DNA from: Lophium mytilinum
Lineage: Eukaryota > Ascomycota > Dothideomycetes > Mytilinidiales > Mytilinidiaceae
Assembly (NCBI GenBank): GCA_010093605.1
Contig: MU004181.1
Coordinates: 1,426,001 to 1,490,000, forward strand
Length of the DNA stretch: 64,000 nt
Reading direction: 5' to 3'
The translations under genes were made by a program, and so were the position numbers. Below, in pieces: positions 1 through 64,000 of the stretch (positions are counted from its first letter, which is position 1; each line of letters opens with the position of its first letter). Under the pieces are notes generated by a model. That model saw only the letters and a program-made list of their open reading frames with translations. It was not told the DNA's origin and did no database searches.

Positions 1-1330
1 TATCGATTCGCCTATCATCGTGGCTCAAGATTGGGAAGGCAGCCGTCATCGAAAGCCGGCAAACAGTTCCGATAGTACTTCTGTCCATTCTTCGAGGCAG
101 ACATCCGTGAGACAATCCACAGAGGCGTCTTCGATTGCTACCACCATCACTTCGAATGACCAGCTTCAACTAAATCAATTGCGGGAAAGCTCGAGACTTT
201 CCTATATCTCAACTGGCACTTCGGGCACTGGAACGATGACGGTGACTACGTCTCGTGGATCCTCGCCCGCAACCTCTCCTCGTGTTGATTCTTTCCAAAA
301 AGTCGAATCGGAGGCCCCTCGAGCAGCCACCTCTTTGAGATCATTTCATATGAGTCCTAACTCTATGTCCAACAGGAGGCGATCCATGCAGACTTTGCCA
401 ACAACAAATGAAGATCATTCATCTTCGACTAACCCCCGTGTCAGACCCCAACGACACTCCACTTGGGGGCCTCGGCAAGACTACAATCAGCAAAACGTGC
501 ATGTACCAACCAATGAGGGCCATTTACTCTCAACAAACACTCCGGCGAGACCTCAGCGGCATTCAATTTGGGAAGCCCCGCCAGGTCACAACCAGAAAGA
601 CGTGCATATTCCTGCGTCTGCTTATTTCGACCGCTACCGAAGTAACACTAATATCCCTCCTATGAAATCTAACCCTGCCACAAGGAGTTCAAGTGCACCA
701 CCAGTCAGACAAGCCTCGCTACCGCCCCCGCCGGAGTCTCCGATCATTGGTAGCATTCGACCCCAATCTCAAATTGGAGGTCTCCCAACAATATTCACTA
801 CATCTGCTCAATCCTCCAACCGCCTATCTGCAACGCCGAAACCTTTCTTTCGGCCACTACCGATCCGAACGCAGGACGCTTCTGGGTCAGTCGTTATCCC
901 GCGACGACTCTCGTCCCTGGGACCTCCCCCTGCATCTATTGCTGCCGCAATATCTCGTTCCGTTTCCACGCCAAACATGCTCTTACCTTCCTCCTCTTCT
1001 ACCCCCCCAGCACAACTTTCTCAGCCCCCGCCCCAGTCGCTCCGCCGCCCGACAAGCATGCAGATCCGCGCCGATCGTGCCCCGTTTCTATCTTCTTCAA
1101 GACCTACTGCTGCCGCGTACAACCGTTCCGTGGCCACTACTACATCTTACCCTTCCGCCAATCGATCCTCCTCAAGTCTTGGCATTCACTCTGCTGCATC
1201 TCTCTCAGTATCTCGCTCTCGCGTCCAAAATCGGAAGTCGATGCCTGTGATAAGTCTTCCACCACCAGCTCCACCACCAAATATGCCTTTACCGCCACCT
1301 CCTCCAGTAGCACCGGCCGTCCGAGTATGA
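1..1330 (+). CDS. Ser/Pro-rich protein, C-terminal part (5' end outside window)
   Basis: The frame is open from the first bases of the window to a TGA at 1328-1330, so this is the 3' end of a gene that starts upstream. About 443 residues are visible. They are low in complexity: rich in Ser, Thr, Pro and Arg, with repeated RRxS-type basic/serine stretches. Two imperfect copies of a roughly 25-residue unit (STNxxxRPQRHSxW) lie around residues 130-190. The C-terminal 25 residues are proline runs (PPPAPPP, PPPPPP). Nothing resembles a catalytic domain, membrane segment or signal peptide. Such tails occur on cytoskeletal, signalling and polarity proteins, but the family is not identifiable without the N-terminus. 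The coding strand is clear because the same region in other frames is broken. Confidence 0.7.
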   Translation, partial: IDSPIIVAQDWEGSRHRKPANSSDSTSVHSSRQTSVRQSTEASSIATTITSNDQLQLNQLRESSRLSYISTGTSGTGTMTVTTSRGSSPATSPRVDSFQKVESEAPRAATSLRSFHMSPNSMSNRRRSMQTLPTTNEDHSSSTNPRVRPQRHSTWGPRQDYNQQNVHVPTNEGHLLSTNTPARPQRHSIWEAPPGHNQKDVHIPASAYFDRYRSNTNIPPMKSNPATRSSSAPPVRQASLPPPPESPIIGSIRPQSQIGGLPTIFTTSAQSSNRLSATPKPFFRPLPIRTQDASGSVVIPRRLSSLGPPPASIAAAISRSVSTPNMLLPSSSSTPPAQLSQPPPQSLRRPTSMQIRADRAPFLSSSRPTAAAYNRSVATTTSYPSANRSSSSLGIHSAASLSVSRSRVQNRKSMPVISLPPPAPPPNMPLPPPPPVAPAVRV

Positions 1331-2322
1331 TCTACCCAAGTGTAATCGACTATTTCTAGCTTTGTACAGCTGTAAAAGTTTTTCCTTCTCGCCATTTTCC
1401 ATTTACCATTTGTTCATCTCTAAGGCGTTAACGTGAAGGCGAAGCATGGAGAAAGGTACGGCTCATAAGACGCAACCTGCCGCGTCCTTTAATGTATTTA
1501 CGTTTCAGCTGAGGACTGGCTGACTTTCCTTTCTGATTTGGGGTTCTGTCATGTTTCTTGCATTATACCACTTTGATCAATTCAGATCATCTGGACCAGA
1601 AATTCTGCGTCGCCTAGGGGTCAACCCTCTTCGTACTCTTTCAGAGTGTTCTTCTTCAGCGTCATGCGCTAGTATCGATTACGTCTTCGCACTTACGATA
1701 TCGCTAATATCCAAAAAATTGCTTCGTTTTTTTTTTGGCTGTTTCTATACGGATGGCGTAGGCAGCTCTATGGCAAGGATGGCATGGCGATGTATGATAG
1801 ACGGAATCTCAAATACAAAGTGACTAATTGCCAATCCTGAATGAACTCTGCGGGTAAAATCTTAAGTAATATGTCGACAGCAATCGGCTCATCTGGACTG
1901 CGCATCAAAGCCTCCTTTTCTTGGAGCAGCATCACAGACCGGTGAACGAAAACCAAAAGCTAGCATGATTGACAAAAAGATTTGCCAGTCACTTCACCTA
2001 ATCTAGGCGCCCTCGCTGTCCTTTTCTCATGCTTCGTTCAGCTGCCTTCGCGCCCGATTCACCGTGCCTGGATACCATAATTTTGTATTAGGCCTGAAGT
2101 TTCATGACATTTGACTTCCTTCTGGAAACCAGATCCTGCAAACCCAGCTCCACGAATTATATATCGTGTAACTGGGAATCAAGAATGGCATGTCTGTGGT
2201 GGGTCCCAGGGATGCACCACGTGAGGGGTCGGCCTTCTTTCCGAACTTCCGTGGGCGTATTGTCATCGTCACCATCACTATGTCCCCCAGACAACACATA
2301 TCGAAGCTATTCTCTGCTCATC
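1331..2322. other. Intergenic region, no gene seen
   Basis: Contains only short ORFs without protein-like composition and a T-run near 1726-1737. It probably carries the 3' end of the upstream gene and the promoter of the epimerase gene. Confidence 0.6.
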
Positions 2323-3282
2323 ATGAAGACTATCCTAATTACTGGTGCCGGCGGGTTCGTCGGCCAAACCCTGGCAGCCAAATTGCTCTCTGTCCACGAA
2401 GACGCCAGACTCGTCCTTGCCGATGTCACCAAACCTCCCAGCCCTCAACCATCCTCAAGCCGCATCCAATGTGTGGCTTCCGACCTGACTGATTCGGCAG
2501 CATGCAACTCTTTGCTTGAAGTCTCCCCAGACGCCGTCTTCATTCTGCATGGCATCATGTCCAGCGGCGCCGAGGCCAACTTGGAACTAGGCCTGAAGGT
2601 GAACTTCGATAGCGTGCGCAACCTGTTAGACAGGCTTCGGCAAACCAACCCAGGCGTCAAAGTCATCTTCACTTCTTCTTGCGCGGTATTTGGCAAGGCT
2701 GCTACCGAGAAGCTTGCGACCGAGGTCGACGTCGTCCCCATGCCAGAGACCTCGTATGGGACGCAAAAGCTGATGATCGAGTTTCTTATCAACGATTATT
2801 CCAGGAGAGGACTGATAGATGGCCGTGTCGTGCGTCTACCCACCATCTTCATACGCGCTGGCGCACCTACTGCGGCCGCCTCGTCGTTCGTTTCTGGCAT
2901 CGTAAGGGAGCCGCTACATGGCCAAAAGAGCGTCCTTCCTGTAGATCCTACGATTGGACTCTGGCTATGTTCTCCAAGAACGCTGGCCCAAAACCTGGTC
3001 CATGCAATGGACCTCGAAGCCGAAAGATTTGGCCACTTCAGGACCGTTCTCCTCCCTGGTTACACTGCGACCAGTGCGGAAATCCTTGATGCCTTAGAAA
3101 CAGTAGCCGGCAAAAAGACTAGAGCTTTGGTAGAAGAGAAAAGAGACGAGACCATTCAGAGGATATGCCTTGGATGGCCTGCAAAGTATGATACATCAAG
3201 AGCAAAGAGTTTGGGTTTTGCGGATGATATAGGGCTGGAGCAGACGATTAAGGATTTCATCGAATCTGACACTAAAGGATAG
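2323..3282 (+). CDS. NAD-dependent epimerase/dehydratase, DenD-like extended SDR
   Basis: A single-exon gene of 319 residues. The start at 2323 was chosen because the Rossmann fold begins immediately after it: a beta strand, then the dinucleotide motif GAGGFVG at residues 8-14. The open frame extends upstream to 2104 but that part is not conserved-looking. The extended-SDR catalytic pair is visible as SYGTQK, Tyr145 and Lys149, preceded by the serine-rich strand FTSSCAVFG. The size matches extended SDRs. The sequence pattern, including the late segment LCSPRTLAQNLVHA, resembles D-erythronate dehydrogenase (DenD) and related sugar-acid dehydrogenases. These oxidise or epimerise a sugar-derived substrate with NAD(P) in the cytosol. 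The exact substrate cannot be read from sequence. No sugar-acid catabolic partners lie beside it. Confidence 0.85.
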   Translation: MKTILITGAGGFVGQTLAAKLLSVHEDARLVLADVTKPPSPQPSSSRIQCVASDLTDSAACNSLLEVSPDAVFILHGIMSSGAEANLELGLKVNFDSVRNLLDRLRQTNPGVKVIFTSSCAVFGKAATEKLATEVDVVPMPETSYGTQKLMIEFLINDYSRRGLIDGRVVRLPTIFIRAGAPTAAASSFVSGIVREPLHGQKSVLPVDPTIGLWLCSPRTLAQNLVHAMDLEAERFGHFRTVLLPGYTATSAEILDALETVAGKKTRALVEEKRDETIQRICLGWPAKYDTSRAKSLGFADDIGLEQTIKDFIESDTKG

Positions 3283-4036
3283 ACGTTTCTAAGCTATTCA
3301 AAAGGAGAATCCTTCGTGTTCTCGAAGAAATGTTCTAACTACCCTGTTCAGCTACCTATCAAAGTCTTTTTCTCGGTACTAATCCAAGCCACTCATACTA
3401 CCAGTGCCACCTGTCTGTACTATTACTCCCCAGATACCCCGCATTTACCCCAGATTTCCAATGCCTCACGTAGTCTCGACACGACACCACATCGAGGTAG
3501 GTAGGCGTAGCTTTTTTACAACCGTAGGGAAGCTATTGGCTCCCAAGGAGCCGGATAACATACCCCATCAACACTCACGGGTAATTCGACCGAATATCAA
3601 TCAGCATACGGTCTCAGAGATTCCCATGCATCTGTCAGCATCCTCAGGAATTCACCATCACTGCCAATGAATGTGCTAATCCATTCCAGATTTCCCCGCA
3701 TTTCGTACTTAAGGCTTAATGTTATCCGGTTCTCAGCCCTACTTCTTCGCGAGGGGCTTAGTAACTTCAGCACCATATGTGGTCCTAGAACAAGGTCTAA
3801 AAGCCTCTTTATCATAAGACTTGATTCTTGTGTTGGCATGTGGACACAACTTAGGACTATTTGACATTAATAAACGCAGCAGGTCTAGAATTTCCGGTTC
3901 GTATTATCCACATGTGCTGAATAGACATAAAGACGCACTTCATCTCTTGAAGTAGCAGTAACCAATGTCTCCACTTTTTCCATGGTTCTCTCCCCATCTC
4001 AAATCCTAGCCCATATCTCCAAACTCCAATCCCAGT
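3283..4036. other. Intergenic region, no gene seen
   Basis: Lies between the epimerase stop and the MFS transporter ATG, on the same strand. Only short, unconvincing ORFs are present. Confidence 0.6.
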
Positions 4037-6154
4037 ATGGCGGACACCAAAGAAATTGTCCCTGCTGGTACGGTCTCTCACCACGAGATTGCACCGGAAG
4101 CCGAAAAGCCGCAGCTGTCCCACGAAGAAGAACTCAGAGGTCGCGACTTCACCATCTCCGAGATTAACTTACCCAAAGGTTACTTCAGAAGTGCTAGCTT
4201 CCTAGGGTCCATGTTCGCTATCGGTCTGAGTTTTGGCTGTGGCGTTGGCGGATTTGCCCTTGCAGCCCCTATCTTAGGCTTCATCGACGCAGATATCGGC
4301 CCAGATCCGAATCTGACTTGGGTCGCTATCAGCTATCTCCTAACAAATTCCGTCGGGTTAACGCTTGTGGGACGTCTGAGCGACTTGTTTGGTTCGTATG
4401 ACCCCTGCTATTAAAGCTGTGGGTTCTGACTCTCTCAGGGCGTCGTTGGTTCTTCATCGGTGGCAATATCCTCGCTACTCTAGGTTGTATTGTATCCGCG
4501 ACGGCTCCGAACATACCAGCGCTCATTGCTGGAGAAACGCTGATAGGTCTCGGTGCTGCTTCGCAACTTTCGTACGCCTGTAAGTGTCATCGATTAAAAC
4601 ATCAAAAGCGTTTCGCTGATGAACTCCAAGCTGTAATTGGCGAGATCGTCCCTACAGAGTATCGGTTTTTAGCTCAAGGCTACGCGTATGTCTTGGAACT
4701 TCTTGAGTGGGATCGCACTAACTTCAATGCTAACATGCCCTAGGTTCCTCTGGGGTATCCCATTCAGTGGCTTTGCCCCAGTCATCGGCTATTCCTTTGT
4801 ATTCCAGTCTAGCGTTGGGTGGAGAGGTGTATTCTATGTCCTCATAGCGCTGAACGTAGTCAGTACGCTTTGCTGGGTTCTTTTCTATAGGCCACCGTAA
4901 GTGCACCACAGGTCTTGCTAGACAAAGCGGTACTAATACTCGACTAGTACATTCAACATGAAGCACGGAAAGGGCCGCAAGACACAATTCGTGAAGGACT
5001 TTGATTATATCGGGACTTTTGTCGGTGTCCTGGGCCTTATACTCCTCTTGATGGGCCTCTCATGGGGTGGATCGCTGCACCCATGGAAATCTGCACACGT
5101 CATCTCCACCATCGTCGTCGGCTTTGTCCTCATGGTAGCTTTCGTGCTCTATGAGACGTTTGGAAACCTCAAAGAGCCTCTGATTCCTATGAGACTGTTC
5201 CGGAACACCGGGTGGGTAATTACGATCCTTCTCTGGGCTCTCGGGGCATCAGTTTACTACGCCATGGCCATCTTGTGGCCCAGCATGGTCGCAACGCTGT
5301 ACTCTAGTGGCCATTCATCCATGTGGGCAGGCTGGACGAGCTGTCTTTCCAATTGCGGCATTCTTTTCGGGGAATACTGCGGTGCTTGGGGCAAGAAGAA
5401 GACGAACTATCAAATCATGGTGGTATTCTTCATAGGAAGCGCCCTCCTAGCCTGTAAGTTATCAATATCTCCAACTTCACCCATAGTCTGAGTGCTAACC
5501 ACCATCACCTATAGCCATGGCAACCTGCAACCCCGACACACCCGTCCGCGCCATGGTCCTCGTCTTCATCGCCGCAGCCTTCATCGGCTACAACGAGATC
5601 CTCAACTCCACCGTCGCCACCATAGTCATAGACGACCAGCGAGAAATTGGGACCGCAACGGGCGTCGCTGGCTCGGCGCGCTCGTTCATCTCTACCATCT
5701 GCTCCACGTATGTTATGGCACCTCTCCTCTGATACATACCAAGACATCCGCTGACAGCTACAGCGTTTACACCGTCGTCCTCACCAACCGCCTCGCCGAA
5801 ACCAGGCCCGCCAAAGTCCCCTCCGCGCTCCTCGCCGCCGGCCTCCCAAGCACCTCCATCGTCGCCTTCTTCGCAGCCATCACAGCCGGCACGCCCGCGG
5901 CGTGGGCAGCGGTGCCGGGACTCACACCCGCGATCCAAGCGGCTGGCGTGCGCGCTTATCAGGATGCGAGCTCGTCGGCGTACAGCACGGTGTTTCTGAC
6001 TACGATTGCGTTTTCGGGGATTGGGGTTATCTGCTCGTTCTTTGCGCCGAATGTGGACCATTTGCTGACGAAGGATGTGGCGGTTACGCTACATGAGAGG
6101 GGGACGGAGATGATTGTTAAGGATAGGGCAACGGGCGGGGAGGAGAAGGTGTAG
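4037..6154 (+). CDS. MFS transporter, TRI12/siderophore-type DHA family
   Basis: Seven exons: 4037-4391, 4439-4579, 4631-4685, 4744-4896, 4948-5453, 5515-5707, 5758-6154, giving 599 residues, the usual length of 14-TM fungal DHA transporters. The first donor is the uncommon GTTCGT, confirmed because it restores the MFS motif A as GRLSDLFGRRW. Other landmarks are a roughly 45-residue cytosolic N-terminus rich in Glu, a first TM around residues 55-80, the GLGAASQLSYA helix, and the GEIVPTEYRFLAQGYA loop characteristic of the TRI12-like family. The last exon ends in a charged cytosolic tail. Members of this family sit in the plasma membrane or vesicles and export small molecules by proton antiport, or take up siderophores. 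No biosynthetic cluster is adjacent, so no substrate is suggested. Confidence 0.9.
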
Positions 6155-6754
6155 GGGTTTGTTGTTGGACTGGCGAGGTCACGCGAGGGGTTGGGTGGCT
6201 GACGGTTTGTGATGATTAATTGTGTTAATCATAGGTGTTGATTGTAGTTTATGGTGTATGCCCTTCGTTCTATAAGATTGATTTGATGACTTCGAGAGAT
6301 CAGCGACGTTCGTGCTGGAGGAACCGGCGGGTGTCTGGTATGATATCAGGATGCTCAGAGTCTAAGCTTCCATGATCTTTTATATGAGCAGTATACATGC
6401 TAACAGCCATGGGAATGTAGCCACTCAGCAACATCGTAAAAAATAAGACTCTGTAGTGTAGTAGCGCAGTGCCAGCTAGGTGGTTTCATTTTTGTCATTC
6501 CCGTTTGCTATCGAGATTAGAGCTCGAATCTAGCTAGAAACTAGGAGTCTCCTTCTTTTGCGTGTTTCTTCTTGTCGTTGAGTCAGAGAAGGTTGTCTAA
6601 GACGCGACCTTTTGCTAGCAGGAGAGAATCCACCAAGCGTCTTTTCCTATCATCAAGACTCCAAATGTCAACCGGATCTAAATGATCAAAAGGCAGCCAT
6701 TCGACTGTCCATCAAGTACTAGACGAGAGGCGAGTATCTTCTCCATCCCCAACT

Positions 6755-6953
6755 TATTCCCAAATTCGCACCCAAAAAGCCCAAAAATCCCAAAAAGAGG
6801 TGACCGCACCGCGAATCGAACTCAGGGCTGAATCCCAGCACATCCCAAATGAAACAAAAATCCCCAAAAAACCCCAAAAAGAGCAGACCGCACCGCGACT
6901 CGAACTCAGGGCTGAATCACAGCACATCCCAAATGAAAAAAAATCGGACAAAA
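6755..6953. repeat. Tandem duplication, 84-bp unit, with partial third copy
   Basis: Two near-identical copies begin at about 6802 and 6886, offset exactly 84 bp. Each has the block GACCGCACCGCGANTCGAAC, followed by CTCAGGGCTGAATC, CAGCACATCCCAAATG and an A/C-rich tail. An A/C-rich fragment just upstream (about 6755-6800) resembles the tail alone. The unit length is a multiple of three, so a short ORF (6800-7030) runs through both copies. Its content looks like a translated repeat, not a gene. On the minus strand each unit contains GAGTTCGATTC or a close variant, resembling a tRNA B-box, but no cloverleaf can be folded around it. Confidence 0.75.
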
Positions 6954-7559
6954 TAAGGAGGACCACGCACGCTAGGCACGTCAAGTGTTACCACCCCGCC
7001 TCTGTGACATGGGACTTCTTATTATGGTAGTAGGGAGAGTTATTTGGGTTATGTAGCCTAGATATAGGTAAGTGAGGGAATGTCACGTGTGCTCGAGTTC
7101 AGCGACCTTACGTAGTTTCCAATACCACTTTGAGCACCGAGCGTAGCTAGAGTACACTTACGGATGTAAAAAGACGTGGCAAACTGTTATAGATCCCAAA
7201 AGCTTAACAACGCCGTCGTCCCAGACAACGAGATCCCAACCACACAAACCTCGACAAAACTCCCGTCTTTGAGCGCTGTCTTTCGGAAAAGGCTCCGCAT
7301 AGTGCCTCGACTGCGCAGCCGCCTGAGGCATCACGAAACGCTACTATCGCGAGACCGCGCAGGGACAGCGGAGCTCTTTACATTCCCGGCAACGCAATGT
7401 CAACGTCGGTGTCGCGTCCTAGGAGCTCTAACACGACGCCTGATGCTGGGGCAACGCGGACGCCTACGGTGCCAAAGTATGGCTGCCATATGACTTGGAG
7501 AAGTGTGTATTGTGTGTGTTGTATTGATGATTGGTGATGATAGGGAGAGGCTACGTACA

Positions 7560-7634
7560 AGGAAGAAGAAGGAGAAGAAGGAGAAGAAGGAGAAGAAGGA
7601 GAAGAAGGAGAAGAAGGAGAAGAAGGAGAAGGAG
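7560..7634. repeat. 9-bp microsatellite (GAAGAAGGA)n
   Basis: About eight head-to-tail copies of GAAGAAGGA form a purine tract of about 75 bp. The minus-strand ORF across it reads as Ser-Ser-Pro repeats, which is an artefact of the tract. Confidence 0.85.
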
Positions 7635-8827
7635 TTGTAAAAGCTATACGGGCCTGTCTGATAGTTCGGGTATGCCTGACAATGGCTAGATTGAAGCCCC
7701 GAGCCTCGCGAGGAAATGGACTACTTACTGGTCCCATTTGGCCCGTGTTCGCGTGTTGGGAAACGTTCAGCATACACAGAGCTTCGCAATGGTATTGCGG
7801 CGGTTGTACGGTATTCTGATATGTCCTTCAATCCATCCACAGAGTGACCGTAAGACGTATGTACCCTCGATGAGAGGCTTAATCATTCTACCGAGAGAGT
7901 ATGTGTGTGTTGGGGCTTACGAGTCCGGTGGGTGCGTCTGCGGATGTGGATGTCGATGAGTCTCGAAGGTGCGGATGGGTGGAAGTTGCGGCTTGCTTCA
8001 GGCGCGCCTTGATATGGTACGCGGCGTGAGATGGGAAATGTGACTGTGTACATGCTGGCAATGGAAGCATTGTCAGTCTTCCTCTGTGACTTCAGTGTAG
8101 AACCCAGATCTAATCGCCGAGCTTTTTGCTCTAACGTTCAAGGTCTAACCTGTATGTAGTGATATACACATAGCTTATCAGTGAAACGCTGTGAAGACGG
8201 AAAGAGTCGAAGGACTGCTCTAATGAGTCAATAAGCCAGTATGTATAAGAGCCTTACTCTTTGCTGATGAATGAGCAAGATCTCGAAGCTTGGCTTGAAA
8301 GCAAAAGATGTGAGAGTAGGAAATAAGAATCATGGAGATAGTGAAGACATCTAAGTGGGATCCAACTAAAGATCATTACGACGAGAGCGTTTATTCAAAG
8401 GTGCATCCATCAAGAGTAACAGATCGTATGCTTCAGTGAGCAGATGGAAAGTCTATTCGTCAATAATAGCACTGTTGGGCCTGCAACCAAGAAGATGGAT
8501 ATTTTCCCAGGCTACGTGATATCGCTTAGGAACGTTCAGCATCACTCAACTCTTCAATATCTCTTTTAGAGCAATTGAAAAGGCCTTGTGATCACGCAAC
8601 AAATATCTCTCTCACCTCACGCCAACGCTTCCCGTCAACATCCACATCCCTACAGCCCTAGAAAAATTAATTCCATCATTAAATTTCCCACTAATGAAGC
8701 AATAACCCACAACCCACCAATCTCAGGCGCCGAAATGCCTCCATCCCACGGACAACGTTCCGAACCGTCAACATACGCATAGTTTCAGCCCGCCACACGC
8801 CGTTGAACCCAGTACGCTTCCCACGAG

Positions 8828-9365
8828 TCAACGCCGCCTCCCGCCGAAGCTGGCGGCGCACATAGGGGTCTCAACTCGTAGGGAGACCCTTTCGGCTCCT
8901 GACTCTCCGGAGGCAGCAAACCACACGGCACGTTCGGTCCGCGAAACGACGGCCGCATCGGGCAGAAGTTCGGTGTGGTGAACCTCTACACTACTGCAAC
9001 GCACTTGTTGAGTCGCCGTCCAAATTTGCTACAACCACCTACATCATCATTCGCCCAACAGAGATTATCTAAAACCCAAGCGCTCTATAGTCATCTTTTC
9101 CTCACTGCCGGGCTCAATAAGACTAGCACACTAGGTACCGAATCTACACACCCCCCACGCCGCGATATCTAGATGCCTTACGGTGCCAGTTGGTGTCCCT
9201 GGAACAGTCTCCGCATAGTCGAACGCAGCACCCATCATATTGCCGCACTCCCATCTCGATCTCACAGCACTCATTATCTAGATTGACACCATTATAGGCG
9301 ATCTGTTCGATCGCTTGATAAGCAGGCGTACCCCCGTAGTCCCGATAATTAAACTCAAATACTTA
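8828..9365 (-). CDS. Possible Cys-rich coding exons of an unassigned gene or gene relic
   Basis: On the minus strand the frame from about 9365 to the stop at 9146-9144 is open for 73 codons with protein-like content. It has a Tyr/Gly-rich start (FNYRDYGG at about 9353), then a cluster of cysteines (ECCEIE, DGCCVRLCGDC) and NWH. A donor GTAAGG at 9181 and an acceptor TAG at 8988-8986 would join it to 8985-8828. That segment is open for about 51 codons in the spliced frame; a different frame, with FCPMRPSFRGPN and ending near 8788, is open for longer. Upstream exons and a start codon were not found; an open stretch at 9704-9363 could be one. I do not recognise the family. It may be a real multi-exon gene or a decayed one. 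Confidence 0.3.
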
Positions 9366-12300
9366 AAGAGGCTGCGGGAGGCGCTTTAGCCACGCGCTTA
9401 GCCAGGATGGGATGGTTATATTCGGTACTGGAAATGTATCTTTCCAAGAGGGTCTAGTTTCAGTTTTCGTTAACGGGATCCGGCGAAGGGCAAAAAGTAC
9501 CGGTGCCCGGCGCCAGGCGGTCGGGGCGGCCGGTGGTTGAATGGCAGTGTAACGACTTCGATATGGACGGACATGGGATTGTATCAATTGCGCGAGAAGG
9601 TGTTGCGACTTCGAAGTGATGCCGCTGGTCTGAGACGGCCTAGAGGACTCATCGGGTACGTACCGTGTGCCTGTTTGCTGCGAGGACGAGTAAGCCGCGG
9701 ACAAAGGGACACACTACGCTCACTAACTCGGAAGACTCCGCGTGAGTGCATAATCACGTTGCAGATTGACGACCAGCGATCGGAAAACATGGGTGGGAGA
9801 CGTGGTCAGATGCAGTTTCGGATGCTGATGCTGTGTTTTTTTGGTCTGGGCCTCTGGCCAATGTGGTTTGGTGGAATTCTTGTTGGGAGTCTGGACAACT
9901 GATTTGAGATTCCGGCGCCCACGCTGGTCCCGCTGCCAATTGTCACCAGATGGCGTTGTCTTTCATCGGGTAGGAAGAAGGCTGATCTCGCCGAAATGAG
10001 CCAGTAGTGGAGAGCTAGAGGGTTTTGAGATTTCAGATCGTGAGAGCGGGGTCATATGTCGATTGGCTCCCTCTGCACATGAGCGGTGGAGAATGTTCAT
10101 GGTTCAATAGCCGGGAAGGGCCTGAGACACCGCACACGATTATCTGGGCATTCGCAGGCTCTCGTTGCGTCCCGCGAGTTCGAAGACGGTACACAGCAGG
10201 ATGGAGGAGAGCTCGCGTTAGAGGGGTTGCATAGCAAGGGTCAGCGAAGGCTTCCGTATTCACATACATATCGAGGAGAGTGGTGGCGACAGAGCTTGAC
10301 AAAAAGCAATTGCAGAAGTTGAGATCGGAGACAGACAGCCGGGCACCTCCTGTGGAATTGCATGGCAACCACGGGCGGGTTGGCTGGCAGCGGCGCATCC
10401 GCAGCTGCGACTGGGAACCAGCATCGTGAGTGGACAACTGGACAAAGTGAGCAGCGTTGATTCGAGGGCTGCAATGTCAGCGATCTCAGCGGTTGGAGCG
10501 AACGTTGCAGCGACGGCGGGCCAACAGCAAGCAGCGCAGACGCTTTCCGAAATGGTGTCGAGGGCGCCGATCCGATTCGACCACCGTGAGATCTAACGAC
10601 AACGGCCGATGCTCGATGCTGCACTGGGCGGCTTCTAGTAGCGCCGGCGAGTCAGAGGCCGCATCTGCTCTGCGTCTGCTCGACGGCTGGGCTGCCCTCT
10701 CGATGCTGGAGCTGCATGTCTGTCATCCGTGCTGTCCTCTTGTGATAGCTCTGCATGTTGTCAGCCGTCGTGGTCTACTTCGTGCTATTGGAAGGCTCTG
10801 CTGGGCGAAGGTGAGTCGCATCCTTGATTGTGGCAATCGACGGGTGGAGTTCGGGCGCAACAGAACCTTGCAGGCGGAATATAGGTCATGGATGGCACTG
10901 TGGTGATTCTCAGAGCAGCGCAGCGATGTATCGATGTGCCGCCAGAGGCCGCAGAGAGGACACAGGCAATCTCCCAACGACAACGTCACCGCTGTCACGC
11001 ACCGGCGGGGAAGCAAAAGACAGCTGTTCCCGGTGGGCGGCGCGATCGACGGCGTGAGGCGCAGAAGCAAGCAAGTGTTGTGGGTGGTTGTGGAGGAGGT
11101 GGTGGTGGAGCTGGTGGGCCTGGTGGAGGTCGGCGAGATCAGAAAGGGGCTCCTCTCCGCGATGGTGAAGCCGATAGCACGATCTGCAGCCGGGCGCCGA
11201 CCATCAGGGCGGCCGGCGTGGCGTGTGATTGGCAGCACGGCCCTGTCTCATCAGAATCAAGCCCTCTCGTTAATCTTGAAAATGCCGTAGATCTTGGGCC
11301 TTCCCGTCCCTGGAATTGGCTGCCACTCGTCCAAACACCGTTTTGCTTTTTACTCGGCGCCCCATCAGGCCCATCAACGCCCTACGGTGCTTTCCGCAGC
11401 CCTCACCACGACACGGCGAACGCGGACAAGACCATGCGGACATGCCTGCGTCTCCCCTGACTCCTGACCGAGTACGTACCGCGGTGCTGGGCTGGCCGAG
11501 TTGGGCCAAAGGCGTCCCGGAAGAGGACAGGCTCGCTGGCCCTCGCTGCTGGAGATTGCCGGCCAGCAGAATCGGTAGATCGCTGCGCTCCGTGTGGTGG
11601 CCGATGAGCCCACCAGGCGGCCCGAGACCAGCAGAAGGAACAAGACGCTGCCCCGCAAGACAAACCCAACATTGCCTTTCGTGCACCCTGCCATGTCAGC
11701 AAATCTGCCCTCTAACCGCCATGCCTTTTGTGCCACGCTCAAAACTCTCGTTTCCTGCCTTCCGGGTCCAGCCGCTCGTCCTGCCGGCCGCTCGCCCTCC
11801 CTTCGAGTCGGGACGGGGCATGCAAGATAGAGTTCACCCGCGTCGTGACAACACGGCGCTGCAAGGGCTGTCCTTGCAGCCATTAGGATGCTTTCCCTAG
11901 CACCGGGTCCTGCCTCCCGCGCCAATCCCCTCTACGCGCCGGCGAGGGTGTCCTGGTCAGGCCAATATCAGGTTGCCGCAAGGGAATCTAATGGGTGAGT
12001 ATTTAGCACACGCTGCAGAGGCGTCGCCGCTGACCGTGGGCCGTACTCTGGGCGCACCAGACCGTGACATGCACGGGGTGTTCGCTGCTTCGGGTCCATC
12101 TTCACGCTGCCCGTGACATGCTGGTGCCGGTCTGGCAAGGCCTGGTGAGATCATGGCCGCGCTCAGCGTCACCCTCACGGCCACAGCCTGCGTCTGCTCG
12201 TATCCGTGGCTGAGGGGCAGATGGTTTGGGACGGTGGAGGACCCGGCGAGCAGGAAAAGCATTGCGAAACAGTGGATCCGGGGTGCTCCCGCGGCCGTGT

Positions 12301-15300
12301 GCGACCAGGCCCAGGATTTCATCTATCCCAGCCAAACACCAGCTCGTCGTGCAGACTCCCGGTCCGTTTGGGCGGCGTGAGTCCTGAGCAACCGGCTGCG
12401 TCCCGAGCGCTGGAGGCCGTCGCCCTGTTCCAGAGCTTCATTTTGCTCAGACACGTAGATGGCACAGCAGGAGCCACAGAGGTCTTGTCGGGTCGCCGTT
12501 TGTCCCAGCACTCGGGAATGTGCAGCATGGAGGCCACGGAGCGTGTCTGCGGTGCTCCCCTCATGTTCCAGCAGACTGCTGACATGCAGCGGCGGTATCC
12601 AAGCGACTCGCTCCCTCGCAGTTCACCTCGCACGCCGCGCTAGACCCGGCGCTGGCGGTTGGTGATGACGAGCCGGCGGTTGCACAGGTCGGCGAGGTGA
12701 AAGAAACCAATTTCGCGCTGCTAGGGAGCCCTGGGTGCATCCTGGCCTCCCCCACGGGAGCTTGCGTGCATCAGACAGGCCTCCGAATCAGACGGGCCTC
12801 AGTCAGAAGAAGGCCATGGCATGGTGCGGCCAGCAGTGGGTCCGCGGCCATGGATAGACAAGAGCAATCTATACCGCGCCTCAACGAGGCTTCAACGTGA
12901 AATAGAGTTTGTACGGCCACGGTCCGCCAGGTCTCTTGAGTCGTGCCACCACTCGCAGGGTCGTGGTGCATGCAGCAGGGCATGCCAAGGCCCAGACATC
13001 ACGCCCCTCTCACCTGCACTGGGGGCAGCAGACGCCTCCGGGCCAGATCGGGCCGCGACATGTGGTACGTAGGGAGCAGCGATGCGCGCCATGTCTGGCG
13101 ATGCGGGTGCCGTTGTGCTGGCGGCGGGTGTGGGGACGCTTTGGGCGAGAGAGAGGCGGGCCGATGCTCGCGCTGCAGGCGGATGCTTTCGGTCTCAGGC
13201 TGGCTCGCTGGCTCGCTAGCGGTCCATCTACACAATCAATCCAGAGTCAACGGCCTGGCGGCTGGGTCTGATGCTGCAGAGGGCTGACTCGGGATTGGTG
13301 CTTGTCGCGATGGCGTTGCGGTTCCTTGCTCGTTAAACGGCGTCGCGCACTGCTGGAACGCGCTAGGCTCCTTGCGGGGATTTCTGGCGAGGCTCCACTC
13401 CACCTCCTTCACCACCATCCACCACTCACCTCACCTAGTGCCACACGCCGCTCAGCCCGCCGTCTCTCGTGCCTCTCACACCCTGGAGTGCCCAGCACCA
13501 CTTGGAGGCTGCCCCAGCGGGCCACCTGCCACTTGCCAGCCCGCCGGAATCCGTCCAACCCCAGATCTATCTCAGCCACAGGCGCACCGCGCGCGCAACC
13601 ACGCTTCGGGGTCGCCGCGACCTTGCGTCTTGCTCCCGACAACCTAGACGGCTCCTTTTGCCTGATTTCTATCCCCGTCGCGCGTGGGGGAGGCGTGTTG
13701 GCCAGGGGCAGAGCTTGCATCAGGCCACCAGCAGCAGCAGCTTGCTATTTTTGCGCCAGAGGGCAGCAGGCAGGAAGGAAAAGCAGGACTCAGGATGAGC
13801 CTGGCAAGAGCTGGATGCTGGAGGATGGACGCCATGACGATATCGCCGCGGAGGCGACGATCCTGCCTCGTGGAGGGTGGACCTCAGCAGCGGAGATATG
13901 GCAGCGTCTCCGTGGTTCGCGATCGCAGCAGCCTCCAAGGATCGATGGCATCGCGCTCGGCTACCGCTGTCACGCTCGCGGCTGGGCAGCACGGCTGGCT
14001 GCGTTGTGGGCCTGTGAGCCGGGCTGTCTGGGAGAGACGTCAGGTCGTCAACGTCGCTCTCGCTGGTGCTTCCGCTCCACGCGCCATCTTTCCGGGAGCA
14101 GAAATGCATTAGACATGCCAAGCGGGCCAATCACGCGGCCCGCAGCGAATTCCAAATCACAGTTCTCGGCCCAACGTCGGCTCCCCCTCGCGGCCAGCCG
14201 TTCGCCTGGCCCTGTCCACTGGCACTCGAGGCATCCGCTTCGGGACACACGCGTTACCGAGCGTGGCCGAGCTGCCTCGCTTTTGGACGCTTGGCACTCG
14301 TCCACTGCAGAGCCGAACTGGACCGCGCCGCTGTCCCGGGATGCCGGTGCTGTTTTGCTTCCGGGCGCCAGTCCCGTCCAACGGCTGTCTGCGCGAACAA
14401 CCTCACGCTGCATCTTGGTCCACCTCTGTTTGGTTGCCACCCTACGGGCACCGCTCCCTCAGCACCCGTTGGTTCATTTGCACGCCGTCGCCTGCTCTGT
14501 CTGCGGCGTGAGGCCTGATTCGCACGCCCCAGTCATCAGCGATCCGGCGCTTGTCACGGCGATCAGAATCTGCGCTCGGTTCAAAAGCAAGTCTTTGCGC
14601 GGCGTTTGATCGCCCACCCGTTGCCCTGCTGGATCAGACCGACGCCCGCACTCAACGTTCTCTGGTCGGCCACGGGTGATCGCCTCGCGACGTCCATCGT
14701 CGCCTCATCGCGCAGCACGACGCTTGCTTCCAGGACACGAGGGCGCAAGACGGCGACATGGCGGCGGCGGTGCAGCCTTTTCCGCGCAGCTGTCAGAGCA
14801 GCAGTCTGCATGCCTCAATCAATGTGAAATGCTGGGCCGGTTGGCACGCGCACCAGCGCGTTTCCGACGTCTCGCAGCGCAGATTCCGCGTCCCACGAAA
14901 CGATCCCAGGTGCCACCAGGTCCGGGGAGGCTCGTCCCCTCGGCGCCCCCTCGAGCCTGGCTGCTGGACGGGCCAGGTGCTCGCCCTCATTCCTCCCCAG
15001 CTGGCTTTATTGCGTGCATGCCCCATCGAGGGCGAGTTCCCGGCCGACGAGGGTGACGACGAGGGTCACGATGTTGGCGGCAGGGAGTGCCTCATCCTGG
15101 ACGCGCTGAGGCCATGCCTCTGGCCACGATGATGGCGCCGCGGGCTGGCTGAGTGCGACAGGCATCGACAGGTGCGCGCGGCCAGAGGGACCTCGTGTGG
15201 GGGGATGTGACAGTCATGATCAATCTCATCAGGCCGTGAATCGCCCGCTAGAGGCGCCGGGCAGATCAAGGCTGCGCGCACTCCCTTTGCGAACCCAGCG

Positions 15301-16462
15301 GCGGCCAAGGGCGCTGAACGGCCTTACTAGGCGCATGGATCCCTGGCAGCGTGGCCATGCAGGCGCAGACGGCGATAGGACGCGGCGTTGCAAGGAGAAC
15401 CGCTTCACCACCCCCAGCGGACGGCCACAGGAGGCCACGGTCTGGCGGAGCATGTCTCTGAGCTTCGCGTAGCTCTGCAATTGCTGGCCATAGCAATTCT
15501 AGCAGCTGTGTCACGGTACCAGGCAGACCCAGCGGAGTCCATACCGCGCGATATGCACTACCCTGGGGCGCATCCTTCACCCGACGATCTGGTTACATAC
15601 ATTCAGGCAGGCCGTCGCCCAAAGCGGCGTAAGGACCAGATACAATTAGTCGCGCGGTCGCCGCAGCCTTTCCCTATCTGCGTCTCGCCCACCCCTCCCT
15701 GGATCGCCCAGGCCGCTCGCATCCCGAAGCGTGCCAGCGTGAGCAAGGCTGGCTGTACCGCCTGCCAGCAACGTCAACCGCCCCAGCAGCCCGCGCCCAT
15801 GCCACCCGAGCAGTCCCAGCACCTAACAAGCCCTAGCCGCATCGCAGACACTGAGATGCCCCCAGCCCACAGGCAATAACTCCTCCAGACGCCTTGGCGT
15901 TGCCTGTGCACCACCGCACCCTCCTTCCCCGCTGCCAATATATACTCTCCGAGACCCACGGCCCATCTCGCTCACCGTTGGCCTCTGCCGCCCTGCTTCC
16001 CGTCCAGCCTCTTAACGCCTCGACCACCCTCACGTCCCTCACTCCTTCTCTCCACAATTGCCTCTGTTCTGTTCTGCATCTATCACTTGCCCAGGTATGT
16101 TGCCGTCACTTCCTCCTTGCACTGCTGTTCCCCGAGTCTCTACCTCCTAGCCAGAACGGGAGGACGCATCACATCGTAACCTTTGTTTCGTCGTTCGTTG
16201 CCGTCCGAGTCGTTCTGTTGACGATTGTGGGCATTGGCATCGGAGCATGGTCGTGGACATCTTACCTCGCCCTGGAACAAGTGAGCCTAACAAAGTCTGC
16301 AGCGATTCACCACCATTCGACGATTTCTGGTGCCTTTTCTCTCCATATCGACATTCCAAGTCGTTCTCTCTAGAGACTGTTCCGCGTGTTGCGACTTTCT
16401 TGACATCGTTCCGTTTGGTCCCAACCTGTACTCCACTTCGCACCGTCTCCACATCGCCCACA
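9366..16462. other. Long gene-free, mostly GC-rich region upstream of flbD
   Basis: From about 10 kb the sequence becomes GC-rich and all six frames carry long overlapping ORFs. The longest, 13302-14609, encodes Arg/Ser/Pro/Ala-rich text with no domain-like periodicity, as expected from GC-rich non-coding DNA lacking stop codons. Local low-complexity stretches occur, such as GGCTGGCTCGCTGGCTCGCT near 13198. From about 15900 the plus strand becomes pyrimidine-rich, as in fungal promoters and leaders. A strong donor (CAG/GTATGT at 16095) suggests a leader intron. The region probably holds the flbD promoter and 5' leader, and possibly non-coding transcripts. Confidence 0.5.
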
Positions 16463-17710
16463 ATGGTCAACCACCGACGCGGCCCTTGGTCGCAGCATGA
16501 AGACGCCTGGCTCGTTTCTCTCGTTCACCGCAACGGTCCGCACAACTGGGTGCGGATATCCCAGGAGATCCAGACCCGGTCGCCCAAGCAATGTCGCGAG
16601 CGCTTCCACCAGAACCTGAAGCCAACGCTAAACCACGAGCCAATCTCGCCAGAGGAAGGCGAGCTAATCGAGAGGCTGGTTCAAGAGATGGGCAAGAGGT
16701 GGGCCGAAATCGCACGACGCCTAAAGGGCCGAAGCGACAATGCCGTGAAGAACTGGTGGAACGGTGGGCAGAATCGAAGGAAGCGTAACCCTGATCGACT
16801 TGACGACGGCGCCCAAGGATCGCAGTCTGTGCAGAGCAGCTATTCTTACCACCCGCTATCACGATCCATGGATCGCCGCGAGGAACATCCTGGCCAGGTT
16901 GCTCATGCTTCCCTGCCACCACTGTTCAACAGGGAGATGCCAGAGTCCGCACGATACTACCCAGAAGCTCGACGGTCATCACTTAACCCTATTTCGCACA
17001 GCCCGCAAACACTCCAGCTACCACCTCCACAGAGTTTCGAGCCGTATTCTGGCATGAGCGCTTCGCGCCCGCACAACCTCGAGCTTCAATTCACTGGACC
17101 ATTTTCGGCTCATCGCAGATGGGAGACCCCCATGCCCTCGCCATCTGGCTACTCGGTCGTCTCAGCAGACGGCGCACCATCTCTGATCACCGACACTGGT
17201 TCAGAGTCCCGCTCTCCTCGAGGAGCAGCATCCCCACTGGAGTTGACGACTCTCGCCCCTCTTGTTGGTGGTCGCTCCGAGCGCAAGAACTCTAGCACCC
17301 GCTTCCTGCCTCAATCTGGCTTTGCTAATGATGACGATGACCACACGACAATTCAGATGCCGTACGACCCGTACAAGCGCCGGGCGTCAGTACAGCTTCC
17401 TCCTCTCCAGCCTCAATCAGCCGCACCCATCTTCAGGGAGCCCATCTACAGGACTGAGAAGCCGCAACTGCTCACCCAGCCTGCTCACCACCACCACTCT
17501 CTCCCATCAGGCCAGCAGCCTCTCCCCACCTTCCGTAGCTTGGCCGAGCCAGGGCGCGTACCAGACGTGCAGTCCACTAGCCCTCTTGCGAGGCAATTAC
17601 CCTCACCATACAATCTACCGCCTCCAGCGAAGGAGTCACGAAGCGCACCAGCGAGCCCCAGAGAGGGCAGCCGCGACCAACGCATGAACCTCTCGACTAT
17701 GCTTTCATGA
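16463..17710 (+). CDS. flbD: FlbD-type two-repeat Myb transcription factor
   Basis: A single exon of 415 residues. The start at 16463 gives MVNHRRGPWS, matching the short N-terminus of FlbD proteins. An ATG at 16247 is also in frame without a stop, but the 72 added residues are not conserved-looking and are probably leader. Two Myb repeats occupy about residues 6-56 and 58-107. They include NWVRISQEIQTR, SPKQCRERFHQNLKPTLNHE, GKRWAEIARRLKGRSDNAVKNWWN, and their spaced tryptophans. The rest is Ser/Pro/His-rich and disordered, as in the family. In Aspergillus FlbD acts in the nucleus with FlbB to activate asexual development and also affects sexual development. The gene is flanked by 7 kb and 3 kb of non-coding DNA, common for developmental regulators. 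Confidence 0.93.
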   Translation: MVNHRRGPWSQHEDAWLVSLVHRNGPHNWVRISQEIQTRSPKQCRERFHQNLKPTLNHEPISPEEGELIERLVQEMGKRWAEIARRLKGRSDNAVKNWWNGGQNRRKRNPDRLDDGAQGSQSVQSSYSYHPLSRSMDRREEHPGQVAHASLPPLFNREMPESARYYPEARRSSLNPISHSPQTLQLPPPQSFEPYSGMSASRPHNLELQFTGPFSAHRRWETPMPSPSGYSVVSADGAPSLITDTGSESRSPRGAASPLELTTLAPLVGGRSERKNSSTRFLPQSGFANDDDDHTTIQMPYDPYKRRASVQLPPLQPQSAAPIFREPIYRTEKPQLLTQPAHHHHSLPSGQQPLPTFRSLAEPGRVPDVQSTSPLARQLPSPYNLPPPAKESRSAPASPREGSRDQRMNLSTMLS

Positions 17711-20700
17711 GACCAATTCTTGTATTATAGCACAGGCACATCACCAGCGATAGCATCATCATCTACTCCATCTACACTTCCTGTTTATGATTTGGGAAAT
17801 TCACTTAAGCAAGCGCAGCGAGCGTCTGGGCGATCTAGCGTCGTAGCTGCCTTTTCATCATTTGCTCTAAGCGATATAGTCTCATCATTTCCGTGGTTAG
17901 GGATAACCAATTCTCTTGTAATCCACCAAACCTAGCTTCCTCTTTCTCGCTTTCGTTATACCCCTAAAACTCCTCCTGTTTGACATTTCTTTCTTTGACC
18001 TTTTATTGTGGCCTGAAATTAGACGGGTTTATTTGGGTTTCGCGAGGGACGGACTGGATATGGGATTGGATTGGCTTGGACTGGCATATACCCCCTTAAT
18101 GTAGGACAAGACTTTCAAAATGACGCTCATCAAAGAACGGGAAACAACGGATTTGGATTTGGGGCGAGAATTATGGTTCTCCTGTTTCACTTGACGAGGC
18201 GTTTTGTGCGAGCATGGCTTATCTTCTTTTCTCATTGGCGTTTAGGAGGGCGGGCGGCGGGATGAAGGGAAGGGAGGGATGGTAGCCGGTGGGAATTACA
18301 ACGGCAACGGGCCGTTTGAATGGGCACTACTGAACCAAGTCCGATTCATGGATATGATTTTTCTCTACTACCCAGCCAACCAGCCAGCCAGTGGGTTTGG
18401 ATTGGTTCAAACTTAATGGAGGCGATTTTCGCCGCTACGACATACGAAACGCCCATCTATCTTCAAATCTCGTTATGAATTGCGTGTGATCTCTTGTGAA
18501 AGGGAGCGGTTGGCTACTCCGATGCAGCGATTCGAGCCGTCCCGCTGTCAAACACATTGGGAGAGCCCTACAGACGGCTCACACCTCTCACAAGGAACGG
18601 AACGGACAGCACTGGTGAAACTGCTGACCCCCCAACCGAGCCGTCCAAACTAAACCTTCTCCCGCAACGTACCGCAACCCACCTCTCCGGTCCGCTTCTG
18701 GCGCAGAAAACCACGTGTCGCAGAGGTTTCTGCGAAACGCACAACTGCTAGGCCAGGGGGCCAGACAAAGAGTAAAAGCGCCGCACCTTCCTACCTTGGT
18801 GCGATGCAGGCGCAGAGCCTTCTCGTGGGGGGCCGTAACGTACAATTTTTTTTCTCGGACGGTCGAGTCGAGTGTCTGTGTCTAAGGCAGGCAAGGCTGC
18901 AGGGGGCTGGTTGGCAAAAAGCGCTGAATCGCCGGTCTAATTCGATAGTTGGTGGTTGAGGGAAACACTATGAGACGGGGTGGAGCACCGAGTCGTGTGT
19001 GTGTTTTGGGCGGTGCTGACTTGCATGCATGCTAAACCGGTGGTGCCGTCCCGCTGAACGGCCCGTTGGGAGTGGTTGGCTGCGACGGGAATTTCAGGTT
19101 TGTCAAACAGTGCCGAAAATGGGCAGGCCAACGCGCAGGGGGGGCAGGTTGGAGGTTGGAAGCGGTAATGGGCGAGGAATCGTGGCGAGCTGAATAGCTG
19201 CTTTCTGTCGACGTACAAATGGGCCTTGTCGACCCTGCTTGGGGGGAAGTGGGTGGGTGACGAACGAACGAGGCGACGTAGAGAGCCGCACCGCAATGAC
19301 TGGGGGGTTCCGCCCGCGCGCGCCCCGCTGCGAGGCATGGGATGTGCTGTCCAGTTTCCGGGTTCTGCAAAGCGAACGAGGCGCGTCGTGCGTGCTTGCG
19401 AACCGGCGAGTCAGGTCACCGATACAGATCGCGGCCGGTGGTTCGGCGGATAGCACCGAGTGGATCGATGGATCGAGTCGACCAAGGTCACGTTGGCTGG
19501 CTGATGGCTGTCTAGAAGTGGAAATCCAAACTAACCGACGTCTTCAGGTCGCCGACCTGGGACGTTGATCAGATATGGTCACGGGCTGGCGTCTGGTCAT
19601 TGCTGGGTGATGCTTGACGTTGCCGATTGCTGATCTGAGATGGAAGCAGTTGTGAGATAAACGGGGGCAAGCGAGTGGGTGAGGGTGATGTGCGAATAAC
19701 GGGAAAAACGGCCGTTAGAGGGCCCCGTAGTGAGCCGTGTGCTGCGTCGTTAGTGAAGCATCCTAGGAGTAACTCCGGCCGCGGGGCCATTGTGGGAGCA
19801 CCTTTGGGGATTGCGTGGTGTGTTGGGAGAGTGTTGCTTCCCGCGTTCTCTCTCAGCGTCCACGGCATCCGCCTCTTGAGACGACTCCATGTCTTCTCGC
19901 TTCAGGCAGCGTTTTCCTACTCTAGACCAACCAGTACCATTCGGGCATGCAACGCCGCTCAGCAACGTGGCAAGATCTCTGCGTGCATCATCTGCAAACA
20001 TGCACTGAAGTCACACACAGTGCGGCGGCGCACCACACGGCATCGTCGCCGGCCGCCCCTTTTGCCCATCAAGTGGGCTCTACCGAATAACGTTGCCCGC
20101 TACGATCCGCTCCGGCGTGCCAGCTCATGCACGTCGTTTGGAGGCCAACCACGGTTTGGCATCGCAGCGTCCTGCGTTGGAACGGCAGCCAGTCTGCAGG
20201 ACCAAGGGGCCGAGTCACGTCACAGAGTTACGATGCTGCACGAAGTGGTCGGCCGAGGCTTTGGTGGGTTGGGCGATGAGCCGTGGTTCTGGTCCAGCTG
20301 AGTTGGCGAGCAGGCTGACCGATGGTTGGCGGCGGCGGCATCGTCAGGAGATGAGTGGTCCACCGTGACAGTGCAGAGAGACGATCGTCGTTTATACTCC
20401 TCGCTTAGCAGCGCACGTGACATTCAAACTGGGCACTCTATACCCTGACGATTTTGAGTCCACAAGCCCAAGTCATGCAACGATAGAAGCATTGAACGCT
20501 ATGACTAGCGTCTACTGCATTGAAGAAGCGTTCATGATATCGGCTCAATGGGTAGCTAAATTCTGACTATGATTAGTGAACTCCTGATATCTATTCCCTT
20601 ACTACTATTTCCCGTGTACCTCAGTATTCCTCAAAAAATCTACTATGTACGTATACCAAATCATGATCGATTTGAACAACCCATAAGGAGATTAGCCACC

Positions 20701-20715
20701 GCAGACAATGCTATC
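17711..20715. other. Intergenic region, no gene seen
   Basis: Holds the flbD 3' flank and a GC-rich stretch from about 18.5 to 20.4 kb. ORFs overlap on both strands here (for example 19675-20301 plus) without domain-like content. Short direct repeats of CCAGCCAACCAGCCAGCCAG type occur near 18371. Confidence 0.5.
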
Positions 20716-20904
20716 CTACAAAGTCCGAAGTGTAAGTGAACGCCAAGACTGGGTAGAGCACGTGCCTTTGAACTGCCAGTCTTCACCGCCTTCCAACTTC
20801 ACCTCTCCAGCGTCTTTCACATTGGTCAAAGCATCATCCTGGCCGTCAGCACACCGACGCAGCGCATCAAAAATGGGCCAGAAGTTGCCAAAACGGTCGT
20901 ACAT
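20716..20904 (-). CDS. Possible small protein, 62 residues, head-to-head with MTC6
   Basis: A minus-strand ORF starting at ATG 20904 and stopping at 20716. Its composition is balanced and protein-like, with MYDRFGNFWPIFDALRRCAD at the start, an acidic middle and GGEDWQFKGTCSTQSW near the end. Codon use looks like that of the neighbouring genes. Only 53 bp separate its ATG from the MTC6 ATG on the other strand. I do not recognise the family. It may be a complete small protein or one exon of a longer gene whose splice site I could not place. Confidence 0.35.
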   Translation of the reverse strand: MYDRFGNFWPIFDALRRCADGQDDALTNVKDAGEVKLEGGEDWQFKGTCSTQSWRSLTLRTL

Positions 20905-20957
20905 ATGACCAACTACTACTCTTTAAGGTCTTTTCGCGTGTTTGACAGCTCTTCACG

Positions 20958-23423
20958 ATGACCTCACCCTACCCGTACGATCCGGACCCGCAGGCTGTGA
21001 TCGTTGCTCCATGGAGCGTTGCGTTTCGAGTAGGTGGCATAACTTCTTATTCAATTTCTTTTTCATACGGTCTCGTGTTATTTCATCGCCTTTTGATACA
21101 GTGCCTTGCTATAGATATTCGTACACTTTCCTGCCATTGTTCGAGGGGCTCCGATGTACTCTTAGAAACTGTGGACAGTGGATACACTATCATTCTCATC
21201 CCTTGTTCGGAATGCTGAAGATGCAATGAGGCTCCTCAAGCAGTAGTAAGCGAGTGTACGAATCTCTATGAAAAGTCATTGTATATCTAAACACGATTGT
21301 ATTTCATAATCTATAACATGAAGCGTACTCGCCAAGCCACCTCAGACGACGGTAGAAAATTGTATACAGACTAAGGCACGGTGTTGATCATTCTACCCAG
21401 GCACAGCGAGACGTCGGCTTGAAAGTCCCTATCAATTATGTCACCGTACCTGCAGTTTCCCTCAAAGCTGCCTGCTTCTCTCACAACCAATACGAGGACT
21501 CAGCCGCTCAAAAGTGCTTTTCGAACCTACTATCTATAGGCTTCAAACGATTCATGATAGATGTGTATTGGGATACCGGCCGTTCCCAGTGGAGCCTTTG
21601 TCCGGCTGAGATACCTGAATCTGCCTCTCCGTCCGATGATTCGACCAGTATCAGTATCGTCCAGTCAACCTCGTTTCAGTCTCTCATGACTGCTCCGATC
21701 AGTCTCAGAGATGGAACTTTGGCGTCTGATGTAACACCAACATCTTCCGGTCCAGGTGAAGGCCTCTCGCTATCTAAGAGGCAGATCTTCTCTGCTTCCT
21801 CCTACAGCTCCTCTCCGGTAGCTAGGGCCGACTCAACAACAGCTTCAGTTCCTGCTTTAAGCTCCACCAGCTCGAGCAGTAGATCCACGACATCTAGTGT
21901 GGCAGCTACGTCCACCGAATACCCCGTATGTGAAACCCGAATACACTCCTAATTTTGCCTATACTTGACGAGTCAATGCACGTTTGCGAACATCTACTAA
22001 TTCAATCTACCCAAAGACTGCTGGCGAGCCACTTGTGCAGATTGGGCCGTACAACTGTACTTCAACTCTAGGCCTCCAATTTCTAGCCAGTATTCTGTCC
22101 GATTATCTAAAAGATACCTCAACTACCATTAGTGCGAGTCTGACGTATCTTGTGCTCAATATACATGTAGCCGCACCATATTCCTCTCCCACTTCGCCAG
22201 CCATCCAACCCGATTCCTCAGCTCTGCCACAAGATGAGAACTTTCTCGGTCATCTACTCAGCTCCAATCTGTCTTCGTACTTGTACACGCCTACCATGCT
22301 TCGTTCGCAGCGAGAAAATCTCAACGAGAGCTGGCACCTTGACCAACCTAATCTGCCAGCTGCGGGATATTACAATACGAGCACCAGCGGCAACGGCATT
22401 CCCTCGACAGAAAATGGATGGCCTACGGAAACCTACATGGAGTTCAAAAACTATTTACGCCTCGTCATCAGTTTAGGCGCTGTGGACCCTCAGATGGCGT
22501 CTTACGATTTCACGAATGACGCGGACACGATATTCCCTCTTGATGAGATAGTTTCGATGAAAGATGTGTCGATCAGCACATCATCCGGCTCTGTGACTGC
22601 TGGTTGCCTCTTCAACCCTAACATCACCACCGTAACCTCAGAGACCAACTCGTCGTGGGCAATGTTTCCGGCTTCCAGCCTGCCAAATTTGGCCTCAAAT
22701 CCTAACGCTACGATACCAATTCCTATAATCACTAATCTCACATCATGTGGAATATCTCCATTATTGAACGTCAGCCTCTCGAATACAACCGCGGACACCA
22801 ACCCAATAGCGTACCTCTCATTCGCCCACTCGACTCTATGGAGTTGGGCTCCTGGTTCACCAAATAATAGTACTCTCATCGACGACGACCCCAACAACGA
22901 TCTACGTTGTGCTGCTCTTTACGGTGATTCCAACGGCCGTTGGCGCGCAGTAGAGTGCACATCTAGCCACCGTGTGGCCTGTCGCGGATCCACGCCCTAC
23001 ACCTGGAGTATCACCCCCGACCTCTTTGTCTACGCCGAGGCGCACCAAGCCTGCCCTGATGGTACCAAGTTTTCAACGCCGCGTACCGGCCTCGAAAACG
23101 CCTACCTTTACACCACAGCCCTCGCATCCGCAACTACAGGATCATCCGACCCTGGGGACCCCCCAATCATATATCTCGATCTCAACAGTCTTGATTATGC
23201 CGATTGCTGGGTTATGGGAGCTAATAGTACTTGTCCGTACAAAAACGCGGACAATACAAACCATACGAAGATTGTAGTAGTTCCGACGGTGGCAACTGTT
23301 ATTGTATTTGTTCTGGCTGTGGCGACGTTCTTCGTCAAGTGCGCCTCGAATCGAAGAGATTTGCGAAGAGGGAAGAGGAGGAGGAATATGGCTGGATGGG
23401 ATTACGAGGGCGTGCCGAGCTAG
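20958..23423 (+). CDS. MTC6: Maintenance of telomere capping protein 6 (MTC6) homologue
   Basis: Three exons: 20958-21029, 21401-21925, 22017-23423, encoding 667 residues. The first intron is long (371 nt) but joins in phase to give WSVAFR followed by AQRDVGLKVPINYVTVPAVS, the expected MTC6 N-terminus. Also seen are a Ser/Thr-rich linker (about residues 85-195), many N-glycosylation sequons, the segment ENLNESWHLD, and a cysteine-containing C-terminal region. A single transmembrane helix lies at about residues 617-639 and is followed by a strongly basic tail (RRDLRRGKRRR), so the bulk lies in the lumen or outside. In yeast, MTC6 was named from a genetic interaction with telomere capping; its biochemical role is unknown. 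It is convergent with the GNAT gene. Confidence 0.9.
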
Positions 23424-23862
23424 GTTGGCATTGTGTTGTAAGCTAGGAACGACGTCTTATGCTTCACGTAAACTATTGTATAATTATCGATGTTTCCAAT
23501 ACATTCCTTTGTCGCCGTTTTGGATATACAATATCGAAAGGCGCACATTTACGAGACATGAAGAGGAAGTCTGCCGTCTCAGAGGAGTTCGAAATATCAA
23601 AAACATCTTAGAAGGCAAAAGTCTGAGGCACCTTTCCAAAGCCATATCGAGGGACGAGCTCATGCGCTTATTAGGCGATCAATAGACTCCTTAGACGTCC
23701 AATTCACGCGTCCACAGACTATCACGCATCTGATCTCATTGGAGCGCCACAAATTGTTTGCTGTTCACCGTCTGGACCGAGGGGGAAATTCTGGCAGCCT
23801 GGCAAGAACTCCAATCCTCCCGTCCTCCTAATCATCTATTTCTGCAATACATCCTCATCTCT
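23424..23862. other. Convergent intergenic region
   Basis: Contains the 3' flanks of MTC6 and the GNAT gene. No gene-like ORF. Confidence 0.6.
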
Positions 23863-24522
23863 CTATCGCCGAGCCATTGAGGCGATGTCTTCGCCGGGCT
23901 TGCTGTAATCCACAAATCCAAATTTTGCGTATAAAGGTGCGCCATCCTTACTAGCATCCACATACGCCGCAACCTTCTCAGCATCGGCAAAGTCACATCC
24001 CCATTTGACGAGCATCGCACCCGCGCCTCGACGTTGGTAGTCCGGATGTGTAGCCACCGTATCCAAATCTGAACCAGCCACAGCAATCAGTATATCCGAA
24101 GGGGTAAAACCATGAGAAAACATACAAAAGTGCTTTGTATCACCCATCACGCGCTTCCTGTTCTCTTCCTCCCTTTTGAAGAACTCATCGCAAAGCTGTC
24201 CAAGCATGTCTGCATGCCAAGGTGGGTAGCGTTGGCCGCGCTCATCCGGCATTGATAAATCCCATTTCGCAAAGGCAGCTATCCGCGGTCGGCCCTGGCT
24301 GTCTTTTGACTCGGTGTCTATCACTTTCAGGTATCGCTGGAACGGCTTTTTGGTCATGTCGTTGAAATTGGCGTCTTCTAGCCATTTACGCACACTGGGG
24401 GTGTCGGGGATGATTTGTGGGAATTCAGGGTCCGTAAAGGCGGCGAACCAGAGGTTTGTAATTTCGGAGGCATCGTCAACGGTCGCGGGTAATAGTTTCA
24501 GTGGATTGGGGGTGGTGGCCAT
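23863..24522 (-). CDS. GNAT-family N-acetyltransferase
   Basis: Two exons: 24522-24126 and 24068-23863, giving 200 residues. The 57-nt intron is a multiple of three and free of stops, so an unspliced reading gives 219 residues. The donor GTATGT, the acceptor CAG, and the restored strand KHFYLDTVATHPDYQRRGAG argue strongly for splicing. The acetyl-CoA pyrophosphate-binding signature QRRGAG follows directly, then a helix and the typical C-terminal LYAKFGF. The N-terminal half (FTDPEFPQIIPD, RYLKVID) resembles fungal GNATs of unknown substrate. It is presumably soluble and acetylates a small molecule or amine. Confidence 0.85.
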   Translation of the reverse strand: MATTPNPLKLLPATVDDASEITNLWFAAFTDPEFPQIIPDTPSVRKWLEDANFNDMTKKPFQRYLKVIDTESKDSQGRPRIAAFAKWDLSMPDERGQRYPPWHADMLGQLCDEFFKREEENRKRVMGDTKHFCMFSHGFTPSDILIAVAGSDLDTVATHPDYQRRGAGAMLVKWGCDFADAEKVAAYVDASKDGAPLYAKFGFVDYSKPGEDIASMARR

Positions 24523-24926
24523 TTTAGAAAAGAGATAAGAGAGGAAAAAATTTACTCCATAACACTATACGAGCACGAATACAGGTCGGGATGTAAGGAG
24601 GAATGTTGGTTTTAAAGGCGATAGCTACTGTTTAAGGAGATTGTATGATGCCCTTGAATATTGTTCCCCTAACAGTCTTTAATTCTAGAAGCCCCACACC
24701 ACGTACACAGCCCCGGATGACGCGGCGCAGTCGCCGGATGCAACCTCACTTCACACAGTTAACACTGAGCGACCGCTAACGATAGTCGTATTAAGGGAAC
24801 CCTAGGGCAGTTTGCAAGACGAGGCTTCACAATCTTTGGTCTTCGGAGTAAGCACAAAGTCCATTGCGACAGAAACTACCCTATGCGTAGTGGCTGTTCA
24901 ACGTTGGTACCCCGGTAACCCACCTT
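24523..24926. other. Intergenic region, no gene seen
   Basis: Contains the 5' flank of the GNAT gene and the 3' flank of the LSH gene, both on the minus strand. Confidence 0.6.
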
Positions 24927-27907
24927 TCAAGCCTTCAAACCGTCCAATAGTGCCCCCTCGCCTTTCTTCTCCACGGCCTTAAACACTGATCCCTCTCCAC
25001 CAATGTCTAATCCTTTTTCGGCTCTGTCATACGCCTCTTCGCTTCTATCCAGAAGAATTTCCAACTCCTTTCCAGGTAATAGACCCCCATTGACCCCATC
25101 GTCAACATCAAACCTTTCACCGTCAGACCTTCGCAGCAACTTTTGAAGGTCTTCTAGCTCCTCCCTCGATCCTAATTCTGCATCCCCTTTTTTGTTCGCT
25201 CCCTTCCCATTTCTCACACCTCCCTTGCGAATTACCAGCTTCTCCAACCTCCTCTTTCCTTCTGCGCTCTCCAGTAGTTTCGCTTCGACAGTGTTTCGCG
25301 TGGCAAAGCGATATACAATCACGTTACGCGTTTGACCAATCCTATGCGCTCGATCCTGAGCTTGCAAGTCCTGCTGCGGGTTCCAGTCGCTATCGAACAA
25401 GATGACTGTATCTGCCGCGGCCAAATTGATTCCTTGACCTCCGGCACGAGTGCTGAGAAGGAAGATGTTGCTCGGCTCCTCGTCATCGCCATCTGCTGTA
25501 CCCTTCTTCCGCTTCCGAGCGTCTGTGACAGCAGGCTTGTTGAAGACCCGGATCTGTTCTTGGCGAACTGATTGCGGCACGCTACCATCAATACGGCAGA
25601 CAGACCAGTTCCGGAGAGAGTTGCAGTAGGACTCGAGAAGGTCAAGTTGCGTGGTAAATTGACTGAATATGAGTACTTTGTGTCCACGTTTTAGTAATTC
25701 TGAAAGCAGAGAGTCTAAAAGCAGCATCTTTCCTGACGACGTGACGAGAGTCTCATCTGGCTCTGTCTCTGTGGCGAAGGTCTCACCACCTTCGGAGGAC
25801 GTTGATATGAAAGGATTGAAGAAGTTGTACGGGGAGTTACAGCATAAGCGGAGTTGCATAATAGGATTTTGGAGCTTTTTGGCACCAATTTGGCGTTTCG
25901 CAATGGCGAGAGTGGTAGCTCGGACCTTCTCCTCGACCGCTTCAGAGTCAAGCTCTTCCTCCTCCGGGGAAGAAGCTTCGGCTTCGAGCTGTGCAAAATA
26001 CTTCTGGTCGCTAACCTCTTCATAGCTCTGGCGTGGTCGACCACGTCCTCGTTTGATCGACACAGGAGTAGCCTCCCGAGACGTTTTGGCACTCTTATTG
26101 GGGCTATCGTCGCCGTTCCCAAGAGCCTTACGCTTGAGACTCCCAGTACTACGAGCGCTGCGGGGAGTACTGGTTCCACTACCTCCGATACTCAAGCGTT
26201 CAAGAGCTTTATCTTCGAGGAACTCCCGACTTGTTCCATCGAGGATAGCCTGGTAGAGTTCCCTCTGCATGGGAGTGAGGGGTGCGAATAGCACATACTC
26301 GCGCTTTCTCGGCATGAGGTTCTCCACATCCATCTTCACTCGTCGAAGCAGGAACGGTTTAAGGACTGCATGTAATGAAGCAACGAGATACTGTTGCCGT
26401 TCTTCCGAGAAGAGGCTTTCGTATCCTTGTCGGTCTTTCAGCGCCGAGAAATCGAACCAGCTCTCGAATGAAGAAAGTTTATCAAAGATGGTTGGCATCA
26501 AGAAATGTAGGAGTGACCAAAGCTCGGTGAGGTTGTTTTGGAGCGGTGTTCCTGCGAGATAATTAGCTTTATTTGCAATGCATTACAAGGTCTAGTAGAG
26601 GCCTGTCTCACCTGTAATTAGAAGGCGGTTGGTGGATTGGTATGACTGGAGTTCCCGAATCAATCGGCAGTCAAGATTTTTGATGCGATGGCCTTCATCC
26701 TGTACGTCTAGTTAGCAGGAGATCTGTTCCGAATTCATAAAATGTGATGCTTACAATTATGATAAACTGCCACCCAAAGCCAGTCAGGAATTTTCGATCG
26801 TTCATGCAAATCTCATAGCTGGTAATCACGACAGGAAACTCGCTAGTTCCTGGATGCTTGAATTTTTTAGTCCGAATCTTCTGCCGTTCTTGTTTCGTTC
26901 CATGGTATAATACGACTGGGACAGAGGGTGTCCATTTATTGAACTCTTCCACCCAATTACTGGTCGTGCTTAGTGGAGCAGCAATGAGAAATGGTCCATA
27001 CGACTTCTTCTCCCGCAAATGGGCCAAAAATGCGATGGTCTGGATTGTCTTGCCCAGACCCATTTCGTCCGCCAATATGCCGTTTATTCCGTTGTTGTAT
27101 AGTGATATCAGCCACTCAAGCCCTTCCAGCTGATACGATCGCATAGTGCCTCCAGTCACTAGGCTAGGCTGACGAGCCGATTTGAGGTTTTGCACACCGA
27201 GGTCGCTTGTCTGAATGTCTTCTTCAGTAGTCGCTTCCTGTAAAGCATCTGCGACATTCGTTTGGGTGGTCTTTTGTTCGATGTCTTCTTTCTTGAAGAA
27301 ATCCGAGATCTTCGCACCCTTCTTGGGCCGACCACGTCCCCGCGTGGGTAGTGACTTCCGGTCACCTTGGGCTTCAGTTGTATCGTCCTTATTTGTAGTT
27401 GCTGCAGCTCGTGTCGCACGACGCTGAGACTCGGCGGCAGCCTTTTCCGCCTTTTCTTCTCGCTTTCGTGCCTGGCCTTGAGTCTTTTCATCCCGGACCC
27501 TCTCTTCTTCTTCTTGGCGCTGCATTTGAGCAAGCATGACTGTAGCGAAAAGCTATAATGCATGAAAAGTCAGAATGATCGAAATGGGCCGAATTCTCGT
27601 GATTGGACATCTAGCTTGTCTGGATGTAGAAACGAACCTTGCTTTTATTCATGAGATGTTCCAATGCCTTGAACTTGGTATCCAAAACCTCTTTCCCACC
27701 CTGAAGATCCTCTTTTCTCTCCTTCTCCAACTGTGCCTCCCTCTTTGCATCTTCTTTCTCTCGACGCACCCGCATTTGTTCCTCTTCAGCTAGCATCTCT
27801 TTCGAGACACCATGATCCACGTCCTCCATTTCGACGGGAGGCGGCGAAGATGCGGGTGTTGACTTCTGTGACGCGGTGTCAGCGGCGGTGGTGGACGAAG
27901 AGACCAT
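24927..27907 (-). CDS. SNF2-family chromatin remodeller, LSH/DDM1/Irc5 type (MUS-30)
   Basis: Four exons: 27907-27638, 27552-26755, 26699-26612, 26551-24927, giving 926 residues. The start at 27907 is the first ATG of the open frame. The N-terminus (1-150) is a charged coiled coil. The ATPase begins at about residue 227 ([12 protein letters not shown]), with Walker A DEMGLGKT ending near 259 and DEGH at 357-360. The second RecA lobe runs from about 673 (VLIFSQF) through [11 protein letters not shown] to DRAHRIGQ near 785-792. Two AT-hook-like GRGRP motifs flank or interrupt the ATPase, at about 161-170 and 552-560; the second lies in a long insertion. LSH/DDM1 proteins slide nucleosomes to allow DNA methylation or repair. 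Neurospora MUS-30 acts in genome stability. The first donor is GTTCGT. Confidence 0.93.
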
Positions 27908-28475
27908 GGCTTCTGGGAGCAATTGGTACGCGTCGCGGAGGTGGCGGCTTAGACGTGCATATAATTGATAGTGCGGGCAATGCGTGTCCAGAAAGCGGTA
28001 CAAGTACGTCCGATCCGCTCTTTGGTTACAATTGCCGTACGAAGGGGTGCACAGCGTGGGTTGCGTGTTCGTAGCGCAAGGGGGCGATATTTGACGCGTG
28101 AATGTGTCGCGTTATTCTCAATTGGAATAGATGACGACACGCCGTCACGCTTTTCCCTTTCAATCCGAAAAGGCGCCAAGGGCTCCCCGTCTTCAGCTCT
28201 ATTTTCACCACCATACTATTGGCAACAAAAAGATCCCTCCACATGATCGCATTTAGAGCAGGGCACTGTACGTCTACTTCATATGGCCCCATATCCAGTC
28301 TTCTTGCAACGCTCTAAAATGCGTTCCTGACTGCTGGGAGACGGAGAAAAGCACAGCACTCATGAAATGGAATACTCAGGCTAAAGCATTACCTTGGATC
28401 TCGTCTGCATATAAGCGGGTCAAGTTTTCTTCCATAGCTCAACGCTCCCTCACTTTATAGTTCAATCTACAAGTC
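27908..28475. other. Intergenic region, no gene seen
   Basis: Promoter side of the LSH gene and 3' side of the reductase gene. An open extension of the LSH frame reaches 28003 without another ATG. Confidence 0.6.
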
Positions 28476-29596
28476 TCAAACTCGATACACCAATTTCTTT
28501 GCACTGATTCTCCCCTTCTCCAAATCCTTCAAGCCTTCACCAATTCGCTCTAGTCCTTCTCTTACTTCAACCGGGTGCGGCACAACCCTCTTCTCTTCCA
28601 AAAGCTTCGCCGCTACGAGGCCCCATTTCTTCGCAAACTCAAAATTTGGCAGATAAGCCTCAACCCGAAAGCTGCCAAACATGTCAAACGCCTCGTTGAA
28701 AATGGTGTAACCAAGCGTAACGTCAGTCTTAACGTCAGTACGCGGAAACTCGACCAAAGCAAGGGTGCTGTAGTAAAGAGTGGATTCGGCGGAGGATGAG
28801 AGGGCATCGGCACAGATCTGAGCGGTGTGTCCCTCCCCGATGGTGTCCCAAACGTAGCGCAGCTTATCGTTGGTGAACTGACGAATGTCCGAGCCGACAG
28901 TGGGAGAATTATAGTCATAGACTTGGTCTGCGCCGAGTGACTTTACGAAGTCCAAGTTATGGGGTGAACAGGTGGTTATGACTTCAAGGCCGGATCTGGC
29001 TTACGTTAACGCTTTACCCACAAGAAGTACTTTCAATAGCTCCGGCCGAGACTGATTGGGGCCACTCACAGCTTTGCCATCTGAATGGCCAGCGTCCCCA
29101 TCGCCGTGCTGCCTCCATAGATCAGAACTGGAAACTTCTCCTCAGACTTCACAGGCGCCGTTGGCCATGGTAGCTGCAGGCTCTGATACAGCCCCTGCCC
29201 GACCGTATACACCTGCAAACCTAGCGACGCCGCTTCCTCAAACCCCATGTGGTCCGGAATTTTCAAGGCCAGATCCCCTTTTGCCACCACATGCTCCGCA
29301 AACGCGCCATCCTCAGGCTGCGAAGTGTGACAGCTGTGTGCAAAGCCCCAGACTCGATCCCCTGGTTTGAAAGGCCGAGTCAGCAAACTTCCAACTTCTT
29401 CGACAACACCGGCGAAGTCACAGCCGACCGTCAGCGGACTTTTCTCGTCAAAGTTTGTGTTTTGGATAGTCTTCCAGTCTGTGGGGTTCAGAGCAACGCA
29501 GGCGACCTTGACGAGTATGTATTCAGGGCGCAAGGCCGGCTTGGGCGCATCAACGACGGCGGCATTGCCTTTAGAGAGGAGCTTGTAGGCCTTCAT
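28476..29596 (-). CDS. Zinc-type alcohol dehydrogenase-like / enoyl reductase (ToxD/LovC-like MDR)
   Basis: Two exons: 29596-29070 and 28995-28476, giving 348 residues, standard for the medium-chain dehydrogenase/reductase superfamily. The start was set at the ATG at 29596 (MKAYKLL); the frame is open further upstream but lacks an ATG. The N-terminal catalytic GroES-like domain shows NPTDWKTI and VGCDFAGVV, then PGDRVWGFAH. The NADPH-binding Rossmann domain has IYGGSTAMGTLAIQMAKL split by the 74-nt intron. No structural-zinc cysteine cluster is present, which fits zinc-independent trans-enoyl-reductase or quinone-reductase relatives. It probably reduces a double bond with NADPH. No polyketide synthase is in the window, so a biosynthetic role is unsupported. 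Confidence 0.88.
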
Positions 29597-30252
29597 TTTG
29601 AAGGCTCGAAGTCCGACAAATGATGAGCAGGAATTCAAGAGTAGTAGTACGGTTGAGGCAAAGAAATGCTCTGCAGAAAACCAGTCGTTTGCAAGTTTAA
29701 TAAGTAGCTGCTGTGCATGATATAGGGCACGTGATCTGCTACTATATCTTTATCCTTGCGTTAGGCCGCCGGGTGGTCGATTCATCCGCCGGCTAGTCTG
29801 TCTCCCCACTGCTCGTCTAATCCTCCTTATTTCGTCCCTCTCTATTTCCATTTCACGAAGATGGGCGATACAACATCACTGATACCGAAGCACTCATGAC
29901 AGTAAGAAGTATAGATACCGAAAGCATTGCTGCTATCCTGAATTCATTGCTAGCAGACAGCGCTAACTTAACCTTACGGCTTGCATGTTCATGGTGTCTG
30001 AGACGCTTTAACGGGCTTTCGAATCGCCCCATGAGACGATACAGCCATCCCAGCCCTTCCAAGCACCGCCAACTTCCAATCCATCCGCATGTGCTAAGAC
30101 AGAACAGGATTTCCTCGTCACCCCGAGTCTCACTGCAGGCTCTATGCGAGATACTGTAAATACCAGTACCAACACTAACGAAGACTCACCGTCTAGCGAA
30201 GACCGAAAGCTCTCCTCCCCACGCGGGAGAAGATACACGAATGAGCTTTAGA
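29597..30252. other. Intergenic region, no firm gene
   Basis: Contains the reductase promoter and short ORFs on both strands around 29853-30159 that overlap each other and do not look like proteins. Confidence 0.5.
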
Positions 30253-31293
30253 CTACGAAAGCCATTTCGTCAAGACGAAACACACGATCTTCTCCAGAGC
30301 CCGTAGGTCTCCTTCCACCGTCCCAGCAGTCTTTTTATCAACCCACCCTTCAGTCCGACTGCCTCCGAAATCAACAATCCATGCATTATTCTCCGTATCA
30401 ACGAGGACATTATCCGGCTTAGCATCTCCCCAAACCAGCCCTGCTCTATGCAACGCCGTCAGTGTTTCCGTAACCTGGGTCGCCCAATGCTGTCTCAGCG
30501 AGAGTGGCGTGTCCGGGCCTATGGCTATCTCCAACGTTTCCCGTTCATGATCGATATAAGTGAGTAACATGCCCATTAGAAAGCCCCTTTCATCCTGCAC
30601 AACACCATGCAATCGACAGATCAGCGTGCTGGGCGCTAGCTCGGCCATGGCAATTCTCTTATAGTTCTCTAGCTCAGTTTGCGCCTGTCTTGATCCTGCT
30701 CCAGGGTTGAACGGCTTGAAAAAGTACGCCGTCTGGCTATTGCGGACGCGCACCTTTTCAGGATGTTTAAAGAGCGCCTCCTCCGGCTGCTCAAAACTGA
30801 GCCCCACCTCCGACGGGAGAAACGAGACTGCCCATGTCGCCAAGTCACGGAGAACGTCAACATCCAAGCGCACCCCTGGTGGCAGACGACCTGACCGCTG
30901 CGCAATCACCCGTCGTGGCAGCAACGCCTCATCGCTCACCTCCAGCCTACAGACGAACCAGTCAGGAAACAGGTAGTCGTGTAAAGTGACGCGGCCAACC
31001 CTCGCTTTCTGCAATACGGAGGCTGTAGCGGGCGCCAAATCTGCCATGAATGGCTCAAACGGCGGCATGATCCAGTCGTAGAAATCGCACTCTAAGGGTC
31101 CGTCGATTTGCTCCTCGCCTGTTTTCAGCACTTCGAGGCATGAGTGGTAGTATTTTAATGCAGCAGTTGAGTTCTGAAAGTCCGACGGTGAGATATGGAG
31201 GCAAAATATCTTTCCGTTGCTCCGCACGATGATCTCGCAATCGTCGTCGTGGAGGCTTGTCACGTAGATTGCGTTGTATTTCGGACGACTCAT
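30253..31293 (-). CDS. Protein kinase-like domain protein
   Basis: An intronless ORF. From the first ATG (31293) it encodes 346 residues; the frame stays open to 31476, where it runs into the inverted repeat of a transposon-like element, so the N-terminus is uncertain. The C-terminal half is a small kinase fold: GLVWGDAKPDNVLV at 285-298 replaces the HRD loop, with Asp290 and Asn295, and DFGG follows at 308-311. The N-lobe is not obvious, and no glycine-rich loop is seen. Such divergent kinase-like genes are abundant and expanded in ascomycetes, often near mobile elements; some may act on small molecules and others may be inactive. No substrate can be inferred. The gene lies tail-to-head with the reductase gene. 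Confidence 0.75.
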   Translation of the reverse strand: MSRPKYNAIYVTSLHDDDCEIIVRSNGKIFCLHISPSDFQNSTAALKYYHSCLEVLKTGEEQIDGPLECDFYDWIMPPFEPFMADLAPATASVLQKARVGRVTLHDYLFPDWFVCRLEVSDEALLPRRVIAQRSGRLPPGVRLDVDVLRDLATWAVSFLPSEVGLSFEQPEEALFKHPEKVRVRNSQTAYFFKPFNPGAGSRQAQTELENYKRIAMAELAPSTLICRLHGVVQDERGFLMGMLLTYIDHERETLEIAIGPDTPLSLRQHWATQVTETLTALHRAGLVWGDAKPDNVLVDTENNAWIVDFGGSRTEGWVDKKTAGTVEGDLRALEKIVCFVLTKWLS

Positions 31294-31453
31294 TGCTGCA
31301 GGGTCGCACCGCGAGGAAAGTTTCAATAAGTTTAGGATAGCAGCAACACCTTCGATAACGACTATTCTTCGCTCGAAATCGCCTTCTTGAGATCCTAAAA
31401 AATGGAATAGGGCATTGAGAGCCTGGAGCGTGGTACACGCACGGACTACAGTA

Positions 31454-31827
31454 CTAGGCCACAAGTCTGGGCACACCTAACTGTCACTGATTGGCTTCAG
31501 GATTGCTCACTCGACACCACTGTAGGGGGTAGCCTGGCTGCTAAGCAGCTACTTTATTAATCGGGCTGTCTAACCTGCACTACTTGAAAATCGCCATCGC
31601 CTTTAGATCTTTAAAATCCAGTAACATGTAGATCTATTACTCCTAGGCTCTAATATTGCTTACTCGACACCACCGTAGGGGGTAGCCTAGCTGCTAAGCA
31701 GCAACTTAGTTAAGAGGCAGTCTACTCTGCGCTGTTTAAAACCCGACATTGCCTATAGATCTTCCAAATCCTTGGGGGGTGCCCCTAGCAGTGGTCAACC
31801 GGTGTGCCCAAACTTATGGCCTGTCAC
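31454..31827. mobile_element. MITE-like terminal inverted repeat element, TA target duplication
   Basis: Imperfect terminal inverted repeats occur at 31454-31477 and 31801-31827. The reverse complement of the right end matches the left at 20 of 22 positions from AGGCC to GCACACC, and the two differences are C/T. A TA dinucleotide borders each end (31452-31453 and 31828-31829), the usual duplication for Tc1/mariner and pogo elements. The 374-bp interior has no transposase ORF, so this is a non-autonomous copy. It contains two direct repeats of about 115-120 bp. Confidence 0.65.
31502..31770. repeat. Direct repeat inside the TIR element (two copies, offset 153 bp)
   Basis: Copy one is at about 31502-31620 and copy two at about 31655-31770. 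Both contain ACTCGACACCAC, GTAGGGGGTAGCCT, GCTGCTAAGCAGC and end near AGATCTT. Many of the differences are transitions. Confidence 0.8.
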
Positions 31828-32327
31828 TATAAACCCAGGGAGCATCATCTTATCTCCGACACCCTCTATACTCAGGCCAGCCTCTGAAACATGAGAAATT
31901 CAAGGCTCTCCCTACTAGCCCAATTACGTGGTTCCAGGTCCACCTCGTAAATCACGAGAGTCTGGAACTCAAGGCCGTTTCGACTTTCGCATCCTTATCG
32001 CACTCCACTCCACTCCCTGCTTCACCAATCTGACCCTGCAAGGACATAGCCTGTACCACGAAATAATTGATAGCGGACGACTCATAGCATTCTCCAGAAT
32101 ATGCGCTAGATGCACTGCAGGGACTCCAAGTTTATGAATGCTTGATCTAGATGAATAGTATCGCTCGTAACCGAATGAACCAGCGACTCCAAACCTACAT
32201 TCAGATGCACATAAATCGGAACGCTACCACCAAACAGCTCCGAACACAAACATCCACCCCGTGCTAAAGATACACAAATGCGCCTCCATCGCGTTTTTCG
32301 ACTCCAATCCGCACTTCCCAGCCCACT
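31828..32327. other. Intergenic region, no gene seen
   Basis: Between the TIR element and the permease stop. Only short unconvincing ORFs. Confidence 0.6.
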
Positions 32328-34224
32328 TTAACCCTCCTGCACCGCCCTCTGCACCTCCCTCGACGGCCCATGGAAATGCTTGCGGCCCCTTACCGCATAA
32401 TCAATCCCCGCAAACACAATAACGAGCAAGAAAACCGGGCCAGCGTAATTCATCGTCTCCTTGGTCAGGGGCAGCGTCGACGGCAGCGCCATGAACGGCA
32501 CTAGTAGCGTCGCGTAGCAGATGGCGTACAGATTGACCAGCGGGCCCCACCGGCCTAGCGTCCACGGGCCAAACACAATCTTGTCGTCGTCGACGCCGGC
32601 GAGGCCGGGCTCCGCTTTCGACGTCGCGACGCGTAGGCGTAGCGATAGTAGGCAGGCGATCGGGATGATGTAGGAGATGTAGAGGCCGATGGTGGAGAGG
32701 GAGAGGACGGCGTTGAGCGCGACGGAGGAGCCGATGTTGATGAGGGAGAGGAGGATGATGACGACGCTGACGAGGGACACGGCGCGCGTCGGGATGCGGT
32801 ACTTGGGGTCGACGTGCTTGAAGAAGTTGGAGAACGGGAGGCCGTCATCACGGGCAAAGGCCCAAGTGAGACGCGAGACTGAGGCGAGGGTGCCGAACAT
32901 TGCCGCGATGGAGATGGTCAGCATGGCGCACATCATGAGAGTAGCTGAGGTGGTGGAGTTTGTGAGTTGGCGGAAAATCTCGAGGATGGCGTAGCCGGTC
33001 GGGGTGCTGATCGCGAGGTTGATGTCCTTGATGGCGAAGAGGGAGAGGAGAAGGAACAGCCATGCGAGCGTAGCGTTGATAAGGACGGTGGTGACGATGA
33101 TCTTGGGGATGGTGTGGGCCGCTTTCTCGGTTTCTTCGCTCATGTGGATGGCGCCGTCGAAGCCTGATTGATCGTGTCAGAATGATTGATTTTCCGAAGC
33201 AGCTTCGTATGAATGATCACTTACCGATAATGCACCAAATACACGGCAGGAGGCCGATGAAGAAACCAACACCAGTGCTTTCCCAACCAGTTTGGTTGAT
33301 AAAGGTGGTGAAGACGAACTTCGCGTCTGAGTTGCGGCCCAAGACCAGCATAACGACGGCAAAAATGATGAAGAACAGGACGTGACAGATACCGGCAAAG
33401 AGCTCGGTGGCTGGGAGGAGGCCGATCCCATACACATTTACGACGTAGGTCATGCCCAAAACGGCCCACATCATCAAGGTGGTGTGCCAGCGCTCAAATC
33501 CATAATCAGGCCAATTGAGGATGACCATTCCCTGGATCTGACCGGCGATGATGTATGTTAAACTGGTGATTGTGGCTTGCCAGGCGAAGACAGTGCACCA
33601 TCCTGTGCTTGTTAGAGGTGGTTCATGCCCCAAGTTGGTCGCAAAATCGTACCTTGTAGGAAAGTGATTTGAACCCTCCACTTCTTCGGCGCAAACATGT
33701 ATGTCCAATGGTACTGAGCTCCGCTGATTGGGCACATAGAGGCCATCTCTGCTATGGAACATGCCAGCGCAAGGGTCCCGCTACCGGTGAAGAAAAGACC
33801 CCACACCAGGGTCACTGGCCCGCCAGCATAAAGACCGGTTCCGAGGGATCTGTACCAGAGTCAGCCACGAACGACAAAAACAGCAGCACATGTAGACCTA
33901 CGATCCAAACGCCTCCCACGACGACAGCAGTGTCAATGACAGACCCAAGATGGAGATGTAGTTGAAGCGCCGCTGGTGGAATTAGCAAGCTGTCTGCGGT
34001 GATAGGAGCACGAGGTGTGTTGGTACCTTCAACTGTTGCGTCTTCCCCATCTGCTGCATGACAGCCTTGTCCTCGACGTCCATGGTCGACGACGCGGGCG
34101 AGACGGGCGCGACATGGTCGCCGGAGACGGTTGTCTCAAACTGCTTCTCGGCCATTTCGTATTCGGTGTCGACTTGTTCGAGAGCTGAGTATGCTGCTCT
34201 TCTCTTGCCCGTCAGGAGTGGCAT
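32328..34224 (-). CDS. Amino acid/GABA-type permease (APC superfamily, UGA4-like)
   Basis: Five exons: 34224-34027, 33972-33902, 33849-33653, 33602-33225, 33163-32328, encoding 559 residues, the normal length for fungal GABA/choline-type permeases. A cytosolic N-terminus of about 65 residues precedes the first helix. The first core segments read RRFNYISILGLSLTLL, SWEAFGSSLGTGLYAGGP and ASMCPISGAQYHWTYMFAP, all typical of the family. The segment FDGAIHMSEE, restored by the last splice, is the conserved loop after TM6. TVDxRxPTR-like PKYRIPTRAVSL follows, then several hydrophobic helices and a basic C-terminus. About 12 membrane spans are expected. It would import GABA, choline or a related nitrogen compound across the plasma or vacuolar membrane; the substrate is not resolvable. 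Confidence 0.92.
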
Positions 34225-35761
34225 GCAACGCTCTTAAAGGAAACAGCAATCAGGGTCCGGGAGGTGGCTAGGTTTTGGATTGAAATACTCCGGCAACCAG
34301 GCCCAGGGCAAGGGCTATACTAGAGATAAACGGGCGGCCTTCTCGAGTCGGGGGCCCGCTTAACGACTTGTCCCACTAGCTCTCCCCGGCTGCTTGGTTG
34401 CGCACGCGATGGTGGTGCTGCCCTGGCGTCTTGGGTTACAGGGTGGAAGGAATGGACTAGCCATACACTTATGGGCCGAGAGTCGCAAGAGTAACAGCAC
34501 AGAGGAGCACCGTGGCCCGCGATCGTGCCATTGCCATTGGCCTCTGGCGTCGCCGACGAACGGCACGTCCCTTCCGCAGGCTCGGGGCCACAGGGCATGG
34601 TGTTGACTGAATCGCAGGCAGCCTTGGGCCCTGCAGTGCACGACAAAAGACCCCGCAAGCATCACGGCCTGCGCGAATCAACCAGTGCCGTGGCCTGCCG
34701 TGGCCTGCAGCGGGAGTGGCGGGACGAACGCGATGAGCGACGGATCCTCCGCCGGCGTCGCATGGCGCCTTATAAACTTTTCCAGGGCCGCATAAGCCGC
34801 TGGGCGGGCCTGCCGTGCCTTTGCCGACCCTGCTGGAAGGGGAACGCCGCCCCGACTGTACATGATATTATGTATCCAGGGACGGAGCAGCCCACCCATG
34901 CCCACCTCTACCCAGGAGCCAGACAGCAGTCGCCTGCAGCCAAGTGCCGAGCCAGGCCCCAATCGCACTTTTACATGCAGCCGCCGGAGTCGACAACGTG
35001 GCGTGGTGTTCCAGAACCCGTCGAGGTGGATGCTTCTGTCGCCAGAGACGACCAAATGGGCGCTGCTGCGGCAACACGATCCCAGGGCGAGAGACCGTGG
35101 TTCCGAAGCCATCACGCCGGACCCTTTGCCGTTAGGACCACCGTCGTGGGTGGCGCGGGCTGTTCCGGGTGTGGTCCAGATGGCGTTCGAGAAGACGATG
35201 GCGTGGGAACGGGTGGAAGCCCAGCAACGCCGCGTCCAATGAATCGGATCCTACACGTGACCGGGATTCGACTCCATCGCGAGCCTAGCGCGTCAACACG
35301 TTCATAGTAATGCTGACTCTCCATGTCTCTCTGCACAAGTTCAGCCTCTCTTCACATCCGGTGGTTGATTCATATCAAGCCACAAACTTGCCCTGTAAGG
35401 CAGCAGTCCCGGGCGCCTTTAGGTGGGCATACACGCCCTCTAGCTACTTATTCTTCAACCTACTTGGCTGTGAGACCAGAGAGAAGTATACCACGATTGA
35501 CTAGGCTCGCGCTAGACTACCAGCGTGAAGAAAGGCTGTATCTGCATCTGCTGTGTAGTTATGTGTCAAGCGGGCTGGAGGCTGAGCTTTGGTTCTTGGG
35601 TAGCTGTCGTGCCCAACTCATTGCATATCTATTTGGTCTATCGTGAAGCATTACCGTCAAAATAACACAGCAACCGTAACCAGTGCATCCATGCTATACT
35701 AGTGTATCAAACCTGAACCAGCCGTCTGTCCGTCGTCCAAGCATCATCATAGCCTCCCTTT
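34225..35761. other. Intergenic region, no gene seen
   Basis: Contains the permease promoter and the 3' flank of the Hsp88 gene. ORFs overlap on both strands between 34.3 and 35.3 kb without domain-like content. A T-loop-like GGGATTCGACTCC at about 35263 lacks the flanking pairing of a tRNA. Confidence 0.5.
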
Positions 35762-38294
35762 TCAACCCGACGGCTCCTCCACTTCGTCCGGCTTCACGGC
35801 ATCGGCATCCTTCATCTCCTCGTCTTTAGCTTCCGGTGGCGCCTCGGCCTTTCGCTTCTCCTCCGCCGCCCGCTTCTGCCGCTCAAGCTCCGCCTGCTTG
35901 GCCATGGCAGCCTCTTGCTGCTTCTTCATCACCGCTTGCCGCTCTTCCTCGACCTTGTCGTTGTATCGTTGGATGATCGGGCCAGCGACAGAGCGCATCT
36001 CCTCGATCTTGCTCACGTAGACGGCCTTTGTTGTGTCGTCGCCCTCGTCATAGAGCCACTCCTATACACCTATTAGCACACCTGCACAGATACTTGACCC
36101 TGGCGATACGCCCTTACCTCGATTGCCTCAGCCTTGGCGTTGACCTTTGCCTTCTCGTCATCGTTGCAGAACTCGGCATACGTCGTGTAGATCTTGTCCT
36201 TCATGTCGTAGATGAAAGTCTCCAGGTCGTTCTTCATGTGCTCCGTGTCCTGGACAAGCTTATCCTCCATGAACATCTGGTTCTCCTTCTCCATCGCAAT
36301 CTGTTTGCTTGCTTCGTCCATGGCAGAGGTGCCAGCGGAAAGGGGAAGATCGCCCTTGCGAGCCTGCTTCTTTACCTTTCGCGTCTTCGGCTTTTCAGCC
36401 TCGTCTTTGGCGTCAACGTCCATTGCCTGTGGGTTCAAATCAATTAGCTCATCTGGCACCAAGCAAACCGCGGACGTAAGCATTACAGGAGGCACTTCAT
36501 GCTTCGACCTTTTCGAAGCGCGCTGGGGTACTGTATGCTCTGTGCTGCTGCTACGAGCACGACCATTGCTACCGTACACCTGCGCGCCGCTACTAAGGTC
36601 AGCGGAGGAATCGAGAGGACGTACATCACCATCTTTCTTCTCGCCCTCTTTTGGCGCCTCAGGTATCGGTTCCTCCACTTCCTGTTCTTCAACGTAATAG
36701 CCAGACTCGACATTCAATATGCCGTGCAGGTTCAACCTCGCTTTGAGTTTGCAGATCATGAAGTCGTCTTTAGCATCTGCCTTGACTCCCTTGACGGAAA
36801 ATCGGCCGATCCAAGGGTTCATCTTGCCCGGAAGAGTTTCTGGCTTGGCATACTTGGCCTCGAGGTCAAACGGCTGTTTCCTGTAGAATGTGAGGATTTT
36901 GGTTGACGGCATGACATTGCCCTTGTTGAAGACGGTCAGACTGGTGTCCTCGTCGGGGATGTCTGGTGACTTCTCCCAGGTGAATTCGATTGGGTAGTTG
37001 ACCATGTCGTGAATGGAGAAGTCTCGGACACGGAATACGGGTGACAAGATGGCGCAGCTAAAGGCGCATCCCCGGGCAACGGCTTCGTCCTGGTTGAGAG
37101 TGAAGGACAGAGGCTTGCCAAAGTATTCCTGAATCGCAGCCTTCAGAGAGGGTACGCGGGTGCAACCGCCAACCATCTCGATGGCGTCGATATCCTCGGG
37201 CTTCAGTTTGGCCTCCGCAAGAGCTTGTTCGATAGGTAGAGTAGCACGCTCAAGGAGCGGCTTGACGAGCTCTTCCAGCTCCTCGCGCTTGAGGAAACCT
37301 CGGACATCGACGTCATTCATGACAGACTCAATGTTCAATGGAGCCGCGGAATTTGCGGAAAGGATCTTCTTGACCTTCTCGCAACCCGCTGCAACTCGAA
37401 CACGGGCCTTTGCATTCTCGTTGATATCAATCTTGTACGTTTCCTTGAACTGCTTGGCGAAATGGTCGACCATGGCCTTGTCGAAATTACGGCCACCGAA
37501 GTGGCGGTCCCATGCAGTTGATTTGACGGCTAGTTCGCCCTTCTTGAATTCGACGACTGAGGCAGTGTAGTTGCTGTGTCCAATATCAACGAAACAAACG
37601 CGCCTAGGCTTCTCTTCTGGGCCTGGGAGATCCAGTTTTGTGATACCGTATCCCAAAGCCGTAGCGGTGGTGTCGTTGATGAGACGTAGGCACTTGAGGC
37701 CGGCAATCTCGGCGGCATCGAGCAGACTCCGGCGTTGTGTGTCGGTGTACCAGGCAGGGCAGCTGAGAACCACGTCGGTGACGGGAAGTTTTAGTTCAGC
37801 GGACGCAGTGGCCTTTGCCTTTGTCAAGAACATGGCTACCACTTGGGTCGCCGTGAACTGCTCGGTCTTGCCCAGATACTTGACTTCTGCCCCGACCTGG
37901 CCATTGATATCGACCAGGTTCGCCGACACATAGTCCTTCTCTATCTGAACATCGGGGTCCTTCAGAGATCGACCCGCTAATCTTGTGAGGGAGCTGACGG
38001 TGTTCTTGAGGTTGGAGATTTCCTGGTTCTTCGCGGCCTCGCCGATGTATCTGCTCTTGGGGCCGAATCCAACCAGGGTGCTGACAGAGCGCGTTAGCAT
38101 CAAGCTTCTTGGTGGGCTGAGGATTTGACACCTACGGGGTAGCGCGGTTTGACACTTCGTTCGTGATCTATAGGGTATTAGCAGATGCCAGAGAAGAGCG
38201 CAAAGCGTGCTACACGTACGACATCGACGCCTCTGTTCCTCGCGACCGCAATCACGGTGTTGAGCGTCCCCAAATCTATGCCAACGACACTCAT
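35762..38294 (-). CDS. hsp88: Hsp110-family chaperone, Hsp88/Sse1 homologue
   Basis: Five exons: 38294-38220, 38167-38136, 38080-36625, 36426-36118, 36061-35762, giving 723 residues, close to Neurospora Hsp88 and yeast Sse1. Start MSVVGIDLGTLNTV is the ATPase phosphate-1 loop, and the splices restore ITNEVSNRATPTLVGF. The nucleotide-binding domain continues to about residue 390, with the VGGCTRVP signature; the beta and helical domains follow, including the basic KPKTRKVKKQ stretch and EWLYDEGDDTTKAVY. The third intron (36624-36427, 198 nt) is stop-free and a multiple of three. A shorter alternative (donor at 36486) would add 46 low-complexity residues not expected in the family. Hsp110 proteins are nucleotide-exchange factors for Hsp70 in the cytosol. 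A step-type heat-shock element lies about 160 bp upstream of the ATG. Confidence 0.94.
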
Positions 38295-38732
38295 GTTGCC
38301 GGTTCCTTCGAGGCGTGGAAAGACTGTGTTTAGGATGGATGAGGGTCTGAGAACGGTGTAAGCGTGTGTGGTGTAGCGAGGGAAGGATTGGGGGCGCGCA
38401 AGTCACCTTTGTGATGGTGTTTTGAGGCCAGGTTCAAGGCTACAATTTTCTAGTTCTAGATATTTCGAGCAGTTTCTCCCACGCCGGCTGCGTTGGCGGG
38501 GCAGTGGCGGTGCGGGAAATTCCGTGGCGCACCGCACAAGCCTCAACACCACCTAACCACAACGTAAACACATCACAACATCACCGTCGATGCAGCGAGG
38601 GCCAGGCCGAACACTCACTTCAAACACCTCCGTATACTCACGCGATCAATGCACTCGTGATTCTTCTTCAACGCGCACCCGTACGCGTCAACACTTCCCC
38701 CGCCAATCCTGACGCGCTTCACTCACCACGCC
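38295..38732. other. Divergent promoter region, Hsp88 / Fta1
   Basis: 438 bp between two divergent start codons, holding the heat-shock element listed separately and pyrimidine/CA-rich leader sequence on the Fta1 side. Confidence 0.65.
38453..38477. promoter_or_regulatory. Step-type heat-shock element, three TTC units at 10-bp spacing
   Basis: GTTCT, TTTCG and TTTCT start at 38453, 38463 and 38473, each separated by five bases, which is the nTTCn(5)nTTCn(5)nTTCn arrangement bound by Hsf1-type trimers. Another TTC lies at 38448-38450. It sits in the promoter of a heat-shock chaperone gene. Confidence 0.7.
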
Positions 38733-40013
38733 ATGGAGGAGGATATCCCCCCGTATCCTCTATACAACTCGACCTACCACCTGTATCGCGTCTCGCCACT
38801 CTACCATGGGGACTCGCCAATACTACAAGAGCGCGCCCTCCAGAAAAATGCGCGCCGGCTTCGGGATGTCCTCAAGGGCGATAATCTCCGTGGCGTGCAA
38901 GTCGATTTCGCAAGCGCCGACTCAGCTGTCGCCAATTGCGGGCCTCTCAACGAATGCGAATGGACCATGATCGGAGACGAGTCATCGTGGGATGACTACC
39001 ACCAACAATCACAATCTGAGGAGTCAACTCAATCTGTGACACCAGACACAGCGCGAGGGATCGCGGTGGACCTCTACTATGCCAGACACTCATACAATGC
39101 GCTTCTGTTACGTGATCCTGGAGTCACTACCTCGCCAGCAGACTTCACACACTTCCCCCTGCTCCTCGTCCGAATGCCTGCCCCGATCCGGGAGATATTC
39201 CTAAACTACCTTGCTACGACGTTCGACGCGAAAGTCTCGCCCTTCAAACCGAGCCCCACGTTCCTCACCTCGACCCTCGAATCCCACCTCACACATCTTA
39301 CGGACCCCTCGTCGAGTCAAACAATACCAGATATTATCAAAGTGTTGCAGCTGCAGCTCAGCTTTCCAACTCTGACATCCACCTCCCTCAAAAACATCGA
39401 CATCAACATCGCCCGCGAAGACATTCCTGGCTTTCGTACCAGAGGCGGATTGATACTACGGGAAAGTCGCACTCAACCTAGAACACGATCCATAAATAGC
39501 AACACGCCTTTCATGGCAGCCCTTTCCGAATATCTAGTAGCGCATCTTGCGCTTCGACTGGGCGATAACAAGAATGTCTATATCTCCAAGGTAGCTTGTG
39601 GAGCCTTTGCGCTCTCCACAGACGGGAAAATAAAGCTCTATACACCCCCTCCTGTCACTGCGGGCGGGTCTGAGGACGGTAATGTTCCTACGGACTACTC
39701 GGCTGCTGAGCTGGCGATGCGCGATCTTTACGCTTCTTTAGTTCGCGAGGCTACACGGCAAGGCCCCTTCTTGAATGAAGATGCTGGCGTAGAGGATGCT
39801 CGGACAATGAGGCGAAAGCGTCCCCTGACGGAGGCGGGAGCTTCTGGGAATAAGCGGTTGCGAGGACGGACTGCGGATGCGGACAGAGCGGCTTCGGAGA
39901 CAGCGGGAGCGCCAAAGACAGGGAGAGACAGTATACCTGCTGAGCCACCCCCACCGTACGAATTGCATGATCCGTCATTGGTGTCGACTGCTGTGTCGAA
40001 CACATCGAGATGA
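38733..40013 (+). CDS. fta1: Kinetochore complex Sim4 subunit Fta1 (CENP-L homologue)
   Basis: A single exon of 426 residues starting MEEDIPPYPLYNSTYHLYRVSPLYH, the typical opening of fungal Fta1 proteins (proline/tyrosine-rich, then SPLYH). The middle contains FPLLLVRMPAPIREIFLNYLATTFDAKVSPF and a late conserved FMAALSEYLVAHLALRLG block, followed by VYISKVACGAFALSTDGKIKLY. The last 110 residues are charged and disordered with basic patches (MRRKRP, NKRLRGR), likely for nuclear targeting. In fission yeast Fta1 belongs to the Sim4/CCAN inner kinetochore complex, paired with the CENP-N homologue (Mis15), and links centromeric chromatin to the outer kinetochore. It shares a 438-bp divergent promoter with Hsp88. 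Confidence 0.85.
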   Translation: MEEDIPPYPLYNSTYHLYRVSPLYHGDSPILQERALQKNARRLRDVLKGDNLRGVQVDFASADSAVANCGPLNECEWTMIGDESSWDDYHQQSQSEESTQSVTPDTARGIAVDLYYARHSYNALLLRDPGVTTSPADFTHFPLLLVRMPAPIREIFLNYLATTFDAKVSPFKPSPTFLTSTLESHLTHLTDPSSSQTIPDIIKVLQLQLSFPTLTSTSLKNIDINIAREDIPGFRTRGGLILRESRTQPRTRSINSNTPFMAALSEYLVAHLALRLGDNKNVYISKVACGAFALSTDGKIKLYTPPPVTAGGSEDGNVPTDYSAAELAMRDLYASLVREATRQGPFLNEDAGVEDARTMRRKRPLTEAGASGNKRLRGRTADADRAASETAGAPKTGRDSIPAEPPPPYELHDPSLVSTAVSNTSR

Positions 40014-40260
40014 TCGGCTGTACGTGTCGATAAAGTAGTATACCTCAGGATGGGTTCCGTCTGATTATTATACCCAAATACCCTTCCGGATTCAATCTAG
40101 TCATCTTGCATTTGTAGTAGTAATGGGCTCTATGGGCTTCACGTTTTATGATCGAGAGTTCACGTGCTAATAGCATGGATACAGCCTAGTAGGCTACTAT
40201 ATCAGAAGATTATCTACATTCAGATGGAAAATTTACAACTACATGTGAATCTTTGCGTCC

Positions 40261-43021
40261 CTATTCATTGGTCTTCTTTGTGTCCTGCTGAGCATCAAAT
40301 GCCGCTTTCTCCATCTTGTACCTCATCTGATCTACTTTGGCGAGATGTTGGTAATGCTCCAAATCTTCGGTTGAGAGCGCTCTGTACAGCTTGCCAATCG
40401 CCTTACCGATTTCACCTGTGTAGCGAGAGCGTTAGCGTTATATACGAGCCAACGAATGACTGTTACGAGGAGGTTTCAGTGCAAAGAGACTTACCAAACT
40501 TCAAATCGGGATTCTTCTTCCTGACCTCATCTCTAACTTCAGCCGCAAAGATCATATACGCCGAAATCGGTCGCCGCGGCTTCTTCAGATGCGTCTGCGG
40601 GTCTGCTGACTCCGCATGCGCCTCCAGCTCCTTGCTCGCCTCCTGCTGACGATCCTCGGGCATGATCCAGTGATACCCCCCAAAAACGTCCTTCTTCCAA
40701 ACCTTTGCGTCTTCCGCGGCTCTATGTTCCATCTCAGCCTCGCGCCACTGCCACCTCGTGCCCTCTTGTTCCGCTTTGAATTGGCGGATAGCTTTACGCA
40801 AATCCCACAATGATCCCCATTTATTGTGCAGGATACTTTCTTGTCCGGTCTCCTCGTCCGCCCTGCGCCACTTCGAATTCTTGAAAGGACGGTCCTTAGA
40901 ATCATGGTCGGTAATGTACCGATAGACCTTCCCATCCTGCTCTTTAATGCGCCACACGACATCATCACCGCCAAAAGGAACGCCCCCGAGCCAATCCGCA
41001 CCACGCATGTCGCAGGTAGCGTACATATAGTGCGCAATCTCAAGAGCGGATGTCTCAACGTTGGAAGCAGGATCCTCCTTCTTCAGTTGACGCAAGTACC
41101 AAAGCGGTGTCACGTCCGAGCCGCCGCCGCTGCCTACCATATATTGCCACATACACGGCGCACAGATGCCGTTCTTGAGTTCTTCCTGCCATTTCGGAAG
41201 CTCCTTGCGAAGAGCGTCGTATTCTGGTGTGCCAAAGCCTTTGAGGACTGCTGCGCTGACCACAGGAGGTATGGGTGTTGCGTCGAGAGCGGCAATTCGC
41301 TGGAACATCTCGTCGCGGAATACGGAGGCGGAAGGACGTTTATAGGCCCAGGAGGTGAGGTTGAGGGATGTGAGTACTGGGGCGCATTGCTGCTTACTCC
41401 GTTCTTCTTTTATGCATACGTTCGAGTGGGTATGGTGAGCGTCTACCCATGCGTCTAAGAATGGCTTTAAGATGGGAGTATTGCGGGTTTCGGGCCTCAT
41501 GCAGGACCTTATCAGACTAGGTTCTTGGTTGAGCGCATCAGTGCATTCGGGGCTGCAATAAGATCTCAAAAGACCATTGGGATCCTTGATCATTGGGTCC
41601 AACGTGGTGGTATTGAGATAGAGGTAGCAGGGAAGAGACTGGATTTTAGCCGCGAGGTCATCGAGACATTGCAGTGTAAGCTGGAGATTCTCTGGTTCGA
41701 TCTCTGGGAACGCCGAATGATTTTTACGAATGGCCGCTGCAGTTGATTCAATGGTCTTGATAGGTTCGTCGCCCCGATCTGGTCCATTGCGGATGAGGTA
41801 TGCTAAGTCGCCGGATGGCAATAATTCCCAGTCTTCTGTCATAAGCTTTTTGTCTTGGTAATTCTTGATGGCTTGGTCATAGATACGGTTCCACTCGGTC
41901 GCTTCGCATCGCTGTCCGGCGTCCTTTATCCTGCGGACGTACTCTGGCAAGGACACAGGCAAGCCGCTGTCAGGGCTGATGACCGAGCCCTCCTCCCAGC
42001 CGTTCAAGTGGTTCTCAAACCAGGACAGCATACACCATCCACAGCTTGTCGAGCCGACACCAGGGCCATACGTGCGTGCAGGGGCCTTGAACCTGTACTT
42101 CTTCGTCCAGCCGCCATCGGTGCCGGAACCTCGACTCCCAGACTTCCAGCCGCCGGCTTCTCGCATAGGCCGCTCGGTTTTCTTCAGGAACTGGTCAATG
42201 CCCTCCAAGGAGCCAAAGTTGATGCCATCTAATATGAAAAATCGCTCGTTGAGCTCGATCATACAGGAGCCGTTTTCGTATTCGCTATCACCGATTTTGC
42301 TCTGTCGGCATGTATGCGTATTGCGACGACGCAGTAATTCGATGGCTTCGACGGGCCCTGCCTCCAGAAAGGTGGTATTGAACATGCCCTGATACCCTTC
42401 AATGTTGAAGGATGCTCCAGAGCACGCAGCTATAACAGATTCAACAGCGCTTTCCAATGCAGACTTGCATTTCGGTTCACACAGCTGGGGAACGTATCGC
42501 ATTGGGTCCGGTTCGAAGAAAGACAAGTGCTTTCCAGCATCCCACCCTCGGTTGAAAATCTTCTCGTGACAAGGGACCGAAGAGAGTGCCGCCCATGCTG
42601 ATTGACATTCCGCGTTCTCCGAGACAATTGGTGGATAAAGGCTTGGGAAATCGAGCGCCCAGTTGACAGCCTTAGGACCGGACTTAGATTTCGGTGTCGG
42701 CTTGTAGTTTGAGAGAGTCTCGCTGTGGCGTGCGTGGACTTTGCGGAGGAAGAGCAGGAAGAAGCCAAAGAGAAGAACGACAACACACAACGCCACAACG
42801 GCAATGCGGAGAACGGTCCATGCGGAATGCGGGTTTGGGTTTATAACAGGATCATCGTCGTCCTCGTCGTCTAGATTATCATAGTTTATGTTGAAGTCCA
42901 AGTTGAGGGCTTCGGATTCATCTCGAGGCGCTGCTGGCTCATCCGGGGTATCGGTGTAGGGGGCGAGGCTAATAATCTCAGCCTCGCCTAGAATGCGTGC
43001 TTCTCCTTTCGCCCCGTCCAT
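40261..43021 (-). CDS. Single-pass membrane protein with duplicated Cys-rich module and C-terminal HMG box
   Basis: Two exons: 43021-40495 and 40415-40261, giving 893 residues. Residues 1-66 are acidic, 68-92 form one strong transmembrane helix, followed by basic RKVHARH. A large Cys-rich region then contains a module present twice: PC(x~30)LC.P.C..AL(x~10)C followed later by a CxxCM motif, at about residues 145-345 and 455-625. The C-terminal part is charged, and from residue 813 to about 885 there is a clear HMG box (KKPRRPISAYMIFA, KLYRALSTEDLEHYQHLA). The intron falls inside the HMG box and splices in frame. Neither half is separated by a stop or an obvious internal promoter. An HMG box normally binds DNA in the nucleus, which conflicts with a lumenal or extracellular location behind the membrane anchor. 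The Cys-rich family is not one I can name. Confidence 0.82.
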
Positions 43022-44333
43022 ACTTCATAGACGATGCACGAAGGGAAAGAGAACGAGGAGAGCGACCGACATTGGAAAAGGTACGCACTTTGTCTTGGCG
43101 ACGGATCGGATGGATAGGCGGCAACAACCCGAAATAGACACGCTAGGGGCCGTTTACGCCCCTGAAATCATGCCATGCCACCCAGCTCGTTTTACGAGGC
43201 AAAATCTCGATAGCGCCGGTACGGCCGTACATACACTGTCGGAGCGCAGACTCACGAAAGGTTAAATTGAAGTAAACCCAGCAATACGTGCATTCATTAA
43301 ACGAACCATCGCGGCGAGTATTACCAGCGAGAAGCTTCAAAATCCTAGACCGTAGATGACCCATGACAAGTCACTGTGATGAGTCTGGCTAGGGCTTACG
43401 CCTCGAATCTAACCAACCCTTTTGCGCTAGGCGCTGTTTCAAGGCTAACACTCAGCCTTGACAGGTCGTTTAGGAAAGCTCGCTTGTTTACCACCAGTCT
43501 CCCGCACCGGAGTCATCAGGAAGGTCATTGTCAACCCCATAAAGTGAATCGAAAGGTACCCTCAAGTCAATGAGAGGCTATAGTAAAGATCCACGGAACG
43601 AATGAGAGACGTCTTCCTCCAGGATGCACAGTATCTTCGCAGGAACTCCCTGGACATGATACCATATACAAAGGACTGTGTATCCGCTTTCTTCGACGGA
43701 CATTCCCAGGTGGCTGTTCTTACACATCTCGGTTATCTCTATCTAACAGCTACGAGGCAGGTTCCCTGAACAGCACCCTCACAATCACGTACCGCGTACC
43801 GCAATTAGCATTATTCATAGCCTTCTTATGTTGTCTGGTAAGTAGGCCGGCAATCGCTTCTAACCCTGTCTGCTTAAATCACCCGAATGACTTGGCTTAT
43901 GTTTTTAGGATCTTGCGAGATCCTTTGCACGTTCTCTCTAAACTTTATTTTTCTCTTCCTTTTGGTTTTGCCATTGTATGTACACCCTGTCCGATTCCTA
44001 GTGCCGACTCTTCCCTACCTAACCACCTTCCTTTTCTGGTGCTGCATCTCTCTATCTCTCTTGGCTTGATCATCGTTCAGTTTCTCCGCAAAATTCAACC
44101 CAGAAACTGACTGGCGTAAGTCCTGTCCCAAAAAAGAAACCTAGTAATGACCTCACTTAAAAGAGGGGGTGCAGTGTTCCTTGATCGAATGATGTCAATT
44201 GGTTATATCAATCACCGCCCGCGGCATCCATGCTAAGGTATTTCGTACCTGCGGAATGGACACTCAGTAGCCGGCGAAGCTCCTTCAACCTCACTCCACC
44301 ACTTCCTTCCATATAATCGAGGTGCTCGTCGCT
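43022..44333. other. Divergent intergenic region
   Basis: Between the membrane/HMG protein and the M28 peptidase start codons. Contains T/C-rich stretches around 43910-44060 and no gene-like ORF. Confidence 0.55.
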
Positions 44334-45827
44334 ATGCATCTCACTATTCCGTTCATGTGCTCTCTCACTGTATGCGCCTATTCTTCGAGCCTCCCCTGGC
44401 CGAGAGGCCTACCCTTGCCAATTGCTGCAAACAACAGCGACTATACGTCATGTGCCGATGCAGCATGGCCTCCTTCAGAAGTCGGCATGGAGTTAGTCCC
44501 TCGGGCACCAGACGATGAATTGCAAGAGATGCTAGCTGAAGTCGATCATGAGCGGGTCAAAGCTATCATAGAGAAGCTTGTTTCTTTCGGAACTCGCCAT
44601 ACTTTGTCTAACCAGACGGATCCATGGCGAGGAATTGGTGCTGCTCGTGACTGGATAGCTTCCGAGATGCGAGGGTTCGCTGCGACTTCTGATGGCAGGA
44701 TGAGCGTTGCAGTCCCTGGCTACGTTCAGGGCGTTGCGTCGCGCATCCTCTTCCCCACTCTCATTAGCAATGTGGTAGCCACTCTGAAAGGATCCACTGA
44801 TCCTTCACGCGTGTACGTGATCACAGGGCATTACGATAGCAGAGTAACCGACGTTCTCAACTTTTTCAGTGATGCTCCAGGCGCTGATGATGACGCATCC
44901 GGCGTGGCAGGTACCACTTCCCTGTATGACTGTGATCTATTATCCGCTTATATCGCTCTAGTCATGATGGAGTTATGCCGAGTTATGGCATCCAAGAAGC
45001 CAAAAGCAACGATCATATTTGGCGCCGTCGCTGGCGAGGAACAGGGTCTCTACGGATCTGCCTTTCTAGCACAGACCCTCAAGAATGCCAGTACAAATGT
45101 GGAAGGGATGCTGAACAATGACATTGTGGGATCCTCTACGGGAGATCGTAAGCAGAAAGACCCATTTACCATCCGGGTCTTCGCTCAAGGGCCGCCTCTC
45201 ACCGAATCGACGGCGAAGACTGCGCAACGCCTAACCATAGGCGCAGAAAATGACTCGCCAGCAAGAGAACTTGCTAGATTTTCCACAGAGGTCGCGGCAA
45301 ATAATGCGACTGGTATGGACATCGCCATTGTTTATCGTTTGGATCGATATCTCCGAGGAGGTGATCACAGCTCTTTTCTCCAGCAAGGATATGCAGCAGT
45401 ACGATACACCGAACCGAACGAGAACTTCGCCCATCAGCATCAAGATGTTCGAATAGAGGACGGTGTCCAGTTCGGGGACCTTCCAGAATTCGTTGACTAC
45501 GAATACGTCGCCAGGGTCGCTCGAGTGAACCTGGCTACCATGTGGTCCCTGGCGAATGCTCCAGGAATCGTGCAGAATGTGACAGTAAACTCCACGCTTC
45601 TCAGCAACGATAGCCAGTTCTCGTGGCTTAGCAGTAATGATACCAGCCTCCATGGATACGAGATCGTCTGGAGACCAACGACTGCACCTCTCTGGACCCA
45701 CATGGTTCCGGTCGGCAAGGTTAATACCGTCACTCTCCCACTGAGTAAAGATAACGTCTTGTTTGGTGTCCGGGCGGTTGGGTCAAATGGGTATAAATCT
45801 CCGGCGGTTATTCCTTTTCCAGGGTAG
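44334..45827 (+). CDS. Secreted M28-family zinc aminopeptidase
   Basis: Two exons: 44334-44910 and 44962-45827, giving 480 residues. The ATG at 44334 gives a signal peptide (MHLTIPFMCSLTVCAYSSS). The 51-nt intron is stop-free and a multiple of three; splicing restores DDDASGVAVMMELCRVM. Metal ligands are visible in order: His166 in GHYDSR, the bridging Asp in GADDDASG (about 185), the catalytic Glu218 and ligand Glu219 in GEEQGLYGS, Asp246 in NNDIVG, and a His in NFAHQHQD. A C-terminal domain of about 85 residues (HGYEIVWRPTTAPLW) resembles a fibronectin type III fold. M28 peptidases of this type release N-terminal amino acids outside the cell; many N-glycosylation sequons fit secretion. Confidence 0.92.
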   Translation: MHLTIPFMCSLTVCAYSSSLPWPRGLPLPIAANNSDYTSCADAAWPPSEVGMELVPRAPDDELQEMLAEVDHERVKAIIEKLVSFGTRHTLSNQTDPWRGIGAARDWIASEMRGFAATSDGRMSVAVPGYVQGVASRILFPTLISNVVATLKGSTDPSRVYVITGHYDSRVTDVLNFFSDAPGADDDASGVAGTTSLYDCDLLSAYIALVMMELCRVMASKKPKATIIFGAVAGEEQGLYGSAFLAQTLKNASTNVEGMLNNDIVGSSTGDRKQKDPFTIRVFAQGPPLTESTAKTAQRLTIGAENDSPARELARFSTEVAANNATGMDIAIVYRLDRYLRGGDHSSFLQQGYAAVRYTEPNENFAHQHQDVRIEDGVQFGDLPEFVDYEYVARVARVNLATMWSLANAPGIVQNVTVNSTLLSNDSQFSWLSSNDTSLHGYEIVWRPTTAPLWTHMVPVGKVNTVTLPLSKDNVLFGVRAVGSNGYKSPAVIPFPG

Positions 45828-46630
45828 TCCAGGTTCATATATCAAAGGTCTCGTCGCATCAGTTGAAGTAAAAGGAAGTTCGCCGACGACAAGAAATCGA
45901 GAAATTCGCATGAGCTCCTTCAAGGCATAAAAGATCAATGCCTATATAGTTGCAGTGGAAGCTACGTTTACGATGATATGATCTCCTGATCTTCGAGGCT
46001 CTGATGAACATGTCTGTTCTGGTGCCGCGTTGAAAATCTAGATTAAAGCCACAAATTTTTGAAATGTAGAGTCACAGGTGAGCCGGTCAAAAGTCTGCAG
46101 GATCCCACCGTAATCCGGAAGCATATACGATATACGAAGATGCTTATGAATTAGCGAATTGCAAAACGACGCTATGCCACTAATAGACTTAGTTTCTGAC
46201 TCACTGTGAACCTCACACCAGCATCCAATCCCAAGTCCACCACCACCACCGCGCGGCTAAGCCCCCTGGTTTCCTCAAAGGTGATGCGCTCAACGGGCCA
46301 AACCTCAGCCCTTGTGACTCTTCGTGGCTTGCGCTATAAGGTTACTGCATGCGATGGCCTCGTCAGGCTGCTGCGCCTACAACGCCGGTGACTGTTCTAT
46401 ACACCGCGCCCTATTACAACGCACCGCGAGAAGGTAAGGAGACGAGTATATTAAGAAGCATTGTGTTTCCTTTCGGAAAGACAATTCCATCAACCACCAT
46501 CGCACGCCTATCAGAACTGAACAGTTCTTCCCATTTCAAGACGAGTCTATTACGTTTCTTCTCTCTCCTCTCCTCAACTAAACACCATTCCATCCATCTA
46601 TCAATCCAATCAGTCTCGAAAAACTTCGCC
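45828..46630. other. Intergenic region with pyrimidine-rich leader
   Basis: 3' flank of the peptidase and putative promoter/5' leader of the small ORF at 46631. The last 150 bp are C/T-rich. Confidence 0.55.
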
Positions 46631-46846
46631 ATGCCTCTAAATGCCTCCGAGAAGACATCAGCCCCCGATTCTGCGTCGGTGAAGTCGACATCCACCACTT
46701 CGTCCGCAACATACCTCCTCAAATCGATGTTCCGGTCAGATCGGACCGCAACGAAGATGCAACCTCCCAAGGGATCGCCCGCCGTCAAAGCTCAGCGGGC
46801 TGCCGCTGCCGCTGAGGCTAGGGCCATATATATGTCATCCCGGTGA
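46631..46846 (+). CDS. Possible small Ala/Ser-rich protein, 71 residues
   Basis: From ATG 46631 (MPLNASEKTS) to the stop at 46846. Ser/Thr-rich first half, then KSMFRSDRTATKMQPPKG and an Ala-rich helix ending in Arg. The ATG follows a pyrimidine-rich leader ending in CTTCGCC, a good fungal start context. The frame is open upstream to 46349, but that part looks like leader. No domain recognised. Confidence 0.42.
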   Translation: MPLNASEKTSAPDSASVKSTSTTSSATYLLKSMFRSDRTATKMQPPKGSPAVKAQRAAAAAEARAIYMSSR

Positions 46847-47610
46847 GGATTTTTATGTCCAGCATACGCCATTACCACAGCCGCTACTCCTATGAACCGG
46901 TACCACTTTGGTAGTGCGCGATGCTTGCGGCAAACGATCGATATGGCTGGTACCCACTAGCGGTATCGAAGCCAGCGCGAAACGGAACCTACGACGTCCT
47001 TCCATATGGGTCTGAATTTGGCGGACGGATATACCAATGGCATGGAAGCATTTGGGAGAGTTGAAATGGCGTTCCGGTTTGGGTTCAGTCATATTTCGCG
47101 CCTTTTCTATGTCATTCTATATACTTCAACTTCTAATAATCATCTAAGTCCCATCATCAATCTCTTCTAACTCTCAATTTACCCCATGGTGCTCACGGAT
47201 ATATGCTACTCATTACGAAGAGCTACCAATGGTGACCCTCTTCATGTCTGAAGGAACTCAAAGATGCTACAAAACCGGTGTTCCCAGTGGTGATTGCCAG
47301 GTTACGATAGTGAATCGGAGAACATCTTCTAGCTTCCCGCACCAATGCTTCCCCGTACCGGCGATTTCCTCCCGATACTATCCTCACCGCCCTTCCCGCG
47401 CACACTCCTTGATTCCACGTGCGCTTGCGTTTTGGTTATCGGCAGGTCTATAACTCGCTGTTGGCCAACGTGTCGACCTCCATCTTTCTTCAACCTCATC
47501 AAATTACCCACCACTTCTGCTGGCACCCGCACGCCATCACCGCAGTCGACTCCTGTACACCATCAAACTGCTGCACACCTTAGTTTGAGAAACGTTGTGT
47601 ACTCGGCATC
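46847..47610. other. Intergenic region, no gene seen
   Basis: Holds short ORFs only; the last 300 bp are the probable promoter and leader of the SANT-like gene. Confidence 0.55.
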
Positions 47611-49400
47611 ATGCTCCCGTAAGTCGCGACATCTCCCCAAATATTCACTCAACTCGCATGACATCCTCCTACGAGGCCTCTCAAGCTCCCTGGGTGAGCC
47701 GTGTTGATATGCATTGCTGACTTTGCCTAGATACGACCAGCACGACAAAGATGCGTCTGTTGACGAGGCTCTCAGCGCGCGTGGCGCGTCCTTGATAACC
47801 ACGGATGATGCCCGCGGCCCTCGTGGCTCAGGAGGTGGAATCCGTGGAGGTCTTCGTGGACAGAATCCTGGCGGAAACCTTGCCCGTGGTGCTTCAGCTC
47901 ACCCTCCGTTCGGTCATGACGTACGCCGTCCATTCGTTCATCAGGGGCGTTCTTCTATGGGCCCTGCAGAACGTGCCCCTCTGCCACCAAGCCGCCGTCC
48001 TGTTTTCCAGCAGGGTCCTACTCAGACCCGTCACGAGGACAATGAATCCGATACCGACGACATGTTTCAAGGGGAACCTTCTCGCTTCCCCCTCCGATCT
48101 TCCACTCGTCAGCTTATCGAACCGGAGGCTGATGCCAAGCGCGAAGGAGCCCAGTCTCTACCTGTCCGCCGCACCACTCGTGGTGGAAGCTTTGGTCCTG
48201 TTTCCAATCGCGAGAACGGAGGAGCTCAGCGCCCACCCCCGCGCTTCGATCCCCGTGATCAGCGTTATCCGATGCGCGGTCAAGGCGAGGGTCAGTCTCA
48301 AACCACTCGCTATTATCATCGTGCCCCGATTCATAAGATGGAATCGCACGAAGAAGGCCAGTCCCAAGCCGCGCTTTACCCTCCTCGTGGTCCGCGTTCT
48401 GGTATGCCCATCCATGAAGATGACACAGATGGCGATCGATCTCCACCGGCGCTTCCACCTACTCGCGGCCAACTTCTCGCACTGGGCGAGAATGAGGACA
48501 AGAATGCTCTGACCCGTCTCGGCAATCGTCGTCATCCTAGGCAGGATGACTCCGATGAGGAGTCAGAGGCGGAGGACGTTCCCCCAACTAAGCGCTCTCG
48601 AGGAACCGAGTCATCTCTTTTCTTCCATCACGAAGAGGCTCAGCAAACTCCTAAGGTACCTCAGCAGCGTGGCAAGTTGGCGGTGTCTACTCCGAACCTC
48701 AATCCGGAAAACTTGTCTTGGCAAGAGAGGCTCATGAACAGCCTCAGGATGTCTTCTGGCTTTGTCCCTTCACCCGCTGGAACTCGGAAGAACATGGTCG
48801 AGCTCGACCCTGAGAATCATTGGATCAAAGAAATGCGGGTAGTTCACAAGATGTCGTGGGGAGAAATCAAGGAAATAGTATGTCCCTCCCTCCCTCCATC
48901 CCACTTTCATTTCACTCCAATTAACAACACCAATCCTTCGATATCTTCTCCCCACTCATTCACCGAAGCTGACCCCGTTTCTCAAGATGAACGCCCAACG
49001 CGCCAAAGATGGCAAGCCCCAGACCTTCAGCGAAGCCGCCGTCTATGGACGCTTCGTGCGCAACGGCCCGCGCATCGCCGAATTCAAAGGCGAAGACTTC
49101 AACGTCCGCGACCATATGCACATCAAGCCCTCGGAGCGTGCCGCCGTCCTAGCTTCCTCGGCCCATCCCCAAACCACCGCTAAGACCCCAACCGCAAATA
49201 CAAAGTGGAATGACGAGAAGAGGCAGAAGCTCATTGACTTCTTCGAAGAAGCTAATGGCGAGGTCTGGCAGATTGTTGCGGACAAGATGGGGCACCACTT
49301 TGCGGAGACCTTTGATCCAGCAGAGTTGGAAAAGCTCTGGGGCAAGTTCGGGAAGGGTGGACTCTTGGCACTCTCCAACCTTACTCAGGATACTGCCTGA
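47611..49400 (+). CDS. Fungal nuclear protein with SANT/Myb-like C-terminal domain
   Basis: Three exons: 47611-47618, 47731-48877, 48987-49400, giving 522 residues. The first coding exon is only 8 nt (ATGCTCCC before GTAAGT) and joins to give MLPYDQHD. Residues 25-300 are disordered and rich in Gly, Arg, Pro and Asp, with RG/GG stretches. The C-terminal part is structured: about 361-425 (NHWIKEMRVVHKMSWGEIKE, continuing after the second splice with AVYGRFVRNGPRIA) looks like a three-helix DNA-binding-type domain common in Pezizomycotina. A further helical block at about 458-510 contains WQIVADKMGHHF. Short basic KRSR suggests nuclear import. A DNA- or chromatin-binding role is an inference. 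The second intron is needed because the frame leaves the conserved domain at 48877. Confidence 0.75.
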
Positions 49401-51631
49401 ATGGCGATGACGACAACGGGGCCAGGCTCGAGATCTGGCTTCATGAGGGTTTCTTTGCTGTTGGAGAGCCTTTAAGGCTATATCACGACTGTCAGAGAAG
49501 AGCGCAGATGGCTCAACACGAGGGTCAACGACCATGGTGCTGTTCTCGTGGCAAAACTTTTCATTCACTTGGGTGTGGAGGTCAGATCACTAATTCTCTT
49601 TTGGGAAGGTTTGATGGATTCGTTCATCTTCTCCTCTCATCACTACGGTCTATCTCCGGTTTCATGTTTCCCTCTTTCATTTCCTTTCATTTCCTTTCCT
49701 TTCCTTTCCTTTCGTTCCCCTGACCTTTCCCTTCTTTTTTGTTTTCACAATGATTATACAGTATACCCCGGCGTCCCGGCTGGGATGACACTGATCCCAT
49801 TTGCGGCTCTACAAAATATCCCTCCCCATCCCTTTGAGGTTATGCGACAAGGACGATGTTTAGATAGAAAATGATGAACTGCACCAAAATATGGTTCTAA
49901 TGGAATGCGTGAAGTGATGTGATGATCTCCTGCTCCGGAATCGCTCTCCGAATAAAGAAGCAGAAGCACACTCATCTACCACTACTTAGAGACCGTCAAT
50001 ACCCCAAAAACGCGTAGAGGAAGCCTCCTCCCCGCAGCAAGGTTTGAATGTGCTATCACGTGCTCTTGACCCACCTAATACCTTTCTGAGCCACCTCCGA
50101 AAGCAATAGCGTCTAATAAGAGCACCTTATGTAGACGGAGAAACTAGTAGGTGGTTCATCAGAAGGAAGTAGAAGCTCTAATGTATACACACGTATCATT
50201 GTGCGCCTCACTGGAGGATGTGGGCGTGGGAGGCGCTTTTGCGTCTTTTTCGCCACAAAGCGTAGGTGATCTCGTTGGAGCTTTTAACATGATTGCACGA
50301 TGAACGAAGAATTCGAGGAGAAGGTATGTGAGTTTGTAATGTTTAGAGGATCTTCCAAGGCTTATCTTGCCTTTGTTGATCTTTGCGGCGGAGCTTATAC
50401 CACAAAACGGCGGCAGAAGGGAGCAGCAGACGTTCCAGAGTGCGATATAATAGATACGCGATGAACATGATTATGAAATTGGAAATCATTTACTTCTCTG
50501 AACCTAGATAAGTATCCTTTTTATGCTTGTGGGAAACTTTGAGTATAGGCTATGTACAGTAAAATACCTTCGGGACGTGCTTCGACGACATGGCTTGTTG
50601 CTAATGAAATGTTCGCAATTGTATTTTTATTCCGGGAACGCCTGTAAGACATGCAAGATTACGGTTTCTCCTATGCTTTCTTGAGTTTAGGTACCGTAAG
50701 TAGTTTGTGGGTCTTTATGTGCCAAATTTTTCATTGAGCGCCGAAAGAGGCCCCTCGCATTAGACGCCTGCTACCCCCAAACACATCCAGAGGTTTCACA
50801 ATCCCTCCAGTGGGGTTGTGGGAACTTGTAGTAGTAGCGTGGCAATACAGAACATCTGCAGGTCGCAATATCGAGCGAGTTAGCCGGCATTGTTGACACT
50901 TGACCAACTGATACCATCTTCGCGCCCTAATGACTCTAAGCTACTCACATATCAGAGCCGTACGCTGTCCAATCAGCTGATTGATTCAGGCAGCAGCAGT
51001 GATTGCTCCGTATCATCTGCAGAGAGGGGTATATATGAAGCTGTGTGGACTTGTTGACACCTGTTGAACTACAACCAACTTCTCACCTCCGACGACCTCC
51101 GCCAGCCTCGGACACTTCGGCACCACCTAGCCTCAGTGAATTCTACGGCCTTCATACTTCCCAAGCTCAAGCCTCTTTGACCAGTGAGACCGCCTAAGGT
51201 AACTGAAAACTGAGTACTGGACTCTTGACTAATTTGGGGTGTCTTTGCCCAAGTGACGGATCTTCCCCCGAACCTCCTCACTTTCAAGCATTCAACGGCA
51301 AATCGCGCCAAAAGTCTCCCCAGGCAGCCGAGACAAAGCACTTTCGCTCCTCTTGCTCCCAAAAGGCGCGCTAGTCAACAAATCGGGCGCGTGGAGGTGA
51401 TATCATCGGCGGCCACGCTCCCCCTGTTGCTAGGCGACGGTCCAAGACTTCGCACATAAAAGAACCTTCTGCCACCCTCCTGCAGACTTTGTTCCAACAA
51501 CCAACATCACCTCCACCAGCCTTGCCACCACCAGCCGTGCCTCAACCACACTCACTCACTCGCTCGTGCACACACTAATACACCTCTTCAAGTAGAGCTA
51601 GTCTGCCCAGTTCGTGCTCGACATATCCGCC
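49401..51631. other. Intergenic region, no gene seen
   Basis: 2.2 kb without a convincing ORF. It holds a pyrimidine microsatellite (49676-49713) and a TATA-like GGGTATATATGAAG at about 51026. A C/A/T-rich leader stretch lies at about 51470-51600, before the next gene. Confidence 0.55.
49676..49713. repeat. Pyrimidine microsatellite (CCTTT-type)
   Basis: TTCATTTCCTTTCATTTCCT then several CCTTT units, a C/T-only tract apart from two A bases. Confidence 0.8.
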
Positions 51632-53448
51632 ATGGCTGCCACTAGCACTGCCGTAGTGTACTCGCGTGAGTTCCACGGCGAGTCTGAGGCTCTTGCACTC
51701 CCGTTTGCGAGCGTTGCCAGCTTCCAGGTATGCTTTCACCTCCTCTTCTTCCTTTTTCCTGCCTCTCCTTAGCAGCGGGAACTTGTATACCACTGTCTGG
51801 GGTGCCTCGATGCCGGTCTCACCTCTCCAACCTTTGCTAATCTCCTCTTCAGGACCTCATCGCCATCCTGTTCAAGATCCACAAGCAGGACGAGACCACC
51901 CACGATGTCCACATCCACCTCGACGACGTCGCTTGCAACGGCATTGTTTCCGACGTGACCTGGAATGCCGGCGTGTATGTCACCCCGACCCAAGAGCGCC
52001 TCAACATCTTCCCCCACTTCGTCGAGAAGGGTGTTCCGTACTCCACCTATGCTCGGCCTGAGTCTCAAACCCCTTCCTCCGTGGCGGCTCAGATGTTCCT
52101 GACTCCGGTGCGCAATGGTATCAACAAGGGCTCTCTCACCGCGCCCAAGCGTTCTCAATTCACCCCCATCAATTCGACCCGCTTGACAGCCAGCGCGCCC
52201 CGCAACCAGACTACCCGTAGCCAGGAGACCCCCATGGCTCGCGTAAGACCCAGCGGCGATGACGAAGATTCCGCCGTCGTCTCTGTGGAGATGGAGAATG
52301 GCAACGATGAAGGAAGCAGCCTGTTCGTCGAGCAAGGCCCCACCGAGGACGCTGAAGCAGAGGAGCCCAGCGGCATCGCCAACGGCATCAAGCACATCCC
52401 TGGCCCGCCCATCAAGGCCGAAGAGCAGGACCTCGACCCGTCCCTCATGGTCAACGTGACCTACACCTACTACCAAGGCACGGCTGGCGTCTTCCGCAAC
52501 TTCCGCGTCCACTCCGTCGCGCTGCCGCTGGCCACCGACGTCGACGACATCCGAAACGAGATCACGGCTGCTATCACGCATAGCATCAACTCGTCGTCGC
52601 GCCTTCGCATCTTCCGCTCCCAGGTCGAGTTTGACATCTTCATCTCGGCGAACCAGCCCGGTGCCCAGAACCACGGCCTCCACGATGCGACCACGCTCGG
52701 CGCGCACCTGATCGCCCTCGGTGCTGCGGGTGGCCTGCTCGTCAACACCTACATCTACCTCTCCCATCAGGGCGTTCGCTACAACAACATCACCGATGCA
52801 ATCCCGGATGCTGAGCACGCTGCTGCCTTCACCAAAGCAGCTACCCGTGCCGTCAAGGCTATCCGCGGTAAGAAGACCTTCCTTACCCCCAAGAAGGAGC
52901 CCGCTGCGGCAGAGCCGGATGCCGACGAGGATGCTGAAATGGCTGAGGCTGCTGAGGGCGAGGACGCGAGCGGCAACGAATCCGACGCATCCACCTTCGC
53001 CCCAGGCGGCTCTAGCAAGAAGACTCGCCGCCGCGCCTCCACCCGCATCAAGTCCAAGGCGAAGCCCAAGGCCCTAGTCCCGCGCTCGCCCTCCGCCTCC
53101 CCGGTTCCCTCTCCTCGCCCAGCCAAGAAGCAGCGCCGCCGTGCTCCCTCCCCGCCCTCCGAGTCCGAAGACATCATCCGCGAGAACGGCATTGTCGTCG
53201 GCCAGGCGCTGCGCACCTACCACGCCGACGGCCGGCGCAACGCCATCATCGCCTGCTTCAGCCCGGCCGGCCGCATCCTCTTCCAGGCCATCGACGAGGA
53301 CCTCGACGGCAACAGCATCAGCGTCCGCGGCAACCAGCGCATCATGCCCGACGAGGTCGAGTACCTCCGCGAGTACCGTAAGCTGGGCCGCGACCAGCGC
53401 CGCAACGAGATCAAGCGCAAGATCGAGGACGCCTTTGGCCCGGCCTAG
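51632..53448 (+). CDS. Unassigned protein with basic nuclear-type linker
   Basis: Two exons: 51632-51727 and 51853-53448, giving 563 residues. Residues 1-90 look folded (SREFHGESEALALPFASVAS, DVHIHLDDVACNGIVSDVTW, NIFPHFVEKG). A linker follows, with acidic stretches. A second folded block spans about 231-375 (MVNVTYTYYQGTAGVFRNFR, LGAHLIALGAAGGLLVNTYI). From about 418 to 465 there is a strongly basic Ser/Pro linker (KKTRRR, AKKQRRR) that fits a nuclear localisation signal. The last 90 residues (NGIVVGQALRTYHADGRRNA, YLREYRKLGRDQRRNE) form a third compact block. The gene uses very GC-rich third positions. I cannot name the family. A nuclear role is inferred only from the basic linker. Confidence 0.75.
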
Positions 53449-54578
53449 ACGTATGTGCATCTTGTTTCCACACCAATACCAGATCCCCAAAGACCGCGGG
53501 AGTGAGAGAAGAAGACGACGACAACGACCAGCCGTGTGAAAGTGGTACGCGGGTACTATTCTTCGGTACTTTTTCTCTTGCCAACTCCTTCTTGTCTTTA
53601 CTTCTTCTTCTTGGGGATGCTTTGTTGCTTCGATTTGATGGGGGATTTCGATTCCAGTACTAATTCCTTTTCCCTTTTCCAAACCTCCTTCCATTACCTG
53701 TTTTGTCACTTCTTACAACGGCGGCTGTGCTTGCTTTGATGAGGATGGTATCATCTTACGGTCTGTTCCTTTGCCTCACAACTTCCTTAATGTTGCATAT
53801 GCCCCACAAATACACCAGATTGTGAGCACCGGGTTTGCGACGATTGGTTGTTTGGTTGCTCTTGGATCGATTACACTTCCCCACCTCTTTCTTGTGCTTG
53901 TTGGTTGCTCTCAAAATGGTCTGTTTGGATCGAGGGGAGGAACGGGTAGCTATGATTGCGTGTACGATGGGTAACGGGTTGAGTTTTCCCTTTCTACATG
54001 GGAGATTTCGCCCCCTCATCAGTAGTGCATGCAAGCGGGGACGGGATGGGATAGGATGGAGACGGGGGAGTTGCTCTAGGCATGACTAGGTAGAAAAGCT
54101 TCTCACCCAAAATGATTTGCCTGCACGATGCGTGACGAAGCAATGACATCAACCCTACACATGAGCATACACCTTCCCTGCCACCAAAAGGAACGACACC
54201 AAGGTACGAAAGTTGTATAAGAAGGAATCCCCTCGGGGAATATTCGATTAGCCAAAAAGCACGCCATTGCCGCCCTGTCTTCCAACGAGAGCGCAAGCGC
54301 GACAACCTCCTGTCACGGTGTGCCTGCTATATAGCGGAGCATCTACGGGTGTTCCTCCACGGTACCTACATGTATTGAAACGCCACAGACCCAAATCCCC
54401 GCCCTTTACCCAACGCTATGCAATGTTATCAGATATCCTAGGGGGCCCCCTCCCTATTACAGGAACATTATGAACGGTATTAGGACGTCGTTGGTCGGAC
54501 AATGAAGAAATCGTGTGGATCGTTCGTAGGCTTCGTTACGTTCAAGGAGAATTAGGCCTCTCGTGGAGAGAGGGGTAT
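53449..54578. other. Convergent intergenic region
   Basis: 3' flanks of the unassigned gene (plus) and AVL9 (minus). T-rich stretches occur at 53560-53720. No gene-like ORF. Confidence 0.6.
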
Positions 54579-57180
54579 TCAGGCCGTTGGGCTCGCAGTC
54601 GTGGTGCTGTCACGCGACACTGCTTGTGCAGTAGTGGGTGCAGATTTCTCGTCCTCTGGCGCTGGCGCAAGTGCTGCCGCAATTCTGACGTCCTCTGCCG
54701 CATGGAGAGGCGGAGAAGCCGTAGGCGTTGTGGGACTGGTCGGTTTTCCCCACGCGGATTTGCGCTTCTCGGATGCCCAAGAACCCCATGACGAAATGTA
54801 TGCGCCAGCACGTGAGGAGGCAGCTTGAACGGACGCTTGTGCTTGTGAAAGATCCGGGGTTTTAGGGACTGGGGTAACGGCGTATTAAATCAAGGGAATA
54901 ACATGGGTTCGGCGTTAGACTTACATTTCGTACCTGCTGGCAGTGTCCCATTTTCGGCAGCTGCAGCTTTCTGTTCTTCGCTCCTCTTCCGCTGCGCTTC
55001 TCGCATGGTTTCTATGTCTGCCCAGAGGTTGTTGAATGCTGACGAGACTTTCTTCTGGCCGACCGCGAGGCCTTTGCCTAGGACTTCGCGACTGGCCTGG
55101 ATTCGCTCATCGAGGTGCATTTCTGATACTTGTCTATATGTTCAAATTAGCAGGGCAAGATATGATAGGTAACAGGCAGCACGAACTGTGCTAAGCGTCG
55201 CTGTACGTCTTCGATCGACAGACCGCCAGAGAAAGGGTGCTTTGCGTCAGATATGTCGAACAAGTGGGAGTCTATCATCTATTAGAAAAGGTCCAGAGTC
55301 GCAAAAGCTTAACAAATGCCGCCCACTCACCTGTAATCTTGTTGAAGATGCGATAATTCTCGGTTCGCATCCAGGCCTCAATCCAATCAGAGTTGAATTC
55401 GCTGGATGGATCTCCGTCTGTAGTCACTCTCGGTCAGCCGTTGTGCACACTTCGAATAGCCAGAATACATACCATAGTCAGTCAAAATGGCATTGTCGTC
55501 CCCTTTATGCTCCTGCATGTAGACCCTGTATTTCGCAGAGGCGAGCAGTGCTAGCAGGTACTCTTCGAATTGCAGTCGAATGAATTCTTCACTTCCAGAG
55601 TAACCATGTGTGTTTGGACGACTGGGATTTTCTTCGACAACGTTAGCTTAGAGCTACACAACGTCGGATACCACTTACTCTCATCCCAAGTATCGTTTAC
55701 CGTGGCAGTGAGAAAGTCTATGAAACGACGATCTGGCGTTGAAAGTGCTAGTGAATTTCGAAGCGATGACGAAGAGATGTTAATGGTGTGCTCGTCGAGC
55801 TAAATGATACCAATTAGACATATCTTCACCTTGGCATACGGAGGTGAATCTTACGTTGATGAGAATGTCACTGTATCGATCCTTTTGTTGGAGCAAGAGA
55901 GAATTGGTAGATCCAACAATATAGGATTTTGTTCCGTGATCGGCCAACATGTCGAGCTGCTGCAAAGGGGTATATGGGCCAAACAAGCTTCCCGTGCCAA
56001 ATATTTGCAACGGTAGACCCATGTACGCAAGGACTGGACAAATTAGTACTGGCTGAGTGACACCGGGCAGGAAGACTAACGTGACGACCGTTCACTCGTT
56101 CTAAGGGATGTTGGCATGACGAGATGCTCTTCGTACGCATTGAACTTGGGATCCGCGCAGTCTTGAAGATTACGTATGAGGCCAGGAATCAGAGAGATTA
56201 GGGAAAACTGCATCATGCACAATCGCTCGCAATGCGACCCAAAGAACAACATCTACCGCATTTAGTAAGCTTCGTTAGGCGGAGGAGGGCGTATCCTACC
56301 TTCGGTTGCAGCAAGCAACACTTGAAGAGCACCAACGTCTGGTGCTTGAACTCGTGAATCATCTCTCGGAGGGAGAGCCCTATACCCACAAAGTCAGCAT
56401 TGGACCTGGGAACAGTTCCGTCGCAACGAGGCCTTACCGAAATATTGATCCCTCTCATCATCGTGCTCCTTTGCGCTCTTGGCCAAGCTCTCCTGGAACT
56501 TCTGCAAGATGTCGGTGTCTGTAAAGTCTCTGCCCCTCATCAGCGCTGTCCAACAGCTATCCCAACTCGAGTCCACCAACCTCTGCGAGAACCATGCTGT
56601 CGTGATGATGCTCAATTTCTCCCGAACTTGTCCAAAATGGTGCGGGCTATCGCTGATAACTACAACGGCCTTCTGTACTGTACTCCTGGTCACCTCGGCG
56701 GGCCGGTTTATGAGCTCGTTCGAATCTAGTTGACGCGTGCAACTGATGCCGAACAGACTGGTCGCGGGAACGTCATCCTTGGCCTCGTGTCGCAGCGTAA
56801 AGTAGGAAAAGTCCTCGGTAGATCTGCACGAAGGGTAAAGGTGAGCGCGGTGTTGTGCATCTCGTGAGTGGAATGGCGGGGCGGTGAGGGGCTCGAGGCA
56901 TGATGCATGTGTGAAGGGACAAGGACAGAGAGAGATGGGACAACGCACGCGTGCGCGCCGTCGCTCAGCGCCATAAACGGGAGCAGTGGCCACTCATTCT
57001 CGGTCGCAGGATCGATCCCGTCCTCGACGCCAAACCAGCTTTCGACTTCGGGGCCCCTAGAACCAGCAAGCGGTCAGTCAAAGCGCGAACCAGGAAGCGG
57101 ATACGCGTGCGGCGGGCTTACCTCGCGTGATGGAATCCGACAACGCATACGAGGGGGCTAAAGGGGGCCATGGCGGGCAT
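54579..57180 (-). CDS. AVL9: Late secretory pathway protein AVL9 (DENN-related)
   Basis: Twelve exons: 57180-57122, 57056-56949, 56823-56438, 56379-56300, 56252-56081, 56033-55855, 55799-55679, 55631-55473, 55417-55331, 55271-55187, 55133-54934, 54868-54579. These give 641 residues. All junctions keep frame. Landmarks in order: VCVVGFHHARGPEVESWFG, LLPFMALSDGAHASTEDFSY, VLFKCCLLQPKMLFFGS, SLISLIPGLIRNL, GLPLQIFGTGSLFGPYTPLQ, GTKSYIVGSTN, SGSEEFIRLQFEEYLLALLA. A second ATG at 57171 is an alternative start. Exon 8 uses acceptor CGAAG at 55633-55632; the stronger-looking CAG ten bases downstream would break the frame. One donor (55186) is GTTCGT. AVL9 acts in exocytic transport from the Golgi and is related to DENN-domain proteins. 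Confidence 0.9.
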
Positions 57181-57857
57181 GGTGCGCGTGTTGTTGCGTT
57201 GGGGAGCGCAGATGACGCCGTGGCATGGTCGAGGTTCGAGGTCGCGGTCCAGTATATATTTCAGCCCTACGGAAGTATATCTAGCGCCAATCGCTATCCA
57301 TGGTTCCATGGCGCTGATCACCGCTCTACATTGTCTTCACATTCACTCAGCCAAGCAGCGCAGAAAGGAAACCGTGGTATGCTGGTTGCATATTTGTCAT
57401 CTTTACTTGGGGACAGCATTTTCTTCATAGCTGCAGGTATATCCATAGGATACCAAGCATCATATCGAGATTTTTCCTTTCTTTTGACTAGTCTATCGTA
57501 TACCGTCTGTACGGAGTATCACCCATGAAGGAGAAGCAGCCATCGATGCAGTTAGTTGCAGGTTCAAGAGGTTACCACCGTGGTCCTGTTGTTGCTTAGC
57601 TCCAGCCAAAGCCCTTAGCCATGTCACGCCTCGGCCCACGTCTGGTCGGAATCCAATCCCATGAGAAATCTTGCCCACCCACACACCCCATCCGAGAAAA
57701 CTAAGAAAAAAATACGGAGAAACTATCTCCCACCAACGCCTACGGAGGCTAGTCGCAGCAAATTGAGGCTAAAGACCCGGATGGGTTCTGGAAGAGAAGA
57801 GAGCCGACTGCATCACCTGCCGTCCCCAAAAGCGTCGACTCTGGGAGAGGGACAGCA
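57181..57857. other. Intergenic region between AVL9 and HOG1
   Basis: Promoter of AVL9 and 3' flank of HOG1, both on the minus strand. No gene-like ORF. Confidence 0.6.
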
Positions 57858-59367
<1,510 letters not shown>

Positions 59368-62300
59368 GTTGAGGTGGTGCTAGAGGTGAGATGCGGCAGG
59401 CGCAGGTGGGAGCGAAGATGTGGATAAGGTCGATGTGGAGAGTCGACGTGGTGTTGTGGGTTTGGGAGATGTCGCCGCGGCGCGAGCAGGTTTCGACGAG
59501 CGCGCTCTAACTGGGCTCCGGCTAGCGAGTTGGACGGGCAGACTCCGTGCACAGGGGAGGATGGCAGAGCTAAGAAAAGGCACGGGAGGGTGGAGGGGGG
59601 CAAGCTGGGGCGCGATTGTGCGTGTGAATTGCAGCTTCAGGGCCGCGGTGCCACACAAGCCGTGAAACCCGTGGACGGCGCAACAGTGGTGTGGCGGTGG
59701 GCGAGGCTGGGGTCCGTTTGGAGGGGAATGGCGGCGGATCAGGGTCAGGGAGGCGGTATGCAGTGTGGTGGCTCTGTGGGAGGCGACGATCGTTACTGTG
59801 AGGGGCAGCGGGAGGGAGAAAATAAAGGTTGAGAGGGGAGTGTACTCCGGACCGTGGATCGCGCAACGAGGGGCAGCCTTTAGGAGGGGGGTGCGTCTAG
59901 GGATTGCACGGGATGCCAGCCGAAAACTTGCAAACTGCATCGCCAGTGTCGACGTCATCGCTGCCCAGAGATTGTGCCCTTAAGCCTTAATCGGCGCTCC
60001 GGAATAGAATTTGATCTCTGCATGGCCGCCCGTGCACTGCTCCAGTCCAGTCCACCCAGAGTCCCCCAAGTGCCAGCCACCCCGGGTACCCCAGAAACAA
60101 GGCCTTGAGCAACAACAACACTGCCCTTGTGTCTGCCCACGCGTTGCGCCTCGCCCTTTCTTTCACTCTTCCGACCTCTCCTTTCAAACGGCGTGTCCCT
60201 TTGAGGCCGAAGCCCTCCGCGCTCTAGCCCGCCGACGTCCCCGAACCGCCCAACCCCACGGCGACACAGCGCAGCGCGAGCGACGAAAGAAGCATGGCGG
60301 AAGAAGCATGGTGCAATTGGCGGTGGAGGGGTCACACGTCTCGCTGCTGGGGGCCCTCACAACGTCTGCCGGCCTTCGCTGCCTCTGCTGGGGGATCAGA
60401 GGGGCCGCTTAGTCGTAGGCCGCCGAAAGAGCTGGGGCCCAAACTGACACCTTAAAATAGTGCTCCTCATCCGGACGTGTCCTGCTCGAATAGACACTGC
60501 AGCGTGGCTATGAACTGGCATTCCCACAGAACATGCAGCGTTGCTGACCAGGTACTCGGAGCAATTGGCCTTGGGTCACTCACTGGAGCCATGGAGGTGT
60601 CTGATAGCTGCATCTTTAGCTTGCAGTCGACACAACAGCCGTTTCTAGTGTCCATGCAACGACCCACGCGAGTAAAATCATCCTCTCACACTGCGAGTCG
60701 TGCCCGGGAATGCTAGCCCTGGTATGCTGGCGTAGGTGCGCAGCTGTGAGAGATCAACCGCGGAAGACTATGTATATAGCTCCATGTCCGAGCATGCGGT
60801 CGGCCAAGCTAGAGTAACACACTTGGGAATGAGTTTCGCTGGTTCCCGGCGGCGTGTCGATGGTCATTATCAATCATCAGTTGTCAATATCAATCAGCAG
60901 CATCAATGGCATCTTCAGCAACCTCTCGGAGTTCTAATGCTGTGCTGAGCCCCAAACAGTGCCGAGATGGGCCAATCCTGGGCACCTGAAACCGCTAATT
61001 CTTGCTCTTGGGGATTCTGCACCTTTGTCCGGCGTTCTAATAGCAGTCTGAAGCACCGTGGCTAGTCACGGGGGCCGGAATCTTTTCTCACAGTGTCTTG
61101 CTTCTGCCAGGCTCCGTTAAACATGTAGCAGTCTGAGGTGTCCCGAAGAGCCGTCAGCCTTGTCAAACGTCGTTTTGTATGTTTTGATGGCGTGCCGGAG
61201 GGCCTCAAGCGGTGTTCGATCACGCTCTGCTCAAAGCTTCAGGCCTTCTGCGGGAGAAGGCACACAGAACACGTCTGTTAGTCTAGACTTCGGCACGGAG
61301 CTCAGACAGGCGTTGGCGAGTTCTGAGTTTCAAGGCTGAAGGCGTGGAGGCCCTCGCTGTCGCACCACGCTGGCGATGCCAAAGGAAGACACCTACCGCA
61401 AATGCTCTGCCCCTGACCCGTCTCAGCGCACGTTCGGTATATAGCAATATGAAAGCATTGCGCCACAGCGCCGTGTCGGCCTGGAGTCCGGCTGCGAGTG
61501 ATGGCCTGCCTAGAATACGGCTGCGAATGATGACCTGCCTGATTGACGGGCCGCGGCAGCAGGGCGGTTCTCAGGGCAGCAAGAGGAGTGTGACCATGCT
61601 GTATCGCGAAGCTGCCAAACCCGGGATGGAGGTGGTCATGATGGCCCGTCGACGCTGTTCAACGTGTGGCGGACCACATGGCCGACGGCGGCAGCGTGGG
61701 AATGGAGGCGAATGGAGGCGGCCGTCTGCAGCGCTGGATGAGACTCAATTGGAATCTTGGCTGGCCCTGGCTGTGTGTTTCTGTATGCACAGAGGTGTGA
61801 GAGGCTGGCGACGCGGCCTCAGCAGGCGGCCCAGCGCTTAGTGGACGATTATTTCGGGAGGCCCGCCGTCATCGAGAGATGGAGAGCGTCGTCCCTGCCT
61901 GTCGCAGCTCGCAGCACTCGGTATTCGACTCCCACTCTACCACCAACCCCAGTGGACTGCAACTCCAAGAATCTTACGGCACATATCGGGCTCCCCACTC
62001 CTCCAGCAGCTCTGTCCAGCGCTGCCCATCTGCCCAGCACCGCGATTGCAGTCAATGTGCACCGAAGGCGCATTCAGCCGGTGGACTGCTGCACTCCCGG
62101 CTCCAGCTCCTCTGCGCCCTCAGCCTCGCTGTCCCACTGCCGACTCTCGTCAAACACGCGCAGCTCAAGATCCGTCCATCCCGTAGCCTCCAGCCCAGCT
62201 CCTGCCCAGCTCCTCACCACCACCAAACCCTCCTCCTGCCGCCCATCGCCCGCGCCGCTGGCCTCCATCGCCCGCATCGCCTCCGCGTGCCTCCAACGCC

Positions 62301-62768
62301 CCGATCCGCTTCCGGGGTGCTTTTGCTTGGAGCACCAAAGCACAGATCACCGCCCGGTGGCTACTGCACCTCGCCGCCAGGCCGCTCGACCTCCAAACAG
62401 CCCACGGCGGACATCGCGACCACTCGTCTGGACCCTGAAAGACGACTTGATCTCGCCGGCGGACCGCCTCCATTCCTTGGGCCCAGCGCTGGCGACCTGT
62501 GCCAGCCTTCTGCCGCTCCGACCAGCGTCCGCGACCGCGCCGACGACCTCTCGTGAACCGCTCCATCTCTCTGCCGGCGGGCCTCCCGCTTCCGTCGCGG
62601 GCGTGACCCACGGCCTGCATTCTTCTGCGGCTTCAGCACTGAGACCGTGTCTCTGCCGTGCCCACCGCGCCCTCCCTTGCGACGCGACCAGCCGCCGTCT
62701 GCCAGCTTTGTTCTCGACACCAACCTCACCTCCTCCGCGGCTGAGTGCCGCTGCACCGCATCGCCACC
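59368..62768. other. GC-rich divergent intergenic region, HOG1 / G-alpha
   Basis: 3.4 kb with overlapping ORFs on both strands (for example 61757-62833 plus and 62347-62988 minus) that show no domain-like content. The last 600 bp before the G-alpha ATG are C/T-rich on the plus strand, as in fungal promoters and leaders. No RNA gene was seen. Confidence 0.55.
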
Positions 62769-64000
62769 ATGGGTCTCTGCATGAGCACAAACAACGAGGA
62801 TGTGGAGCAGAAGAAGCGCAGTCAGGCCATTGACCGCAAGCTCGAGGAGGATTCCCGACGACTGCGACGCGAGTGCAAGATCTTGCTGCTAGGTACCACC
62901 GCCCGCTCTGGCGCATTGATTGCACATTGCACATTCTAACTAGCCGTCTTGTAGGATCCGGAGAGAGTGGCAAGTCGACCATCGTCAAGCAGATGAAGAT
63001 TATCCACCAGAATGGCTACACAATGGACGAGCTGGCCCAGTACCGCCTTACCATATACAAGAATGTCATAGACTGCGCCAAGTCTCTGATCGGCGCCATG
63101 CGACAGTTCGACGTTCAGCCTGAAGACCCTGGGACTGAAGACTACTGCAACTACTTGATGGACTATGTGGTGGACCCGGACCCCGAAAAGCCTCTAGAAT
63201 ACAAGGTTGGGCAGGCCATCACCTGCCTATGGCGCGACCCTTGTGCGCAAAAGGTCCTCGAGCACTCCAGCGAATTCTACCTGATGGATTCTGCACCATA
63301 GTACGTCCGCTGCACCTTCTGCAGCCTCGCCTGCTAACACATGCAGCTTCTTCGACGAAGTAAACCGGATAGCGTCGCCGGACTATATTCCACAAGAATC
63401 AGACGTGCTGAGGGCGCGAACGAAAACGACTGGTATATACGAGACACGATTCACGATGGGGCAATTAAGCATACAGTGCGTTGGCCATAGTATATTCAAG
63501 AAAACTGGCTAACAAAAGGACAGTATGTTCGATGTTGGAGGCCAGCGGAGCGAGAGAAAGAAATGGATACATTGCTTCGAGAACGTCACGTCAATCATCT
63601 TTTGCGTAGCGCTCAGCGAGTACGACCAAGTGCTGCTAGAAGAGAGCAGCCAGGTAAGACTTCCGCCATGCTTGTATTTGCAGTGCTGATCATCATCACC
63701 AGAATCGGATGATGGAAAGTCTCGTCCTATTTGACTCGGTTGTGAATTCGAGATGGTTCATGCGGACAAGTATAATATTGTTCCTCAATAAGGTCGATCT
63801 TTTCAAGGCGAAGCTAGCACGGTCGCCCCTGGGCAACTACTTCCCAGACTATTCAGGCGGTAACGACGTGAACCGGGCAGCGAAATACCTTCTGTGGAGG
63901 TTCAACCAGGTCAATCGCGCGCATCTAAACCTATACCCTCAGTAAGCGATCCTGTCACATGAAATCGGCGCACTCTTTTCACATGCTAATCAGGAGCAGT
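62769..64000 (+). CDS. gna-3: Group III G-protein alpha subunit, N-terminal part (3' end outside window)
   Basis: Exons: 62769-62892, 62955-63300, 63347-63475, 63524-63653, 63703-63941, and a sixth starting about 63994 that runs off the window. Around 325 residues are visible. MGLCMS at the start gives Gly2 for myristoylation and Cys4 for palmitoylation. G1 is GSGESGKST at 42-50; switch I shows [13 protein letters not shown]3 is DVGGQ at 203-207; G4 is NKVD at 272-275. The N-terminal [20 protein letters not shown] and the [11 protein letters not shown] block place it with GNA-3/GanB rather than the Gi-like group I. In other moulds this subunit stimulates adenylyl cyclase, affecting nutrient sensing, conidiation and germination. 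Confidence 0.93.

Follow-up and report, generated by a model that had tools for sequence, protein, structure and literature searches.

A Lophium mytilinum gene that joins a duplicated Cys-rich transmembrane protein to an HMG box

The HMG box is a DNA-bending domain that is normally nuclear. In the window analyzed here, a 64,000-nucleotide stretch of the Lophium mytilinum genome (C1:1426001-1490000), an HMG box is encoded at the end of a reading frame that also specifies a transmembrane helix and two Cys-rich modules. This locus raises the question of whether the frame represents one gene or two, and on which side of a membrane the HMG box would reside.

The gene is located on the minus strand (43021..40261) and encodes 893 residues with a single intron. 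The open-frame listing gives 852 codons from the ATG at 43021 to 40463 without any stop, and the final nine of these codons are intron sequence. Splicing out 40494..40416 joins the two halves of the HMG box and yields a new stop at 40261. In the spliced model, exon 1 (40495..43021, open frame) encodes residues 1–843 with its last codon split, and exon 2 (40261..40415, including the stop codon at 40263..40261) encodes the C-terminal part of the HMG box. The intron (40416..40494) is a 79 bp GT-AG intron that contains a GTAAGT donor, a CTAAC element beginning 20 nt before the 3' end and an ACACAG terminus, and it interrupts the Gly codon of KFG-E in phase 1. Given this length and phase, read-through of the intron meets a stop after nine codons, and the term "in-frame intron" used in the preliminary description is inexact.

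The encoded protein begins with an acidic N-tail (residues 1–72; 42806..43021), which carries a net charge of -16 across residues 1–66. The N-tail is followed by a transmembrane helix (residues 73–92; 42746..42805) at the hydropathy maximum, which is the only strong transmembrane segment of the protein (best 19-mer, 3.23 at residues 73–91). Cys-rich module 1 (residues 136–375; 41897..42616) and Cys-rich module 2 (residues 451–672; 41006..41671) each contain 10 Cys residues in the same register. Module 2 is connected to the HMG box (40297..40585; PF00505 match at residues 815–882, with the intron inside) via a Trp-rich linker (residues 673–812; 40586..41005) that contains nine Trp residues in 140 residues and is free of Cys. 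All of these features are encoded on the minus strand. The acidic N-terminus, the single transmembrane helix and the single frame, which is open from 43021 to 40463 and continues to 40261 in the spliced model, agree with the preliminary description.

To evaluate the coding potential of the frame, we trained a codon-usage score on 4830 codons drawn from 11 open stretches of the window, leaving out the Cys-rich/HMG gene. Of the 20 overlapping 60-codon segments across residues 1 to 820, 19 score higher in frame 0 than in either of the other sense frames; the exception is residues 481–540 (0.01 for frame 0 vs 0.11). An antisense frame scores above frame 0 in segments 41–100 and 281–340 and equals it in segment 321–380 (3 of 20). 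At the border of module 2 and the linker, segments 641–700 and 681–740 score 0.22 and 0.16, respectively, with the other sense frames at or below -0.17. The same-frame contrast extends through the linker (0.149 vs -0.224 and -0.154), HMG exon 1 (0.198 vs -0.297 and 0.013) and exon 2 (0.32 vs -0.23 and -0.07). Three stretches assumed to be intergenic have a mean score of 0.031 and a maximum of 0.213, and the linker value of 0.149 is within their range. Because presumed intergenic DNA reaches overlapping absolute scores, the support for a single coding unit comes from the frame contrast and the lack of stops. No composition break is seen at the module, linker and HMG borders (GC3 of 0.595, 0.629 and 0.594 for module 2, the linker and the HMG box, respectively).

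The HMG intron is the sole candidate in a strict intron scan of the sense strand across 43021..40201, which required a GTRNGT donor, a CTRAY branch site, a YAG acceptor and a length of 45–159 nt. Because no stop separates the two halves and the strict scan yields only the HMG intron, the reading of the locus as two adjacent genes is rejected as far as the sequence allows. The neighboring genes are ordinary and encode, by Pfam, an Hsp70 protein (36073-38100, minus strand), CENP-L (38733-40013, plus strand) and an M28 peptidase (44334-45827, plus strand). The CENP-L gene is convergent with the Cys-rich/HMG gene, and 247 bp separate the two stops.

The two Cys-rich modules had been described as copies of each other, and the Cys spacing bears this out. 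The Cys gaps are 12, 30, 4, 15, 38, 15, 74, 3 and 42 in module 1 and 13, 24, 4, 14, 29, 10, 74, 3 and 47 in module 2. The gaps of 74 and 3 are identical between the modules, and 20,000 random placements of 10 Cys residues produced no spacing as close. Outside the Cys residues, the similarity is low. A BLASTP comparison gives an E value of 0.002 across 77 columns and 1 of 2000 shuffles equals the local alignment, but semi-global alignment is at chance level (841 of 1000 shuffles as good). As the Cys gaps agree while the remaining sequence has diverged, we take the modules as a probable old tandem duplication held by disulfide or metal constraints. Neither module matches Pfam above the cut-off or a solved structure (best E value, 0.83), and structure modeling of the module was not useful (pLDDT, 37.7). 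Residues 94–672 contain five sequons, a small excess over the 3.13 expected.

The assembly (43.18 Mb in 24 contigs) was searched for paralogues and HMG genes. The membrane part of the protein matches only one other gene, L002 (C10:1581140-1582105), with 38% identity over residues 79–399 (E value of 3.7e-70). L002 resembles the Cys-rich/HMG gene in its acidic N-terminal stretches, single helix and 10-Cys module with near-equal spacing (12, 30, 4, 15, 40, 13, 74, 3 and 42), and its module is 38–40% identical to module 1. L002 differs in that its acidic stretches are followed by basic ones, which make the N-terminal flank of the helix strongly basic, and in that it contains a single module with an extra Cys residue that splits the gap of 74 into 49 and 25, a KPV-repeat tail and no HMG box. 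Module 2 as a query retrieved only its own gene below an E value of 0.78 and not L002, and its local alignment with L002 is matched by 8 of 1000 shuffles. L002, also recorded as L033 (C10:1581140), is located approximately 12 kb from a LysM match (L032; C10:1568786).

A similar Cys order is found in L034, a LysM gene of contig C9, which has a signal-peptide-like start followed, across separate frames, by Cys residues in the order C-C-CxxxC-C-C-C-CxxC-C. This order is also present in modules 1 and 2 and is common among fungal LysM proteins. The L034 gaps of 10, 4, 15 and 3 are near the module values, but those of 19 and 30 differ from 74 and 42/47, respectively. L034 is also unlike the Cys-rich/HMG protein in that LysM repeats lie downstream, no HMG box is seen and alignment exceeds chance for the CxxxC piece only. 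For this piece, 5, 35 and 48 of 2000 shuffles were as good in comparison with L002, module 1 and module 2, respectively, and none of the six comparisons with the remaining two pieces rises above chance (314 to 1968 of 2000 shuffles as good).

The C-terminal domain is the bona fide HMG box that had been claimed. The spliced box matches PF00505 with 64.2 bits (E value of 1.5e-17; cut-off, 25.4) over profile positions 1–68 of 69, and exon 1 alone reaches 22.3 bits. Its best single-box match in the PDB is yeast Nhp6A (1cg7; 71 residues, E value of 4.8e-17, 64.6 bits); HMGB1 chains reach 66.5–68.0, but only over two boxes. In the alignment, the box shares with Nhp6A the Met residue of SAYM and the Phe residue of the FG pair, which we take to be the DNA-intercalating residues. 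In the genome, the C-terminal 224 residues retrieve, besides the query gene, only L003 on contig C3 at an E value of 10 or below, and L003 was termed NHP6-like by us from its short basic frame. Over 70 residues, the box and L003 share 50% identity, with a Trp-to-Tyr change, and the identity to L009 is about 35% over 66 residues. Judged by these PDB and genome matches, the box appears closest to NHP6-type boxes. The pS and pN values between the box and L003 (0.919 and 0.364, respectively; 70 codons) show apparent past constraint on the box without dating the fusion. NHP6 is a small free protein. The box resembles NHP6/Nhp6A in being a complete HMG box and in sharing an intron with L003 at the identical codon and phase; unlike NHP6, it forms the tail of an 893-residue transmembrane Cys-rich protein behind a 140-residue Trp-rich linker.

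The codon and phase 1 of the intron, as judged by splice sites, are common to the box, L003, L008 (contig C15) and L009 (contig C16). The shared intron was considered as proof of an NHP6 origin, and this argument was dropped because L008 and L009 carry the same position, which makes the intron a feature of HMGB-type genes in general rather than of NHP6. The intron position looks old in fungal HMGB-type boxes. An HMGB-type intron inside the box indicates that the box was acquired together with its genomic exon structure. Together with the HMG-less paralogue L002, this ordinary intron supports the suggestion of a gene fusion. The fusion had also been called recent; the GC3 values without a border break and the divergence of the box from L003 are evidence neither for nor against this.

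PF00505 has 19 matches in the genome at an E value of 1 or below, two of which are the exons of the Cys-rich/HMG gene; several others likewise represent exons of a single gene. Fourteen further HMG open frames, among them two exons from a single gene, lack a strong helix (maximum of 1.47 vs 3.23); each frame is limited to one exon and locus, such that a helix elsewhere in the gene would be missed. These 14 frames were drawn from the 19 matches by leaving out L017, L019, L020 and L021, together with L013, which is the Cys-rich/HMG gene itself cut short of its helix. Two HMG-like matches at C8:1521715-1522257 are 0.27 kb apart on one strand and perhaps belong to a two-box gene.

The linker has no Pfam match at residues 672–783 and no second copy in the genome at an E value of 10 or below (C-terminal 224-residue query). 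Its single-sequence structure model is weak (pLDDT, 63.1; pTM, 0.33) and shows strands that precede a long helix. A fold search of the linker against the PDB returned 182 matches at an E value of 10 or below and none at 0.001 or below, and a sequence search of the linker plus HMG exon 1 retrieved only HMG chains below 0.1. An RR pair at residue 719 of the linker and a KKPRR stretch at the start of the HMG box could each be a candidate cleavage or nuclear import signal. In-frame ATG codons are found at residues 666 and 672, at the module-linker border, and at residues 624, 628, 764, 787 and 823. A transcript that starts inside the frame would produce a short nuclear protein of the linker and HMG box, for example from Met672, which is two residues past the last Cys residue of module 2. 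This alternative fits the position of the two border ATG codons, a linker that lacks both Cys and sequons (the linker and HMG box together contain four Asn residues and no sequon) and the retention of the Nhp6A-aligned Met and Phe residues, but the linker of such a protein has no other copy in the genome, and we regard an internal transcript as quite unlikely.

The location of the HMG box depends on the orientation of the helix, for which the charge evidence is divided. The flanks of the helix in the Cys-rich/HMG protein have net charges of +1 on the N-terminal side and +3 on the C-terminal side and favor an N-outside orientation, whereas those of L002 (+6 and +2, respectively) favor an N-inside orientation. 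We place a type II topology first with modest confidence, given that the spaced Cys residues and the paralogue favor the lumen or the outside of the cell for the modules and the protein's own charges favor the reverse.

Our leading reading, held tentatively and at somewhat below even confidence, is that the gene encodes one single-pass type II protein in which a duplicated 10-Cys ectodomain has been fused in frame to an NHP6-type box. The body of the ectodomain would consist of a duplicated 10-Cys module of the kind that is single in L002. An NHP6-type box with its old HMGB-type intron would have been joined in frame as the C-terminus, a direction of change that we infer. Most likely, the N-tail would face the cytosol, with the modules, linker and HMG box lumenal or extracellular, where the basic box may serve as a tail that binds polyanions or nucleic acids, or may be clipped off. 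This type II ectodomain reading is based on the spacing kept by the 20 module Cys residues, the L002 flank charges, the signal-peptide-like start of L034 and the sequon excess. It is weakened by the protein's own flank charges, which point to the opposite topology, and by the retention of the Nhp6A-aligned Met and Phe residues, which is odd where the box bends no DNA.

The opposite topology would place the C-terminus in the cytosol or nucleoplasm and make the protein a membrane-tethered nuclear regulator, either held at the inner nuclear membrane or released from a precursor by proteolysis. The flank charges of +1 and +3 and the very acidic N-tail fit this N-outside, C-inside arrangement, as do the Nhp6-type features retained in the HMG box. 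Membrane-bound regulators are also known, and a 2026 screen for membrane-bound transcriptional regulators puts forward an NDT80-type candidate family in fungi (PMC13294678), in a main text from which "HMG" is absent. Against this arrangement, the L002 flank charges point the opposite way, and the 20 evenly kept Cys residues and the signal-peptide-like LysM gene with a similar Cys order suggest an oxidizing compartment. We judge a tethered or released regulator of this topology to be unlikely. Taken more broadly, a membrane-held NHP6-type DNA bender with a duplicated Cys-rich sensor, either tethered at the nuclear envelope or freed on a signal by proteolysis or an internal transcript, is possible but rather unlikely in our estimate.

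The HMG box may instead be a passenger without a present role, acquired in a recent or strain-specific accidental fusion. The existence of the HMG-less paralogue and the Trp-to-Tyr change relative to the NHP6-like box are consistent with such an accident. The box is, however, far diverged from L003 by its pS and pN values yet gives a full Pfam-level match, a constraint that may predate the fusion, and we consider a passenger box distinctly improbable. The type II fusion protein remains our leading reading. Searches of the whole protein against a viral contig collection (six pattern-matched stretches) and a prokaryotic genome contig collection (nine stretches), and of the module alignment against the viral collection (50 stretches), gave no confirmed match; as the collections are viral and prokaryotic by description, these misses tell little about fungi.

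The architecture is real at the gene level and unusual, and represents a new domain combination. Membrane-bound transcription factors such as SREBP, ATF6 and MYRF likewise combine a DNA-binding domain and a transmembrane helix in one chain, but in the present protein an ectodomain that is probably lumenal separates the helix from the DNA-binding domain. In the open-licence literature, a limited basis, we found no published protein that combines an HMG box with a transmembrane Cys-rich ectodomain, and no paper on the NHP6 intron position. In Podospora anserina, one study reports 12 HMG-box genes, with 11 of the proteins predicted to be nuclear and one mitochondrial (PMC3730723). If the two halves of the Lophium mytilinum protein act together, the protein would establish a new class of DNA-binding proteins at membranes or a fungal case of an extranuclear HMG box. 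If they do not, the gene would neatly illustrate the in-frame joining of an HMGB-type exon pair with an unrelated protein.

Other frames were observed in the window. Two long G+C-rich frames on the plus strand (13272-14609 and 61742-62833) have no Pfam match at an E value of 0.001 or below and may not be genes. A plus-strand frame at 21969-23423 contains a partial MTC6 TIM-barrel domain (PF25506, 57.3 bits) and, by eye, many sequons and a hydrophobic C-terminal stretch. An SNF2-family remodeller is encoded across two open frames on the minus strand at 24927-27552.
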